64,000 nt of DNA, taken from positions 1,116,001 to 1,180,000 of the forward strand of contig NZ_OZ032152.1 in the NCBI RefSeq assembly GCF_964026455.1, read 5' to 3'. Shown piece after piece: positions 1-64,000 of the stretch. Both the position numbers and the translations under genes were made by a program. The notes under the pieces were generated by a model. It did no database searches. It was not told the DNA's origin and worked only from the letters and a program-made list of their open reading frames with translations. Positions within the stretch are counted from its first letter, which is position 1. Each line of letters begins with the position of its first letter. Source of the DNA: Rickettsia endosymbiont of Lasioglossum villosulum (GTDB lineage: Bacteria > Pseudomonadota > Alphaproteobacteria > Rickettsiales > Rickettsiaceae).

Positions 1-1
1 G

Positions 2-814
2 CGTTCAGGTGTTATATCAACCATGAACTCATCACTTGAGTTATGGGCAAACCCATTAATTGACTCTGCTACTGCTTCTTCTGACTTTAACGTGCAAGAA
101 TTCAAGAAAATAAAAACAACTGTATATGTAGGTCTTACTCCTGATAATATACAACGTTTGCAGAAATTAATGCAGGTATTTTATCAGCAAGCTACAGAGT
201 TTTTAAGCCGAAAAATGCCTGATTTAAAAGAAGAACCTTATGGCGTGATGTTCTTACTTGATGAGTTCCCAACACTTGGTAAGATGGATACGTTCAAAGC
301 AGGTATTGCTTATTTCAGGGGTTATAGAGTTCGTTTATTCTTAATTATTCAAGATACACAGCAGCTAAAAGGAACATATGAAGATGCGGGTATGAACTCT
401 TTCTTATCTAACTCAACATATCGTATTACCTTTGCTGCTAATAACTATGAAACCGCAAATTTAATATCACAATTAGTAGGTAATAAAACTGTAGAACAAA
501 GATCATTCAGCAAACCTATATTTTTTGATCTTAATATTTCTACTAGAACACAAAATGTTTCTCAAGTTCAAAGGGCTTTACTTTTACCTCAAGAAGTAAT
601 ACAGTTACCAAGAAACGAGCAGATTGTTTTAATAGAGTCTTTTCCTCCGATAAAATCTCGTAAGATTAAATATTTTGAGGATAAGTTTTTTACCAGTAGA
701 TTATTACCGCCGACTTTTGTACCTACTCAAGTACCTTTTGATCCGCGAGCAAATAATAACGAAACTTCTAATAAGACAGAAGAGGCTGCTGTTGCTCCAG
801 AAAACAGTGAGTAA
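2..814 (+). CDS. virD4: VirD4 type IV secretion coupling ATPase (C-terminal part)
   Basis: The reading frame is open from the window edge to the TAA at 812-814, so the gene begins upstream and only its last 270 or so codons are here. The sequence fits the VirD4/TraG coupling proteins: a LLDEFPTLG segment (Walker-B-like DEFP) is followed by an IIQDTQQL helix and the TYRITFAANNYETANLIS region. VirD4 is the inner-membrane hexameric ATPase that hands substrates to the VirB channel. The tail is rich in Pro and Asn/Glu, as often seen beyond the ATPase core. In Rickettsia it usually ends a virB8-virB11-virD4 cluster, so the missing upstream genes are probably virB genes (inference). The gene that follows starts 60 bp downstream on the same strand. 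Confidence 0.9.
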   Translation, partial: RSGVISTMNSSLELWANPLIDSATASSDFNVQEFKKIKTTVYVGLTPDNIQRLQKLMQVFYQQATEFLSRKMPDLKEEPYGVMFLLDEFPTLGKMDTFKAGIAYFRGYRVRLFLIIQDTQQLKGTYEDAGMNSFLSNSTYRITFAANNYETANLISQLVGNKTVEQRSFSKPIFFDLNISTRTQNVSQVQRALLLPQEVIQLPRNEQIVLIESFPPIKSRKIKYFEDKFFTSRLLPPTFVPTQVPFDPRANNNETSNKTEEAAVAPENSE

Positions 815-874
815 TATATACCCAAATGATTTGAGTATAATTCTACTCTTAAAAGAAAAGAAGTATATACGAAG

Positions 875-2284
875 ATGCGTTCAGCTATTATTGATATCGG
901 TTCAAATGCTTTAAGAGCTGTAGTTTATGAAACCGATGAGCTTGGAGCTCCTGAAATTTTTAATTATAAATTCAAAAATTACCTAACCAATCTACTCAAT
1001 TTAGATAATTTAGATATAAAACATCAAACATATTTATCTCTACAATATCTCACTCATATTTTTACTAAGCTTTCTGTTACTAATATCAGATGCGTTGCAA
1101 CAGCTATACTCAGGGGACACCCAAAAGCAGAAGAATTTAAAGCAATAATCGAAAAGAAATTCAATATTGAAGTTGAGATTATCTCAGGTGAACGTGAAGC
1201 TTATTTAACCGCTGCCGGTTTAATTTCAGGAATTAGCGATGCTTCAGGTATTGTAGCTGATCTTGGTGGCGGCAGTTTAGAGCTTGCACAAATTGCAGAT
1301 AAAAAAGTTGGTAAATTAAAATCGCTACCGCTTGGCACGCGGATTATTGCTAATAATAATTTTGATAATCTTGGGCTTATTACTGAATTAATTGAAAAAG
1401 AATTTGGTCTTGAGCATTATCCTAATCTATATTTAATCGGTGGTGCATTACGTTTAATGAGCCGAATATATATGGAGTCTATTAATTACCCTCTTAAAAA
1501 TTTACATAACTTTGAAATAAGCCGTGTAGAATTTGAGTTATATTTGGAAAAATTATCACAAATCGATAAGTTAAAGCTTAGCTATTATGAACAAAAAGCG
1601 ATTAATTATAACGCTGTTTTAGTAATAAAGGCGATGATTAAAGTATTTTCTCCAGAAAAAATTATCATCTCAAATTATGGCTTAAAAGAAGGGGTGAGGT
1701 TTGATTCACTACCGGATAATGAAAAAGAAAAAGATATTATTTATGAGCGAGTTAAGAGATTAGTAAAATTTGATAGAAATATATGTAAAATCGATCAATA
1801 TATTGAAGCTGTAAAATATCTTCTCATTAATCCAGATGATACTACTCTAATAACAGTCGAGCTAGCTATAATGCTTGCTCAGTATAACAAAAATATCGAT
1901 AAAACACTTAGAGCTAATTTCGTTTCAGAATTTATTCTGTCTTCAGATATTCCCTTTAGCCATAGACAGCGTCTAATGCTCGGTATTGCACTAACTGTTA
2001 CTTATACTGCTAAAACTGATATGAATATTAATAAGATAGCTAAAAAAATGATCAGTAAAAGCGATTATTATAACAGCCATATTATCGGTTATTATATAAA
2101 GATTGCTAGAGAAATCGATGGACCAGAATTTCAAGAACCCTCTTTCTCTATCAAGCTAAAAGATGACGAATTTTTACAAATCAATACTTCTATTCTTCCT
2201 AAACAAGTCTTCGAAAAAGTCCATGAACGCTTAAAAGATATAAGAAGTGCTAGGAAAAATATCAACCAAAGCTTTAGTGATTAA
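875..2284 (+). CDS. Ppx/GppA-family exopolyphosphatase / guanosine pentaphosphatase
   Basis: A 469-residue protein of the ASKHA phosphatase fold. The N-terminus has the phosphate-1 motif IDIGSN at residues 6-11. ISGEREA lies near 103-109, and the second nucleotide-binding loop ADLGGGSLEL near 128-137. The family removes terminal phosphate from polyphosphate or converts pppGpp to ppGpp, and sequence alone does not settle which. The C-terminal part (after about 300) is helical and resembles the extra domain of long Ppx proteins. It lies 60 bp after virD4 on the same strand with no clear terminator between, so read-through is possible. It is followed by a palindromic repeat block. Confidence 0.85.
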   Translation: MRSAIIDIGSNALRAVVYETDELGAPEIFNYKFKNYLTNLLNLDNLDIKHQTYLSLQYLTHIFTKLSVTNIRCVATAILRGHPKAEEFKAIIEKKFNIEVEIISGEREAYLTAAGLISGISDASGIVADLGGGSLELAQIADKKVGKLKSLPLGTRIIANNNFDNLGLITELIEKEFGLEHYPNLYLIGGALRLMSRIYMESINYPLKNLHNFEISRVEFELYLEKLSQIDKLKLSYYEQKAINYNAVLVIKAMIKVFSPEKIIISNYGLKEGVRFDSLPDNEKEKDIIYERVKRLVKFDRNICKIDQYIEAVKYLLINPDDTTLITVELAIMLAQYNKNIDKTLRANFVSEFILSSDIPFSHRQRLMLGIALTVTYTAKTDMNINKIAKKMISKSDYYNSHIIGYYIKIAREIDGPEFQEPSFSIKLKDDEFLQINTSILPKQVFEKVHERLKDIRSARKNINQSFSD

Positions 2285-2340
2285 TATACTCATACTGTCG
2301 TCCCGTGGGGGCATTGCCCGCGTGGATCGATTTTTCCTCT

Positions 2341-2440
2341 GTCATCCCGCGACTTGATCGCGGGATCCAGCTTAAGGTACTAAAATTATTAGTATCGAAA
2401 GTTGTTTTTACTTACTACCGTGGACAAGCAACTAGATGAC
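2341..2440. repeat. Rickettsial palindromic repeat, GTCATCCCG family
   Basis: Starts with GTCATCCCGCGACTTGATCG, runs through an AT-rich centre with the small hairpin TACTAAAATTATTAGTA, and ends with a diverged right arm (CCGTGGACAAGCAACTAGATGAC). Relatives are at 2829-2930, 18993-19090, 41759-41860 and 61645-61743. Just upstream (about 2298-2330) is part of another repeat with a GGGGGCATTGCCCGCGTGGATCG-like segment. It is noncoding. Confidence 0.8.
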
Positions 2441-2512
2441 ATAATATAATTTACATACATTACATAAAATAGTATAATACATAAAGTATGATAATTTTAT
2501 TAGGATATAGAT

Positions 2513-2779
2513 ATGGCACAGATTGTTAGAGCAACAGAAGTTGTACGTTCATTTTCCGATATTATTAACCGTGTTTATTATAAAGGCGAAAGCTTTGATA
2601 TTCAAAAAGGTAATAATATTGTGGCAAGGATTACTCCTGCTCATCCAATTGATAAACCTAAAAAAACTTTGAAAGAGCTTTTTGAACATGCACCTATATT
2701 AGATGCCGATGATATTGATGATTATATAAAAGATGTTAATGAAATAAGAAAAAGTACAAGACAAAATATCAAAAAATAA
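2513..2779 (+). CDS. Phd/YefM-type antitoxin without adjacent toxin
   Basis: An 88-residue protein with the N-terminal Phd/YefM fold (QIVRATEVVRSFSDIINRV, then an edge strand ending in NNIVARITPA) and an acidic C-terminal tail of the kind that wraps a Doc, VapC or YoeB toxin. Such antitoxins also repress their own promoter. The upstream region is AT-rich and contains TACATAAAGTATG-like dyads. No toxin gene follows: the next 240 bp hold only a palindromic repeat and then an unrelated membrane gene. It may be a remnant, or may pair with a toxin elsewhere. Confidence 0.75.
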   Translation: MAQIVRATEVVRSFSDIINRVYYKGESFDIQKGNNIVARITPAHPIDKPKKTLKELFEHAPILDADDIDDYIKDVNEIRKSTRQNIKK

Positions 2780-2828
2780 TTTTATGTCATCGTTGCAAAA
2801 GCATATAGGTGCCAACTTAAGTATCAGT

Positions 2829-2930
2829 GTCATCCCGTGGCTTGGGAACTAGATCCAGAATAAAGCGAGATAAATCGAGCTTTTATATTTGTATTTTTTA
2901 CTGGATCCCGTGGACAAGCCACGGGATGAC
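2829..2930. repeat. Rickettsial palindromic repeat, GTCATCCCG family
   Basis: A near-complete copy with long complementary arms: GTCATCCCGTGGCTTG on the left and CAAGCCACGGGATGAC on the right. The centre contains AAAGCGAGATAAATCGAGCTTT, itself a hairpin. It lies between the solitary antitoxin and the antiporter-like gene and could act as a bidirectional terminator or an RNA stability element (inference). Confidence 0.85.
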
Positions 2931-3020
2931 ACCAACGATGCTTTTTAATCTATGTACGCAAACCTAACACAAGAATGACATAGGAATCATACAAAATGAC
3001 ATCAGCACTTAAAGATTAAA

Positions 3021-4568
3021 ATGTTTCAAAACACTAAACTATCATTTTTTCTTGCTAATTTTGAGCTAGTGTTCGACTTTAGCACGCAAAACCAATTAAT
3101 AGCGGTAGCATTTTTACTAATCACCGCTATTGCAAATTTATATGCGATTTCTCAAAATAGAAAACTTGAAAGTTTAATTGGTAGTTTATATTGCCTTTCA
3201 TCTCTCATTTGCTTATTTTCAGGCGATTTTATCTCTATGATAATTTCGTTAGAATTTATGACAATTTTTGCCTGCATAATTATTTTTATAGGAAGTCGTA
3301 GTGTAAAACATACTAGGCAATATTTCCTAACCCATTTATTTAGCAGCGGATTAATTCTAGTTGGCATGAGCTTGTTAATTGATAAAACAGCTAATGTAGC
3401 TTTTACTCCATTAACAACAGCAATATATAATTCTGAATTATCGGCAATATTAATACTTGCAGGCTGCTTAATAAATGCCTCAATTATTTTCTTCAATGGG
3501 TTGGTAGTTAATTGTTATCCTAAAGCTTCAAGTAGCGGTATGATTTACCTACTTAGCTTCACTACTAAAATTGCATTAATCACCATATTTAAATTATTTA
3601 GCGGTCTTGAGACACTTAAGTTTTTCGGTCTAGCTATGATAATCTATGGTTTAATATTTGCTTTAATAGAAAAAAACCTCAGAAGGCTAATATGTTACCT
3701 CACCGTTTCACAGCTTGGTTTTATTTTAACGGCCATAGGGATAAACTCTCCTAGAATATTATATCTTATTCCGATTTTTATATTCATGCATATATTATAT
3801 AACGGGGTATTTGCTTTATATTTTGCTATTATAGAAGATTCAAACAACATTAAAAATTATCGAGACCTTAAAACTACTAAATATAATCCTATTTTATTAA
3901 TTGGATTTGTACTTACCATATTAATATATGGCTCTATACTTCCTATTAATTCTTCTTATATAAAATTAGAACTAGCAAATGCTTTAAACGAAAACTACAT
4001 TATGATTTTCTTTAAAATAGCAACCTGCACTATATTATTTGGCTTGGTTTTTGAGGGGGTATTAGCATTATTGCAAGTGAGTAATAAAGAGGTAACACGT
4101 CATTGCGAGCGACTACAAGGAGCGTGGCAATCTCATTTTATTATCCTGAGATTGCTTCGTCAAAACTTACAGTTTTTCCTCGCAATGACGCCAGTTTATT
4201 TACTATACCTCTCTTCCTGCCTTATCACTCTAGTAATATGCACATTTTACCCTGTTCAAATTTCTGGTGTAAGTAATAGCTTATCAATTATCTTAATTGC
4301 ACTATTCTTAGCTTTGCTACTCCGCTCATCACCACGTATTTTAACAAAAAATATTAACCTTGATTTATACCGCTATATACAAAAAATTATTTACTTCTGT
4401 ATCACCAAATATAAAGAAGCAAAAAGTGATGAAATAGAGGAAGATGAATATTTCAATTTTAAAGCTTTCTGGCAAGATACTTTAAGTAAAATATCTGCTT
4501 GGCATAATGGTCAAACTGCTATATTTATTATAGTATTGATGTTAATTAGCTTGATTTTAGTACTGTAG
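3021..4568 (+). CDS. NuoN/MrpD-type proton-antiporter-like membrane subunit with in-frame repeat
   Basis: A 515-residue, almost wholly hydrophobic protein with about 13-14 predicted membrane spans. The central region (KNLRRLICYLTVSQLGFILTAIG, then a HILYNGVFALYF segment) matches the proton-translocating subunits of complex I (NuoL/M/N) and of Mrp antiporters (MrpD). The exact subunit is not certain. Residues of about 360-391 (CERLQGAWQSHF and on) are foreign: they are encoded by a 93-bp palindromic repeat at 4098-4190 and fall in a loop, so the frame is kept. A second copy of that repeat starts 2 bp after the TAG stop. The true protein is therefore longer than typical relatives by about 31 residues. 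Confidence 0.7.
   Translation: MFQNTKLSFFLANFELVFDFSTQNQLIAVAFLLITAIANLYAISQNRKLESLIGSLYCLSSLICLFSGDFISMIISLEFMTIFACIIIFIGSRSVKHTRQYFLTHLFSSGLILVGMSLLIDKTANVAFTPLTTAIYNSELSAILILAGCLINASIIFFNGLVVNCYPKASSSGMIYLLSFTTKIALITIFKLFSGLETLKFFGLAMIIYGLIFALIEKNLRRLICYLTVSQLGFILTAIGINSPRILYLIPIFIFMHILYNGVFALYFAIIEDSNNIKNYRDLKTTKYNPILLIGFVLTILIYGSILPINSSYIKLELANALNENYIMIFFKIATCTILFGLVFEGVLALLQVSNKEVTRHCERLQGAWQSHFIILRLLRQNLQFFLAMTPVYLLYLSSCLITLVICTFYPVQISGVSNSLSIILIALFLALLLRSSPRILTKNINLDLYRYIQKIIYFCITKYKEAKSDEIEEDEYFNFKAFWQDTLSKISAWHNGQTAIFIIVLMLISLILVL
4098..4190. repeat. Palindromic repeat (CGTCATTGCGAG family) inserted in frame in a membrane gene
   Basis: Arms CGTCATTGCGAG and CTCGCAATGACG bracket GGAGCGTGGCAATCTC / GAGATTGC inner arms. 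Its length, 93 bp, is a multiple of three, and it is read as coding sequence in the antiporter-like gene. The same family occurs outside genes at 4570, 6771, 18811, 21898, 41878 and 60860, and in frame in pbpC at 59306. Confidence 0.9.
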
Positions 4569-4569
4569 T

Positions 4570-4663
4570 CGTCATTGCGAGCGACTGCAAAGGAGCGTGG
4601 CAATCTCAGGAAATAATAACGAGATTGCTTCGTCGAAACTTACAGTTTCTTCTCGCAATGACG
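4570..4663. repeat. Palindromic repeat (CGTCATTGCGAG family)
   Basis: This copy begins 2 bp after the stop of the upstream gene and ends 33 bp before the oligopeptidase start. Its terminal arms CGTCATTGCGAG and CTCGCAATGACG are identical to those of the in-frame copy 380 bp upstream. By position it could form a hairpin in the 3' untranslated region. Confidence 0.88.
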
Positions 4664-4696
4664 AAAAAACCAATCCATAACAAACAAATTTGACAT

Positions 4697-6721
4697 ATGA
4701 AACCACCAATTGCTGACAAACAAAACCATAACAATGATTATTACCATTGGCTACGTGATCCTAAATGGTCAGATGTACAAGATAATAAAATTCTAGATCA
4801 TTTAAAAGCTGAGAATGAATATACTGAGCATTTTTTTGCCGATTTACAAAATGATAAGGAAAAGATTTTTGAAGAATTAAAAGGACGGATTAAGCTAGAT
4901 GATACATCCACATACACTAAGAAAAATGATTATTACTATTACCATCGAGTAGAAGCAAATAAAAACTATCCAATATATTGCCGAAAACATCAAAATATGG
5001 ATGCCCGTGAAGAAATAATATTAGATGTTAATCTTTTAAATACCGGCTTTACTGATGTTGGTGAAGTTGCAATGTCACCTGATCAAAATTTAATGGCTTA
5101 TAGTGTTAATTTCACCGGCAGCGAAAAATATGACATCAAAATATATGATCTTAAAGAACAAAAATATTTAGCTGATATAGTCAAAGAAGTAGCCCCTACT
5201 ATAATCTGGCATGAGAAATTAAACGGCTTTTTCTATATTACTATTAATGAAAATCAACGCTGGGATAAAGTAATGTTTCATCGTTTAGGCGAGGACGCAA
5301 CAAACGACAAGCTTATATTTGAAGTAAAGAACTCCGCTCACTTTGTTAGCGGTGAGAAATCTAGTAGCCGCAAATATTTATTTATCAATTCAGGCGATCA
5401 TAATGAAAATGAAATTTATGCTATTTCTATGCATGATGAGAGTTTTACGCCAAAATTAGTACGACCTCTAGAGAGTCATATATTTTATGACGTAGCTCAT
5501 CATGGGGATTATTTTTATATCAAAACTAATTATAAAGCTAAAAACTTCCGTATAGTCAAAGTTCCGGTAGATAACTTCCAAAATGATGATTGGCATAATG
5601 ATTATATTAAGGAAGAGCAAGATAAATATTTGAAAGATTTTGATATAACAGAAAATTATCTTATTTTAAATTATCGTGATAATGGCTTACCACTTGTCAA
5701 AATAAAACGATTTAGCGACTCTTTAGAGAAAATTGTTGCTTTCCCCGACGAAAGCTTCCAAACAAACGGCTATTCTACTAATTTCGATGAAGACGATATA
5801 CGCTTAAACTACTCTTCTCTTGCAAGACCGAGTACCACTTACAATTACGATTTTGATAGCGATAAGCTAACGATATTGAAAGAGCAGCAAATACCATCCG
5901 GCTTTAATCCTGATGAGTATAAAGTAGAGCGAATATTTGCAGATAATGAGGGCGTTAAAATTCCCATCACCCTCTTTTATAAAAAATCTCTATTCAAAAA
6001 AGACGGCTCAAATCCTTTATATTTAATGGGTTATGGAGCTTATGGTATCGCAATGCCGGTAAACTTTAGAAATATGGCAGTAACACTTAGCGATCGCGGT
6101 TTTGTTTACGCAGTTGCTTATATTAGAGGTGGCGATGATCTTGGGCATGATTGGTATAAGGCTGCTAAATTCTTAAATAAAAAAAGAACTTTTGAAGATT
6201 TTATAGTTTGCTCAGAAACTTTAATTAAAGAAAAATATACAAGTGCGAATAATATAGTAATAATGGGTGGTAGTGCCGGCGGTATGTTAATCGGCTATGT
6301 TCTTAATGAAAAACCTGAACTCTATAAAGTAGCCGTCGCACACGTGCCATTTGTCGATGTCCTTAATACCATGCTTGATGAGACTCTGCCATTAACTCTT
6401 TTAGAATATAATGAATGGGGTAATCCAAAGGAAAAAGAATATTTTGACTATATCAAATCCTATTCGCCTTATGATAACGTGAAACCGCAAAGCTACCCTG
6501 CTCTATTTGTTACTTGCGGTATATCAGACCCACGTGTAGGGTATTGGGAACCGGCAAAATGGGTAGCAAAATTACGTGAGTACAAAACTGATAATAACCC
6601 CTTATTGTTAAAAACAAATATGGATACGGGGCATAAAGGTTCTGCCGGTCGTTTCGACTATCTTAAAGAAACAGCTGAAGAGTTAGTATTTATTTTTAAG
6701 ATGTTTAATGTAGGGGTTTAG
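4697..6721 (+). CDS. ptrB: Oligopeptidase B / prolyl oligopeptidase family (S9A)
   Basis: A 674-residue serine peptidase. The N-terminal part (about 1-400) is the beta-propeller that restricts access to short peptides. The C-terminal alpha/beta-hydrolase domain carries the catalytic triad: Ser526 in GGSAGG, Asp611 in GISDPRVGYWEP, and His646 in DTGHKG. These motifs are those of protease II, which cuts after Lys/Arg in oligopeptides. No signal peptide is seen, so it is probably cytosolic and could recycle host- or self-derived peptides. Start: ATG at 4697, shortly after a palindromic repeat; the N-terminal KPPIADKQNH...YYHWLRDP is the usual family start. Confidence 0.9.
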   Translation: MKPPIADKQNHNNDYYHWLRDPKWSDVQDNKILDHLKAENEYTEHFFADLQNDKEKIFEELKGRIKLDDTSTYTKKNDYYYYHRVEANKNYPIYCRKHQNMDAREEIILDVNLLNTGFTDVGEVAMSPDQNLMAYSVNFTGSEKYDIKIYDLKEQKYLADIVKEVAPTIIWHEKLNGFFYITINENQRWDKVMFHRLGEDATNDKLIFEVKNSAHFVSGEKSSSRKYLFINSGDHNENEIYAISMHDESFTPKLVRPLESHIFYDVAHHGDYFYIKTNYKAKNFRIVKVPVDNFQNDDWHNDYIKEEQDKYLKDFDITENYLILNYRDNGLPLVKIKRFSDSLEKIVAFPDESFQTNGYSTNFDEDDIRLNYSSLARPSTTYNYDFDSDKLTILKEQQIPSGFNPDEYKVERIFADNEGVKIPITLFYKKSLFKKDGSNPLYLMGYGAYGIAMPVNFRNMAVTLSDRGFVYAVAYIRGGDDLGHDWYKAAKFLNKKRTFEDFIVCSETLIKEKYTSANNIVIMGGSAGGMLIGYVLNEKPELYKVAVAHVPFVDVLNTMLDETLPLTLLEYNEWGNPKEKEYFDYIKSYSPYDNVKPQSYPALFVTCGISDPRVGYWEPAKWVAKLREYKTDNNPLLLKTNMDTGHKGSAGRFDYLKETAEELVFIFKMFNVGV

Positions 6722-6770
6722 TAGGATTTATGTCATTCCCGCGGAGGCATTGCCCGCGTAGATCGAGAGT

Positions 6771-6891
6771 CATCATTGCGAGCGAATGAAATGAGCGTGG
6801 CAATCCAGAAAAAATAATAAAAAATGCTATAAATTAGCATTTTTTAACTGGATTGCTTCGTCAATTACTTCGTAATTTCCTCGCAATGACG
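6771..6891. repeat. Palindromic repeat (CGTCATTGCGAG family), long form
   Basis: A 121-bp copy with outer arms CATCATTGCGAGCG and CTCGCAATGACG, middle arms GGCAATCCAG / CTGGATTGC, and an inner hairpin AAAATGCTATAAATTAGCATTTT. A partial GTCATTCCCGCGGAGGC unit sits just upstream at about 6732. It fills the gap between the oligopeptidase and the ankyrin gene. Confidence 0.85.
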
Positions 6892-6942
6892 GAAAAACTG
6901 ATCCACACCACCACCATGGCATGACACTATATAGGGTTAAAC

Positions 6943-7599
6943 ATGTTTGACGATAAACTTAGTAAAGATTTATTACTATCTGCTAGAGCTAATAATAATT
7001 TAGCTATAATAAGAATATTAGATGACACAACCAATATAATTAACCCAAATTTGCAAGATGAATTTGGAAGAACAGCATTACATTGGGCAGTAATAAATTT
7101 AAATCCTCTTATAACTTGCTATATACTTAAAATCGAAAAAGTAAATGTTAATATTCAAGACAATACTGGCTTTACTGTTCTACATTATCTTGCTAAAACA
7201 ATAAATAAGCTTAAATTTACCACTATCAATGGTTCTTTTTATAAAAGCAACAATTATAGCATTTTAAAAACTTTGTTTGAATATGGTATTGATGTTAATA
7301 TCCAAGATAATAAAGGTAATACTGCTTTACATTATGCAATATGTAAAAATAATTTCTTTTTTATAGAAGAATTATTATCTAATAATGCTAGTCCTTTTAT
7401 TTTAAATAAAGCAGGTTTTTCTATCTTATATAAATTAAATACAAAAAATTGTAATTTTAAAGATAAAATTATAGGATCTTTACATTCTAAATACCCTGAA
7501 TCAATTGAACTTGGACTAGTTGATAACAAAATTATTATTTATGATATACATAATTACTTTATAATTTACCTTATTTTATGTATGAACATAATATTTTGA
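6943..7599 (+). CDS. Ankyrin-repeat protein
   Basis: A 218-residue protein with at least three ankyrin units. DEFGRTALHWAV begins near residue 43, DNTGFTVLHYLA near 75 and DNKGNTALHYAI near 126, each followed by a second helix and a VNIQD-type turn that leads into the next unit. A hydrophobic stretch (IHNYFIIYLILCMNIIF) closes the protein. Ankyrin proteins mediate protein-protein contacts, and in Rickettsiales several are secreted effectors, but nothing here proves secretion. rodA starts 9 bp downstream on the same strand. Confidence 0.85.
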   Translation: MFDDKLSKDLLLSARANNNLAIIRILDDTTNIINPNLQDEFGRTALHWAVINLNPLITCYILKIEKVNVNIQDNTGFTVLHYLAKTINKLKFTTINGSFYKSNNYSILKTLFEYGIDVNIQDNKGNTALHYAICKNNFFFIEELLSNNASPFILNKAGFSILYKLNTKNCNFKDKIIGSLHSKYPESIELGLVDNKIIIYDIHNYFIIYLILCMNIIF

Positions 7600-7608
7600 T
7601 ACTAGGAA

Positions 7609-8718
7609 ATGATGCATAAAAATTATTTTGAACAAATAAAAAGATTACCACTTACTTTAATCCTACTCATTAGCCTAATTTGTTCTATTGGGTTTATTGT
7701 TCTTTATTCTGCTGCAAATAGCAATCTGCAACCTTGGGCACTTAAACAAATTGTGAATTTTTGTATATTCATGCCTATAGCTATAATCATTGCTTTAATT
7801 GATTTACGGATTATCTTTAGATTATCTTATATTTTCTATTTTTGCGTACTCGCTTTATTAGTTGCCGTAGAGCTTTTTGGCTCAACAGCAATGGGCGGAA
7901 AAAGATGGATAGATATTGGGATAGTAAAGCTTCAACCTTCCGAGCCGATAAAAATTGCCATAGTATTGATGTTAGCCCGATATTTTCACTCACTAACAGT
8001 GGATGATCTAAGTAAACTTCATAAAGTAATTATACCAATTATAGGAGTATTAGTTCCAGCTTTTTTAATAATTAGAGAACCGGATCTTGGTACAGGTATG
8101 ATTACTTTAATTGTCTCTAGCATTATATTTTTTGCAGTAGGTTTTAGAATAAAATATTTTATAATACTTGGAGTTACAGCCCTTGTTAGCTTACCTATCG
8201 CTTGGAATATGTTGTATGATTACCAAAAAAAACGTGTGATGGTTTTTTTAGATCCGGAACGTGATCCGCTAGGAGCTAGCTATAATATTATACAATCTAA
8301 AATCGCTATAGGCTCAGGGGGCTTTTTTGGGCTTGGATTAAATCAAGGTAGTCAAAGTCATTTAGATTTCTTGCCTGAACATCAAACCGATTTTATTTTT
8401 GCCACTTTTGCCGAAGAGTTCGGCTTTTTAGGCGGTATGTTTTTACTTGTGTTATATTTCTCACTTATAACTCTTTCCTTATTAATTGGCGTCAATTGCC
8501 GCACTGTTTTTAGCAAATTAATGGTCATAGGTATAACTGCCACGCTATTTAGTCACGTATTTATCAATATGGCTATGGTCATGGGATTAGTACCTGTAGT
8601 AGGAGTGCCACTGCCATTTATTTCTTATGGCGGTACAATGATGGCATCAATGTTGATGGGCTTTGGATTGGTTATGAACGCTCAAGTAAATGGGCATACT
8701 AACTTAACGAATATATGA
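7609..8718 (+). CDS. rodA: Rod-shape SEDS glycosyltransferase RodA (MrdB)
   Basis: A 369-residue polytopic protein of the FtsW/RodA/SpoVE (SEDS) family with about ten membrane segments. Diagnostic stretches are KRWIDIGIVKLQPSEPIKIA (extracytoplasmic loop and following helix), REPDLGTGM, and the C-terminal signature VPLPFISYGGTMMASMLMGFG. RodA polymerises peptidoglycan during elongation together with a class B PBP. Two ATG codons are in tandem at the start. The gene ends at 8718 and faces corA, and the interval holds nested inverted repeats that can act as a two-way terminator. Confidence 0.92.
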   Translation: MMHKNYFEQIKRLPLTLILLISLICSIGFIVLYSAANSNLQPWALKQIVNFCIFMPIAIIIALIDLRIIFRLSYIFYFCVLALLVAVELFGSTAMGGKRWIDIGIVKLQPSEPIKIAIVLMLARYFHSLTVDDLSKLHKVIIPIIGVLVPAFLIIREPDLGTGMITLIVSSIIFFAVGFRIKYFIILGVTALVSLPIAWNMLYDYQKKRVMVFLDPERDPLGASYNIIQSKIAIGSGGFFGLGLNQGSQSHLDFLPEHQTDFIFATFAEEFGFLGGMFLLVLYFSLITLSLLIGVNCRTVFSKLMVIGITATLFSHVFINMAMVMGLVPVVGVPLPFISYGGTMMASMLMGFGLVMNAQVNGHTNLTNI

Positions 8719-8729
8719 GAGTTTAGTTT

Positions 8730-8791
8730 GACTATTATAACGAGCATATTATAATAGTCATGACCAAATCAACATACTCGTTATAATGGTC
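8730..8791. terminator. Nested inverted repeats between convergent rodA and corA
   Basis: GACTATTATA (8730-8739) is perfectly complementary to TATAATAGTC (8750-8759). The longer arm GACTATTATAACGAG (8730-8744) also pairs with CTCGTTATAATGGTC (8777-8791) with one mismatch, and TGACCA (8761-8766) pairs with TGGTCA (8787-8792). The pairings exclude each other. The position between convergent genes suggests a bidirectional terminator. No long T-tract follows, so efficiency is uncertain. Confidence 0.55.
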
Positions 8792-8805
8792 ACAAATATT
8801 ATTTT

Positions 8806-9765
8806 TTATAACCACTTTTTCTTCTTAAAATATTTATAGGTAACGGCTATAGATATGACCATTAAAAACAAGGCTATAGGGTAGCCGTAAGGCGATTGAA
8901 GCTCAGGCATCACAGTGAAATTCATGCCGTAAATACTGGCTATTAAAGTAGGTGGCAAGAAAAATATAGTCACTAATGAGAAAAGCTTAACCATATTATT
9001 CTGCTCAATAGCAATCATACCTAACGCTGCGTCTAAAGTTCTTGCAATCTCACTAGATATAAATTGTGAAAAGTTAATTATTGAATCCACATCACGAAGT
9101 AAAGTATCTAACAAATCTTTAGACGCTTTATTTTGACTTATTTGCAGAGATTTTAAGATATATTGAATAACCATAGTAAGGGAAAACAAACATTCACGAC
9201 TTTTTGAAAGTAAATCACCTTTCTGTCCTATTTTTTTTAGTATTCTTTTATGATCTATTCGTAAATCATTTAAATTATTATCAAGTATTAAACGCCCATA
9301 ATCATCAATATCCATACTAACAGATTGCACAACATTTGATAAGCCTGTTACCATATTACGAAGTAACATAAAAAACATATGCTCTGCTGTATATTTATAA
9401 TTCAACTGTTTAGCAAATTTATTAATACAATCATTGAAAGAGGTTAACTCTACATAACGAACAGTTATTAAATAAGATTTATGTAAGATAAATACTATAG
9501 AATGTGTTTCTGGAAATTTCTTCTCTTTATTAATAAGTTCTGTAATAGTTAAATATAACGCATCATTTTCCGTATATAATCTTTCTGAAATTTCAATTTG
9601 TGATATATCTTTTAATGTTGGTATATCTATATTTAATGAATTCTTTATCTCTTCTCTTTCTTCATTTGTAATATTAAATAAATCAATCCATAAAGTTGAT
9701 TCATTAACAATATACTCTTCTTTTTTTACTATAGCATTATTTTCTTTTAAATATGTGGTAATCAT
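8806..9765 (-). CDS. corA: CorA-family magnesium/cobalt transporter
   Basis: A CorA protein of about 319 residues. The long soluble N-terminal domain is followed by two C-terminal membrane helices, the first ending in the hallmark YGMN motif (GMNFTVMPELQSP...YGYP), and a basic tail KYFKKKKWL. CorA forms a pentameric inner-membrane channel for Mg2+. I chose the ATG at 9765; an in-frame TTG at 9780 would add five residues. The gene converges with rodA and sits downstream of the small structured module at 9873-10323, on the same strand. No terminator was seen between that module and corA. Confidence 0.9.
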   Translation of the reverse strand: MITTYLKENNAIVKKEEYIVNESTLWIDLFNITNEEREEIKNSLNIDIPTLKDISQIEISERLYTENDALYLTITELINKEKKFPETHSIVFILHKSYLITVRYVELTSFNDCINKFAKQLNYKYTAEHMFFMLLRNMVTGLSNVVQSVSMDIDDYGRLILDNNLNDLRIDHKRILKKIGQKGDLLSKSRECLFSLTMVIQYILKSLQISQNKASKDLLDTLLRDVDSIINFSQFISSEIARTLDAALGMIAIEQNNMVKLFSLVTIFFLPPTLIASIYGMNFTVMPELQSPYGYPIALFLMVISIAVTYKYFKKKKWL

Positions 9766-9872
9766 AACCTTAAGTAACAAATTTTATTATCAAGATTAGC
9801 AAAATTCTATTTTTAAAGCAACTTAAAGCTATTATTTATGGCTACTCTCTTCTTTTACTATAGTAAAAAATA

Positions 9873-10052
9873 TCAAAAAGTTTTGTAAAATATTCTCTCT
9901 AATTCCTCTAAACGTTGTTCTATTTTTTCAAAATTTTTTTCTGCTGTAGGATTTTCTAATAAATACGCAACTTCATCTTTTAGAATATTTACTTCTTTTT
10001 CAATGAATTCTAAAGTAATATTACGAATGTTTTTTTGATTTTGATTTGACAT
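9873..10052 (-). CDS. 59-residue charged coiled-coil microprotein (module copy A)
   Basis: ATG at 10052-10050, TGA at 9873-9875. The protein starts MSNQNQK and ends with EKIEQRLEELER, a heptad-like amphipathic helix; it is rich in Glu, Lys, Leu and Asn. A GGGAG Shine-Dalgarno lies eight bases before the ATG. A homologous gene of identical length is at 61077-61256, with 37 of 59 residues the same by my alignment (EKEVN, AYLLENP and IEQRLEELE are shared). Both follow a structured leader and the same kind of promoter. I do not recognise the family. It is conserved as protein: many codon differences between copies leave the helix intact. Confidence 0.7.
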   Translation of the reverse strand: MSNQNQKNIRNITLEFIEKEVNILKDEVAYLLENPTAEKNFEKIEQRLEELERIFYKTF

Positions 10053-10289
10053 TTGATGGACTCCCGATTAATAAACCACCAACGAATAAACCTTTGGTGG
10101 CCGGGGAGTTAGCAAAACCGTAACGACAGTTTACAATAGCCTTTAGGTTTAAAGTATACACTTTAAACCCTGGACATAGCTATTGACACCCCGACCGTAA
10201 TAAAGCCGAGGATAGTATCATTTAATGGTAGATACCCACCACGTTACAAGAGATTGCTAAATCCCAAAATAGCCTTATAGCTATTTCAA
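10053..10289 (-). promoter_or_regulatory. Structured leader of microprotein module (copy A)
   Basis: Predicted 5' leader of about 237 nt, read on the minus strand. Paired elements: CCCCGACC (10189-10196) with GGCCGGGG (10099-10106); GCTATTG (10179-10185) with CAATAGC (10134-10140); ACTTTAAACC (10160-10169) with GGTTTAAAGT (10146-10155); CCACCAA (10076-10082) with TTGGTGG (10094-10100). Copy B keeps all of these with compensatory changes. The Shine-Dalgarno (10061-10065) can also pair with the CCCC strand of the large stem, suggesting a switch. Structure is well supported; the regulatory role is inference. Confidence 0.65.
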
Positions 10290-10295
10290 TTACAA

Positions 10296-10323
10296 TTTAT
10301 ACTTAACTCCTTAAAAAAGTCAA
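10296..10323 (-). promoter_or_regulatory. Promoter of module copy A
   Basis: On the minus strand, TTGACT (10323-10318) is followed after 16 bp by TATAAA (10301-10296). Copy B has TTGACT-N16-TAGAAT at the matching place. Transcription would begin near 10289, giving a leader of about 237 nt. Confidence 0.65.
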
Positions 10324-10464
10324 TTAACAATTAAGTTTTATTATTTTTCTTATATTTTACTAAAAACCATTAGTTGTTTTTTATTATTACTATTTTTATT
10401 TTTAATATTAGTTATAAAATTTATTTAGAATATTTATAATTCAAAAAAATTAATATGAAATGCA

Positions 10465-11316
10465 ATGAATAATAACGATGAACTTAATAAGTTAGTAGCT
10501 TTTAAAGATAAAAATATTAGAAGAATTTTACATAATAACGAATGGTGGTTTTCTGTAATTGATGTAGTGGGAGCATTAACTGATAGTGCTGATGCCGGTG
10601 CATATTGGCGTAAGCTTAAACAGAGGCTAATTGAAGAAAAAAGCGAAGTCGTGACATTTTGTCACGAGTTGAAATTGAAAGCACCTGATGGCAAAATGAG
10701 GCTAACAGATTGTGCAAATACCGAATCATTACTGCGTATTATACAATCTATTCCTTCGCCAAAAGCAGAACCATTCAAAAGATGGCTTGCTAAAGTAGGT
10801 TACGAAAGAATTCAAGAGATCTCTGATCCAGAAAAATCTGTTGATAGAGCGAGGGAAAATTGGAAACGACATGGTCGTAGTGAAAAGTGGATTCAGCAAC
10901 GTATGATGGGTCAGGAAACACGTAACAAATTAACTGATTACTGGAAAAATCATGAGGTAACAAAAGAGAATGAATTTGCAATATTAACTAATATTATTCA
11001 TCAAGAGTGGGCAGATATAAGTGTTAAAGAGCATAAGAATATAAAAAGTTTAAAAAATCAAAATTTACGTGATCACATGAATGAGGCAGAATTAATTTTT
11101 ACTGCTCTTGCTGAGTTATCTACCCGTCAAATAGCCGAATCTAATAATGCAACAGGGATGGAAGAAAATAAGGCTGCAAGTAAGATAGGTGGAGGTATAG
11201 CTAAAAACGCTAGAGTTGCTTTGGAAAATAAAACCGGTAAGAAAGTGATTTCAACAGAAAACTATTTATTACCTGAAAGCAAAAAAATGAAAGAGCTTAG
11301 TTCACAAGACAAATAA
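10465..11316 (+). CDS. DinD-like / BRO-N domain protein
   Basis: A 283-residue protein. The N-terminal 100 residues form a BRO-N (Bro/ANT phage-type) domain (IRRILHNNEWWFSVIDVVGALTDSADAGAYWRKLKQRL), and the rest matches DNA-damage-inducible protein D: SPKAEPFKRWLAKVGYERIQEI, then the GRSEKWIQQRMMGQETRNKLTDYWKNH and EWADISVKEHK segments, and a C-terminal KNARVALENKTGKKVISTENYL. DinD of E. coli is SOS-induced and inhibits RecA strand exchange. Whether this copy is SOS-regulated is unknown: I saw no clear LexA-type box. BRO-N proteins travel with phages and mobile DNA, which fits the MITE just downstream. Confidence 0.8.
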   Translation: MNNNDELNKLVAFKDKNIRRILHNNEWWFSVIDVVGALTDSADAGAYWRKLKQRLIEEKSEVVTFCHELKLKAPDGKMRLTDCANTESLLRIIQSIPSPKAEPFKRWLAKVGYERIQEISDPEKSVDRARENWKRHGRSEKWIQQRMMGQETRNKLTDYWKNHEVTKENEFAILTNIIHQEWADISVKEHKNIKSLKNQNLRDHMNEAELIFTALAELSTRQIAESNNATGMEENKAASKIGGGIAKNARVALENKTGKKVISTENYLLPESKKMKELSSQDK

Positions 11317-11345
11317 TTTTCTTGAATAAATTGTAAACCTTACTA

Positions 11346-11503
11346 GGCTCTGTACACCTTTATAAAAAGATTTAATTTTGGTTATTTTTTGCTGCAAATT
11401 TAAGATTTTTTTGAAATATGAATAACATCCTATCAAAAATCTTATTAATTTTCGCTAAAAAATACCTCAAAATAGAAAATCAATTACAAAAGTGTACAGA
11501 ACC
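11346..11503. mobile_element. 158-bp hairpin MITE with TA target duplication
   Basis: Terminal inverted repeats GGCTCTGTACACCTTTATAA and, reading inward from the other end, GGTTCTGTACACTTTTGTAA. The element is flanked on both sides by TA (11344-11345 and 11504-11505). Nearly the whole element folds on itself: subterminal arms such as ATTTTTTGCTGC / GCGCTAAAAAAT-like and AGATTTTT / AAAAATCT are also complementary. It has no coding capacity. TA duplication and size suggest a non-autonomous IS630/mariner-type element (inference). Confidence 0.75.
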
Positions 11504-11552
11504 TAAATGCGAATAGCGAATTATTACATAATCCGCTATTCGATTAGAAATA

Positions 11553-13277
11553 TTATTGATATATACCACAATCCCCTAAAAATTCTGGTTTATCATATTG
11601 ATGCTCTTCATATTTACTCTTTATCTCTAATAATTCCGTCCATGTAGTTTTTATTTCCGGCAATTCAGTAGGAAGATTTTTTGATATTTCATTTAAAGAA
11701 TTTTGATCTTGTGAAGATAGCGGAAACTTTTGTATATTTTTGATTAAATTACAAAGCCCATCAGCCCATAAATCTTCTGATACATTATCAGTTTTGGTAA
11801 TTTTATTATACAAAGATTTAAGATATGGAAATACCATTTTACAAGTATTTAAAGTTGTGGAAATAAATTGTAAATTATTAAGCCCTTTATTTATATCTAC
11901 TATTTCCTTACTTACATCAACTATGGAAGATATATCGCTAGTTATTATAGCTACTGCTCCACCACTAGCAATTGTAAGCTTTGTACCGGAATCCTTAGGC
12001 AGTTTAGAATATATGGCACTACCTATAGTATAAGCAGAAAAAGCAAGCTGGGTTAAGGGGTTAACAGCAGCTAAACCTACTATAGCTACTTTACCGGCAG
12101 TAATAGCTCTATTCATACTACTCTTATCTTCCATATAATCTTTAATAGAAGAAATAATAGATGGAATTAAATGAATAGGTAAATTATATAAGTTAACCGA
12201 CGGAAGTAGTGAAGCTACATAAACTACTGTACCAGTAATAGGTATAATAACTTTTAGGCTTGGGTTATCGTTACCTAAAAAGCCAAACGTATTTTTTATT
12301 ATTTCGCAACTATTACCTATTTGTATTACAGTACTAGCATTTTGATTTAATACATTAATATGCTTATTGCTATCATAAGGCAAAGATAATATTTCCGCTA
12401 AATTTTTGGGTTTTTTACAAACTCTAGCCCAAATAGGTAATTCTTTAATATGCGTATTATGATAAACATTAGCACACTTACCAAAGCTATGACTACGAAT
12501 AACCATATTTACTTCATTTTGCCCATCAATATTGCTTACTATATGCTGCTTAAAAGGGCTATCTACATCAGGACATCCTTGATAAAAATTATATTGCTTC
12601 CAACCATTATCTTCTGGCATAATAAAAGAATTAGATAAAGAGGCTATATTGTTCTCATTAAGTGATACATATTTTTCACCAACAAAAATATTATTTTGAG
12701 GCTGTTGCTCGGACTCGTAAATATTGGCAATACTATTTATCCCTTCTCTTATCGATCCTATTATATTATTAATAAACGAGGTACTTCTACTAGCAGCTGA
12801 GGTTAAAAATTCTGCATGATAACTAGCTTCATCTATATTAAATTCTGTTTTATGGTAATTATTGTGTCTTATATGGTGTGCAGTTTGAGGTATAGTATTA
12901 TCTACTTCTTGAATTAGGTTATCTATGAATTCCATTACAGATGTAGAGCTGAATGGAATTTGTTCTATAACTTCTCTATATTCTGCTACTTTTTCTTTAG
13001 AGATAGGTTTAAGCGATAAGCTTTCATGTAAGATAAATTTATATTGGCTTAATAATTTATCATTAATACAATCTTTTAATTTTATTAGATCATTTGGAAT
13101 GAGATTATAATTTTGTAAATATTGCATTTGCTCTAATAACGAAGCAAAACCTAAAGCTTTAGCAGTAGAAACATCTTTAATATTTTCTAATGCTATTAAA
13201 TATTTTAATTCATTTATATCTAAACAATTTGCTTTATTACCAAGCTTATTTATATTTATATATGCCTCATACATCAT
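11553..13277 (-). pseudogene. Giant gene, C-terminal segment
   Basis: A stretch of 574 codons from the ATG at 13277, open in frame back to the amber codon at 13359. The first 170 residues are helical. A central hydrophobic part (about 335-460: SLKVIIPITGTVVYVASLLPS, AITAGKVAIVGLAAVNPLT, LTIASGGAVAIITSD) looks membrane-inserting. The end is charged and closes with KPEFLGDCGIYQ. The segment has no recognisable catalytic motif. The MITE at 11346-11503 lies 49 bp beyond the stop codon. Confidence 0.65.
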
Positions 13278-13358
13278 TCCAGCTTGTAATAATTGAAATT
13301 GGAACGAATAATCGCTATTATGATAAATAATTATTGGTTCTAATAACCCTTCTAATCC

Positions 13359-14147
13359 CTAAAATTCAAATATATCAATATGTGAGGCATAAGTGTCGGA
13401 ATATACTTTTGATATAATAAGTTCGTAACCATTTACATGTTTTAAAACCATATCTTCACTTTGTCTCTCAACTGTTATATCTTTTGGGTTAATATTCCAG
13501 AATCTCACTATTCCAATTTTTTTATTCTCTTCTGGAGTTGGATGCGAATCAGTATATATATCTTCTATATTATGAAATATTTCCTCATCATGAGTAAAAT
13601 CAAAATTATATACTGTAAATATATCAGAACTATTTAGGTTTTTATGATCTAGAGTTAAAATATCCTGATTAATATGAGGTAATTCTATAGGGTTTTTATA
13701 ATCTATAGCTTTGTTATATTTATAGAGCTTAAAATTTTTCCATGATTTATGGTCAGAGTAAAAATCTTTTAACACTATACTTGCTTGTAAATCGATAATT
13801 TTATTAGTAGTTAAAAATATTAAATCATAATCTTTACGATATATTTCATAATTAGTGTCTTCAATAACTGCTAATTTTGTATCGGATGATACTAAAAATA
13901 CGTTTTTAGTATTACTTGCTCTATAGAAAGGGGCTAATATTAACCCTGTTTTTGGAGTATTAAATGGAATAAATCCGTTATATTCTTCATCTAATAACAT
14001 TAAATGCTGATATTCTGCTCCTTTAAAATAGTCTAAAACATCAACAATCTTAATACTATTTTTCTCTTGATTTGTTATTTTTAATTTTAAACTATTGCTT
14101 ATATTAGCTATTTCCATACTACTTATACTATAAGGTATATACAGCAC
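13359..14147 (-). pseudogene. Giant gene, segment ending at second amber codon
   Basis: A stretch of 262 codons from a GTG at 14147; the frame is open upstream to the AT run at about 14220, so the GTG need not be a real start. It is beta-rich with repeated hydrophobic-aromatic strands (YQHLMLLDEEYNGFIPF, NVFLVSSDTKLAVIEDT, DLIFLTTNKIIDLQASIV). It ends DIFEF-TAG at 13361-13359. The frame continues as GLEGLLEPIIIYHNSDYSF into the last segment. Confidence 0.65.
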
Positions 14148-14212
14148 ATCTAATTCTTGGTCGGTTGCTTTGTTATTAATATAAAATTTAGAATACCATA
14201 ATAAAAATTCTG

Positions 14213-14700
14213 CTATATATATATATCGCCTTTCTCATTACCCTGAACGTAAATTACCTGCTTGTTTAAACTTATAATATCTTTCCCGTCAGAACCTAAA
14301 ATTATATTCTTCTTATTATCACTATCAAGCTGTAATATTTTGTTATAATCTTCTATATCAGGAGAGAAAAACGGTATTTCCATTACTGTTAGAATTTTAT
14401 ACCCTTCCTTAGAGCTAGTAATTTTCTTTAAATATTTTTGGTATTGTGATAGATTTTGTAATTCTTGCACTATACGCTTATCATCTTGATTTGGATAACG
14501 TGCATTTAACTCAAAACGATTAACTATTTCATTATCAGATAATTTAGGAACAACATGAGTACCATATTTATCGAATAATATATAATTATTATTTTGATAA
14601 TTTTTAAGTTTTAAAGTAAAAACCTTATTACTGCTCCAAGGACTGATATCAAAATATAAGATATCATCTTCCTTAGAATAATAGATTTTCTGACAATCTT
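14213..14700 (-). pseudogene. Giant gene, out-of-phase segment
   Basis: In this shifted frame the sequence reads DCQKIYYSKEDDILYFDIS, continues without stop through VPKLSDNEIVNRF and ARYPNQDDKRIVQEL, and then through an open part of 85 codons to GNEKGDIYI and a TAG inside the AT run. The composition is beta-rich, Asp/Asn/Tyr-rich, matching the segments on both sides. It proves that the coding capacity continues across both shifts. Removing one AT unit would join it to AEFLLWYSKFYINNKATDQEL in the next segment. Confidence 0.65.
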
Positions 14701-17700
14701 TATAATAATACGATATCAGGAAACGTAACTGTTACATTTCCTTTTACATCAATTTCTGATTTTGTATTATAATTACCAAATCCGTTAGTTTTAATATAAA
14801 AAAGATATTTTCCCACCTCTCCTGAAACGTTAGTATTTGGATAAACTACAACATCATTACAATTCTTTATTTTATCAGGATAAAATGGATTATTAGCACC
14901 GCCTGTATTAACTAATATAGGACTTTGAAGTTTGGATTTTGAAGCTACGTCTTCAGTATTACAAATAACAGTATCAGTATTATTTCTACTTCCATATATA
15001 TTTATTTTTATCTTTTCATCTATTTGTTCTGCCCATATTGTAGATTTTTCATTAGCAAACCTTATATTCATCAAGCCGGATATCGGTACTGTAGAATTCC
15101 AAGAAATTTTAATATCTTCATTTGACAATTTCGAGGTATCTATAATATTAGTTGAGTTATATGCAAATTTAATTCTACCTGTAAAATTTTTTCCTAAAAA
15201 AACAAAATGATTAGTAATATTTTCACCACCTCTTAATGCACTATTACTTTCATGAATATAAAAAATATTATTCCACTTATTACTACCGATAATATAGCCT
15301 GAGTTTATATATCCTAAATCATAAATAATGCTTGGGTTTTTAGAAAAACTATTTGCTTGCGACTGAATTACTACAGCATTTTCACAATAATATTTACTAT
15401 CTTCTGAATTATTACTTTCTTCTGAATATTCATAATTATTGTTTGTTTTCTTTGGTAAACAAATAATATCAGTTTGTGGAAGCTTTTTAGGTAAGAATCT
15501 CGATAAGCTATATTTTTTATTATGAGGTTTACTCATATCAATTACGGAGGAAGAAGAACAAAGCTTAGTATTTGTTTCTTCAACTTCTACCTCTCTATAA
15601 TTTTTGCTTATAAGATTTGGTTTAACAAGCGGTCCTGGTGTAACAGTTTTTTTAACTTTAACTGTCTCTAAAAATATTTCACCTAACCCAAATCCATAAG
15701 CTACGATATCAGTATTATTGGATAAAGCTCGGAAATTTGCGAATGCTTGCTCTGTCAATTTATCTATATATTCTTTACGAGCAGCTAATTCTGTTATATC
15801 CTTATGCATTGGATATGATAAAAAACTACGCCAAAAAATACTCCAATTTTCATTATGAGTTGTGTCGTACTTTTCTTCATATTCTATAATATTACTAACA
15901 CCGTTATATATACCCTGCCCAATCATTAATACAGTACCGACTACAATACCTGCGATAGGATTAGCAATAAAAACTATACCACTTATAAAAGATATAGATG
16001 AAAAAGTTATGGAAGCTATAGAGTCTCTTATTTCTTTATCACTACATTTATTATCTATTGTTGATAGACACTCGTTTAATTTTACTGATGCTAGGGTTAT
16101 ATCTACAATATCAAATACTCCTGCTATAGCACCAGCAGCACCTTTTGCAAATTTTACAGCATATTTTCCTGCTCCTACTTTAATTATAAATTCCGGTTTT
16201 ATAGATTTGAAACGGCTGAATTTACTTGCAATATTACCAGCATTGTTTAGGGATTTAACAGTATATTTAATTGCTATATTTTCTATAGGTTGCGATAAGA
16301 ATGAGTAGCTAAATCCCGCCAAACCCAACATACATTCTTTAGTTGCATCATCTTGGACGCATGTTTGGCTAATACTATGCAGAGAGTTTATTAATTGTAT
16401 ATGACCTGCTGCATTTAATAATTTATTTCCTAAAGCCTTTCCATACTGCTTACTATGCATATTAGGCATAATTTCTTGAATATGTACGCTTTCTAAATAT
16501 TTATCATACCCACCATACTGCCCTATTTGATATTTTAATTGATCATAGTCTTTCCCTGTTACTATTTGTATTTTGGAATTTTCTAATAAAGAAAATTGTT
16601 CAATTGCTTGTAAGCTAAATTTATTTTGGCTTATATCTAAGATAGGTAATTTATTTAAATTGATTAATGATGAGGCATCTTTAATATCCAATTTATTATT
16701 ACGAATACTTAATTCTTTTAAATTCGGAAAATTCCCTGAATATAATATTGCTTCAAGACCATTTATTCCTATGTTGTTATTATCAAGGATAAGTGTTTTA
16801 ACTTTATTAAGATTTATCTTTGTTAATTTTTTTATATCTTTATTTTGGAAATTATAGCCTGATAAATCTAAAATTTCTTTTTCTGAAAAGTTTTTTATAC
16901 CTGGCACTTTACCTTTCAATAACTCTTGATAATCTGTGCTAATTTGATGGGGCTTTAGCTTTAATTGATTAATTGCATTTTCGGGTAAAGGCTTTGTTAA
17001 TACATAACAATTATAGTGAAGATTAATACTATTAACTGAAAAGAATTGTTCAATAAAACTACTTAATTCCGGATATGTTAGATCAGCCTTAAGCGTAAAT
17101 ATTTCATTATAATTTATGGATTTGCTATATAATTTATATTGATTATTTTCTTTAAACAATAATATAGTATGCTCTCCATTACTGTATAATGCAGGTAATT
17201 GTTTAGGGAAATCCTTTTTACTTATTGCTTTTAAACTATTGTCATCTATATATTTCTTTCTAAAATTAGAGGCTTTTCTTAATAATAAATCAAGTTTTCT
17301 TTGCTCAACCTTACTATAGTTTTCTTTTGTTTCATCTAGCAGCTTACTAAGATTTGTCATATATTTTAAGTTACGACCTTGCTTGGTTGCTACTATAAAA
17401 GCATAATCTAAATACTGATTAATAATATGTTCATTATCAGGTAAGGGTTGATATAGAGGTTTAACGTTTTTACAAGGGTCAACAGAACGTTTTTGTTTGC
17501 TACCACAAGCTGCAACTGTCTTAGTTGTTATTTTTTCAAGAGAATCAGTAAGTGAGTCTATATCTTTTGGGTGTAATTCATTATAGGCATCAATAGCCCC
17601 TTCAATTGCTTCGCCTATATCTTTTTTAAAATCACTTAATTTATTTAATAAGTCCTCAGCTTCCGGTAATGGAGCTAATTCTTTTATAAAATAATCTACC

Positions 17701-17909
17701 CGTTCTTGTAATTCATTTAGATATTTAGACTCTAATATAGATTTCCATACTTTAGGATTTTTACTATTTAATACGTTATCGGATAATTTATACTTCTTTT
17801 CTACAGGTAAATTATATGGGCTGGTAGCATAAACAAAAGCTTGCACTTTATCATGATATATGGCTTCAATTTCTGCAGTACACCCCGCACAAGTAGAAGG
17901 TGTATACAT
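14700..17909 (-). pseudogene. Giant gene, central segment with LRR and hydrophobic regions
   Basis: An open stretch of 1,069 codons counted from an internal ATG at 17909 (the frame is open from 17978). Residues of about 345-440 hold RNI-type leucine-rich repeats (VKTLILDNNNIG, LKELSIRNNKLD, LPILDISQNKFS). Residues 578-610 and 631-672 are long hydrophobic Gly/Ala/Ile-rich stretches of the kind that insert in membranes in large toxins. A Cys-containing beta-rich region follows after about 760. The frame ends FPDIVLL-TAA, and one base too many in a TTATTATTATAAA run throws it out of phase with the next segment. Confidence 0.7.
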
Positions 17910-17978
17910 ATTATTAGGTGCTAAACCTATATTTATTTTTAATATTTCTGATGATTTATTTTTTATAGTTTTTGTTAT

Positions 17979-18695
17979 CTAAGATATCCCATACATTTCA
18001 ACATGCGGAAGGTTCTTAGTACTTGGTAATATTTTAATGTCCTTATTAACATCATATTTTTGTACTAATTTTTTTGTATATTCAGTAGGAGTAAATATAT
18101 TTCTATCGTTATCACACCATATTACAAATTTTTTGAATCTATCTAATATATCTGTATCATCTAAGGTTTGAGATAACACAAATTTATCTATTAGTTCTTG
18201 AACCTCTTTGATTTTTACATCATCCTCATTACTGGCAATGAAAAATCTTTTATAATCATTTAGTAATTTATTTATATATGGATGCTTTGTCTTATATAAA
18301 TGTTCATATAAATTATATTTACTAGTCGGATTAGGATCTTCATGATAATTCGAAAATAATTTATAAGATTCTTTGAAATTCTTTTCATCAATTTTATCAG
18401 ATGGAGAAATTAATATTTTTGAATTACCTTTATCAGTATATTCGAGTACAGCACTATAGGGTCTAGTGGTAGCAATTATTGCTAATTGATTTAAAGCTTT
18501 TATATGTTCTAAATGTTCCGGAGATATATTATTATTAATTTCTGGATTTGGGCTAGTAGCTAGTCTATATATATTATCTTTAAGTATTTCCATAGCTTGA
18601 CTTAGCATGGTATTTATTTTTAAATCTTTGTAATCTTTAAAATATTTTTTTAAAACTTTTAGTGGTTGTTGAGATTGTTTTGATGGACTTGGCAT
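17979..18695 (-). pseudogene. Giant gene, N-terminal segment ending at amber codon
   Basis: The first 238 codons, starting MPSPSKQSQQP. It is helical and charged, with Lys/Asp/Asn-rich segments and no signal peptide or membrane helix. It ends in VEMYGIS followed by TAG at 17981-17979. The same frame then continues ITKTIKNKSSEILKINIGLAPNN into the next segment, so the amber codon is the only block between the two. Upstream at 18811 is a palindromic repeat. Confidence 0.7.
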
Positions 18696-18810
18696 AATTA
18701 TGCTTTTTCAATTTTTGGTTGAACTTTTATAAAATACCTAACCTAGCTGGGATTATGTAGATTCCATGTTATCTAGTTGTTTGTTCAGCTTTGTTGCATG
18801 ACTCGGGAAA

Positions 18811-18931
18811 CGTCATTGCGAATGAACGAAGTGAGTGCAGCAATCTAGAAAAAATAATAAAAAATGCTAATTTATAGCATTTTTAAACTGGATTGCTTAG
18901 TCAAAACTTACAGTTTTTCCTCGCAATGACG
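18811..18931. repeat. Palindromic repeat (CGTCATTGCGAG family), long form
   Basis: Arms CGTCATTGCGAATGAACGAAG and TCGCAATGACG with inner hairpin AAAATGCTAATTTATAGCATTTT. The same architecture is seen at 6771-6891 and 21898-22021. It lies in the repeat-rich interval upstream of the giant gene. Confidence 0.85.
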
Positions 18932-18992
18932 GGAAAATTGAGCCATACAACAAAGCCCGTAAGGCTTGCCTGCGTAGATCAATTTTCTAGTT

Positions 18993-19090
18993 GTCATCCC
19001 GCGAGCTTGTAGCGGGATCCAGTTAAAAATACTAATAAAATTAGTATTTTTTATTATTTTCTGGATCTAGTTTCCAAGCCACGGCATGAC
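18993..19090. repeat. Palindromic repeat, GTCATCCCG family
   Basis: GTCATCCCGCGAGCTTG starts the left arm, followed by AGCGGGATCCAG and the inner hairpin AAATACTAATAAAATTAGTATTTTT. The right arm CTGGATCTAGTTTCCAAGCCACGGCATGAC is diverged. Flanked by TTGTTGCATGACTC / TGATCCACGCAACAAAG phrases that recur near most repeats of this window. Confidence 0.85.
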
Positions 19091-19183
19091 CCAAGGCGTT
19101 TTTTGATCCACGCAACAAAGCCTGCCCAAATAACATCCACTATACAGCTAAAGTTAGATTTGATTATTTTTAGGAATTAGTAA

Positions 19184-20074
19184 GAGATATCATATATTTC
19201 ATCTTCTCCGCCAATTAGATACGTAGCTGTTGCAGTAGTATCAGTATTTGCAACATTAGGAGGAACTACGGCACTTGGGGTTGCATCATTAGTAACTTCT
19301 CAAGGTTTTAGTTGGCGTGCCGTTTTTTGGATAGGAGCGGCAATAGCACTTGTAGGTACAACAGCTAGAAAGAGTCTTCGAGAAACTCCAGAATTTGCAG
19401 ACGCTAAACGTCAATTAAAAAAAACCTTAGAAATTGCAAATCAAGATTTATCTATTATAAAAAATAATCCTATAATAAGTGCTAAACTTTTAAACAAAAA
19501 TTTTCTAGCATATTTTTTAATAGAATGTTGTTGGCCAGTAATGTTTTACTTTATATATGTTTATTGTGGTGAAGTATTAGAGCGTGTTTTTAATTATACC
19601 CCAGCACAGGTTATTAATCATAATTTCTTTATTTCATTAGTAAATTTATGTGGCTTTATAATATTAACATTTTTAAGCTATTGGGTTTACCCATTAAAAA
19701 TCTTAAAAGTAAAATTTTGGGCATTCATAATCTTTACAGTAGCTATTCCTTATTTTTTAAGTCATATGACAAGCCCTACCGAATTGTTTATCCTACAGAG
19801 CATAGTTATTTTATTTGTCTCAGATAGTATGCCTGCGGCTCCAATTTTTTATAAACATTTTCCAGTTTTTAAACGCTTTACTTCAGCTACTCTTACATAT
19901 GCTTTATCAAGAGCTATAATGTATGTAGTAGTGTCCTTTGGTCTTGTTTATTTAACTAGGTTTTTAAATTATTGGGGACTATTTATTGTTTTTGCTTTAG
20001 TAGCAACTGGTTTTGCAATTGGTTTATCTCATTTTGAAAAGGTAGAAAAAGAAGCTGGGAATTATCCTCTATAA
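19184..20074 (+). pseudogene. ProP-like MFS transporter, C-terminal remnant
   Basis: An open frame of 296 codons with no proper start: translation reads RYVAVAVVSVFATLGGTTAL, SWRAVFWIGAAIALVG, then RKSLRETPEFADAKRQ, the hydrophilic central loop of proline/betaine (ProP) transporters of the MFS, and then further membrane helices to the TAA at 20074. The N-terminal helices are missing, because the frame is closed by a TAA at 19181. The first ATG within it is only at 19541. Rickettsia carry many proP paralogues in different states of decay. Its 3' end overlaps the end of the convergent spoT gene by 92 bp. Confidence 0.75.
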
Positions 20075-20726
20075 ATAATTCTTTTTGTTGGTTTTGTATT
20101 GATAAATGTGTATAGCATAGTTGGATTAATTTCTGTACTAGTGTAGGTATTTCTAAGTGCATACTAATTGTTATAAATACATTTAAACTTTCTGTTATAA
20201 TTTTTTTAATTTTTTCAGGTGATTTTGCTCCAAGAGTTTGTAGATTATGGATACGATCAAAAAGTTTTATTAATGCTGTATCGTATCTTTTTTGTTTAAC
20301 TAATAAGTTTAAGCTTTCTGCGGCTGTAATTTTACCATCAAGTTTAACTCTGGTTAAGCCCTCAACGTGTCGTGCAACTTCTTCCCCAAAGATTTCAGCA
20401 ATCATTTCTTTCGTAAGTTCTGTATCTTCAATAGTATCATGAAGTAGTGCTGCTTGTATCATTACAGCATTGTAAAGCTTAGGTACTTCCATTGCTGTAA
20501 ACTCTGCAAGCATAATTGCCACTTCGATTGGGTGAGAATAATAAGGATCACCTGACTTACGCATTTGTAAGCCATGATACTTTCGGGCATAATAAATACC
20601 CTTTTTGACTTCGAGGATATCTATAGGGTTATTCACTCTGGTATTTAAATATTCGAGTTTATCAAGTAGTTTTTTAGCATAAACACAGCTTTCAAACTTT
20701 TCTTTCCAACGGCTTAAATCTTCCAT
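19983..20726 (-). CDS. spoT: SpoT/RelA HD-domain protein, hydrolase part only
   Basis: A 247-residue protein equal to the N-terminal (p)ppGpp hydrolase (HD) domain of RelA/SpoT. It shows YARKYHGLQMRKSGDPYYSHPIEVA, the metal-binding ALLHDTIEDT (HD), and the later conserved KLFDRIHNLQTLG helix. The synthetase domain, TGS and ACT are absent. Rickettsia genomes typically carry several short spoT genes of this type, which may degrade alarmone taken from elsewhere or made by a separate synthetase gene. The last 30 residues (NQQKELFIEDNSQ and on) are antisense to the proP remnant and look unrelated to SpoT, suggesting that the original end was lost. Confidence 0.8.
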   Translation of the reverse strand: MEDLSRWKEKFESCVYAKKLLDKLEYLNTRVNNPIDILEVKKGIYYARKYHGLQMRKSGDPYYSHPIEVAIMLAEFTAMEVPKLYNAVMIQAALLHDTIEDTELTKEMIAEIFGEEVARHVEGLTRVKLDGKITAAESLNLLVKQKRYDTALIKLFDRIHNLQTLGAKSPEKIKKIITESLNVFITISMHLEIPTLVQKLIQLCYTHLSIQNQQKELFIEDNSQLLFLPFQNEINQLQNQLLLKQKQ

Positions 20727-21096
20727 AAAAGTTACATTTAAATTTATTAAAGAATTTTTTATAACAGTTTCTACTTAAAATTAAAAGTGAGAAATTGCAA
20801 TAATAAATATTTTTTAAACTTTGTGTGGCAAAAATAAACTAGCTTATATACCTTAATATGACTAACAAAATAATATTAATTTGGTGCTACGTTAATTAAC
20901 TAATTCAAAATAATAATTAACAAAAAGAATTTTTATTAAAAACTAGCGATGCAACTAATAATTGTATTTATATTAAACTTCAAACTTTAATCAATTTATA
21001 GCTATAGTTAAACTTTCCTTAAGTGAAAAAATAGTCGGCGGTAATTCTACTACCTATAAACGCCATTTTTGGTTTAAGAAAAATTTTATTATTTAT
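20727..21096. other. AT-rich gap, no gene seen
   Basis: About 370 bp between spoT (upstream side of its ATG) and the initiator pseudogene. It is very AT-rich. I saw no reading frame with a family signature and no palindromic repeat. It should contain the spoT promoter, but I could not place it firmly. Confidence 0.4.
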
Positions 21097-21742
21097 CTAG
21101 TCCTTTGTCACTAATTCTAGCCTACTAAACCAAGCTATATCAACCATTTTATCACAAAAATATATTAAATACTCCCTAACTTTATGCCATATATCGTCAA
21201 ATCCAATTAGTGCCGTTTCAATGTAACTTTCAACACTTACTTCTTGCTCTTGTTTTACAATTAATTTATCGTTGTTAAAATATATTTCTATTTTTTCTGT
21301 TTTATGGTCATATTCAAAGCTAAAATCTTCACTATTAGCCGTAACAGTGTCACGTTTTTCATTTATTAAAGCTTTAGCCATATAATTTAACAATTTTTCT
21401 TTTGTGCTAAACGATTATTAGGCTTGTTATAAGTAAGTTTTAATAATAATTTATTCATAAATCTTAAGTTAAAATCACAACCTGACCTTGATTTTAGCCA
21501 TTTGACATCTTCCTCGATCAATGGGTAAAATTCTTCTGTTTCTTCATAACACCTGAAGAATTAGCATGATTTATTACCTTTGGCTCTAAACTTTCATTTT
21601 TACTTTTAGAAATTAGCGTGTTACCCAAATCGTTGATATTTTCGTTACTTAAATTTTCTTTATTAAAAATATCATTTTCAAAATCAGCTTCTTCATATCT
21701 AGATTTATTATTATCTATTATATTGTGTAGGTGAAATTTTTT

Positions 21743-22220
21743 AATAGTACCGGACAGTTTTTATTCTATGTCATCCCGCAACTCGATTGCGGGATCTTAG
21801 GATACAGTCTGTGACACAAGATCCCACGGACAAGCCGGCGTTGTTGCATGACTCTAATGTTATTCCCGCGGAGGCTTTATTGCATGGATACCAAATCGTC
21901 ATTGCGAATGAGCGAAGCGAGTGCGGCAATCCAAGAAAAACAATAAAAAATGCTATAAATTAGCATTTTTTAGCTGGATTGCGTACGTACAATTACTTCG
22001 TAATTTCCTTAGCTCAGACGGAAAAACCGATCCACGCAACAAATTCTTCCCGCAGAAGCGGGAATCCTCAGCATAAAGCGAGATACCTAAGCTTTTAATT
22101 TTAAAAACTTGCTGCTTTTATGTTTATTTTCTAGATTCCCGCCGTTGCTAAGAATGATATATAAGGTCACCTACACCTGAATAAAATATAACATTTTTTT
22201 TATAACTGTCCGGTATTATT
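21743..22220. mobile_element. 478-bp element with 17-bp TIRs and 10-bp target duplication
   Basis: Ends are AATAGTACCGGACAGTT (21743-21759) and AACTGTCCGGTATTATT (22204-22220), inverted with one mismatch. Immediately outside both ends is GAAATTTTTT (21733-21742 and 22221-22230). Taking out the element plus one duplication joins two parts of the initiator gene in one frame (PYPKKFHLHNII), direct support for insertion. It has no transposase; the inside is filled with smaller palindromic repeats (about 21771 and 21898-22021). Confidence 0.8.
21898..22021. repeat. Palindromic repeat (CGTCATTGCGAG family) nested in the 478-bp element
   Basis: CGTCATTGCGAATGAGCGAAG with inner hairpin AAAATGCTATAAATTAGCATTTT. 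The right arm is diverged (ATTTCCTTAGCTCAGACGG). A GTCATCCCGCAACTCGATTGC unit lies just before it at about 21771. These are repeats within a transposable element. Confidence 0.75.
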
Positions 22221-22714
22221 GAAATTTTTTCGGGTAGGGTACAAAATTTTTTACAAGCTTAATACTTAAAATATTACGATACTTAGTAGATTGTTCAGTC
22301 ATATTAATTAAAGCAACTTTAATAGCCACTTTTCTCAAGCTCTACTAAACACTGTCTCACACGACGCTAAGAAAGATATAATATCTTTTCAAAGAAATAA
22401 TAAGTTTCCTGTAATTAATTTGATAAACTTATACCATTACTATTTATTTCTTCAGCTTTATCTTCTATGTAGGCATTCGTGAAACCACAAGTAATAAAAT
22501 TTGCCTTGCGGTTTTACTTAAAACTTTTCCATTCAGGCGGTATAAAATTCCCTACTATATCGTAAAAAATTGTATCGTTGGAAGACTCTGACAAAGAAAA
22601 AGGAACAACTATTTTATTCATAGTTCCTCCATTTTATTGAGGGAAAACCAGCATAAAGCCAGCATATAAAAAATATATATAAGGTAAGGATGTGTTAGAA
22701 AGCTGATTATAATA

Positions 22715-22790
22715 TGGTGGGCGATGACAGACTCGAACTGCCGACCCTCTCGGTGTAAACGAGATGCTCTACCAACTGAGCTAATCGCCC
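22715..22790 (-). tRNA. tRNA-Val (TAC)
   Basis: The reverse strand folds as a 76-nt cloverleaf with encoded CCA: acceptor GGGCGAT, D-loop AGCTCAGTTGGTAGAGC, anticodon loop CGTTTACACC with TAC, T-loop GGTTCGAGTC-type (CAGTTCGAGTCTG). It lies on the same strand as the ribosomal block, 105 bp downstream of rpsT. Confidence 0.95.
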
Positions 22791-22894
22791 TATATTATTA
22801 ACTTAAAGTTAATTAGATAAAATACAATGAAGAATAAATTTATTAAATAAAAACTAAAATTAAAAAATAATATAATTATTTTTATGATTTAAAT

Positions 22895-23158
22895 TTAGTT
22901 CATAGTTTTTATTTTTTTTGATAATTTACTGATTTTTCTTGATGCAGTATTTAACTTAATTATATTTTTTTTCACACCTTGCATTATCTTAGATTGTGCA
23001 ATTACTAAAGCTGAGTTAGCTTCTTCTTTATTACCTTGATTAATTTCATGTAAAACCTTTTTCACAAAAGTTTTTATTGCACTAGCTCTTCTTTTATTAA
23101 CTAAGGTTTTTTTTACTGTTTGTCTTGCAGCTTTCTTTGCTGAAGAATGATTAGCCAT
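22895..23158 (-). CDS. rpsT: 30S ribosomal protein S20
   Basis: An 87-residue, Lys/Ala-rich helical protein starting [17 protein letters not shown], the typical S20 start, with the [29 protein letters not shown]-terminal helix. S20 binds the 5' and 3' minor domains of 16S rRNA early in assembly. Its ATG overlaps the rplQ stop by one base, so it is translated with the alpha operon. In most bacteria rpsT stands alone, so this attachment to the end of the ribosomal block is noteworthy. Confidence 0.95.
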
Positions 23159-23586
23159 TATTTAGTCCCTTTATTACTTTTAATATCTTCTTTGCTATTA
23201 TCTTGAGGTATATTTCCTTTAGCATTAATATCTCTATCTACAAATTCAATATATGCGATTGGAGCTAAATCACCATAGCGAAATCCGGCTTTTACTATTC
23301 TAGTATATCCACCTGGTCTATCTTTGTATCTAACACCTAAAACATCTATAAGCTTCTCGATTGCTTTTTTATCTTTTATTTTTGATAGAATATTTCTTCT
23401 TGCTGCTAAGTTATTATCCTTAGCCTTAGTAACTAGAACTTCGATATAAGGTCTTAATTCTTTAGCTTTTGGCAAAGTAGTTTTTATTTGCTCATGAGTA
23501 ACAAGTGATACTGCCATATTAGCAAGCATTGCTTTTCTATGGCTACTTGTTACATTTAATTTTCTACCTTTAATTTTATGTCGCAT
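23158..23586 (-). CDS. rplQ: 50S ribosomal protein L17
   Basis: A 142-residue protein. The core [24 protein letters not shown] and the C-terminal [26 protein letters not shown] are diagnostic of L17. A short Lys/Asp-rich tail extends beyond the usual E. coli-type core. It follows rpoA by 11 bp, as in the usual alpha operon order. Confidence 0.96.
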
Positions 23587-23597
23587 CTCTATTGTCC

Positions 23598-24623
23598 TTA
23601 ATTATAAGAATCTTCGTAACGTTTAGATAATTCATGTATATTTTCTGGCGGCCAATCTGGTACGTCCATACCAAATCTCAAACCAAATTTTGCAAGTATT
23701 TCCTTAATCTCATTTAGGGACTTTCTACCAAAATTTGGAGTTCTTAGCATATCAGCTTCAGTTCTTTTTACCAAATCACCTATATAAATTATATTATCAT
23801 TTTTTAAACAATTTGCTGATCTAACTGATAATTCCAATTCACCAACTCGTTTAAGTAGATAAGGAGAAAATGGTAATGCATCTGTTTTAACTTGTTTATC
23901 TTCTTCTTGTTCTTCAAAAGAAATAAATAATTGAAGCTGTTCTTGCAAAATACGAGCAGCTAAGCCTACCGCCATTTCAGGTAATATATCACCATTAGTT
24001 TCAACAAACATAATTAACTTATCATAGTCAGTGACCTGACCTATCCTTGTATTTTCTACTTTATAAGTAACACTTTTTACAGGATTAAATAAAGCATCTA
24101 TAGCTATTTCACCAATCGGTAAGTTATTATCCTCATTATTGTTTGTACTAAGTGTGTACCCCTTACCAACTTTGCAAGTTAATTCCATTTCAAATTGTTT
24201 ATTCTTAGCTAAATTGCAAATTACATGATCAGGATTTAATATTTCTACGTCATGTCCGGCTTCAATCATACCAGCCGTTATAGCACCAGGTCCTGTTGCT
24301 TTTAATCTTATAACACGTTTTTCTGCAACGTGCATTTTGATTTCTATGCCTTTAACATTCAAAATTATCTCTGATATATCCTCTTTTACACCTGGTATAG
24401 AAGAAAATTCATGCTCTATTCCAGGAATTTTTATAGAGGTAACCGCTGCTCCTTGTAGAGAAGAAAGTAAAACTCTTCTCATAGCATTACCTAGAGTCAA
24501 ACCAAATCCCCTTTCTAAAGGCTCAACTATAATCTTAGATTTATTATTAGTCTCAGGGAAGCTCTCATAAGATACTTTATCTGTTTTTATTAAAGCGTTC
24601 CAGTTTTTACTTAACGATAACAT
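23598..24623 (-). CDS. rpoA: RNA polymerase alpha subunit
   Basis: A 341-residue alpha subunit. The N-terminal dimerisation domain has [27 protein letters not shown], and the C-terminal domain ([53 protein letters not shown]) contains the helix-hairpin-helix pair that contacts UP elements and activators. It is flanked by rpsK and rplQ in standard order. The length is normal. Confidence 0.97.
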
Positions 24624-24639
24624 TTAATACCTATGCTTC

Positions 24640-25023
24640 TTATACTCTTCTTCTTTTTGGTGCTTTTACTCCATTATGAGCAATTGATGATACATCTAAA
24701 ATTGATGTAACTACAAAATTTTGCCCAAATAAAGCTCTCATTGCAGATTCACGCTGAGCACCAGGTCCTCCAATTCTAATAGAAATAGTTTTTAGACCGT
24801 ATTCTTTTGCTTTTTCAGCTGCTTTATCAATTGTTATCTGAGCTGCATAAGGTGTAGCTTTTTTTGCTCCCTTAAACCCATTAGCTCCGGCTGATGCAGA
24901 AGATATTGCATTACCCTGAACATCAGTAAATGTTACAATAGTATTATTAAACGATGCTCTAATATGTACCACACCTAGTGTGATAGTTTTTTTCTTTTTT
25001 TTAGCTTTAACCGTCTGATTCAT
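24640..25023 (-). CDS. rpsK: 30S ribosomal protein S11
   Basis: A 127-residue protein with [21 protein letters not shown] and the C-terminal signature [21 protein letters not shown] ([16 protein letters not shown]). It forms part of the platform of the small subunit near the E site. It is positioned between rpsM and rpoA, 16 bp before rpoA. Confidence 0.97.
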
Positions 25024-25047
25024 TATGTTTATACTCTACTTTAACTA

Positions 25048-25425
25048 TTATTTTACAGCTTTTTTCTTTCCGGCTATTGCAACAGCTTTACCTTTTCTAG
25101 TTCTAGCATTAGAATGAGTATTCTGACCTCTTACAGGTAGCTTACGTATATGTCTAAGCCCTTGATAACTTCTAATATCTTTTTTCTTTTTAATATTAAG
25201 CGTTACTTCTCTTCTTAAATCACCTTCAACTTTATATTCATTTTCGATAATATTACGTAAGCTTATTAGTTCTTGATCAGTAAGATCTTTAACTTTCTTA
25301 TCTTCTAATATTTTTGCTTTTTTACAAATTGTTTTTGCCATAGTAGTCCCAAGACCATAAATATAAGTCAAGCTTACTACTAAACGTTTATTATCGGGAA
25401 TGTTAACACTCGCAATTCTTGCCAC
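25048..25425 (-). CDS. rpsM: 30S ribosomal protein S13
   Basis: A 125-residue protein: [25 protein letters not shown] at the start and [27 protein letters not shown] at the end, the basic tail that reaches the P-site tRNA. No rpmJ (L36) gene lies between it and adk/secY, where many bacteria have one. Confidence 0.97.
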
Positions 25426-25483
25426 AAATATTCTCCAAAATTTTACTGGTAACTAGAAAATAATATAAAAATCTTTACTAAAG

Positions 25484-26122
25484 TCAATTTATTTTTAGTA
25501 CTTTCTCTATATGATCTTCTATTTGCTCTTCATTTTTATTTCCATCAATCATATAAAAATCATCATTGTTTTTATAATGCTGTATTAATGGATAAGTTTC
25601 AGTCTTAAATATATTAATTCTTTCTTTTATTACTTCTTCATTATCATCTTTTCTATATTCGAATACGCTTGATTTACAAACATCACATATTTTATCAATC
25701 TTAGGCTTTAAAAAATAATCATTATATATTTTTCCGCAATTTTTACAACTATATCTGCCTAAAATTCTTTTAATTAGTAATTCATCTGAAACATTTAAAT
25801 ATATTACTTTTATTTTTTCTGTAATAAATGATTCAAAAAACTTAGCTTGTTCTAAATTACGAGGATATCCATCTAATATATAACCTTTTTTATAATCAGA
25901 AGATGATAAAAAATTTTTAATTATATGATTAACTATTTCATCAGGGATAAGCTTTCCTTGCTCAACATAACTATTAATTACTTCAGCATCCTTACTTGAT
26001 GTTTTAATAATTGATCTAAATATATCGCCAATTGCTATATGTGGTAAATGAATTTTTTCAGCTATTTTTTTTCCTTGAGTTCCTTTTCCAGCACCGGGAG
26101 GACCTAAAAAAATTATTATCAC
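25484..26122 (-). CDS. adk: Adenylate kinase
   Basis: A 212-residue kinase (ATP + AMP to 2 ADP). The P-loop [10 protein letters not shown] is at residues 7-16. AMP-binding [13 protein letters not shown] is near 80-93, and the LID domain carries four cysteines (CKNCGKIYN...CDVC), consistent with a zinc-binding long-form lid. It sits between secY and rpsM, 2 bp after secY, so it is translated with the spc operon. Confidence 0.95.
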
Positions 26123-26124
26123 TT

Positions 26125-27429
26125 CTAACTCATTTTTAATTTTACTTTTTTCATTAAACTTTCATATTTACTACTAAATAAGTAAGTTTGAATTTGAGTC
26201 AACGTATCAAGTACTACATTTACTACAATTAAAAAACTTGTACCACCTAAAGAAAGAGAAATAACATATTTATTCATTAATAACTCAGGTATTATACATA
26301 TTATACTTAGATATATACCACCTACAACCGTAAGCCTAGTAAGTATATAATCAAAATATTCAGATGTATTTTTTCCTGGTCTTTTACCAGGAATATAAGC
26401 ACCGTATTTTCTTAAATTATTAGCAGTTTCTTCAGAATTAAATACTATTGCGGTATAAAAAAAGCTAAAAAACATTATCAATGCTACATACAATAATATA
26501 TATATAGGCTTCCCGTGACCCAAATAATAAGTAAGCATATTCATTATTTCAGAATTACTACTTGAAAAATTAGCCAGTGTAGCCGGGAATAATAAAATTG
26601 AACTAGCGAATATCGGAGGAATTACCCCAGAAGTATTTAACTTAAGTGGCATATATGTTGAATCACCACCATAAATTTTATTTCCTACTTGCCTTTTAGG
26701 ATACTGAACCAATAATTTTCTTTGTGCTTTCTCAAAGAAAATTATTACAGATATTAATACAACTACTCCTGCACAAACAGCAATTGCAACTAAAGGTGAT
26801 AATGCACCTTTTCTTGATAGTTCAAACATACTAATAATAGCACTAGGCACACCGGAAATTATACCTATAAATATAATTAAAGATGTACCATTACCTATAC
26901 CACGTTGTGTAATTTGTTCACCTAACCACATTAGTAGCATCGTACCTACCACTAAAGTAATTACTGTTGTAATTTTAAAGAAAAGCCCTGGTATAATTAC
27001 TACAGGTCCAGTATTTGTTACAATTGACTCTAAACTTACTGCAACACCATAAGCTTGAAGTGAAGCAAGCAAGACTGTTAAATATCTAGATAATTGATTT
27101 ATTTTCCTTTTACCCACTTCTCCTTCTTTTTTCAAATTTTCTAAAGGCTTATATGCTACAGACATTAGCTGGATAATTATTGATGCTGTTATATATGGCA
27201 TAATCGCTAAAGCAAAAATGGACATTCTGCCTAGTGAACCACCTGACAGCATATTAAACATACCAAGTATCCCTGACTGATTTTTTTCAGCAATACTACC
27301 TAAAGCAATAGCATCTATACCTGCAATAGGTATAAACGAACCAAATCTGCATATTATAAGAACAAAAATAGTAAAAATAATACGATTAATTAAATCATTG
27401 CTAGATTTTTTAGAGAAATTTTGGTTCAT
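26125..27429 (-). CDS. secY: Protein translocase subunit SecY
   Basis: A 434-residue protein with ten membrane helices. It has [12 protein letters not shown] near the start, the plug region [37 protein letters not shown], and the cytosolic loop [17 protein letters not shown] that docks SecA and the ribosome. It forms the SecYEG channel in the inner membrane. It follows rplO with a 3-bp gap. An encoded YPKRQ loop supports full function. Confidence 0.96.
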
Positions 27430-27432
27430 AAA

Positions 27433-27891
27433 TTATAATAATTTTCCGCCTGCTTTTTCAACTATTTCTTTAGCTTTAGAAGAATAAGAATCTAATTTAA
27501 ACGATAAAGGATAATTGAAATCATCACTGCAAATAGATAACAATTTTACTAACTTTTTATTACTTTTATTAATTAAACCAATTTCTATTAATTTTTCCTT
27601 ATTAATAACATCATTAGCATTTAAACGCTCTTCTGCTATTGCTGCTTCAATATTATAAATATTAATAATATTATATTTTTTAGATGAGATACAATTAAAG
27701 CCCCTCTTAGGCAGCCTCTTAATCATTGGAGTTTGACCACCTTCAAAGCCTTTTATTGCAACACCTGCTCTAGATTTTTGACCTTTAACACCTCTTCCAG
27801 CAGTTTTTCCTTTTCCACTACCAATACCACGTGCTACTCTTTTCTTATTTTTTTTAGCACCTATATTATTATATAATTCATTTAATTTCAT
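27433..27891 (-). CDS. rplO: 50S ribosomal protein L15
   Basis: A 152-residue protein: [26 protein letters not shown] near the N-terminus is the Gly/Lys-rich rRNA-binding extension, and the C-terminal [15 protein letters not shown] is typical of L15. It lies between rpmD and secY in standard spc order. Confidence 0.96.
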
Positions 27892-27904
27892 TGAAAAACT
27901 CTAA

Positions 27905-28102
27905 TTACACATTTTCTATTTTTAATAAATGCCCTACTTTTTTGAGCATACCTTGAACTGAATCAGTATTTTTAAGAACAACAGATTTATTAATTTTATT
28001 TAAACCAAGCCCAATTAATGTTAATTTTTGATCATATTTACGACCTATACTGCTTTTAACTTGAGTAACTTTTACATCATTAATTAAATTTTTATTATTC
28101 AT
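27905..28102 (-). CDS. rpmD: 50S ribosomal protein L30
   Basis: A 65-residue protein with [27 protein letters not shown], the compact L30 fold, ending in [14 protein letters not shown]. It is 13 bp before rplO and 25 bp after rpsE. It is slightly longer than the E. coli protein at its N-terminus. Confidence 0.95.
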
Positions 28103-28127
28103 AGCGTATACATCTTACCTTAAAATA

Positions 28128-28658
28128 TTATTCATTAACTTGGATATCAGAAGATTTTATAAAAATTTCATTCATTTTTTTATCTCTTCTTGCAGCAATA
28201 GATTTTGGGGACGAAAGTTTTTTTAATGCATCAAACGTTGCAGCTATCATTGTATAAACATTTGTTGAGCCTATCGACTTAGCAACAATATCATGAACAC
28301 CTAAAGAATCAAAAATTGCTCTCATAGACCCCCCTGCTATAACGCCTGTACCTGCTTTAGCTCTTCTTAAGACCACCTTAGCTGCTCCACTTCTGCCTAT
28401 AACATCGTGATGAATTGTTCTATTTTGATATAAAGATACTTTCATCATTTTCTTTTTAGCAGCTTGTTTTGCTTTTTCTCTTGCTTCATTTACTTCTTTT
28501 GCTTTACCGTGACCTGCTCCAACTCTTCCAGCTTTATCACCGACTACTACATAAGCAGAAAAAGCAAATCTTCTACCACCTTTTACTACTTTTGTAACTC
28601 TATTTACATCAACTAAAACTTCACTTAAAGCTTCTTCGTTTTTTCTAACTTTAGACAT
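28128..28658 (-). CDS. rpsE: 30S ribosomal protein S5
   Basis: A 176-residue protein: [30 protein letters not shown] is the double-stranded RNA-binding part, and the [29 protein letters not shown] region is the C-terminal fold that shapes decoding accuracy. The order rplR-rpsE-rpmD is standard. Confidence 0.97.
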
Positions 28659-28673
28659 ATTTTAAACCTTAAA

Positions 28674-29030
28674 CTAAAATCTTATTTTTTTTCTAGCAGC
28701 ATCAGCAAGAGCTTTTACAACACCATGATACTTATATCCACTTCTATCAAATACTACCTCTTCTACACCACAAGATACAGCTTTCTCAGCTATTAATTCA
28801 CCTATTTTTGTAGCATTTTCAACATTACAATGAGATTTTTTTATTTTTTTAATCTTTTCGTCTAAAGTTGAAGCAGAAGCAATTGTTACTGATTTAGTAT
28901 CATCAATAATCTGTGCATAAATATGTCTACCTGATTTAAATATTGACAATCTAGCTCTATTAGCTGTTTTAGCTATTTTATGTCTTATTCTACTTCTTCT
29001 CTTTTCAAATTTTAGCTTAGCACTACGCAT
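28674..29030 (-). CDS. rplR: 50S ribosomal protein L18
   Basis: A 118-residue protein that binds 5S rRNA. It has RRSRIRHKIAKTANRARLSIFKSGRHIYAQIID and the terminal FDRSGYKYHGVVKALADAARKKIRF signature. It is 14 bp from rplF and 15 bp before rpsE. Confidence 0.97.
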   Translation of the reverse strand: MRSAKLKFEKRRSRIRHKIAKTANRARLSIFKSGRHIYAQIIDDTKSVTIASASTLDEKIKKIKKSHCNVENATKIGELIAEKAVSCGVEEVVFDRSGYKYHGVVKALADAARKKIRF

Positions 29031-29044
29031 ATTTAACTCTTAAA

Positions 29045-29587
29045 TTAATTTTTCTTACCTTCTTTGCGTGGTATAAATTGATCTTCAAATTTAATTCCTT
29101 TTCCTTTATAAGGTTCAGGTGGTCTTTGTTTTATAATAATTGAAGCAAATTGCCCTAATTTTTCTTTATCTGTACCCTCAAGAATAATTATATTCTGCTT
29201 AGGTACTTCAACTTTAATATGTGAAGGTATTTCAATTTTTGTATTATGACTTTTAGCAAGCATTAGATTTAAATACTTACCTTTCATCATTGCCCTATAC
29301 CCTACGCCATTAATTTCAAGCTTTAACTTAAAGCCTTCTTTAACTCCGGTAACCATATTTGATATTATGCTTCTAGCTGTACCCCACATAGCACGTGCAC
29401 TTTTACTTGAAGATCTTGAAGATAATGGCTTTACTAAAAGCTTATTTTCTGCTAATGAAATTCCTATGCTACCTTTAAAGCTTTTTGATAACTCACCTTT
29501 AGGTCCTGATATTTTTACTTCTAAATCATTTAACCCGACTTTTACACCTTCAGGTATAATAATCGGTAACTTTCCAACGCGTGACAT
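29045..29587 (-). CDS. rplF: 50S ribosomal protein L6
   Basis: A 180-residue protein. It starts [16 protein letters not shown] and has the C-terminal [25 protein letters not shown] motif. L6 contacts the sarcin-ricin loop region. It is flanked by rpsH and rplR in standard order. Confidence 0.97.
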
Positions 29588-29596
29588 TTTTTTACC

Positions 29597-29995
29597 TTAA
29601 AATACTTTACAAATTACTTCACCGCCAACATTTTTAATATGAGCTTCTCTATCAGACATAACACCATAAGGAGTAGATAGAATATATATTCCCATATTAT
29701 TATAGTATCCTTTTAAGTCCTTAATTGCAGAATACACCCTTTTTCCTGGCTTTGACACTCTATGAATCTCGCATATAGAAGCATCACCATTAGCAGAATA
29801 TTTTAAGGTTACCTCAGTATAGCTAATGTTATCTTTTGGAGTACTTGTATAATTTTTTATATAACCTTCTTTTTGTAGCACTTCTAAAATTGAAGTTTTA
29901 ATTTTAGAACTAGGAAAAGAAACATTTATTAGTTTGCTTTTATAAGCATTTCTAATTCTAGTTAACATATCTGCTACATTATCTGTCATTGACAT
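29597..29995 (-). CDS. rpsH: 30S ribosomal protein S8
   Basis: A 132-residue protein: [18 protein letters not shown] at the start and [31 protein letters not shown] at the end. In E. coli S8 binds 16S helix 21 and represses the spc mRNA at the rplE start. Whether that circuit exists here is not evident from the sequence. Confidence 0.97.
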
Positions 29996-30014
29996 ATTTA
30001 TTCACCTATTATTT

Positions 30015-30320
30015 TTACCAACTTGACTTAATTATCCCTGGAACTAAACCTCTGCTACTTAATTCTCTGAGTTTATTTCTTGATATGCCAAATTTTCTTA
30101 TAACCCCTCTTGGTCTACCTGTAAGCTCACATCTATTTCTAATTCTAGTGACTGATGAATTTCTAGATAATTGTGCTAATGACATTACCAAAGAAAAACG
30201 CTCTTCTAATGAAATATTCTTATCGTAAATTTTATTTTTTAATTTCTCACGCTTATTATGTAAGCTTTGTGATAATTTTTTTCTTTTTTCATTCTTCTTT
30301 ATAGAACTTACTTTTGCCAT
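30015..30320 (-). CDS. rpsN: 30S ribosomal protein S14
   Basis: A 101-residue protein of the zinc-free long form: [36 protein letters not shown] has the conserved core but lacks the CxxC pairs of the short zinc form. It lies between rplE and rpsH. Confidence 0.97.
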
Positions 30321-30334
30321 TATATACCTTAAAC

Positions 30335-30874
30335 TTAATTATAAAAAGGTAAATTGAATCCTGATAACAAGGATTTACCTTCTTTATCTGTTTTAGCAGA
30401 TGTAACGATTGTAATATCCATTCCTCTTATAGTGTCAATTTTATCGTAATTAATCTCAGGAAAAACTATCTGTTCTTTTAGTCCAAAAGTAAAATTACCT
30501 TTACCATCAAAACTTTTGTAAGAAAAACCACGAAACTCTTTAACACGAGGTAATGCAACAATTACTAACCTTTCTAAGAAATCATACATTCTATCTTTAC
30601 GTAAAGTAACTTTGCAACCTATTTTCATACCATCACGTAACTTAAATGTTGCAATAGATTTTCTTGCTGAAGTTACAAAAGGTTTTTGACCAGAGATTAA
30701 AGTTAAATCATTTACTGCTTTATCAATCACTTTTGAATCAGCTATTGCTTCCCCTACACCCATATTTATAACAATTTTTTCAATAGCTGGAATTTCATGT
30801 TTATTTTTATAAGAAAATTCCTTTTGCAAATTGCTAATAATTTCCTTTTGATATAGTTCTTTAAATCTTAACAT
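30335..30874 (-). CDS. rplE: 50S ribosomal protein L5
   Basis: A 179-residue 5S rRNA-binding protein. [17 protein letters not shown], the [28 protein letters not shown] stretch, and the [28 protein letters not shown] end are diagnostic. Its start overlaps the rplX stop by one base, implying coupled translation. Confidence 0.97.
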
Positions 30875-31203
30875 TATTTGCCTTCCTTACCAATAATTTC
30901 TCCGGATTTTTTTGCTATTCTAACTTTAGAACCATCTTCTAAAAATTTAAAAGCTACCTTAGTAGGATTACCAGTTTTAGGATCAACATGTGCAACATTT
31001 GAAATATCTATAGGTAATTCTTTAGTTATTATGCCGCCTTCGCTTACTTGGGTAGGTTTAGTATGTTTTTTAACTAAATTTATTCCTGAAACAACTATTT
31101 TATTTTGCTCAGGAAAAACCTTTAATATTTTTCCTTTTTTCCCTTTGTATTTTCCAGTAATAATAATAACTTCATTACCCTTTTTTACTTTTAATTTTAT
31201 CAT
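30874..31203 (-). CDS. rplX: 50S ribosomal protein L24
   Basis: A 109-residue KOW-domain protein: [38 protein letters not shown], then HTKPTQ. It initiates 50S assembly by binding 23S domain I. It abuts rplN directly (0 bp) and overlaps rplE by one base. Confidence 0.97.
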
Positions 31204-31572
31204 TTATAACACTTCCTCTGCGAGCGACATAATTCTAACATATTTTTTTGCTCTAAGTTCTCTTGTCACAGGACCAAAAACCCTAGTACCTATAGGCTCA
31301 TCTTGTTTGTTTAAAAGCACTAATGCGTTTTTGTCAAACTTTATTGTACTACCGTCAGCTCTTACAACCCCTGTTTTTGTGCGGACAATAACGCCTTTAT
31401 AAACGTCACCTTTTTTTACTTTACCACCAGGTATAGCTTCCTTAATAGATACAACTATAACATCGCCTAGCTTTGCTACCATATGATGGGAGCCACCTAG
31501 AACTTTAATACACATAACTTTTTTGGCACCGGAATTATCTGCCACTTCCAAAATGCTTTGCATTTGAATCAT
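31204..31572 (-). CDS. rplN: 50S ribosomal protein L14
   Basis: A 122-residue protein: [26 protein letters not shown] at the start, VVVRTKTGV-like ([28 protein letters not shown]) and [13 protein letters not shown] later. The C-terminal [14 protein letters not shown] is the classic L14 end. A 71-bp gap separates it from rpsQ. Confidence 0.97.
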
Positions 31573-31643
31573 ATATCACTTCCAATTTTATTCACGAAAG
31601 ACAAAATAAACAATTTTCCCAATAAAGTCAAAGGATAAAACCT

Positions 31644-31877
31644 TTACTCTTCATTTATTACTACCCATATTTTAGTTTTTGAAATAGGACGACTTTCAAT
31701 TATATTAACTTTATCGCCTTCTTGAAACTTGTTATTTGGATCATGAGCTGCGTATTTTTTAGATACTTTTATAAATTTTTTATAAATAGGATGCTTAAAT
31801 CTTCTTTCTACTTTTACTGTAACTGTTTTATCAGCTTTTGAACTTATAACTACTCCTTGTAGGACTCTTTTAGGCAT
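31644..31877 (-). CDS. rpsQ: 30S ribosomal protein S17
   Basis: A 77-residue OB-fold protein: [34 protein letters not shown] and the terminal [20 protein letters not shown]. It follows rpmC by 5 bp. It closes the S10 gene order before rplN. Confidence 0.97.
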
Positions 31878-31882
31878 TTTAA

Positions 31883-32095
31883 TTACTCTCCACTACTAGA
31901 TCTTTTTGTTAATTCAGTTTTAATACGTGCTATAGACTTTTTAACTAATGAAAACCTACTAGTATTTTTTAATTCACCCAAAGTTTGCTGAAATCTTAAA
32001 TTAAATAGTTCTTTTTTTAAAAGATTAAGATGCTTAAAAAGATCTTCAATTGTTTTACTTGTTAATTCACTTCTTAATGATTTTAAATCATTCAT
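31883..32095 (-). CDS. rpmC: 50S ribosomal protein L29
   Basis: A 70-residue two-helix protein: [38 protein letters not shown], with the LFNLRFQ family motif. It lies at the exit-tunnel rim. Its start overlaps the end of rplP by 8 bp. Confidence 0.96.
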
Positions 32096-32498
32096 AACGC
32101 CTCACTATCCTTGTTCTAACAGGTAATTTTGCACTTGCAAGCTCTAAAGCTTTAACTGCAACATCTTCCTCAACCCCTTCAATTTCAAACATAATTCTTC
32201 CAGGTGATACCCTTACTGCAAAAAATTCAGGATTTCCTTTACCTTTACCCATTCTTACTTCAGCAGGCTTCTTAGAAACCGGAAGATCAGGAAAGATTCG
32301 TATCCATAATCTTCCTTGACGTTTCATACATCTAGTAGCCGCTTTTCTTCCTGCTTCTATTTGTCTAGCAGTAACACGCCAACCATCTATAGATTTTAAA
32401 CCAAATGATCCAAAGGCAAGTGTTGTACCTGCTTTTGATTTTGAAACAACTCTACCTTTATGAGCTTTTCTAAATTTTTGTTTTTTTGGAGCTAACAT
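32088..32498 (-). CDS. rplP: 50S ribosomal protein L16
   Basis: A 136-residue protein: [16 protein letters not shown], the [24 protein letters not shown] segment and the [26 protein letters not shown] end are all standard. L16 lies near the A site and is needed for peptidyl transfer. Confidence 0.97.
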
Positions 32499-32513
32499 TT
32501 TAATACTTAAAAA

Positions 32514-33167
32514 TTAATTATATCTTTTATTTTCGGTATACTCGCCTTTGTAAATCCAAACTTTAACTCCTATAACCCCATAAGTAGTTATAGCTTCTGC
32601 AGTCGAATAATCAATATCTGCTCTTAAAGTATGCAATGGCATTCTCCCTTCTATATACCATTCTGTTCTAGCAATCTCAGCTCCACCAAGACGTCCTGAG
32701 CAACTAACTCTTATGCCTTGTCCACCTTGTTTAAATGAAGCTTGAATTGCTGTCTTCATTGCTTTTCTAAAGGATACTCTTTTTTCAAGCTGCGATGCTA
32801 TTGTCTGAGCTACTATAGCTGCATCTATATTAAACTTTCTAACTTCATGAATATTTATATAAACTTCACTTAAAGAAGTCATTTTTTCAATGGCTTTTTT
32901 TAGCTTATCAATTTCACTACCGTTTTTACCGATAATTATATTCGGTTTTTTTGCATTAATATTGATAATAATACTTTTGTTAGAAGGGCGTTCAATTAAA
33001 ATTCTGCTAACTTGAGCTTGAGTAAAACTTTTATTAACTAATTCTCTAATCTTTAAATCTTGTATAAAAAGAGTTTTATACTGCTTTTCTGCATAAAATA
33101 CAGAATCCCAACCTTTAATTAAAGTCGGTCCAACCCTAAAACCATGTGCACAAACTTTCTGCCCCAT
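32514..33167 (-). CDS. rpsC: 30S ribosomal protein S3
   Basis: A 217-residue protein. [13 protein letters not shown] start, KH domain ([26 protein letters not shown] with GKNG loop), and the [38 protein letters not shown]-terminal domain. S3 guards the mRNA entry tunnel. It is 1 bp from rplV. Confidence 0.97.
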
Positions 33168-33168
33168 C

Positions 33169-33528
33169 TTAATTATCCTCTTTTTCTGTAACAGTTATAT
33201 AAAGATTACTAAAAAACTTATTTATTCTAGTAGCTCTTCCTTTTGCTCTTGGCATAACTCTTTTCATTACTAAAGCCTTGCCTACTGTTGCGTTAGTTAT
33301 AACTAATCTATCTATATCTAAACCTAGATTATTTTCAGCATTTGCTACAGCAGATTGCAGACAAGCTTTTACAACTTTTGAAATTCTTTTTGGCGAAAAA
33401 GTTAATTGCACTAATGCTTCAGAAACTTTCATGTTTCTAATGAAAGCTGCAACTAAGTTTAATTTCCTTGGACTAACTCTAATTGATTTAGCTTTTGCCG
33501 TGGCAAAATTTTTGTTTTCCTGTACCAT
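33169..33528 (-). CDS. rplV: 50S ribosomal protein L22
   Basis: A 119-residue protein: [29 protein letters not shown] and [24 protein letters not shown] near the end, where the hairpin reaches into the exit tunnel near the macrolide site. It lies between rpsS and rpsC. Confidence 0.97.
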
Positions 33529-33534
33529 ATGATT

Positions 33535-33813
33535 TTATTTTCTTTTAACTTTTTTATCTGATCCATGCCCATGAAATGTTCTAGTAGGAGAGAATTCCCC
33601 TAGTTTTCTACCAACCATTTCTTCATTTACAGAAACTGGAATAAATTTATTTCCATTGTGAACAGAAAACGTAAAACCAACAAAAATAGGCAAAATGGTT
33701 GATCTTCTAGACCAGGTTTTAATCATTTCTGACTTACCAGATTCCATTAATTTTTGAACTTTTTTTATTAAATAACCATCTACGAAAGGCCCTTTCCACA
33801 CCGAACGTGCCAT
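33535..33813 (-). CDS. rpsS: 30S ribosomal protein S19
   Basis: A 92-residue protein: [19 protein letters not shown] start, [27 protein letters not shown] middle, [23 protein letters not shown] end. It pairs with S13 in the small-subunit head. Confidence 0.97.
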
Positions 33814-33839
33814 AATTAATACCTAATTAATTTAAAAAT

Positions 33840-34661
33840 TTATTTTCTTTTCTTTATAATAAACTTAGAAGTACGCTTATTTTTACGCGTCTTTTTACCT
33901 TTCGTCGGGAATCCCCAAGGAGTAACTGGATGACGCCCACCAGAGGTTTTACCCTCACCACCACCATGCGGGTGATCTACAGGGTTCATTGCCACACCTC
34001 TTACATGAGGTCTCCAACCAAGCCATCTATTTCTACCAGCTTTACCTAAGTTAATATTTTTTTGATCAGGATTAGATACTGTACCTATCGTAGCCATACA
34101 ATCTAAAGGTACTAATCTAAATTCACCTGACTTTAATTTAATTTGTGCATATCCTGAATCTTTACCTACTAAATCTACCGACGTACCTGCTGATCTTGCA
34201 ATTTGACTACCTTTACCAACTTTCATTTCAACATTATGTAAAGTAGTACCGATAGGGATATATCTTAAAGGCAAACAATTACCAATTTTTATATCTGCAT
34301 CTTTGCTTGATATTATCTTATCTCCTACTACTAATTTTTGTGGAGCTAGAATATAAGCATGCTCACCATCTTCATATTTAATTAAAGCAATAAAAGCAGT
34401 TCTGTTAGGATCATATTCTATTCTTTCAACTATAGCAGAAATATCTAATTTATTTCTTTTAAAGTCAATAACACGATATAGTCTTTTATGACCTCCACCT
34501 CTTTGCCAAGAAGTGATTCTACCCTGATTATTTCTTCCACCTGTTTTAGATATCCCTTTAGTTAGAGCCTTAAAAGGTCTACCTTTCCATAAACTAGTTC
34601 TATCAACTTGAACTAACTCTCTCAAAGAAGGGGTAATTGGATTAAAACTTTTTAAAGCCAT
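33840..34661 (-). CDS. rplB: 50S ribosomal protein L2
   Basis: A 273-residue protein: [16 protein letters not shown] at the start and [30 protein letters not shown] near the end, with the conserved His of DHPHGGG close to the peptidyl transferase centre. It abuts rplW with no gap. Confidence 0.98.
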
Positions 34662-34958
34662 TTATTTAATTCCTCCGGCAAAATCAATATTATGATCTTT
34701 TTCTAATGTTACCACAGCTTTTTTTCTATCAACTTGACGTCCGATAACTCCCTTAAATCTCTTTTTCTTACCTTTGACATTTAAGATATTTACTTTTTTT
34801 ACTTTTACTTTAAATATTTCTTCTATGGCTTTTTTAACGACAAGCTTCTCAGCAAGTTTATCTACATAAAAAGTGTATTTATTTTGTTCTGAAAGAAGCG
34901 TAGTTTTTTCTGTAATAACAGGTCTTCTAATTAAATCGTAATATTTATAAGAACTCAT
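34662..34958 (-). CDS. rplW: 50S ribosomal protein L23
   Basis: A 98-residue protein: LIRRPVITEKTTLLSEQNKYTFYVDKLA and the VKKVNILNVKGKKKRFKGVIGRQVDRKKAVVTL segment. L23 is the docking site for trigger factor and SRP at the tunnel exit. It overlaps rplD by 4 bp (ATGA). Confidence 0.97.
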   Translation of the reverse strand: MSSYKYYDLIRRPVITEKTTLLSEQNKYTFYVDKLAEKLVVKKAIEEIFKVKVKKVNILNVKGKKKRFKGVIGRQVDRKKAVVTLEKDHNIDFAGGIK

Positions 34959-35578
34959 TTTAACCTCTCTTCTAAAACATTCACTGCTTCTTGTGATAAC
35001 AATACATATTCGTGTCTTATTATGTCATAGACATTTGCACCTATTTGCGGAACAACTACTGTATTATAAATATTTTGTGCTGCTAAAGAAAAATTAACAT
35101 CCACTTCATTGCCATCTATTACAAAGAAGCTTTTACCTTGAAACTTATTTAATATATTAACAAGATTAGAGGTTTTAGGCGTTTCTAATTTTAAAGAATC
35201 TATGACTAGTAATTTTCCTTCAGAAAATTTTTCGGATAAAGCATGAATTAAACCAAGTTTTCGTACTTTTTTAGGTAATTTAGTTGCATGGCTACGTACT
35301 ACAGGACCATGAATTACACCACCTCCACGCATCTGTACAGATCTTAAAGAACCTTGTCTTGCATTCCCTGTACCTTTTTGCTTAAAAGGTTTTTTTGTAG
35401 TACCGGATACTTCTGATACAGTTTTAGTTTTATGTGTACCAGACATTGCTTTAGCTCGTTGCCAATCAACAACTTGCTTTATTATATCATCCCTAATAAA
35501 CTCTACAGCAAATATATCTTCGTTTAAACTAATCTCACCAACTTCTTCATTAGCAAGATTTAACATTTTAGTTTTCAT
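34955..35578 (-). CDS. rplD: 50S ribosomal protein L4
   Basis: A 207-residue protein: the KTKTVSEVSGTTKKPFKQKGTGNARQGSLRS loop lines the exit tunnel, and GGVIHGPVVRSHATKLPKKVRKLGLIHALSEK follows. In E. coli L4 also represses the S10 operon by attenuation; nothing here proves the same. A 53-bp gap separates it from rplC. Confidence 0.97.
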   Translation of the reverse strand: MKTKMLNLANEEVGEISLNEDIFAVEFIRDDIIKQVVDWQRAKAMSGTHKTKTVSEVSGTTKKPFKQKGTGNARQGSLRSVQMRGGGVIHGPVVRSHATKLPKKVRKLGLIHALSEKFSEGKLLVIDSLKLETPKTSNLVNILNKFQGKSFFVIDGNEVDVNFSLAAQNIYNTVVVPQIGANVYDIIRHEYVLLSQEAVNVLEERLK

Positions 35579-35631
35579 TTTTTTTCAACCTATACAGTCT
35601 TATATAAAATCTTTTATACAAATAGTTATTT

Positions 35632-36279
35632 TTATGCAGTTATTGAAATCTTTTTTATTGCATCTTTTATTGAAATATATGAACCTTTATGTCCCGGTAT
35701 ACTTCCCTGAATCATAATAAGCCCTTGCTCTTTATCGATTGCAAATATTTTTAAATTTTGGATAGTAACTTGACTACACCCCATATGTCCAGCCATTTTT
35801 TTACCTTTAAAGACTTTTCCTGGATCTTGTCTTTGACCAGTAGAACCGTGTGAACGATGTGATATTGAAACACCGTGAGAAGCTTCAAGCCCTCTAAAAT
35901 TATGTCTCTTCATACTACCAGCAAATCCTTTACCTATAGTAGTAGCTGTTACATCTATAAATTGTCCTGCCGTAAAATGATCTACTTCTAAACTTGCTGC
36001 TATATCGATAAAGTTATCTTCAGAGATTCTAAATTCTTTTAATTTAGTTTTAGGAGACACTTTAGCATTAGCAAAAACTTGCTTCATAGGCTTAGTTACT
36101 CTAGATATTTTTTTATCTTTTATTCCTATAACTAAAGCATTATAACCATGTTTTTCAGCAATTTTATGTCCTACTACTTGGCAATCATCAACTTTCACTA
36201 GTGTTAATGGAACTCTCTTCCCATTATTATTAAAAACACTAGTCATCCCAACTTTTTGAGCAATTATTCCGGTTCTCAT
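35632..36279 (-). CDS. rplC: 50S ribosomal protein L3
   Basis: A 215-residue protein: [28 protein letters not shown] and the central [34 protein letters not shown] loop that reaches the peptidyl transferase centre. Its ATG overlaps the rpsJ stop by one base (TAATG). Confidence 0.97.
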
Positions 36280-36596
36280 TACTCCCCACTCTCTAATTCA
36301 ATCACTACATCAACACCTGCTGTTAAATCAACTTTACTTAAAGCGTCAACAACTGCTGGATTTGGATCATCTATAACCAATAATCTTTTTTGTGTTCTAA
36401 TTTCGTATTGCTCCCTTGATTTTATATGGACGTGGGGAGATCTATTTACGGTAAATCTTTGAATTTTTCTAGGTAAAGGAATAGGACCACTAATATTAGC
36501 AAATGTTCTTTTAACAGCACTAACTATCTCTTTAGTAGCCTGATCAAGACTACGATGATCAAATGACTTTAAACGAATTTTGATTTTATTTTTCAT
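36279..36596 (-). CDS. rpsJ: 30S ribosomal protein S10 (NusE)
   Basis: A 105-residue protein: [57 protein letters not shown]. It joins the ribosome head and also serves as NusE in antitermination. It is the first gene of the S10 cluster and follows tuf by 92 bp, the gap holding a perfect 16-bp hairpin. Confidence 0.97.
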
Positions 36597-36644
36597 TTAA
36601 CAAACCTTAATTATAAACAGCAAGATGTTTTTACATCTTAAAAC

Positions 36645-36680
36645 ATAAATACCTATTATTAAAAAATAATAGGTATTTAT
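36645..36680. terminator. 16-bp perfect hairpin between tuf and rpsJ
   Basis: ATAAATACCTATTATT (36645-36660) and AATAATAGGTATTTAT (36665-36680) are perfectly complementary with a 4-nt loop. On the minus strand it is followed by GTTTTAAGATG rather than a long T-tract, so it could be a partial terminator, an attenuator for the S10 cluster or a processing site. Confidence 0.55.
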
Positions 36681-36688
36681 AAAATAGA

Positions 36689-37876
36689 CTAATTAATTAC
36701 TTTAGAAACTACACCAGCACCTACTGTTCTACCACCTTCACGAATCGAGAATTTTAAACCTTGCTGCATAGCAATAGGAGAAATTAACTTAACTTTGAAA
36801 GTAGCATTATCACCAGGCATAACCATTTGTTTATCAGCCGGTAATTCTATTGTACCTGTAACGTCTGTTGTTCTAAAATAGAATTGTGGACGATAGTTAT
36901 TGGTAAATGGAGTATGACGTCCACCTTCATCTTTACTAAGCACGTATACTTCAGCTTCAAATTCATCGTGAGGTGTTATACTACCAGGTTTTGCAAGAAC
37001 TTGTCCTCTTTGTACAGCTTCTCTATCTATACCACGTAATAATATACCAACATTATCCCCAGCCTCACCACTATCAAGAAGCTTTCTAAACATTTCAACA
37101 CCGGTACATGTAGAAGTTTGAGTTGCTTTTATTCCAACTATTTCAACAGCTTCACCCACTTTAACTTTACCAGCTTCAATTCTACCTGTTACAACTGTTC
37201 CTCTTCCTGAAATAGAGAACACATCCTCGATAGGCATTAAGAAAGGCTTTTCAGTTTCTCTAGTAGGTTGTGGTATATAACTATCTACTGCATCCATTAA
37301 TTCATGAATAGCTTTCTCACCTTCAGGCTTTCCTTCTAAAGCTTGAAGAGCAGAACCTCTAATTATTGGTATCTCATCACCAGGGAAATCATATTTTGAT
37401 AATAATTCTCTTACTTCCATTTCCACTAATTCTAGTAGATCAGGATCATCAACCATATCAACTTTGTTTAAGAACACTACCATTTTAGGTACGCCAACTT
37501 GCTTTGCTAATAATATATGTTCTCTAGTTTGTGGCATTGGACCATCAGCAGCAGAAACAACTAGTATAGCACCGTCCATTTGAGCAGCACCTGTGATCAT
37601 GTTCTTTACATAGTCAGCATGTCCTGGGCAGTCTACGTGTGCATAGTGCCTACTCTTAGTCTCATATTCTACGTGAGCAGTTGATATTGTTATACCTCTT
37701 TCCTTTTCCTCAGGAGCGGCATCAATTTCATCATATTTTTTAACTTTGATATCTTTATTATCTTTTCCAAGCACCATTGTTATTGCTGCTGTCAAAGAAG
37801 TTTTCCCATGATCCACGTGACCGATAGTACCGATATTAACATGCGGTTTGGTTCTTTCAAACTTTGCTTTTGCCAT
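36689..37876 (-). CDS. tuf: Elongation factor Tu
   Basis: A 395-residue GTPase. It has [10 protein letters not shown] (P-loop), [13 protein letters not shown] (switch I), [22 protein letters not shown] (switch II), NKVDMVDD, and the [40 protein letters not shown] end. It delivers aminoacyl-tRNA to the A site. Upstream on the same strand are tRNA-Gly and tRNA-Tyr, and downstream is rpsJ. fusA, rpsG and rpsL are not here. In E. coli, tRNA-Tyr and tRNA-Gly precede tufB; this context plus the S10 cluster downstream matches the known chimeric arrangement in Rickettsia. Confidence 0.98.
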
Positions 37877-37965
37877 ATTTTTACTCTCTTACAATTTTTT
37901 AAGTTTAATACAAGTTAATTTAAAGTGCGTTTTTTGCTAAATTTATTTGTCACCACTATATTTAA

Positions 37966-38039
37966 TGGAGCGGGTGATGGGAATCGAACCCACACAGCCA
38001 GCTTGGAAGGCTGGAACTCTACCATTGAGCTACACCCGC
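37966..38039 (-). tRNA. tRNA-Gly (TCC)
   Basis: The reverse strand gives a 74-nt cloverleaf with CCA: acceptor GCGGGTG pairing with CACCCGC, D-arm TAGCTCAATGGTAGAG, anticodon loop CCTTCCAAG with TCC, T-arm GTGGGTTCGATTCCCAT. It lies 89 bp before the tuf start and is probably cotranscribed with it. Confidence 0.95.
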
Positions 38040-38158
38040 AACTAACACCAATTTTATTCAGACTTACAATTATACACGATTATATTTTATTTTTAAATAT
38101 AATTTATAATATAAAATGATAAGTTTAAAAAATGATATGCTTCCCTGAACCATTCAAG

Positions 38159-38244
38159 TGGTGGAGGGAGAAGGATTCGAACCTTCGAACGCTTACGCGG
38201 GCAGATTTACAGTCTGCTGCCATTGACCACTCGACCACCCCTCC
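38159..38244 (-). tRNA. tRNA-Tyr (GTA)
   Basis: The reverse strand gives an 86-nt tRNA with a long variable arm (CCGCGTAAGCG) and encoded CCA: acceptor GGAGGGG, anticodon loop ACTGTAAATC with GTA, T-arm GAAGGTTCGAATCCTTC. It precedes tRNA-Gly by 119 bp. Confidence 0.95.
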
Positions 38245-38434
38245 TAAAGAACTTTACTGTATTAAATAGACTAATTCACTTTAAAAGACAATATAAATTA
38301 GTATTAGGACTTAATAAAACTTCTCGCCGAATCATCAAATAAACAAATAGCAGCTTGCACATTTATTTAGTTGTAACTTTCTATAATAAATAGTAGTTTC
38401 TGTCAAGAACAAATTACCAAAGGTTTTCAATAAC

Positions 38435-39160
38435 ATGCAAAATAAAAAGCTGGATTCTAAAAATTACTACTATATTTATGGCAAACATCCTGTATTTTCA
38501 GCTCTTAACAATCCAAAACGTCAAATTGAGGATATTTTATGCACTCAAATGATCTTTGATACAAATAAAAAATTAATAAGCTCCAAGCCTTATAAAATTG
38601 TTAATAATGATGTTTTATCTAAATTGTTAGAAAACCAAACCCATCAAGGAATAGCTGCTAAAGTTAAGCCAATTTTTTCCTATAATATAGAAGATATCAA
38701 CATAAAAAATCCAAAATGTAAGATTGCAATTCTTGATCAAATAACTGATCCACAAAATATTGGGGCAATTATTCGAAGTGCAGCAGCTTTTAATATAGAT
38801 GCTATAATCTTACCACTAGATAATTCACCTAATGAAAATGGCACTATAGCTAAAGCAGCTTGTGGAACTTTAGAATTAATAAAAATTATTAAAGTAACCA
38901 ATCTAAACTCTTGTATAAATTACCTAAAAAAACATGGTTTTTGGGTTATAGGGCTAACTGGGGAAGCCAATGATTATTTTACCGATAAATTAATTTCAGA
39001 TAAAATAGCTTTAATATTCGGCTCGGAAGATAAAGGCATGCGAAGATTGGTTCAAGAAAATTGTGATCATTTAGCCAAAATTCCTATTTCTGATAAAGTA
39101 GAAAGCCTTAATGTATCAAATGCCGCTTCTATAATTTTTCACTCACTATGGGATCATTAA
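38435..39160 (+). CDS. rlmB: TrmH/SpoU-family 2'-O-ribose rRNA methyltransferase (RlmB-type)
   Basis: A 241-residue SPOUT methyltransferase. An N-terminal substrate-binding domain (YYIYGKHPVFSALNNPKRQIEDI) is followed by the three motifs of the family: LDQITDPQNIGAIIRSAAAF (motif 1), LIFGSEDKGMRRLVQENCDH (motif 2) and IPISDKVESLNVSNAASII (motif 3), which form the knotted AdoMet site. RlmB methylates 2'-O of a 23S guanosine; the close homologue TrmH acts on tRNA, so the exact target is inferred. It is divergent from the tRNA-Tyr/tuf unit and followed by a strong hairpin terminator. Confidence 0.88.
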   Translation: MQNKKLDSKNYYYIYGKHPVFSALNNPKRQIEDILCTQMIFDTNKKLISSKPYKIVNNDVLSKLLENQTHQGIAAKVKPIFSYNIEDINIKNPKCKIAILDQITDPQNIGAIIRSAAAFNIDAIILPLDNSPNENGTIAKAACGTLELIKIIKVTNLNSCINYLKKHGFWVIGLTGEANDYFTDKLISDKIALIFGSEDKGMRRLVQENCDHLAKIPISDKVESLNVSNAASIIFHSLWDH

Positions 39161-39248
39161 CAAAGTTGAAATATTTTTAACAAATCAAATATTGTTTTTT
39201 ATTTACTTCCTTATAAATATTTAGTCTACTTAAATATATGTTTATTAA

Positions 39249-39282
39249 AATGATAACGTAAACTACTATTTGCGTTATCATT
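39249..39282 (+). terminator. Rho-independent terminator
   Basis: AATGATAACGTAAA (39249-39262) pairs with TTTGCGTTATCATT (39269-39282), 13 of 14 complementary, followed by the T-rich tract TGTTCTTTATTTTTTC. It probably ends the rlmB transcript, although it lies about 90 bp downstream of the stop. Confidence 0.7.
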
Positions 39283-39360
39283 GTTCTTTATTTTTTCAGT
39301 ATTAGATAAGATTTATTCTATCACGTTACTATTATTAATTTAGTTCTAATCGGTAGCGTT

Positions 39361-39811
39361 ATGTCACAAAATATATTACAAAACAAACAAATTATTAAGA
39401 GCTTTGAAAAGCAACTTAATATATTCTTAGATGAGTATAAAGAAAGAGAAATTACAAATATTGTTCTAAGTAATTTTCTCGACAAAGTAATTAATAATTT
39501 AAAACATGAAAAATTAATTAGTGATACACTATTTGAAGTATATCAAGGCAAAGCAGTAATTGCTAAACCGTTACATACAGATTACCCTCAATCACCCGAA
39601 CAAGCACATGACGAAAATTGGCAAAAATTTTATAGTTTTAATCATGATAGAAAACACAATCGGTTTTATTGCCAAAAATTTAAAAAAAGCTTCCATTAAA
39701 GACAAATTATACTATAGTTTTGCTAAATTATCCGAGCAATTAGATTTAAATGCCATCAGTGATCATTTTATGAATAAAATAAATAATTATATAACATTTA
39801 ACGATTTATGA
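39361..39811 (+). pseudogene. Conserved small protein of unknown function, frameshifted
   Basis: The frame from ATG 39361 reads SQNILQNKQIIKSFEKQLNI and on to about HDRKH near 39650, then runs to a stop at 39699. The +1 frame takes over with ENTIGFIAKNLKKASIKDK, YYSFAKLSEQLDLNA and ISDHFMNKINN, ending at 39811. Joined, they would make one protein of about 150 residues, helical and charged, with no family I recognise. The simplest reading is one inserted base between about 39600 and 39690. Its end overlaps the fumC start by 4 bp. Confidence 0.6.
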
Positions 39812-41199
39812 CAAACTATAGAACAGAAAGCGACTCTTTTGGGGAAATTCAAATAGAAGACAAATTTTATTGGGGAGCACAAACACAAAGATCATTAGAA
39901 AATTTCAAAATAGGCAAACAAAAAATGCCAGAAATTCTAATCCGCTCCCTTGCTATATTAAAAAAATGTGCTGCAAAAGTTAACCTCGAATTTGGTGATC
40001 TAGAACCTAAAATAGCTGAAAGTATAGATAAAGCTGCAAGCAGAATTTTGAATGGTGAATTTAGCAATAATTTTCCTTTAGTAGTTTGGCAAACAGGCTC
40101 TGGAACGCAAACAAATATGAATATGAATGAGGTAATCGCCTCTATTGCAAATGAGGAGTTAACCGGCATGAAAGGTGGTAAATCTCCTGTACATCCTAAT
40201 GATCATGTCAATAAAGGACAATCATCAAATGATTCATTCCCAACGGCTATGCATATAGCAACCGTGCTTGCAACTAAAGAAAAGCTAATACCGGCTTTAA
40301 ATAATTTACTCACAGCTTTACAAGATAAATCGAAAGATTGGGACAGCATTATAAAAATTGGACGCACCCATTTACAAGACGCAACTCCTCTAACACTTAA
40401 GCAAGAATTTTCCGGATATATTACACAAATAGAATATGCTTTAGAAAGAATAGAAGACGCATTAAAAAAAGTTTATCTACTTGCCCAAGGAGGAACAGCA
40501 GTTGGAACAGGCATCAATTCACGTAAAGGATTCGATATAAAATTTGCTGAAAAAGTAGCAGAATTTACAAAACAACCTTTTAAAACAGCACCTAATAAAT
40601 TTGAAAGCTTGGCTAGCCATGATGCACTTGTAGAATTTTCTGGCACTCTTAATACTATAGCCGTTAGTTTGATGAAAATAGCCAATGATATAAGATTGCT
40701 CGGATCAGGTCCAAGATGTGGTCTTGGTGAGTTGCATTTACCAGAAAATGAGCCTGGTTCTTCAATTATGCCAGGTAAGGTAAACCCTACACAAGTCGAA
40801 GCTTTAACAATGGTTTGCACTCAAGTTATGGGAAATCATGTTACAGTTACTATTGCCGGCTCAAACGGACATCTTGAACTTAACGTCTTTAAACCAGTAA
40901 TAATATATAATATTTTGCAATCTATCGAGCTACTATCGGATGCCGCAAATAGCTTTGTCACTCACTGTGTGGACGGGATAGAGCCTAATATAACCCGTAT
41001 TAACGATTTACGTGATAAATCTTTAATGCTTGTCACCGCTCTTAATCCGCATATTGGCTATGATAATGCCGCCAAAATTGCTAAAGAAGCTCATAAGCAC
41101 GAAATTACTTTAAAAGAAGCCGCAAAAAAACTTAATCTTTTATCGGAAGAAGAATTTAACAAAATAGTAGTACCTGAAAAAATGGTTAGACAATCTTAG
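39808..41199 (+). CDS. fumC: Class II fumarate hydratase
   Basis: A 463-residue enzyme converting fumarate to malate in the TCA cycle. Family signatures: [18 protein letters not shown] (residues near 95-112), the [23 protein letters not shown] region, [13 protein letters not shown], and the catalytic loop [16 protein letters not shown]. The length and the ending match class II fumarases. It starts with an ATG overlapping the frameshifted gene upstream. Confidence 0.97.
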
Positions 41200-41239
41200 G
41201 TTGTATAAACAACATTAATTTCTCTTTACAAGGTATCAT

Positions 41240-41267
41240 AAATAGGCTAGTATAAGCTAGTCTATTT
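41240..41267. promoter_or_regulatory. Palindrome upstream of antitoxin gene, candidate operator
   Basis: AAATAGGCTAG (41240-41250) and CTAGTCTATTT (41257-41267) are inverted with one mismatch and end 14 bp before the antitoxin ATG. Phd-type antitoxins bind such palindromes to repress themselves, so it is a plausible autoregulatory operator. Confidence 0.5.
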
Positions 41268-41281
41268 ATAATATCACTTAT

Positions 41282-41686
41282 ATGAAGCAAAATTTATCTA
41301 ATCAAATTAATCTGTTAGAAGCAAAAACACATTTTTCTAATCTAATACAACGTGTATACTCGTTTTATTTGAAAAATTGGCTGAGTCGTCTTTGTAGCCC
41401 TTTCGGTACTCATGTACTTTTGTACACTCCGTTCCTCAGTCTACAGACTCCTAGCTCTTTTTCAAATAAAACTTCGTCTATTAACTTTTCATTTACTAGA
41501 AATATAAAAGGAAGAGAACAAATTACTATTTGTAAGCATAATACACCGGTTGCTGTACTTTCACCAATAACTAAAAAACCCAAAATAAAAACAGAAGATA
41601 TAGTTGAACAAATAATGGAATTTAATAAAGATAAAACACTAGCACTATATACTATAAAAGAACTTAGAGACGAAAGTAGAAGATGA
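41282..41686 (+). CDS. Phd/YefM-type antitoxin enlarged by an in-frame palindromic repeat
   Basis: A 134-residue product. The ends are antitoxin-like: NLLEAKTHFSNLIQRV at the N-terminus, then GREQITICKHNTPVAVLSPI and an acidic/charged C-terminal tail. The middle 37 codons (starting YSFYLKNWLSRLCSPFGTH) are encoded by a repeat at 41362-41472 and break the small Phd fold between its first helix and the following strands. No toxin gene follows. Whether the enlarged protein still folds is open; the frame is intact. Confidence 0.7.
   Translation: MKQNLSNQINLLEAKTHFSNLIQRVYSFYLKNWLSRLCSPFGTHVLLYTPFLSLQTPSSFSNKTSSINFSFTRNIKGREQITICKHNTPVAVLSPITKKPKIKTEDIVEQIMEFNKDKTLALYTIKELRDESRR
41362..41472. repeat. 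Rickettsial palindromic element inserted in antitoxin gene
   Basis: The arms GTTTTATTTGAAAAA (41362-41376) and TTTTTCAAATAAAAC (41458-41472) are perfectly complementary, followed inward by GGCTGAG / CTCAGTC and ACGAGT-like arms. Length 111 bp, that is 37 codons, kept in frame. It is the only copy of this repeat family in the window, distinct from the CGTCATTGCGAG and GTCATCCCG families. Confidence 0.85.
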
Positions 41687-41758
41687 ATTAAAAAAACTCA
41701 GAATATACTACAATAATGGTTATCTTTTTTATGGATCGAGAGTCGGCATTACAGCCCT

Positions 41759-41860
41759 GTCATCCCGTGATTTATTCACGGGATCCAGTTAAAAATATCA
41801 ATAATATTGATATTTTTAGTTATTTTTCTGGACCTAGTTCCCAAGCCACGGCAGGCATTG
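41759..41860. repeat. Palindromic repeat, GTCATCCCG family
   Basis: GTCATCCCGTGATTTATTCA with the inner hairpin AAAATATCAATAATATTGATATTTTT and a diverged right arm CTGGACCTAGTTCCCAAGCCACGGCAGG. Noncoding. Confidence 0.8.
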
Positions 41861-41877
41861 TTGCGTGGATCGAGAGT

Positions 41878-42000
41878 CGTCATTGCGAGGAAATTACGAA
41901 GTAATTGACGAAGCAAGGAAGTAAAAAAATGCTAACTTTATAACATTTTTTATTATTTTTTCTGGATTGTCACGCTCCTTGCAGTCGCGTAGCTCAGACG
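41878..42000. repeat. Palindromic repeat (CGTCATTGCGAG family)
   Basis: CGTCATTGCGAGGAAATTACG on the left, the inner hairpin AAATGCTAACTTTATAACATTT, and GGATTGTCACGCTCCTTGC then AGCTCAGACG on the right. It lies, with the preceding repeat, in the 518-bp gap between the antitoxin and the phosphoesterase; nothing else was seen in that gap. Confidence 0.8.
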
Positions 42001-42204
42001 ATTTGGTATCCACGCAAGCAAGACTCACTCTGGAATGACATAGTGGGTATTTTTCAAGCCATACAACAACGCTAAATTGAAGACGACTTTCGATCCACAC
42101 AATAACATCATAATGGTGTTCCACCATTAAACATTTCAAACAAAAGTTGCTAATCTAAATAAAACCTATTACATTAAAGATATAATGTTATATGGAGTTA
42201 ATTA

Positions 42205-42954
42205 ATGACAGATCCTTATGTTGAATATGCGATAGCTATCTTACCAAGCTCTGAAGTAGCACAAAAATTTACAGATATAAATACAAAACTTGCTAAACAA
42301 CTAGGACCGCAAGGTCTTGAGCATAAACATAATAAATGCCATGTTACATTGTACCATGGTGTATATAACTTTCTGGATTTACCAAAAATCTCCGCTAAAT
42401 TAGCAGATATAGCTTATAACACAAAAAATATCACATTAAATTTTAAGAATGAAATAGTAGTTACCGGACCTGATAGATGGATTGATATAAATATTAAGCG
42501 TTTTGATGAAAATGATAAGGTCAAGAAAGATTATGAAGCAATATGTGATTTGCACAATAAAGTAGTTGATACATTTAATGAATATCACAAGCATCCACTT
42601 GAAAGAGCAAGCAATACTCTCGAAACACTTAAGCCCAAAATTGAAGCACAAGACGAAAATGCCTTGAAAATAGCTAAGCAAATTGAAAAATATGGCGTTT
42701 CAGGTGTTAAAGAATTATATAACCCACATACTACAATATGGTATCAATGGCCTACAAATCTCGCCCTTAACGATGCTGCGAATAGCGTAAAAGGTGAGGC
42801 TAGTGATTTTTCTTGTGATGCATCAGCTTTAGTTTTAGGAGAACTAGGATTTAACGGAAATATAGAAAATCCTTATGCTGTTTTTCCTTTAGGTCAAGAT
42901 TTTACTATAGAACAAGCGATAGAACTTGCTGCAAAAACTAATCTTGACTGGTAG
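42205..42954 (+). CDS. 2H phosphoesterase / 2'-5' RNA ligase-like protein
   Basis: A 249-residue protein with the two HxT motifs of the 2H superfamily: HVT at residues 46-48 (NKCHVTLYHGVY) and HTT at 175-177 (YNPHTTIWYQW). These pairs line the active site of enzymes that act on 2'-5' bonds or cyclic phosphates in RNA. Between them is an Asn/Lys-rich helical part. The C-terminal SALVLGELGFNGNIENPY strand completes the fold. No signal peptide is seen. The substrate cannot be deduced. Confidence 0.75.
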   Translation: MTDPYVEYAIAILPSSEVAQKFTDINTKLAKQLGPQGLEHKHNKCHVTLYHGVYNFLDLPKISAKLADIAYNTKNITLNFKNEIVVTGPDRWIDINIKRFDENDKVKKDYEAICDLHNKVVDTFNEYHKHPLERASNTLETLKPKIEAQDENALKIAKQIEKYGVSGVKELYNPHTTIWYQWPTNLALNDAANSVKGEASDFSCDASALVLGELGFNGNIENPYAVFPLGQDFTIEQAIELAAKTNLDW

Positions 42955-43039
42955 CATTCATAAATTTTCTTAAAAGATTATGGAAATTTCTAAATCTTCT
43001 ATTATACTTAAATCATAATAATATAAATAAACGATTATC

Positions 43040-44419
43040 ATGGCTTTAATAAACATAAAAGCACCAGAAAATATAATATTAAAACCGCGTATTACAGTTT
43101 TTGGCGTTGGGGGTGCAGGTAGTAATGCAGTAAATAATATGATTGGTGCTAACCTACAAGGAGCTAATTTTGTAGTAGCTAATACTGATGCACAATCATT
43201 AGAATATTCTCGCTGTGAAAACAAAATACAGCTGGGCGTCTCCACAACTAGAGGTCTTGGTGCTGGAGCTGCCCCTGAAGTTGGAGCAGCAGCTGCACAA
43301 GAATCAGAAAACGAAATTCGCAATTATCTAGAAAATAGTAACATGGTGTTTATTACGGCAGGTATGGGCGGCGGTACTGGTACTGGCTCTGCACCAGTTA
43401 TTGCACGAATTGCTAAGGAACTTGGAATTTTAACAGTTGGAGTAGTAACTAAGCCTTTTCATTTTGAGGGCGGGCATCGTATGAAAACTGCCGATAAAGG
43501 AATTATAGATTTACAACAATTTGTTGATACTTTAATCGTGATACCAAATCAAAACTTATTTCGTATTGCCAACGAGCAAACTACTTTTGCTGATGCTTTT
43601 AAAATGGCAGATGATGTACTGCACGCAGGGGTCAGAGGTGTCACGGATTTAATGATTATGCCAGGTCTTATCAACCTTGACTTTGCTGATATTAAAGCTG
43701 TTATGAGTGAAATGGGCAAAGCTATGATGGGTACAGGCGAGGCTAGTGGTGAAGATAGAGCTACTAAAGCAGCAGAATCTGCAATCTCTAATCCATTACT
43801 TGATCATAGTTCAATGTGCGGTGCTAGAGGTGTATTAATTAATATTACAGGCGGACCAGATATGACTTTATTTGAAGTCGATAACGCTGCTAATAGAATT
43901 AGAGAAGAAGTAAATAATAAAGATGCTAATATTATTTTTGGTTCAACATTTAATCCTGAGCTAAAAGGGATTATTAGAGTTTCAGTTGTTGCAACAGGCA
44001 TTGATGCAGATAAAATACCACTTTATAAACCTGTTAATTCTAGTGCTACCGATTTATCTACCGAAGAAGATGAGGATACAAAACTTAGAGCTCAATCTAC
44101 TCAAGGAGATCAACCTGTTCATATTGAAGAAATTCCTAATTTTAACAGCTATAGTAACGACGAAGCAGAAATTGCTGACTCTCTAGACCAAAATCCTAAT
44201 CCAACCAACGATGATATGGAACCAAGGGTAAGTCTTACTAATGATGTTGGAGAAACTCCTAAATCATCTTTCTTTGTAAGGATGTGGGGATCTCTGCGAA
44301 CACAGAATAATAATCAAATCCCGGAACGAAAAAATGTTGTAGTTGGTATGTCCGATGAAGAGACTAAAGAATCTGACATTCACGATATACCAGCTTTCCT
44401 AAGAAAGAAAAGGGATTAA
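43040..44419 (+). CDS. ftsZ: Cell division protein FtsZ
   Basis: A 459-residue tubulin-like GTPase. Near the start is [17 protein letters not shown], then the signature [20 protein letters not shown] (GTP-binding) and [24 protein letters not shown] with T7-loop acids. The linker after about 330 is acidic and Asn/Thr-rich, and the protein ends [11 protein letters not shown], the conserved C-terminal peptide that binds FtsA/ZipA. The cytosine methyltransferase gene starts 18 bp downstream on the same strand, which is unusual company for ftsZ. Confidence 0.97.
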
Positions 44420-44436
44420 AACTAAAACTAATTGGA

Positions 44437-45414
44437 ATGAAAGGTACATCTAATTTTACATTAATTTCATTATTTGCAGGTGCGGGTGGGATGGATATAG
44501 GCTTTAAAACTATTTGGGCAAATGAATATGATAAAACTATTACTCCGTCTTATCAAAACTATTTTCCTGATACTCAACTTGACAAACGTTCTATTTTAAA
44601 TGTACCAAACCAAGAAATACCTAATAAAATCACAGGAGTGATCGGTGGTCCACCTTGTCAATCATGGTCAGAAGCAGGAGCAAAACGTGGATTACAAGAT
44701 CCCAGAGGCATGTTATTTCATGAACAAATTATAGTCATCCGTCATACAAGACCTAAATTCTTTGTGGCAGAAAATGTTCACGGCATAATTCATTCAAGAA
44801 ATATAAAATCTTTTATGAATATAATAGAAATGTTCCAAAAAGAAGGGTATGAAATAAGCTGGAAATTATTAAAAGCAAGTGATTATGGAGTACCACAAGA
44901 TCGGGAACGAGTTTTTATTGTTGGTTATCATCAATCATTAAATAAAAAATTTCAATTTCCCGAAACTCTAAAAACTAAAATTACGTTAGATCAAGCTATA
45001 GGTGATTTAGCTCATTTAGAAATTGGAGCGGTTAATACAATAGATAATCATGAATTTTTAGAACTAGGTTACTCTCCTATTTTTATGTCAAGAAACCGTA
45101 TTAGAAATTGGGACGAGCAATCTTTTACAATTCTTGCTACTTATAGACATATTCCTTTTCATCCACAAGCACCAAAAATGATTAAAATTGCCGGTCAAGA
45201 AAAACGAGAATTTGTTAAAGGACAAGAACATAAATATCGTCGTTTGACCATACGTGAATGTGCAAGAATCCAAACATTCCCTGATGATTATAAATTTATT
45301 TATACTAATATTAAAGATGGTTATAAGATGATAGGCAATGCTGTTCCGGTTGAACTTGCATATCATATAGCTAAAGCAATAAAAAAAGATTTAGTTACTA
45401 TTAGAAACGATTAA
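44437..45414 (+). CDS. C5-cytosine DNA methyltransferase, M.HaeIII-like
   Basis: A 325-residue enzyme with all key motifs: motif I SLFAGAGGMDIGF, motif IV GGPPCQSWSEAG with catalytic Cys74, motif VI ENVHGI, motif VIII PQDRERVFIVGY, motif IX RRLTIRECARIQTFPDDY, motif X GYKMIGNAVPVELAYHIAKAI. The region FMSRNRIRNWDEQSFTI...HPQAPKMIKI closely follows M.HaeIII as I remember it, so GGCC is the likely target (family-based inference). It is followed 68 bp later by a HaeIII-like endonuclease gene with a frameshift. If the nuclease is dead, this is a solitary methyltransferase. Confidence 0.9.
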   Translation: MKGTSNFTLISLFAGAGGMDIGFKTIWANEYDKTITPSYQNYFPDTQLDKRSILNVPNQEIPNKITGVIGGPPCQSWSEAGAKRGLQDPRGMLFHEQIIVIRHTRPKFFVAENVHGIIHSRNIKSFMNIIEMFQKEGYEISWKLLKASDYGVPQDRERVFIVGYHQSLNKKFQFPETLKTKITLDQAIGDLAHLEIGAVNTIDNHEFLELGYSPIFMSRNRIRNWDEQSFTILATYRHIPFHPQAPKMIKIAGQEKREFVKGQEHKYRRLTIRECARIQTFPDDYKFIYTNIKDGYKMIGNAVPVELAYHIAKAIKKDLVTIRND

Positions 45415-45448
45415 ACTTTGAGTTGTATTTTTGTATTATCTTTGTAAT

Positions 45449-45473
45449 ATAATTATTTACTTTAAATAATTAT
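45449..45473. promoter_or_regulatory. AT palindrome between methyltransferase and endonuclease genes
   Basis: ATAATTATTTA (45449-45459) and TAAATAATTAT (45463-45473) are perfectly complementary and end 9 bp before the endonuclease ATG. It could be a weak terminator or an operator controlling the nuclease. In restriction-modification loci such separation is common. Confidence 0.4.
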
Positions 45474-45482
45474 ATATAATTG

Positions 45483-46408
45483 ATGTCAATACAAACTAAT
45501 AATGGATTAGCCTTTGAATGGGCAGTTATATCTGAAATATCTAAATTAACAGGATTTACAATTAAAAATGATACTGCTTCAAATGTCGCTCAAAAAGCTT
45601 ATAATTCCATTAGCTTTAAAAAACAATTAGAGTTTATCAAAGCAGCTCAAATATCTATTGATCACATTATAAAAAAGAAACAAAGTCTTTAACAATTGAA
45701 TATGGTGGAATAATTGAATTTAATAATGGTTCAGCGGGAGCAAAAGGAGATGTTAGAGATATTCTGATTAAAGCTAAAAATATTACTATAGGAATATCTT
45801 GTAAAACAAACCATCAAGCATTAAAGCATTCTAGACTTTCTGGTTCAATTGACTTTGTAAAAAGATGGGGTCTTGATGATAATGGATGTAGTACTGAATA
45901 TTGGAAAATTATAAAGCCGTTGTTTGAAGATTTAAGGCAAATTAGAACTTTTTCAAATAAGACTGCTTTATGGGAAGATTTACCTGATAAGGTTGACAAA
46001 TATTATTGGCCTATACTTAACGCTTGGTCTAATGAGATCATAAGGCTTTGCTCTATTAATGAAGAAAAAACTAGAAATGTTTGTAAAGATTTAGTATCTT
46101 ATTTAATAGGACGATATGATTTTTATAAAATAATATCTTACAACTCAAATAAAACTATTATTCAAGCATATAATTTTAATAATACCCTTAGCACTAAAAA
46201 AACTAACTATCCTAGTTGTATTAATACTATAAATACTAAAAATGGAGGAATTTATTCTAAAACTATAGTGTTTAATCGGGGTTTCAGTATTAATTTTAGA
46301 ATTCATAATGCAAGCAGTAAAGTTGAACCGTCACTTAAATTTGATATTAATGCTATAGGTCTCCCAATTAATGAAATTTATCAGCATACTTTTGACATCA
46401 TAGATTGA
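45483..46408 (+). pseudogene. HaeIII-like restriction endonuclease, one frameshift
   Basis: Start ATG at 45483: the first part reads TNNGLAFEWAVISEISKLTG and ends IIKKKQSL-TAA at 45692. In the other frame the sequence continues SLTIEYGGIIEFNNGSAGAKGDVRDILIKAKNI-type text without a stop, including GDVRDILIK, IGISCKTNHQALKHSRLS, RYDFYKII and FSINFRIHNASSK, to 46408. The GDVRD...KHSRLS stretch is the hallmark I recall of R.HaeIII. Adding one A to the A6 run at 45671-45676 restores one protein of about 309 residues. So the lesion is a single 1-bp deletion in a homopolymer, next to an intact cognate methyltransferase. Confidence 0.82.
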
Positions 46409-46418
46409 GGTACTAACC

Positions 46419-46909
46419 ATGACAAATAAAATTGCACTATTCTTTATATTATGTTTTTTCAGCATTAATTTATTAGCCGATAATAATAGATCACTAAAGG
46501 ATATTGTACCCTACCCTGAACCTCTCAGCGATCAAAAACGTTATGTAATTCATTTACCTAACAAGTCTAATGAGGAAAATTTAAAAGTAAAATTACAAGC
46601 TACAAAAGAGGCAATGAAAGATTGTAATAATATGAGGTTTGGCGGTAAGCTAGAGGAAAAAACTTTAGATGGATGGGGATATAATTATTACGTAATAGAT
46701 CAAGTTGGTGACCATCCTATTACTACATTAATGGGATGCCCGGGTGTGTAAAAGCAACTATGCAGCCTGTAAATGTATATTTGGGTGATAAAGCATTTAT
46801 AAGGTATAACAGCAAATTACCTATCGTAGTTTATGCTCCAAAAGATGTTAAGTTACAGTACGTTATTTGGAGTCAAGATGATACAATTAATAACGCAAAA
46901 GAAGAATAG
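46419..46909 (+). pseudogene. Ecotin-like periplasmic serine protease inhibitor, frameshifted
   Basis: A signal peptide ([20 protein letters not shown]) is followed by [23 protein letters not shown], a [20 protein letters not shown] core and the reactive loop ITTLMGCPG, in line with E. coli ecotin, where the loop is STMMACP; the P1 position would be Leu here. The frame then hits TAA at 46749. In the next frame the ecotin C-terminus follows: VNVYLGDKAFIRYNSKLPIVVYAPKDVKLQYVIW to TAG at 46909. A small indel near 46741 (CCCGGGTGTG) explains the break. Ecotin inhibits trypsin-like and elastase-like proteases. It begins 10 bp after the endonuclease stop. Confidence 0.85.
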
Positions 46910-46924
46910 ATAAAACTAAATTTA

Positions 46925-46958
46925 TATTCAAGGTGGGAACCGCTTTCCACCTTGAATA
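46925..46958. terminator. Hairpin after ecotin remnant
   Basis: TATTCAAGGTGG (46925-46936) pairs with CCACCTTGAATA (46947-46958) as a perfect 12-bp stem. It precedes a second, longer hairpin; together they separate the plus-strand ecotin remnant from the minus-strand nfu gene. Confidence 0.65.
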
Positions 46959-46973
46959 TTCATTATTTTAAAG

Positions 46974-47013
46974 TTTCTTTGAAGAATCGTATAAATACGA
47001 TTCTTCAAAGAAA
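46974..47013. terminator. Long perfect hairpin, bidirectional terminator
   Basis: TTTCTTTGAAGAATCGTAT and ATACGATTCTTCAAAGAAA form a stem of about 18 bp with A-rich and T-rich flanks on either strand. It ends 7 bp from the stop of the minus-strand nfu gene, so it likely terminates it. Confidence 0.75.
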
Positions 47014-47019
47014 AGAAAT

Positions 47020-47577
47020 TTACTCCTCTTCAACAGCTTCAACTTCTATAACTTCCGGTACGAAATGTTTCAGCATCGATTCAATACCGTTTTTTAAGGT
47101 AATAGTAGAGCTAGGGCAGCCAAGACATGCACCACGTAATGCTAACTTTACTACACCATTTTCAAAACCTTTATAAATTATATCACCCCCATCTTGTGCA
47201 ACAGAGGGACGAACTCTTGTCTCAATAATCTCGATAATTTGCTTCTCTATGTCTGAAAACCCCTCAAGGTTTACATCATCTACTTTAGCACTTTCTTCAA
47301 ATACTGGAAAGCCCGCAACGAAATGATCCATAATAACCATTAAAACTTCTGGCTTTATCACTTGCCAATCACTTTCAGCTTCTTTAGTAACAGTTATAAA
47401 ATCACTACCAAAAAATATTGATTTAACATTATTGATATTAAATAGCGATTCTGCAAGTTTGCTTTTTCCTTTTACTTCAGCACGCTCACTAAAAAATATA
47501 GGCTGAGTACTTATTTCCTGTCCAGGAAAAAACTTTATCGCATCAGGATTTGGGGTATCTTCAGTTTGAATAAACAT
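47020..47577 (-). CDS. Nfu-type iron-sulfur scaffold/carrier protein
   Basis: A 185-residue protein. The N-terminal domain (MFIQTEDTPNPDAIKFFPGQ ... FFGSDFITVTK) is the Nfu N-domain, and the C-terminal NifU-like domain has RPSVAQDGGDIIYKGFENGVVKLALRGACLGCPSSTITLKNGIE with the CxxC pair that holds a [4Fe-4S] cluster at the dimer interface. Such proteins pass clusters to aconitase-type and lipoate synthase-type targets. Architecture matches mitochondrial NFU1, typical of alphaproteobacteria. Confidence 0.92.
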   Translation of the reverse strand: MFIQTEDTPNPDAIKFFPGQEISTQPIFFSERAEVKGKSKLAESLFNINNVKSIFFGSDFITVTKEAESDWQVIKPEVLMVIMDHFVAGFPVFEESAKVDDVNLEGFSDIEKQIIEIIETRVRPSVAQDGGDIIYKGFENGVVKLALRGACLGCPSSTITLKNGIESMLKHFVPEVIEVEAVEEE

Positions 47578-47665
47578 AGTAAAATTACTTTAATAAATTT
47601 GCTTGTTATTATAACTTACTAGGGCTATTTTTACAATATAATATGTGAGCAATAAATTTTAAGTA

Positions 47666-47693
47666 TTGACAAAGTATTTACATAATATAAAAT
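47666..47693 (+). promoter_or_regulatory. Promoter of CopG/BrnT-like pair
   Basis: TTGACA (47666-47671) is followed after 16 bp by TAAAAT (47688-47693), a good sigma-70 match, 27 bp before the antitoxin ATG. TATATATAAGTAGGGT after it supplies the start region and a GGG ribosome site. Confidence 0.55.
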
Positions 47694-47720
47694 GATAATA
47701 TATATAAGTAGGGTAAATAT

Positions 47721-47972
47721 ATGAGCAGTAAATTAGATTCTTACGAACAAGATATTGAAGATAATTTTGAAAAGCATCAAAAATTTGATGATAAAAATGA
47801 AATAGCTTTGCTTCGAAAAGCTGCAAAGGCACATCTTAATAACAAGCGATCTATTACTATTAGGGTTGCAGAACATGATATCGAAGCAATAAAAATCAAA
47901 GCTTCTAAGCACGGCTTGCCTTATCAAACTTATCTTAACATGCTAATTCACTCAGACGCTACTAAACTCTAA
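47721..47972 (+). CDS. CopG/ribbon-helix-helix antitoxin
   Basis: An 83-residue protein. The C-terminal KRSITIRVAEHDIEAIKIKASKHGLPYQTYLNMLIHSDATKL is a ribbon-helix-helix DNA-binding domain, and the N-terminal half is acidic and probably wraps the toxin. The toxin gene starts 6 bp downstream. This order, with the antitoxin carrying a C-terminal RHH, fits CopG/BrnA-type modules, which repress their own promoter. Confidence 0.8.
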   Translation: MSSKLDSYEQDIEDNFEKHQKFDDKNEIALLRKAAKAHLNNKRSITIRVAEHDIEAIKIKASKHGLPYQTYLNMLIHSDATKL

Positions 47973-47978
47973 AATACT

Positions 47979-48266
47979 ATGCCCAAATTTAGATATAATC
48001 ATGAAAAAAATGCTAAATTATTACTTGAGCGGAATATAGGTTTTGACGAGATAATTCAGTCACTTAATGACGGTAACCTGTTAGGAATTAGATTACATTA
48101 TAATCAAGCTAAATATAAGGGACAAAAAATTTTCTATGTTAGAATAACTGATCAAGTATATGTAGTACCTTATGTAAAAGAAGATGACGGTACTATTTTC
48201 CTTAAAACTTTATACCCTAGTAGAAAAGCAAAAAAAGAATTTTTAACAAAGTTATACTCTAGGTAA
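47979..48266 (+). CDS. BrnT-like toxin
   Basis: A 95-residue basic protein starting [28 protein letters not shown], in the layout of BrnT toxins (strand, KN..LL.RHG-like segment, helix), then [21 protein letters not shown] and the end [21 protein letters not shown]. BrnT toxins are RelE-fold RNases. The fit is moderate, but the pairing with the upstream RHH protein supports it. It is intact. The end overlaps the end of the broken ampG on the other strand by 15 bp. Confidence 0.65.
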
Positions 48267-49470
48267 ATATCTGATTAGAATATATGCCGGTATAAAGCAG
48301 AAGCCTGCAATAGCAAAAAAGTATCCCCAACCTAAATAAGTAGCGGCGTAACCGGAAATACTACCAAACAATACAGTGCTAATATAAGCAATAGAAGTAA
48401 TCAAGGCGAACTGCGTTATGCAATATTTAGAGCTACAACATCTTAATTGGTAAGAAAAAAACGGCGACATAGTTAACCCTTTGGTAAATTCCTGAAGAAA
48501 CACTGCTATATAAAGAGTTGTAATAGTTTGACTATAAGAATAGAGCAATAAAAAAGTTATACTAGATAAAGCATGATAAACTAATACTCTTCTAAAGATA
48601 TAAGCATATTCATATTTTCGGATAGAAAACCACCTATAAATCCTCCAGCTATAGTAGCACACATACCAAAAGCCTTATATCCAAGAGCTAAATCTTTTTT
48701 CGTATAGCCGATATCAAGATAAAACATATTTGGCATAACCGAAAGAAAGTTATCCTGCAAGCGATATAGAAGCATAAAGCCAACAATTATTAGCCATTTA
48801 GGTTTTTTGATAAAATCATAAAAAGCGTGCCAAAATCTATCAAAATCATTAACGGCTATTTTTTCTTTAAACTTTAGCGGATAGAAAATAATTAGTAATA
48901 ATGATGGTACACATAAAATCGCCATTACACGATAAACTTCTTGCCAAGATATGATAGTTGATAAATATAATGCACCAGAACCTGATATGAGTATGCCGAT
49001 TCTGAACCCACTAGTGCAAGCTGCCTCACTTATTCCCCAATTTTTATTATTAATAAGTAGCATTTGGGAAGATTGTAAAAGCATGTCATAAATAGAGGAA
49101 AAAAATGCCAGAATTATCAAACACAAAGAGAAAGATATAAAATTAGTAGTGAGATTAAAGCCAGTTAGAATATATACGCAACAAATACAGCTAAGCAGTG
49201 AAAAGATTAAACAATATTTATATCCACGACTATTTGAGGGTATAAAGCTTATTTTTTCAAGTAGCGGTCTCCATAGAAATTTAAATATGTGAATGAAGTT
49301 AACCAGACTAAAAAGACCGATGGTAATTTTATCAAAACCGGATTCTCGAAGCCAAAAAGAAAGCGTCGAACCGGTAAGTAAATAAATTAAACCACCAGGG
49401 AGCGAAATAAATAATATAAATAAAATACTATATATATTTTGTAATCGTGAAAAATTAGAAATTATGAATT
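48252..49470 (-). pseudogene. AmpG-like MFS muropeptide permease, frameshifted
   Basis: In one frame from about 49470 the sequence reads [56 protein letters not shown], and on through [15 protein letters not shown] to [11 protein letters not shown] near 48590, then shifts to [36 protein letters not shown] and [10 protein letters not shown] at 48252. The SLPGGL...LSFWLRESG start and the IGLF..V...KFLWRPL part are AmpG-like. There is no ATG at the expected start: only GGAGG followed by ATA or ATT. AmpG imports anhydromuropeptides for recycling; Rickettsia carry several copies, many decayed. Confidence 0.75.
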
Positions 49471-49589
49471 TATCCTCCTATAATTATGTGCCATTGCATT
49501 GATTGGAAACGTCATGCTCATTCCTTGATCACAGCATCTCATGGTCTGCAAGATCCCGCAAACAAGTCGCGGGATGACATACTTTCCTC

Positions 49590-50825
49590 TTAAGATACTT
49601 TACTTCTTTTTTGACTGTAATTATTACTATTACTCTCAGAACTTCTTTTATTGCCAGCACCGAATCTTTTATTAGAGTTATCGCCTCTTCTATTATTACC
49701 AAATGATCTTTTACGATTATTTTTGTTACTTCTAAAGCTTTCTCTAGTAGTAGATTCGCCTTGATTTATTAAACGATCAATAGCACGCCATCTAACAACA
49801 TCATCAGGTGAAATAAATGATAATGCATTACCTTTAGCACCAGCTCTACCAGTTCTACCTATTCTGTGCAGGTAATCTTCCGGACACATCGGTAAATCAT
49901 AATTAATTACGTGTTGAGTATGCGGAATATCAAGCCCACGAGCAGCCACATCAGTTGCTACCATTATTCTATGGTTTGACTTACGGAATGATAAAATTAC
50001 TCTATCACGTTGACGCTGACTTAAATCGCCATGTATAGCTTCTGCTTTATGATTTTCATATCTTAACATTTTAGCTAATTGATCAGCAGAACGTTTTGTT
50101 TTTACAAAAATAATTACCGATCCCTCTCTATCACCAAGCTGCTTATTTAATTCAGTAAATTTTTCTTTATCTGTAATATGTACTGACTCTTGTTTTATTT
50201 CTGCTGCTGCTTTATTAGTAGCACCAACTGTAATACGTACAGGATTATTTAAATATTTTTGTGAAAGAGAAATAATATGTTTTGGCATAGTAGCAGAAAA
50301 CATTAAAACTTGTCTTTTTTCGGGCAAGAATTTATTGATTTCTTCTAACTGCTCTTTCATGCCCATGTCTAGCATTCTATCCATTTCGTCAAGCACAGTT
50401 ATACCTATACGATCAATTTTTAAGCTTCCACGATTTAAATGATCAATAATACGCCCAGGAGTTCCTATAATTACTTTAGGATTTTTCTTTAATTGCGTAA
50501 ATTGCTTAGGCATAGGTTCACCACCTATCAAAACTGCATTATTTATTTTGAAAGATGTAGTTACTTTATTTAAGGTAGAACAGATTTGTGTTGCAAGCTC
50601 TCTTGTCGGTACTAATATTAAAGTAGTAGTTTTATCTTTAATAAATGCATTAATTACTGGTAACAAGTAAGCTAAAGTCTTGCCTGAACCAGTTTGGCTA
50701 GAAGCAAGTATATCAGAACCTGCAATAGCAACCGGAATCGATTGCTTTTGTATTTCGGTTGGCTCTGTTATCTTCATCGCTTCAAGCGTAGTAGTTAATT
50801 CTTCAGGTAAATTAAAATTTTTCAT
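49590..50825 (-). CDS. rhlE: DEAD-box-type RNA helicase RhlE, with DEMD motif
   Basis: A protein of about 411 residues (ATG at 50825; a TTG at 50837 would add four). Motifs: Q motif (EPTEIQKQSIP), Walker A ASSQTGSGKT (41-50), PTRELA, GG, TPGR, motif II DEMD at 146-149 instead of DEAD, SAT, IIFVKTKR, ATDVAARGLDIP, and HRIGRTGR. The tail is Arg/Asn/Ser-rich (KRSFGNNRRGDNSNKRFG), as in RhlE, which remodels rRNA and decay complexes. The Ala-to-Met change in motif II is noteworthy. Confidence 0.9.
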   Translation of the reverse strand: MKNFNLPEELTTTLEAMKITEPTEIQKQSIPVAIAGSDILASSQTGSGKTLAYLLPVINAFIKDKTTTLILVPTRELATQICSTLNKVTTSFKINNAVLIGGEPMPKQFTQLKKNPKVIIGTPGRIIDHLNRGSLKIDRIGITVLDEMDRMLDMGMKEQLEEINKFLPEKRQVLMFSATMPKHIISLSQKYLNNPVRITVGATNKAAAEIKQESVHITDKEKFTELNKQLGDREGSVIIFVKTKRSADQLAKMLRYENHKAEAIHGDLSQRQRDRVILSFRKSNHRIMVATDVAARGLDIPHTQHVINYDLPMCPEDYLHRIGRTGRAGAKGNALSFISPDDVVRWRAIDRLINQGESTTRESFRSNKNNRKRSFGNNRRGDNSNKRFGAGNKRSSESNSNNYSQKRSKVS

Positions 50826-51158
50826 TATATAATCCAATAAAGTTTAAGTTAAAATATGCACATTATTGATTGTATAAAAATAACTCACAGCAAAAAATAA
50901 TGACTTTACTATTTTTGTATTATAAGAATACACTAATAGCAGCCATTAAATTATCTATAGCATATTAACAAAATAGCCTTAATTGATTTGAAGTAATAGC
51001 GAACCTATTTCAAAAAAATCTTATAATTTACAGCAAATAAAGATTTTAATTAGCTTTAAAATTATTTGTTAATATTACCATAATTATGATATTTTTTTAC
51101 TTTTAAGCATTAAACCATTCCAATGCTTAAGACATGTATAAGGTTATTATAAGACAAA

Positions 51159-51225
51159 ACAAAATATCTAATATTTTGTTGTAAAAGGTGACGAGGCTAT
51201 CCAAAATTTGAAAACTTTGGATAGC
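51159..51225 (-). terminator. Two hairpins downstream of cspA
   Basis: GCTATCCAAA (51196-51205) pairs with TTTGGATAGC (51216-51225), and AACAAAATAT (51159-51168) pairs with ATATTTTGTT (51171-51180). Both lie just after the cspA stop on its strand, the second followed by TTGTCTTATAAT. The 408-bp gap to rhlE (50838-51245) holds nothing else I can identify. Confidence 0.55.
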
Positions 51226-51245
51226 TGTTTTTGGTACAAATATAT

Positions 51246-51458
51246 TTATTTAATTCTGAGGTTAACTGCAGAAATTTTACCATTCTTGTCTTCAAGATCA
51301 AAAATTACATCTTGTCCTTCGTTAAGACCTGCAAGACCTGCTGCATCTACGGCAGATCTGTGTACAAACACATCTTTGCCGCCATTTTCCTGTTCAATAA
51401 ATCCAAAATTTTTCGTCGGATTAAACCATTTAACTTTACCTACTATATTTGTAGTCAT
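51246..51458 (-). CDS. cspA: Cold-shock protein CspA family
   Basis: A 70-residue OB-fold protein: [32 protein letters not shown] carries RNP1 (KNFGFIE) and RNP2 (DVFVH), which bind single-stranded RNA. I chose the ATG at 51458 ([12 protein letters not shown]) because it matches the family; an upstream in-frame start would add 30 unlike residues. AAGG lies 8 bp upstream. The region upstream (51459-51766) is AT-rich and probably contains the promoter and the long leader usual for csp mRNAs. Confidence 0.93.
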
Positions 51459-51766
51459 AAAAACCTTTTTAGATAGAAATTGCTTATTGGAATTTAAATT
51501 ATGCTTAATAAAAAATTCACTATGCAAAACTATCTTACCTTGCGGCATTTGTCAATAACATGCAAAAGAAAGTATTACTTTCTAAGGTTAATTATATCAT
51601 ATTATTACTATTTTGTCACTATTTTAGTTAATATATTATAGGCAGAATTTGATTTGCCTACATTAGACTTTTATTATTATGTAATTAATAAATAAAAGTG
51701 CTTGCTTTTTTTTCTTTTTTTCATTAATCTGTCCACTTAGCAAAATACAGTATTGTATTTTTAATT

Positions 51767-51852
51767 GCCCGCGTGATGGAATGGTAGACATAACGGACTT
51801 AAAATCCGTGGAGCGTAAGCTCTTGCCGGTTCAAGTCCGGCCGCGGGTACCA
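51767..51852 (+). tRNA. tRNA-Leu (TAA)
   Basis: An 86-nt tRNA with long variable arm (TGGAGCGTAAGCTCTT) and encoded CCA: acceptor GCCCGCG with CGCGGGT (one G.U), anticodon loop ACTTAAAAT with TAA, T-arm GCCGGTTCAAGTCCGGC. It stands alone on the plus strand. Confidence 0.95.
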
Positions 51853-52143
51853 CATATTAAAGTATATAGAAGATCTCCACTTTTAACTTGTAAACTTCCC
51901 CCTAAATTCTTTATTTGTAAGTCTTTTTTAGTTTCCTGTTTTATCTCACTATTTATAAGATAATTTATAATTTTTGATATTCTATTCAACTGTAAACCAA
52001 AAGTAGAAAAAATTATATTAATATCATTGCAAATACAATATAAATAGCTATAATAGCTTCAAGAATAGGAATTTAACGGATGCAATTTAAAATTTAAATT
52101 AATAACAAAAAAGATGTAAATATAATAATATAACTCAAAATAT

Positions 52144-52638
52144 ATGGATAATTTAATAAAGTTTTTAGAAGAAAAAGATTTTACAGAAGAAGCAATAAAT
52201 TTAAAAAAAGGCGGTGATATTCTTAATCTTTCGAAAAAAATATTAACTGATAAAGATGTTAAAGAAATCTCTAAATTGCTAGCAAGCGATAATAATATTA
52301 TCCAGCTCGATTTGTTTGGTAATAATATAAGTACAGACGGAGCTATAGAGCTTGCGAAACTGCTTAAGCTTAATAAAACTCTTATTGGTCTTGACCTTGG
52401 GAATAACGATATAGATAAAACAGGAGCAAGCGAGATTGAGAAAGCTTTAAAAGCAAATACAACTCTTATTTTTCTTAATTTGACATGGAATTCAGTAGAA
52501 TCAGCAAAATATAAAAATATCAAAAAATATTTAGTTAGAAATGCCAATTTAACAAACGAGCAAGAATTAGTAAAAATGGCAAAAAAATTTAATGAAATAG
52601 ACGAAGAAAAATTATTAAAGAAATTAGATATAATCTAA
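52144..52638 (+). CDS. Small RNI-type leucine-rich-repeat protein
   Basis: A 164-residue protein with about three ribonuclease-inhibitor-like repeats: NNIIQLDLFGNNISTDGAIELAKLL, KTLIGLDLGNNDIDKTGASEIEKAL and TTLIFLNLTWNSVESAKYKNI, flanked by charged helices. The repeats alternate LxxLxLxxNxI strands with long helices, as in NLR-type receptors and in bacterial effectors. No signal peptide is seen. The LRR part of the giant gene (14700-17909) uses the same repeat style. Function unknown. Confidence 0.75.
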   Translation: MDNLIKFLEEKDFTEEAINLKKGGDILNLSKKILTDKDVKEISKLLASDNNIIQLDLFGNNISTDGAIELAKLLKLNKTLIGLDLGNNDIDKTGASEIEKALKANTTLIFLNLTWNSVESAKYKNIKKYLVRNANLTNEQELVKMAKKFNEIDEEKLLKKLDII

Positions 52639-52748
52639 AAGGCAATATTCCCCTTAAATTTATGCCGCTTGTTGCATAAAAAAAATATTACTATCTATTT
52701 TCTAAGGCTTGTTAAAGTTACTAATTTAGATATTTGGGAATATTACAT

Positions 52749-53048
52749 TTAAAGTGTGCAGACCTCTACTTTCAATTGTAATCCCAAAACACTCAATAAA
52801 GTTCCAACATTATCAAAACTTGGGTTTCCTTTACTAGATAACATTTTATATAAATGCTGCCTATTTATATGAGCCTCTCTAGATATTTTGGCGACTCCTC
52901 CTTTTGCTATAATAGCTTCTTTTAAAGTAACAAGAAATAACTCCTTATTATGGTCTAGAGAATATTGCTCTAAAGCCTCATTAATATAAGCTACCAATGT
53001 TTCTTCATTTTGTAATTTTTCTTTTAAATAATCTGTAAATTTTTCCAT
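52749..53048 (-). CDS. HigA-type antitoxin (XRE family)
   Basis: A 99-residue protein. The C-terminal half is a Cro/C1 helix-turn-helix: TLKEAIIAKGGVAKISREAHINRQHLYKMLSSKGNPSFDNVGTLLSVLGLQLKVEV, the pattern of addiction-module antidotes paired with HigB/RelE-type toxins of the Gp49 family. It is downstream of the toxin gene by 9 bp (toxin first, as in higBA). The toxin is interrupted by a TAG. Confidence 0.85.
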   Translation of the reverse strand: MEKFTDYLKEKLQNEETLVAYINEALEQYSLDHNKELFLVTLKEAIIAKGGVAKISREAHINRQHLYKMLSSKGNPSFDNVGTLLSVLGLQLKVEVCTL

Positions 53049-53057
53049 CTAAACCCT

Positions 53058-53378
53058 TTATTTATAAATCTCTTCCATTATTTCTAAGGCTTTTTTAATA
53101 TCTTTACTTTGTGTATCTTTATCACCTGCATTTAACAAAAGTATAATTTCGTTATTTTTTTCAGTAAAATATATTCTATAACCCCTGCCAAAGAAAAATC
53201 TTAGCTCATATAATTTTCCTTGTATATTTTTATAATCACCATAAATTCCATATTCTAAACGAACTAATCTATTAATAACTCTACTGTATGTTTTGATATC
53301 TAACTTTTCTAACTAATTTTTAATATAAGATTTACCGTTTTTTGTGATAAAAAATTGTACTTGTTTAGTTTTTTGCAT
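53058..53378 (-). pseudogene. HigB/RelE-type toxin with amber codon at position 22
   Basis: From ATG 53378-53376 the frame reads MQKTKQVQFFITKNGKSYIKN, TAG at 53315-53313, then LEKLDIKTYSRVINRLVRLE, GKLYELRFFFGRGYRIYFTEK, LLLNAGDKDTQSKDIKKALEI and stops at 53058. The ELR...GRGYRIYF...LLL..GDK.TQ..DI..A pattern is the Gp49-like HigB/RelE RNase family. Only one base (TGG to TAG would fit a Trp) stands between this and a 106-residue toxin. The antitoxin next to it is intact, which fits selection to kill the toxin first. Confidence 0.8.
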
Positions 53379-53743
53379 GATAAGAAAAAATAGGTGATTA
53401 TATTGTCGCATAAATACGACTTAAAGTCTAGAGAAAATTATTTCTAGAATAGCTTTATATCATAAATTTTTATATTATTCTACTTTTAATTGAAAAGATA
53501 CTTATTTCTATATATTAATATATTATTGATGGGATTAGAACTATTAAGGCAAAACATAGACCTATTTAGATATTTTTATAATGGCATGAAAGCCTATATA
53601 TTAATAATGATTTTTATAGCAAGTTAAAAGATATATTACAAAATAGTAAACATTAATTGTAGAATATATTTACTATTTCTACTACTCTTGACAAAACATA
53701 TTCCTTTCATTTATAAGTTAATATATTAAAAAAAAATAAGATT
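53379..53743. other. AT-rich gap, no gene seen
   Basis: 365 bp, with one short hairpin (CTAGAGAAA ... TTTCTAG near 53430-53453) that could be a control site upstream of higBA. ATGGGATTAGAACTATTAAG near 53528 begins a short frame that resembles nothing I recognise. It should contain promoters for higBA and for the secreted protein gene. Confidence 0.4.
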
Positions 53744-54142
53744 ATGTTTAAAAAATATTTCCTGGGTTTATTTATTCTTCTAATTTTATCAGCTGCAATG
53801 TATGGCACTGAAGGAAATTTAAAATTAAAAGAGCTGTTAGACGTGATGCCGCAAATAGCAAATTCTACCTCCTCTTCTTCTGCTCATCCTGAAATTTGCA
53901 GCTCGAAAGTAACTATTAACAGTGTTAATTATGAAGTTAGGTATTTTAGTTTTGAAGATACTAGCAAAAAATTACCTCCAAATATGACTTTCAAAGAATA
54001 TGCTGAAAAGAATAATTTATTAGACATAAAAAGCAGTCATTCAAACCCCCTACCCCCAATAGATTTTGAGTCTTTTGATTTCCGTAGCGTAAATCTCGGT
54101 GACGGGGTATATTTTAGTATGGCTTTAAGGAAAATTGAATAA
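53744..54142 (+). CDS. Small secreted protein of unknown function
   Basis: A 132-residue protein. Residues 1-20 (MFKKYFLGLFILLILSAAMY) form a clear Sec signal peptide, probably cleaved after AMYG. The mature part has a helical start, a Ser-rich stretch (STSSSSAHPEICSSK), a strand-turn-strand pattern (KVTINSVNYEVRYFSFE) and an aromatic end (FDFRSVNLGDGVYFSMALRKIE). The single Cys stands in EICSS. I do not recognise the family. Size and layout recall small secreted proteins unique to Rickettsia. Confidence 0.6.
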   Translation: MFKKYFLGLFILLILSAAMYGTEGNLKLKELLDVMPQIANSTSSSSAHPEICSSKVTINSVNYEVRYFSFEDTSKKLPPNMTFKEYAEKNNLLDIKSSHSNPLPPIDFESFDFRSVNLGDGVYFSMALRKIE

Positions 54143-54212
54143 TATGAAAAATATAATGCAATTTGTAATACATTGTGTTACAATAAAGCTAATATTATAA
54201 AATAGTAGTAAC

Positions 54213-54464
54213 ATGGCAAAAAGTATTACAACCAGTATACGTTTAGAATTAAGTTTAAATAAAAAACTAGAAAAAGCAGCTTATGATTTACATCGTGGTA
54301 AAAACTGGTTAATTACTGAAGCAATACTTATGTATCTTAAACAATTAGAAAATTCAAGCCTAGCTGAAGAAGCTAAACAGCAATCTTTGTTAGTTAGTAA
54401 AATGGAAAAGTCTGATAATGATTTATGGGAAACAAATAGCGATCAAACAAATTGGACTTTTTAA
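54213..54464 (+). CDS. Ribbon-helix-helix antitoxin of MazEF-like pair
   Basis: An 83-residue protein: MAKSITTSIRLELSLNKKLEKAAYDLHRGKNWLITEAILMYL is an N-terminal RHH DNA-binding domain (CopG type), followed by an acidic tail ending in DQTNWTF. Its stop overlaps the toxin start by one base (TAATG). Upstream, TTGTAA (54163-54168) and TTACAA (54178-54183) form a small inverted repeat that could be an operator. The RHH rather than AbrB fold means this is not classic MazE. Confidence 0.8.
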   Translation: MAKSITTSIRLELSLNKKLEKAAYDLHRGKNWLITEAILMYLKQLENSSLAEEAKQQSLLVSKMEKSDNDLWETNSDQTNWTF

Positions 54465-54790
54465 TGGAAAAGGGAGATATTATAATTTGTGTATTAAGTG
54501 GTGATTATGGTAAGCCAAGACTTGCAGTTATTGTTCAATCTGATTTATTTAATGAAACTCATGCAAGTATAACAATCTGCCCTATAACAACATATTTGTT
54601 AGAAGCTCCATTATTTCGCCTTTCATTAATACCTTCAAAGCTAACAGGTCTTATTTCAGAATCTCAAATTATGATTGATAAAATCGTTACTATTAAGTCT
54701 GAAAAAATTGACAGAAAAATTGGAAAATTATCATCTAATGAGATGATTAAATTGGATAATGCTCTTAAGTTATGGTTAAACTTAAGTTAA
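54464..54790 (+). CDS. MazF/PemK-family endoribonuclease toxin
   Basis: A 108-residue protein starting MEKGDIIICVLSGDYGKPRLAVIVQSD, the canonical MazF start (GDI...GS..KPRPAVVIQ), then SITICPITTYL, LFRLSLIPSKLTGLISESQIMIDKIVTI and IGKLSSNEMIKLDNALKLWL at the end. All structural strands are kept and there is no disruption, so it should be an active mRNA interferase. The start ATG at 54464 overlaps the antitoxin stop. Confidence 0.88.
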   Translation: MEKGDIIICVLSGDYGKPRLAVIVQSDLFNETHASITICPITTYLLEAPLFRLSLIPSKLTGLISESQIMIDKIVTIKSEKIDRKIGKLSSNEMIKLDNALKLWLNLS

Positions 54791-54807
54791 GGAAAATATA
54801 AGAAATA

Positions 54808-55401
54808 TTAAAGGTATATTTTCCTCACTATAAAATTGAACCATAATTTATCTTTACTTGCGGAGATTCTACCGTCTTCGCTTGTCCACATTTTAATTAT
54901 ATCAAAAAGTCCATCAAAATAAGGCTTTACTATATCTTCATTCATATTATAAAAATCTCGGTCATCAGCTTGCACTAAATCATCCCCATGAGTATAACAA
55001 GCATAAAAAATTCCATCTGGTTTTAATGCACGGTGAATTTTTTTATAAATATCTTTTGTTTCACTATAAGGAACATGGAGTAACGAGGCTTGAGCCAAAA
55101 CTCCATCAAATATATTTTCAAAATCCATATCCTGAAAACTTAAATGCAGAATATCAATTCCAGTTGCTTTTGAAGCTAATTTTACCATTTCGCTTGAGCC
55201 ATCAAAAGCAGTTACTTGATAATTTTGACTTAGAAAATATTTTGTATCACGCCCTGCTCCGCACCCTGCATCTAGAATATGAGCTTTCTCAGGTAAATAA
55301 CTAATAAACTCTTTATAGCTATCAGATAAATCTAGATTAATCGTTTTATCATAAAACGACTGTGCATTATTATCATAATATTGTATATTTTTTGTTATCA
55401 T
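54808..55401 (-). CDS. Class I SAM-dependent methyltransferase
   Basis: A protein of 197 residues (ATG at 55401; a TTG at 55422 would add seven). YYDNNAQSFYDKTINLDLS precedes motif I ILDAGCGAGRDTKYFLSQ, then VTAFDGSSEMVKLASKAT (acidic residue for the ribose) and FDGVLAQASLLHVPYSE (motif IV area). The layout resembles the TehB/Tam-type small-molecule methyltransferases. The substrate is unknown. It faces the mazF end. Confidence 0.8.
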   Translation of the reverse strand: MITKNIQYYDNNAQSFYDKTINLDLSDSYKEFISYLPEKAHILDAGCGAGRDTKYFLSQNYQVTAFDGSSEMVKLASKATGIDILHLSFQDMDFENIFDGVLAQASLLHVPYSETKDIYKKIHRALKPDGIFYACYTHGDDLVQADDRDFYNMNEDIVKPYFDGLFDIIKMWTSEDGRISASKDKLWFNFIVRKIYL

Positions 55402-55630
55402 AATTTCATATATTGAATACAACTAATAGTATAGTTATACTTATCAAACAACAAAATACAAGTAGGAATATGAATATATAAACATTATAGCGAACGCTAA
55501 ACAATTTTTAACGAATCAGTCGCTGTAGATAGATATCAAGTGCCACGTTTTAGCTTTTTAAGTTAGAAAACTTAGTTAACACTATTTTTTTGATTATCAT
55601 CATCGATGATTAATTAAAAATATTACTTCA

Positions 55631-56086
55631 ATGCTTGCCCTACAACTTGCTAAAGTCTTAATTAAACAATTTGAATCTCTACAACTAACTCCTTATTATT
55701 GCCCAGCAGGACTTAAAACAATTGGTTATGGTCATGTAATAAAACCTCATGAAATGTCATATTTAGATAATAAAATAACCCTAGAAGATGCTGAAAAATT
55801 ACTTAATGCAGATATAGCAGAAGTAAATTGTGTTTTATATAAATACTGCCACAGTTCTTTAAACATTAATCAACAAGTAGCATTAATTTCTTTCATCTTC
55901 AATTGTGGTAGCACAGCATTTAAAAATTCTACATTGCTTAAAAAACTCAACCAAAATAAGTATCTAGAAGCTGCCGATGAATTCCTTAAATGGATTCATG
56001 TTAAAGGTAAAAAATTGAAAGGTCTTGTTAAACGTAGACAAATTGAGAGAGCTATATTCTTAGGTAAAAATACAACCAAAAATTAA
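55631..56086 (+). CDS. Phage-type lysozyme (GH24)
   Basis: A 151-residue enzyme: Glu15 in KQFESLQL, Cys24 and Thr30 give the E-8aa-C-5aa-T active-site layout of GH24 endolysins, next to LKTIGYGHVI. LNINQQVALISFIFNCGSTAFKNSTLLKKLN is the conserved core helix, and KLKGLVKRRQIERAIFLG the typical end (GL..RR..E...). It has no clear signal peptide, only a hydrophobic start. It may come from a phage or serve in peptidoglycan remodelling or release. A small membrane protein gene follows on the same strand. Confidence 0.88.
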   Translation: MLALQLAKVLIKQFESLQLTPYYCPAGLKTIGYGHVIKPHEMSYLDNKITLEDAEKLLNADIAEVNCVLYKYCHSSLNINQQVALISFIFNCGSTAFKNSTLLKKLNQNKYLEAADEFLKWIHVKGKKLKGLVKRRQIERAIFLGKNTTKN

Positions 56087-56160
56087 AATTATTGACTTAT
56101 TTTAATTCTTGCTATAGCTTTTTCATGATCGTTTAAACTAAATTACTAAAGGATTAGCAT

Positions 56161-56367
56161 ATGAACAATACAGAAGAAGAGCAAATTTTAACGTCTGAGT
56201 ATCAGTTTGATGAAGAAGAAGAAAAACGATTAAAGTCTGAAAATTCAAAAAAAGAGCTTAAACTAATATTATTAACTTTTGCAATAATTTTAACCAGTTT
56301 TTTAACTTTCTGTTATTTCTTTTTCAGCTATGTAGAAGAAAAAGCAGCAGAGTATAAATTACAATAA
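56161..56367 (+). CDS. Small single-span membrane protein
   Basis: A 68-residue protein: an acidic N-terminus (NNTEEEQILTSEYQFDEEEEKR), one membrane helix of about residues 38-59 (LILLTFAIILTSFLTFCYFFFS), and a charged tail VEEKAAEYKLQ. After the TAA, the frame would continue EAESKEANNKI, so the gene may once have been longer. It lies 74 bp after the lysozyme gene, and its size and shape would fit a lysis helper, but there is no other evidence for this. Confidence 0.5.
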   Translation: MNNTEEEQILTSEYQFDEEEEKRLKSENSKKELKLILLTFAIILTSFLTFCYFFFSYVEEKAAEYKLQ

Positions 56368-56420
56368 GAAGCAGAATCTAAGGAAGCTAATAACAAAATA
56401 TAATAAATATAACGCATTGT

Positions 56421-56454
56421 TTAGAATAAGATTTTTTGTAGAATCTTATTCTAA
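56421..56454. terminator. Hairpin between small membrane protein and TPR gene
   Basis: TTAGAATAAGATT (56421-56433) and AATCTTATTCTAA (56442-56454) are perfectly complementary with an 8-nt loop containing TTTT. It lies between the plus-strand membrane protein and the end of the minus-strand TPR gene, suggesting a two-way terminator. Confidence 0.65.
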
Positions 56455-56574
56455 ATTGGTATTATAGTAAAACACGTTGAATTATGGTATACTTCTGACA
56501 AATAAAGAATTGGTAGACAAGTTTTATTTGGAAAAGAGGAATCGATCTTGAAGCTTATACTAGCTGCGTATATA

Positions 56575-58440
56575 CTATATTATTTCAGGATACTTACCTA
56601 TTACTTCTGGCATATATTTTTCTCTCATATCTACAGAAATATATGTAGGATTTGGTTCGACACTTAAAGTTCCCTCTAAGGCACTTACTACCTTAAATAA
56701 CATATTCTGTTTTTTACAAGGCGTAGACTCTACGCTCAGGGCTAAAATATATTGATATGCAGCCTCTTCATCTTGTTTTTGAGAAATTAGATAATCTCCT
56801 TTTTGACGATATGGAGTTACATTATCAATATCATCATTTGAAATACTATCTAAGGTTTTTAATATGTGAAAAAACTTGTTATTGGGTTTATAAAATTCAA
56901 CAGCTGCTTGTTTTTTTCCTAATTTATGTAATATATCAGCCATTTCATTATATATTGTTTTACAATTCTCATTATATTTAAGAGCATAATGATAATTAAC
57001 CAATGCTTCCTCATAATTTTCTGCTTTACTAAGAAGATTAGCGATTTTTAAGTAACATGTAGCTTTAGTTTTTTCAATTTCTTTAGGTTCATTATATCTA
57101 TTCAGCCATTTTATGGCTTCTCTATAATATTCTATAGATTTATTATCTTGAGGCTGAATATTTTTTATGGAAGAAAGATAATTATCTTTTATAAATGACT
57201 TACAGATTTCTAATTTATAAGATTTATTAGAATTTAATGCTTCTTTGAAAAATAGTACTTCTCTAATTTGCTGATCTAATACATAATAATAATCCTCCAT
57301 TTTATCATGTATTGCTTTATCATTAACAAATTTTTTTAAAATACTTAAAACTTTAAGCCCTGTCGGTAGTTTATCATTATCTTGTTGATTTAAAACTTCT
57401 TCAAGTTCAAATAATTGCTGTAATCCTGGAAAATGAGATGGATTTGTTTCCAAAGCTGGATAATTTAATTTTTTGGAAAATGGTTGAATAAAATTACTAT
57501 ACTTAAACGGATCACAAAATTTTGAGCAATCAAGCGTTGTATATATATTAAAGCCTTTTTCCGTAAAAATTAATCTAATAACATCATATATTCTAGATAT
57601 ATTTGACTCTCTACTATCATATAAATTTTGTACTAATTGTAAATGAGCTGCATTATCATGATCTATTGTAAAAAGTGAATTTAATTTCTTTATATTTATT
57701 TTTTTCTCACTGTTGTTAATATTTTCTAATTTTAAAGTTATCTCTTCATTTTGTGTGTTAGAAGCATATAAATAATATAAATCTTCAAATAATTGCGGAA
57801 AATATTCTAATATAACTTCTTGATTTTCTAATAATTGTACAAATGATTCTTGGGTATTTTTATTAAATTTTGTTACTACGAATGTAACATTTTCTTTTAA
57901 ATTTTCACGATTTGCTTCATGGAATATATCTATAAAATCGTCTATAATTGCAATAAAGTTCTCAACAGTTTCATTAACTGTTGTTTTTTGTGGTGCTACT
58001 ACAATAAACCCTACTTTATCTGAATTTTGCAATATATTTTTTAAGAAAAATCTATTAACTAGTGCTTGAAGAATAGACTCTTTATCAGTTGTATTAGTCT
58101 TTATTTTATTAGAACATTCCCAAAGTACTTTATCATTAACTTTTAAACCTTTTGGTAAATTTATGTTTGATGCATATTGCGAACTGAATTGTTCAGAATT
58201 TTCATTAGCTAGAGTTTTTAAAACATCAACCCTACCACTATCAGACGGTCCTATTACTATAACATTTTCTTTACCTGCTTTTTTAAGTAAATAATTAACT
58301 TCAGGAAGAAGCTTTAAAGCTTGTTCTTTTAAAAAATTAAAATTATGAACATCATCTGATAAAGGTTCAAAATACTCTTCTTCATCCTCACTTTCGCTTT
58401 CTATTATGACTTCTATTGTTTTTGACATTGAAGTTACCAT
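56575..58440 (-). CDS. P-loop-like domain plus TPR protein
   Basis: A 621-residue protein. An acidic start (ESESEDEEEYFEPLSDD) is followed by ENVIVIGPSDSGRVDVLKTLA, a Walker A look-alike (GPSDSGRV) with Arg where Lys should be, then VGFIVVAPQKTTVNETVENFIAIIDDF and VTFVVTKFNKN, in the spacing of septin/AIG1-type GTPases with a TKFN in place of TKxD. From about 430 on there are TPR units (YREAIKWLNRYNEP, ATCYLKIANLLSKAENYEEALVNYHYAL, IYNEMADILHKLGKKQAAVEFY, AAYQYILALS). It starts directly after the pbpC stop (TAAATG). Function unknown. Confidence 0.65.
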   Translation of the reverse strand: MVTSMSKTIEVIIESESEDEEEYFEPLSDDVHNFNFLKEQALKLLPEVNYLLKKAGKENVIVIGPSDSGRVDVLKTLANENSEQFSSQYASNINLPKGLKVNDKVLWECSNKIKTNTTDKESILQALVNRFFLKNILQNSDKVGFIVVAPQKTTVNETVENFIAIIDDFIDIFHEANRENLKENVTFVVTKFNKNTQESFVQLLENQEVILEYFPQLFEDLYYLYASNTQNEEITLKLENINNSEKKINIKKLNSLFTIDHDNAAHLQLVQNLYDSRESNISRIYDVIRLIFTEKGFNIYTTLDCSKFCDPFKYSNFIQPFSKKLNYPALETNPSHFPGLQQLFELEEVLNQQDNDKLPTGLKVLSILKKFVNDKAIHDKMEDYYYVLDQQIREVLFFKEALNSNKSYKLEICKSFIKDNYLSSIKNIQPQDNKSIEYYREAIKWLNRYNEPKEIEKTKATCYLKIANLLSKAENYEEALVNYHYALKYNENCKTIYNEMADILHKLGKKQAAVEFYKPNNKFFHILKTLDSISNDDIDNVTPYRQKGDYLISQKQDEEAAYQYILALSVESTPCKKQNMLFKVVSALEGTLSVEPNPTYISVDMREKYMPEVIGKYPEII

Positions 58441-60793
58441 TTAATATTTGATATAAATTTTTACGCTATCACTTTGACCACTATCATTAATGGCTCTAAT
58501 AACAAACTCGCCAATTTTTGCTTTCCACTTTACTGCTTCATTTGGCTTAGCAACTGCTATTAGTTCATTATTAACAAACCAGAAAATATTATTAGTTTTA
58601 TTATCACCAATTGCGTTTAAAATTATATTATCACTATTTTTGATTGAGTATATGGAATTTTTTAACGGATGCGTAATTTTAGGTTTCTGATGATACCAAT
58701 TTATCAAACTATTACAATAATTCGCTGGCACAGGCTTTGGTAATATATGTATACCGGCTTTTTGGTAAACCGATAATACATCAGTTGGCCATAAATTTAC
58801 GATTTTATATTCTGTCTGTCCTTCGATAAAATTACAAGCCGGCATACCAGTTTTTAAATCTATCAACATTTTTCTATAAATGCCTGATTGTTTTATCGGC
58901 GATTTACCTTTAATAAATAAGGTCTCGGTTTTTACCGGACACATATCATTATCAAGATCACCCGTATCAGCACAAACTTTTACCTTAGTAATATTTAAAT
59001 CATTTATCTTGGCAACTATTAAATCTTTGTCTTTATTTGGATCAATTATTGATTCTATAATATTAAAAAATAAAGGTGCAGCAGAACCATTACCAGTAAA
59101 TGATCCATGAGTTTGACCTTTAAAATCTCCAACCCAAACAGCAAGTACATATTTCCCAAATATTCCAACACTAACCCCATCTCTAAACGAGCTGGAAGTT
59201 CCCGTTTTCCAATAAACCGGTATATTTATTTTTGTATTATAATTAAGCGGTCTTGTAGTATCTTTGATAATATCAAGCGTTAAGTAACTTGCTTCAGGTG
59301 ATAAAGTCATTGCGAGCATTTGCTCGGAGCGTGGCAATCTATTTTCTAAGTTAACTTGTTCTAGATTGCCGCGTCGAGGCTTTGCCTCTCCTCGCAATGA
59401 CGTAGCCTCGGATAGCACTTTCCTAACTGGCTCGTAAACCCCCAAATTAGCCAGCATAGCATAAAGAGTAGTAAGTTCTTCAAGCGTAACTTCTACAGTG
59501 CCAAGTACTATAGACAAGCCATAAGTTTCAGGTTTTCTTAAGTTACTGATTTTAGTTTGTTGTAAGAATTCATAAAAATTCGGATTCTTTAATTTAGATG
59601 CTAGGAATATAACGGGTACATTACGGCTTTTTATTAATGACTCTCTAGCACTTAAACCACCAGCAAATCTACTATCAAAATTTTCTGGTTTATAATTATC
59701 ATAGTAAGTAGGAGTATCTTTTAGCAAGGTTAATGGGTGTATTAATGATTGATCAAAACTAAGTGCATATACAAAAGGCTTTAAGCTAGAACCAGGAGAC
59801 CGAGAGCTTTTAACACCATTAATCTGCCCGCAAATATCGTTATTAAAAAAATTGCTAGAGCCAACACTTGCAAGCACCTCCATTGTGGTAAAATCAACAA
59901 GCATAACAGCAGCATTATTTATGCCGTATTTTTTCTGATCATTAACATATAGCTGCACCTGCTTTTCTAAAATAGTCTGTAGGCTTTTATCAATAGTGGT
60001 ATAAATTACTGGACTATCATTATTTGCTAATATATCTAAAGTAAAATGTGGTGCAATAAAAGGTAGGTTTTTACTTTGACTAAACTTAATAGGTAAATTT
60101 ATCAATTCTTTATAAATAATATCTTGCGGATGAGTTTCCAGCCATTTAGTAAATAAATATTTTTGCATCTCTAAAATATTTAGATTATTACCACCTCGTT
60201 TCAGCGGATTTTGCGGGATAACAGCTAAACTTAATATATCAATTAAGTTTAAACTTTTTAGGTCACGATTAAAATAAATATAGCTACTCGCCGATATCCC
60301 TTCAATATTACCACCATAAGGTACTAAATTTAGATAAGCCGTTAAAATCTCATCTTTTGAATAATGTAATTCTATATGAATAGCTTTGATAATTTGATAA
60401 ATTTTACCAAAAAGTAGTAGAGGAATTTATCCCATATTTTAGACGAGCTACCTGCATTGTTATAGTAGAGCCGCCTATTTTACGATTATTTTTTAGATAA
60501 GTAGAGTAAAAAGCTTTGATTAAAGAGCTGGGATTAATACCGAAATGTTTATAAAAATGCTTATCCTCATATAATAAAACTGCTTCTATAAAGCTTTGCG
60601 GTACTTCACCAAGCGGAGTAAATATCCGATATTTATCATCTTTAGAAAGCGAGATACGCATTAATTCGCCATTTCTATCAAATACTCTTTGCGAGAAACT
60701 CACCTTTTCAAGCAGAGGAGTAGGAGGAATAGCAAAGTATAATATTATACTGCTGATTATTGTAATAAGGAATAACTTAATTTTAAGGGACAA
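58441..60793 (-). pseudogene. pbpC: Penicillin-binding protein 1C, frameshifted and carrying an in-frame repeat
   Basis: From 60793 the frame encodes a membrane anchor (IKLFLITIISSIILYFAIPP), the glycosyltransferase motif LLYEDKHFYKHFGINP and GGSTITMQVARL, then ends in TTFW-TAA at about 60404. The next frame continues GKIYQIIKAIHIELHYSKDEI, and carries the transpeptidase motifs SSLKP (Ser-x-x-Lys), SRN and KTGTSSSFRDG, then the BiPBP C-terminal domain, to 58441. One missing base at CTTTTTGG (about 60409) explains the split. The downstream part alone keeps an open frame of more than 575 codons. Codons at 59306-59401 come from a palindromic repeat. PBP1C is a bifunctional peptidoglycan synthase. 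Confidence 0.82.
59306..59401. repeat. Palindromic repeat (CGTCATTGCGAG family) in frame in pbpC
   Basis: GTCATTGCGAGCATTTGCTC on the left and CTCGCAATGAC on the right, with CGTGGCAATCTA / TAGATTGCCGCG inner arms. Length 96 bp, 32 codons. It encodes a segment around RGEAKPRRGNLEQVNLENRL inside the transpeptidase domain, in a loop between conserved blocks, without breaking the frame. Confidence 0.85.
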
Positions 60794-60859
60794 GGTGATA
60801 GCCTATATAAAAATACGTCATTGTAAGGATTTGTAAGATTTGCCACATGGATCGAGAGT

Positions 60860-60979
60860 CGTCATTGCGAGGAAAAACTGTAAGTTTTGACGAAGCAATC
60901 CAGTTGAAAAATGCTAACTTTTAGCATTTTTATTATTTTTTCTGGATTGCCACGCTCCTTACAGTCGCTCGCAATGACG
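60860..60979. repeat. Palindromic repeat (CGTCATTGCGAG family), long form
   Basis: CGTCATTGCGAGGAAAAACTG and CGCTCGCAATGACG arms, middle arms GAAGCAATCCAG / CTGGATTGCCACGCTCC, and inner hairpin AAAATGCTAACTTTTAGCATTTT. It lies between pbpC and module copy B. Confidence 0.85.
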
Positions 60980-61076
60980 CCCCTCGATCCACGCAACAAA
61001 GCCGCCACGGGAATGACACCGAGGATGCTTTTCGACCTATACAAACAAATCTTAAGCAAGGATGACATAACAATAA

Positions 61077-61256
61077 CTATACAACACTATAAAGCATTTT
61101 TTCAAGTTCCTCTAAACGTTGTTCTATTCTTTCAATATCTTTTTCTGTTGCGGGGTTTTCTAATAAATATGCAATTTCGTCTCTTAGCTTATTTACTTCT
61201 TTTTCAGTAAAGTCTAATACGATCTCATAAGTAGATTTTCTGTTTTGATTTGACAT
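61077..61256 (-). CDS. 59-residue charged coiled-coil microprotein (module copy B)
   Basis: ATG at 61256-61254, TAG at 61079-61077. Exactly as long as copy A at 9873-10052: both start MSNQN, share EKEVN, AYLLENP and IEQRLEELE, and differ mostly at other positions (37 of 59 identical). A GGGAG ribosome site is at the same spacing. It is preceded by the same promoter-leader arrangement. No known domain is recognised; the helix has a heptad-like Leu/Ile/Glu pattern. Conservation of length, start and helix between diverged copies argues for translation. Confidence 0.7.
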   Translation of the reverse strand: MSNQNRKSTYEIVLDFTEKEVNKLRDEIAYLLENPATEKDIERIEQRLEELEKMLYSVV

Positions 61257-61492
61257 TTGATGACTCCCGATTAATTAAAACCACCAAACTATATAATTTT
61301 GGTGGTCGGGGCGTTCAAAAAACTGCCTAAGATCAGTCATAATAGCTTTTAGGTTTAAGGTTTACACCTTAAACCTTGAACATGACTATTATCACCCCGA
61401 CCATAGAAGCCGAGGTTTGTATCATTTTATGGTTGATACTGTCCATCTTAAGTTTGGATTTTTGAAGTCCCAGAATAGCATTAACTATTCCG
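61257..61492 (-). promoter_or_regulatory. Structured leader of microprotein module (copy B)
   Basis: Read on the minus strand, about 236 nt. Pairs: CCCCGACC (61395-61402) with GGTCGGGG (61304-61311); CTATTAT (61386-61392) with ATAATAG (61339-61345); ACCTTAAACC (61366-61375) with GGTTTAAGGT (61352-61361); CCACCAAA (61281-61288) with TTTGGTGG (61298-61305). Compared with copy A, A-T to G-C and C-G to T-A changes occur on both sides of the same stems. The SD (61264-61268) and part of the CCCCGA strand are again complementary. Confidence 0.65.
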
Positions 61493-61498
61493 GTTACG

Positions 61499-61526
61499 AT
61501 TCTATATATGACTATTAAAAAGTCAA
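61499..61526 (-). promoter_or_regulatory. Promoter of module copy B
   Basis: On the minus strand, TTGACT (61526-61521), 16 bp, TAGAAT (61504-61499). The same -35 hexamer and spacing are found in copy A, giving a predicted start near 61492. Confidence 0.65.
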
Positions 61527-61644
61527 TAAGTTTATAGGTTGAATGTAATTTCTGCTTCTGTCATACTGTGGCTTGGGAACTAGGTTGTTGCACCCTTTAT
61601 GTCATTCCTGCGTGAGGCTTTGCCTGCGTGGATCATTTTCTCCT

Positions 61645-61743
61645 GTCATCCCGTGGCTTGTCCACGGTATCCAGAAAAACAACTTTTAATACTAATAATT
61701 TTAGTATTTTAAGCTGGATCCCGCGATCAAGTCACGGGATGAC
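61645..61743. repeat. Palindromic repeat, GTCATCCCG family
   Basis: GTCATCCCGTGGCTTGTCCA on the left, the inner hairpin AATACTAATAATTTTAGTATT, and GGATCCCGCGATCAAGTCACGGGATGAC on the right. It ends 5 bp from the stop of the ABC transporter gene and may act as its terminator. Other repeat phrases (GCGTGAGGCTTTGCCTGCGTGG) lie just upstream. Confidence 0.85.
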
Positions 61744-61747
61744 AGTA

Positions 61748-63520
61748 TTAGTTATTATTTAGCTCTTCTTCCTGCTGTTTATACCATAGTTCTGCATAAT
61801 AGCCTTTTTGTTTCAGCAAGGTTTTATGGTTGCCACGCTCGACTATATAGCCATTATCTAAAACAATAATCTCATCAGCGTCGATTATTGTTGATAAACG
61901 ATGAGCAATAATTAAGGTGGTATAATGCTCTGATATTTCTTTAAGACTTGCCTGAATTAGCTTTTCAGTTTTAGTATCAAGTGAGCTTGTTGCTTCATCA
62001 AACACATATATAGATGGATTTTTGAGTAACGTCCTTGCTATGGCAATGCGTTGTTTCTCGCCGCCTGAAAGCTTTAAACCACGCTCACCTACTTGGGTTT
62101 CATACCCCTCCGGCAGGCTAGTAATAAACTCATGAATATGGGCGTTCTTTGAAGCAGCTATAACCTCATCATAGCTAGCCGAATTATCACCATAAGCGAT
62201 ATTGTAATATATCGTATCATTGAACAAGACAGTATCTTGCGGTACGATTCCAATAGCTTTGCGAAGCGAGCTTTGCGTGACCTTTCTTATGTCCTGCCCG
62301 TCTATAGTAATACTGCCACTATTAATATCATAAAACCTAAAAAGCAAACGTGAGATGGTTGACTTACCGGCCCCGCTACTCCCGACTATCGCAAGCGTCT
62401 TACCACTATCTATAGTAAAGCTGATATTATGTAAAATTGGACGTTCTTGATTATAAGCAAAATTCACCTCTTTAAAAGCGACTTCGCCTTTTAATATAGT
62501 AAGCTCTTTAGCGTCTTTAGCATCCTCTACTTCTTCTGGTATGTCTAAAAGATTAAACATATCCTCCATACCAACTAAGGCATTCTTAATTTCCCTATAA
62601 GCAAATCCAAGTATTGAAAGTGGGATTGATAGCTGGAAAAGATAAGTATTAACCATGATTAAATCGCCGACAGTCATTTTACCTTGATTTATTTTAGTCG
62701 CCGATAGTATCATAAGAGCGACAAGCCCAAGGGATATTATAACATCCTGCCCTATATTTAAAATGGATAGGCTATTAGTTGTCTTCGTTGCTGATTTTTC
62801 ATAAATTTGTAGTGCCTCATTAAATTTAGAGGCTTCATATTCCTCATTACTAAAATATTTAACAGTCTCAAAATTCAGCAGGCTATCGATTGCCCTATTA
62901 TTTGCGGTATTGTCGCTTTGATTCATCTCTCGTGCAAACGAAATCCGCCAGGTACTAATTAGAAAAGTGTACAGAACGTAAATTGACATGGTTACTAAAA
63001 TAGTGAAAGAAAACCAAATGCCATATACATACCATAATATCCCGCTTACAAGTATGATTTCTACACTTGTCGGAAGAATATTAAATAGTGAATAACGCAG
63101 CACCGCTTCTATGCCTTTAGTGCCACGCTCTATTGACCTACTTAAGCCGCCGGTTTTTCGTGTAATATGAAAACGCATGCTTAAATTATGCATATGTTTA
63201 AAGACATTAAGAGCAATAAGCCTAGTTGCCTGATGCCCTACTTTAGAGAAAATAATATTGCGTAACTCATTAAATATCTGAACAAATATTTTAGTCCCAC
63301 CATATACCATAATCATGCCGATAATAACCGAAATGGCTAGATTTTTATTCAAGCCATCTATTACGTATTTATAAACTATTGGTACGAAAATATTTATTAC
63401 TTTAGCAAGCAACAAACAAATAAGCGAAGTAACAATCCGCAAGCGTATGTTAAACTCTTTCGACCATAAATAAGGCAGAAGTGAATAGAATGAATTTTTA
63501 TGTTGATTTTGATTAGGCAT
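61748..63520 (-). CDS. Atm1/ABCB7-type ABC exporter, half transporter
   Basis: About 590 residues from the ATG at 63520 (MPNQNQHKN); an upstream ATG at 63562 would add 14 residues coded by repeat-like sequence. A six-helix membrane domain is followed by the nucleotide-binding domain: Walker A GSSGAGKSTIS, signature LSGGEKQRIAIAR, Walker B IYVFDEATSSLDT, and the H-loop IAHRLSTI. The FAREMNQSDNTANNRAIDSLLNFETVKYFSNE stretch is the hallmark I recall of Atm1/ABCB7, which exports glutathione-type sulfur species for Fe-S maturation, more than of MsbA. It is a homodimer at the inner membrane. Confidence 0.85.
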   Translation of the reverse strand: MPNQNQHKNSFYSLLPYLWSKEFNIRLRIVTSLICLLLAKVINIFVPIVYKYVIDGLNKNLAISVIIGMIMVYGGTKIFVQIFNELRNIIFSKVGHQATRLIALNVFKHMHNLSMRFHITRKTGGLSRSIERGTKGIEAVLRYSLFNILPTSVEIILVSGILWYVYGIWFSFTILVTMSIYVLYTFLISTWRISFAREMNQSDNTANNRAIDSLLNFETVKYFSNEEYEASKFNEALQIYEKSATKTTNSLSILNIGQDVIISLGLVALMILSATKINQGKMTVGDLIMVNTYLFQLSIPLSILGFAYREIKNALVGMEDMFNLLDIPEEVEDAKDAKELTILKGEVAFKEVNFAYNQERPILHNISFTIDSGKTLAIVGSSGAGKSTISRLLFRFYDINSGSITIDGQDIRKVTQSSLRKAIGIVPQDTVLFNDTIYYNIAYGDNSASYDEVIAASKNAHIHEFITSLPEGYETQVGERGLKLSGGEKQRIAIARTLLKNPSIYVFDEATSSLDTKTEKLIQASLKEISEHYTTLIIAHRLSTIIDADEIIVLDNGYIVERGNHKTLLKQKGYYAELWYKQQEEELNNN

Positions 63521-63600
63521 TGTTTGATGTATTGTTACGTGGATTAGTTTTGTTCTTGTCATCTCGCGAGCTTGTCCAGCAGTGTTTCATGACTTTTATG

Positions 63601-63903
63601 TCATTCCCGCGTAGGCGGGAATCCAGAAATACATTCGCCTAAATCGTTCCATTTAGGATTAATACTTTCTATCAATTTTATTTTCCAGCTACGATTCCAT
63701 TTTTTTAAAGCTTTTTCTCTAGCAAGAGCTTCTTTGATATCAGCAAATTCTTCTGTATAAACAAGTTTTATAATATTATATTTTGATGTAAATCTTTTAA
63801 TCACTTTTTGCTTATGTTCATAAGCACGACGCAATATATTATTAGTAACACCAATATATAAAGTACCATTGCGATCGGAACACAATATATATACCCAATA
63901 CAT
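63601..63903 (-). CDS. Small GIY-YIG nuclease family protein (UPF0213-like)
   Basis: A 100-residue protein starting MYWVYILCSDRNGTLYIGVTNNILRRAYEHKQ: the GIY-YIG strands are YIL and YIGVT, with the catalytic Arg (RR) after them. EALAREKALKKWNRSWKIKLIESINPKW is the family's second half. The last residues, SGFPPTRE and the TGA, are encoded by a repeat arm (63600-63629). The same arm in inverse orientation stands 24 bp upstream of the ATG. It may be a homing-type passenger of the repeat, or the repeat may have landed at its ends. Confidence 0.85.
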   Translation of the reverse strand: MYWVYILCSDRNGTLYIGVTNNILRRAYEHKQKVIKRFTSKYNIIKLVYTEEFADIKEALAREKALKKWNRSWKIKLIESINPKWNDLGECISGFPPTRE

Positions 63904-63944
63904 TTTTATTGCTATAGTTTTATTTTTTTCTGGATTCCCGCCTA
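63612..63944. repeat. Perfect 18-bp inverted repeat bounding the GIY-YIG gene
   Basis: TAGGCGGGAATCCAGAAA (63612-63629) and TTTCTGGATTCCCGCCTA (63927-63944) are exact inverse complements. In other copies of such repeats the two arms are only tens of bases apart; here the whole GIY-YIG gene is between them. Confidence 0.75.
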
Positions 63945-64000
63945 CAGGCTTTGTTGCATGGCTTAAAAAGCAAGTACAATGTCATCCCTAGCTAAAGGCG

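What the first reader, a model, noticed from the sequence alone, without database searches (positions are those of the whole stretch)
9873..10323. Two-copy module: promoter, covarying leader RNA and 59-residue microprotein (copy A)
A self-contained transcription unit (TTGACT-N16-TATAAA, a leader of about 237 nt, a GGGAG site and a 59-codon gene) recurs at 61077-61526. Stems are kept with changes on both sides: GGTTTAAAGT/ACTTTAAACC in A versus GGTTTAAGGT/ACCTTAAACC in B, and CAATAG/CTATTG versus TAATAG/CTATTA. That is what selection on RNA structure would leave. I know of no named rickettsial RNA or protein family of this kind.
Basis: partly seen in the sequence, partly recalled or inferred. 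Interest (0 to 1): 0.8.

Follow-up and report, generated by a model that had tools for sequence, protein, structure and literature searches.

The report
Phage-derived antisense leader RNA in Rickettsia
A structured RNA in front of a tiny Rickettsia protein turns out to be one of many copies of an order-wide relative of a phage antisense RNA (the C4 and sRNA-Xcc1 type), whose copies carry their own pairs of matching recognition segments.

Summary
The window's genome has 11 model hits; 21 of 22 genomes of the genus and 12 of 36 others of the order have it. Wider alignments show strong covariation, pseudoknots included. Two of eight distant members given match Rfam sRNA-Xcc1, below its gathering score; a core-only model in turn finds 7 of 30 sRNA-Xcc1 loci. 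The layout is that of the phage P1 C4 region: 5' target mimic (a1/b1), antisense core (b'/a'), small open reading frame. In the order, a1/b1 match their own core far better than swapped partners; among nine copies of this genome this holds for 8, the exception being copy A. Unlike C4, the core does not pair with its own ribosome-binding site. A Bro-N phage-regulator gene lies within 400 nt of a leader at 18 of 29 Bro-N loci of the genus; 0.18 expected. The 59-residue protein has no known family. Verdict: a new Rickettsiales variant of a known RNA kind, probably of prophage origin; its target after loss of the ribosome-binding-site boxes is unknown.

The parts
10296..10323 (-). copy A promoter-like pair TTGACT-N16-TATAAA
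   Evidence: sequence; a pair of this type upstream of 74 of 91 genus leaders, 0.3% in letter shuffles
10053..10289 (-). copy A leader RNA (start 10289 is predicted)
   Evidence: R1 model hit equals window 10069-10286 (L001 1697-1914); fold z -5.5
10242..10260 (-). copy A a1/b1 segment (UUAGCAA..GUAACG), 5' mimic that pairs with the core
   Evidence: both boxes exactly complementary to the core; minimum-energy fold pairs it with the core; family-wide swap tests. In the nine-copy matrix copy A scores 8.9 with itself but 10.0 and 9.0 with two other copies' 5' segments
10096..10196 (-). copy A antisense core (sRNA-Xcc1-like): outer stem 10196-10189 with 10106-10099, inner hairpin, second hairpin
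   Evidence: core-only model R2 hit L001 1724-1824, E 4.7e-11
10109..10125 (-). copy A b'/a' antisense strand (CGUUAC..UUGCUAA)
10074..10102 (-). copy A 3' hairpin P11 (GGCCACCAA..UUGGUGGUU), overlaps the outer stem's 3' strand
   Evidence: family-wide
10061..10065 (-). copy A Shine-Dalgarno-like GGGAG
   Evidence: sequence
9873..10052 (-). 59-aa ORF, predicted helical hairpin
   Evidence: 23 proteins of the family, both window copies included; AlphaFold2 pLDDT 85.6
10465..11316 (+). Bro-N domain gene, divergent neighbour of copy A
   Evidence: PF02498 48.7 bits; genus-wide co-location
61501..61526 (-). copy B promoter-like pair TTGACT-N14-TATAGA
   Evidence: sequence
61274..61490 (-). copy B leader RNA, R1 match
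   Evidence: L003 1685-1901, 208.5 bits; fold z -7.4
61445..61466 (-). copy B a1/b1 segment
   Evidence: core of B scores 12.4 with its own 5' segment, 3.0 to 8.6 with those of the other eight copies; present in the centroid fold but not in the minimum-energy fold
61301..61402 (-). copy B antisense core
   Evidence: R2 hit L003 1712-1813, E 4.7e-13
61314..61334 (-). copy B b'/a' antisense strand
61077..61256 (-). copy B 59-aa ORF

Best explanation
The module is a Rickettsiales branch of the C4/sRNA-Xcc1 kind of phage-derived antisense leader RNA. One promoter makes a transcript with (1) a 5' domain holding two short segments a1/b1, (2) an antisense core: an outer stem around two hairpins, with b' in the second hairpin's loop and a' in the strand after it, and (3) a 3' hairpin, a ribosome-binding site and a small ORF. 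Shown by computation: the structure, the copy-specific a1/b1 to a'/b' complementarity, the kinship of the core with sRNA-Xcc1, and the link to Bro-N genes. Inferred: RNase P frees the core at the outer stem, and the core base-pairs with a1/b1 of its own or sibling transcripts, so each copy represses itself and near-identical copies in trans. Also inferred: in Rickettsiales the lost ribosome-binding-site boxes were replaced by a cis switch, in which the outer stem and the P7+P11 hairpins exclude each other and set access to the ribosome-binding site.
For: Core kinship both ways: two of eight distant members given (L063, L066) match RF02221 over its full 87 positions at 39.3 and 40.6 bits. R2, built from 27 cores outside the genus (L063 and L066 among them, none of the loci that RF02221 fetched), hits 17 of 17 genus loci given and 7 of 30 RF02221-fetched loci at E<=0.05, 3 of them at E<=1e-3, at the RF02221 spot. 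Layout as annotated for P1: putative a1 and b1, c4, a2, b2, icd, ant1. Own a1/b1 against swapped: 12.2 vs 6.3 in 36 members outside the genus, 10.7 vs 6.8 in 91 genus members, 16.7 vs 10.7 in 30 RF02221 loci; in nine copies of this genome the own pair is best in 8. Bro-N within 400 nt of a leader at 18 of 29 Bro-N loci, 15 placements divergent. Of ten ORFs after RF02221 cores that I picked for testing, 7 are Bro-N, KilA-N, P22_AR_N or Phage_pRha and one is SymE. RCCA follows the outer stem in 85 of 91 genus and 30 of 36 other members.
Against: The core does not complement its own ribosome-binding site in Rickettsiales (6.76 vs 6.82 swapped, 61 leaders; 6.88 vs 6.42, 32 leaders), a defining C4 feature. 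No C4 or sRNA-Xcc1 match on the seven Rickettsia loci given, even at E<=5. R1 hits none of 30 RF02221 loci nor P1; R2 misses 23 of the 30 at E<=0.05, and P1. In the nine-copy matrix the one row that fails is copy A itself. The RCCA hint for RNase P is found in only 9 of 30 RF02221 loci. Eleven of 29 Bro-N loci have no leader nearby, and 88 of 111 leaders no Bro-N. The promoter pair is found in only 6 of 36 members outside the genus. The 59-aa protein is not detectably like P1 Icd. No transcript, processing or repression was observed.
Confidence: 0.72

Rival explanations
1. A metabolite- or ion-sensing riboswitch controlling a regulon of small orphan genes. The R. conorii RNA-seq paper calls leaders before hypothetical genes riboswitches.
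For: Conserved positions such as AUGUNCA and UAAA, mutually exclusive outer stem and P7/P11 hairpins, leaders before many different genes, four 'riboswitches' before hypothetical genes in R. conorii (PMC5105140; section 4, section 9 part 1 and section 23 part 1 read; not shown to be this RNA).
Against: A ligand pocket should be constant, but the a/b segments differ from copy to copy and mostly match only their own partner. The core is kin to antisense-type RNAs that are followed by phage regulators. The downstream genes share no visible pathway.
Confidence: 0.13
2. A purely cis-acting leader without trans action: a1/b1:a'/b' pairing is only a scaffold of a pseudoknotted 5' UTR that protects the mRNA or sets translation, for example with temperature.
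For: Local ribosome-binding-site complementarity is absent. In copy A the minimum-energy fold contains the a1/b1 pairing together with P7 and P11; forcing the outer stem costs about 7 kcal/mol in copy A and 5 in copy B.
Against: A scaffold need not diversify its pairing code between copies. Thirty of 91 genus leaders have no ORF of 40 aa or more within 160 nt, so some copies look like stand-alone RNAs.
Confidence: 0.25
3. A dispersed selfish repeat, such as a Rickettsia palindromic element, that happens to carry a promoter and a short ORF.
For: Many copies per genome; dispersed repeats lie beside several copies.
Against: The nine copies of this genome compared differ by 11 to 41%, yet the family keeps 95% of pairs, promoters in 74 of 91 and often an ORF. 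No Rfam match over the leader.
Confidence: 0.03

Closest known systems
sRNA-Xcc1 (Rfam RF02221), integron-cassette-borne RNA of Xanthomonas, found in other Pseudomonadota
   Same: Core fold and motifs (outer stem, two hairpins); 5' segment complementary to the core; an ORF of 45 aa or more starts within 150 nt in 28 of 30 loci by a loose ORF search. In Xanthomonas cassettes it lies upstream of symE (PMC12444791, passage read).
   Different: Rickettsiales members score below Rfam's cut-off or not at all, have an extra 3' hairpin and a competing P7 hairpin, and lack complementarity to the ribosome-binding site, which 17 of 30 RF02221 loci show in the top tenth of swapped controls.
C4 antisense RNA (RF01695) with c4-a1b1 (RF03163), immI region of phage P1
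   Same: Order promoter, a1/b1, antisense RNA, small ORF, and antirepressor genes nearby. Processing by RNase P at the 5' end of the outer stem is reported for C4 (PMC5320573, passages read).
   Different: No covariance-model match to C4; no a2/b2 boxes in Rickettsiales; the Bro-N gene is divergent or convergent instead of downstream; the 59-aa ORF is not Icd-like by sequence.
Group 1 C4-like sRNAs of Acinetobacter baumannii
   Same: Many copies per genome, phage-derived, variable a' segment, apparently processed from longer transcripts (PMC5320573, passages read).
   Different: Those were recognised by an Rfam search as C4; the Rickettsiales family is not.
Rc_sR3 and Rc_sR33 of R. conorii
   Same: A 'riboswitch' and a 'trans sRNA' said to share 90% or more identity, 234 and 294 nt, with two bands for Rc_sR33 that may be primary and processed (PMC5105140; section 4, section 9 part 1, section 23 part 1 read). 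They may be members of this family.
   Different: Membership not tested: the named R. conorii genome was not available to the tools; the three copies of G007 compared are only 64-69% alike.

Membership tests
sRNA-Xcc1 (RF02221) | scores above the Rfam gathering score (53 bits) | tested here: not met
   Rickettsia loci: no hit at E<=5 (seven loci); own genome no hit; best of eight distant members 39.3 and 40.6 bits
sRNA-Xcc1 (RF02221) | same core fold, recognisable both ways by covariance models | tested here: met
   RF02221 finds L063 and L066 of eight loci; R2 finds 7 of 30 RF02221 loci at E<=0.05 and all 17 genus loci given. The full-length model R1 finds none of the 30
sRNA-Xcc1 (RF02221) | mature RNA of about 88 nt | not testable with these tools
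   88 nt by RACE in Xanthomonas (PMC2996969, passage read); no RNA data for this genome
C4 antisense RNA (RF01695) | matches the C4 covariance model | tested here: not met
   no C4 hit
C4 antisense RNA (RF01695) | 5' a1/b1 segments complementary to a'/b' of the core | tested here: met
   against swapped partners, 8 of 9 copies
C4 antisense RNA (RF01695) | a2/b2 boxes over the ribosome-binding site of the next gene | tested here: not met
   own equals swapped in Rickettsia (9 of 61 in the top tenth), barely above in other Rickettsiales (7 of 32)
C4 antisense RNA (RF01695) | processed by RNase P at the 5' end of the outer stem | not testable with these tools
   only a sequence hint: RCCA after the stem in 85 of 91 and 30 of 36, but in 9 of 30 RF02221 loci
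C4 antisense RNA (RF01695) | linked to a phage antirepressor gene | tested here: met
   Bro-N within 400 nt of a leader at 18 of 29 Bro-N loci, divergent or convergent rather than downstream
metabolite riboswitch | ligand-dependent structure or expression | not testable with these tools
   no match to any Rfam riboswitch over the leader

The most novel reading that the evidence does not exclude
Rickettsiales have turned a phage immunity RNA into a set of copy-specific, mostly distinct antisense leaders: each copy carries its own a/b code, the ribosome-binding-site target was replaced by a cis hairpin switch, and the leader was placed in front of host genes, including lipoprotein-like genes and orphan microproteins. 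C4, sRNA-Xcc1, the 'sXF' RNAs of Xylella and some R. conorii 'riboswitches' would then be one superfamily of leader-derived antisense RNAs.
Probability: 0.4. Interest if true: 0.8.

Novelty: new variant of a known kind. Interest (0 to 1): 0.62.

Why it matters
Rickettsiales have reduced genomes and, as far as I recall, few described RNA regulators. An RNA family with up to 12 model hits per genome that Rfam does not list, with promoter-like sequences of its own in the genus and a link to phage regulators, could be one of their largest regulatory RNA families. It would give a testable reading to R. conorii transcripts now called riboswitches or trans sRNAs. It also ties sRNA-Xcc1, filed as a trans-acting sRNA, to a leader-derived antisense layout acting on the next gene. 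In the PMC library searched, no paper holds both 'Rickettsia' and 'C4 antisense', and the only one with both 'sRNA-Xcc1' and 'C4 antisense' lists them as separate annotations in the passages I saw.

Tried and rejected
Rfam at gathering score on the window and at E<=5 on seven leader loci: no match over the leader. Complementarity of the core to the ribosome-binding site in Rickettsia: none. A trans target of copy A's core in its own genome: the two-box pattern is found at its own two sites and once more at 1136-1157; the reversed control pattern gives 2 hits, so the extra site means nothing. Resolvase-like fold for the 150-aa family, suggested by eye: the model of a close relative (P0024) has mean pLDDT 60 and no PDB match at E<=0.001, so dropped. 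Weaker forms of the complementarity test on the 30 RF02221 loci: by duplex energy, 5' own -31.4 against -24.2 (best of all partners in 14 of 30), 3' own -20.6 against -17.8 (1 of 30); by longest exact match, 5' 8.83 against 5.90 (13 of 30 beat at least 95% of the others), 3' 6.93 against 5.34 (10 of 30), direct repeat 5' to 3' 6.77 against 5.85 (4 of 30). Local alignment with gaps allows for two boxes and was used in the report. Pattern scans: genome contigs gave one alphaproteobacterial contig, viral contigs none. Plasmids and phages: no match.

Rows dropped before counts: A3 holds 28 of 34 leaders located (L002, L010, second L015, L017, L026 and L027 left out as near copies or damaged). The 91 genus leaders are 102 model rows minus 7 weak, antisense or broken rows and 4 identical ones. 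A6 holds 27 of 36 cores. The 111 leaders are the genus hits printed, of 128 counted there. The nine copies are nine of this genome's 11 hits. The ten ORFs were picked by me from 28, several because they looked like regulators, so 8 of 10 is no estimate of a rate.

Full report
WHAT IS THERE. The finding is on the minus strand. Copy A: promoter-like pair at 10323-10296, leader from about 10289, GGGAG at 10065-10061, ORF 10052-9873 of 59 aa; copy B: ORF 61256-61077 of 59 aa with a leader of the same build. Both leaders fold far better than dinucleotide shuffles (z -5.5 and -7.4, 0 of 200 shuffles as good). The genome behind the window is one contig of 1,512,138 bases.

MORE THAN TWO COPIES. A nucleotide search of the own genome found a third complete module (L002, 89% identical), a leaderless piece of the ORF (L004) and leaders in front of other things (L005-L008). 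From 28 leaders of the genus I built covariance model R1. In 58 genomes R1 hits 33: 21 of 22 in the genus, 4 of 15 in other genera of the family, 8 of 21 in other families of the order; up to 12 hits per genome, 11 in the window's own. I call the order Rickettsiales from the genus.

STRUCTURE. On the 28 leaders, a 60-pair fold with two pseudoknots has 95.0% of cells paired and 36 pairs changed on both sides, against 18.5 in column shuffles; slid versions pair 35-52%. On 36 members from outside the genus, a fold with the outer stem has 93.7% of cells paired and 44 of 48 pairs changed on both sides, against 33.8. That alignment was fitted to R1, which holds these helices except the outer stem, so the outer stem's support (94.9% paired, 7 of 10 pairs changed on both sides) is the cleanest. 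Hairpins P7 and P11 use the same strands as the outer stem and are also kept (92.0% and 92.9%), so two mutually exclusive forms are likely. Forcing the outer stem costs about 7 kcal/mol in copy A and 5 in copy B in a nested fold, which cannot include the pseudoknot.

WHAT IT IS RELATED TO. Two distant Rickettsiales members, of eight loci given, match Rfam RF02221 sRNA-Xcc1 over its full length at 40.6 and 39.3 bits (gathering score 53). A model of the core alone (R2), built from 27 cores outside the genus, those two included, finds all 17 genus loci given, the window copies at E 4.7e-11 and 4.7e-13, and 7 of 30 RF02221 loci at E<=0.05 at the same place, the best at 4e-7; it misses the other 23 and P1. 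RF02221 itself hits 47 of 299 genomes drawn from the phylum at E<=1e-4, 35 above cut-off, none of 14 control genomes, and not the window's genome. R1 does not hit the RF02221 loci, so the link runs through the distant Rickettsiales members.

THE C4 LAYOUT. In the 30 RF02221 loci, the strand after the second hairpin of the core is complementary to a 5' segment (own 16.7, swapped 10.7, sd 2.3; 28 of 30 in the top tenth) and, more weakly, to the ribosome-binding site of the next ORF (10.1 against 7.6; 17 of 30) (weaker by two cruder measures). That is the layout annotated in phage P1: putative a1 and b1, c4, a2 and b2 over the icd ribosome-binding site, icd, ant1. Rfam finds C4, c4-a1b1 and an isrK match below cut-off there. 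Of ten ORFs that I picked after RF02221 cores, three are Bro-N, two Phage_pRha, one KilA-N, one P22_AR_N, one SymE, two unknown. C4 is reported to be processed by RNase P at the outer stem, and A. baumannii has many C4-like RNAs (PMC5320573, passages read). In Xanthomonas cassettes sRNA-Xcc1 lies upstream of symE (PMC12444791, passages read), and its size by RACE is 88 nt (PMC2996969, passages read). In the PMC library I found no paper that equates sRNA-Xcc1 with C4 or that puts C4 in Rickettsia.

RICKETTSIALES HAVE HALF OF IT. The core matches its own a1/b1: 10.68 against 6.80 swapped in 91 genus leaders (65 in the top tenth) and 12.19 against 6.30 in 36 others (32 in the top tenth). Among nine copies of the window's genome, the own 5' segment is the best partner in 8 rows (mean 10.7 against 6.1). 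The failing row is copy A: 8.9 with its own segment, 10.0 and 9.0 with two others, although both its boxes are exact. Complementarity to the own ribosome-binding site is absent in the genus (6.76 against 6.82) and marginal elsewhere (6.88 against 6.42). A 3' hairpin (P11) stands in that place.

NEIGHBOURS. The gene divergent from copy A has a Bro-N domain. In 38 genomes searched, relatives of this protein are found in 18, all of the genus. Of 29 Bro-N loci, 18 have a leader within 400 nt, 0.18 expected from uniform placement; 15 placements are divergent, 8 convergent, and in five loci a Bro-N remnant lies between two leaders of one orientation. Eleven Bro-N loci have no leader nearby, and 88 of the 111 printed leaders have no Bro-N within 400 nt. 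Of 91 genus leaders, 61 have an ORF of 40 aa or more within 160 nt: 33 of the 150-aa family, 21 of the microprotein family, 7 others. In other Rickettsiales the next ORFs are diverse; many begin with signal-peptide- or lipoprotein-like sequences (my reading by eye), and one is a serine recombinase (PF00239).

THE PROTEINS. No Pfam family above cut-off for either copy, no NCBIfam family for copy A. The model is a helical hairpin, pLDDT 85.6. The 152-aa protein has 5 relatives; the model of one (P0024) is weak (pLDDT 60) and has no significant PDB match.

HOW IT MOST LIKELY WORKS. Shown by computation: fold, copy-specific complementarity, promoter-like pairs (74 of 91 in the genus, shuffles 0.3%, but only 6 of 36 elsewhere), kinship of the core, Bro-N link. 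Inferred: processing at the outer stem (RCCA follows it in 85 of 91 and 30 of 36, but in 9 of 30 RF02221 loci) and antisense action on the a1/b1 of own and sibling transcripts, plus a cis switch between the outer stem and P7/P11. The target and the role of the microprotein are open; by analogy with P1, where icd sits between c4 and ant, it may be a regulated phage-derived small protein, but the sequences show no similarity. R. conorii RNA-seq reports two transcripts about 90% alike, one called a riboswitch before a short ORF and one a trans sRNA with two bands (PMC5105140; section 4, section 9 part 1, section 23 part 1 read); they may be members, untested.

Noticed in passing
window 61633-61756: A palindromic dispersed repeat next to copy B matches Rfam RF02625 (Wolbachia sRNA 46) on both strands, 45.5 and 36.4 bits, below the gathering score.
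   Followed up: no
L004 (G000:C1:1082771-1082901, -): A leaderless 3' part of the 59-aa ORF that a dispersed repeat cuts off.
   Followed up: no
L169 (G008:C1:539390-539602, +): A leader copy 138 nt upstream of an ORF that starts like RecA, by eye.
   Followed up: no
L056, L163, L065 and L034, L139, L154, L015, L017, L152: Two leaders in tandem, or by eye a second partial core (L065), in one locus; in L034, L139, L015, L017 and L152 a Bro-N remnant lies between.
   Followed up: partly
window 8806-9780 (-): A CorA-family transporter gene starts about 92 nt after the copy A ORF on the same strand; it is not found beside other leaders in the stretches fetched.
   Followed up: partly
L007 and L145 type copies (e.g. 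G000:C1:574614-574819, +): Leader copies without a convincing ORF; in L007 an 8-nt match to the core's complement (CACAGAAC) lies downstream; possible stand-alone RNAs.
   Followed up: partly
Xylella fastidiosa Temecula1, PMC12189769: Five sRNA-Xcc1 copies spaced about 380 nt apart (passage read), as expected if each is a leader of a small ORF unit.
   Followed up: no
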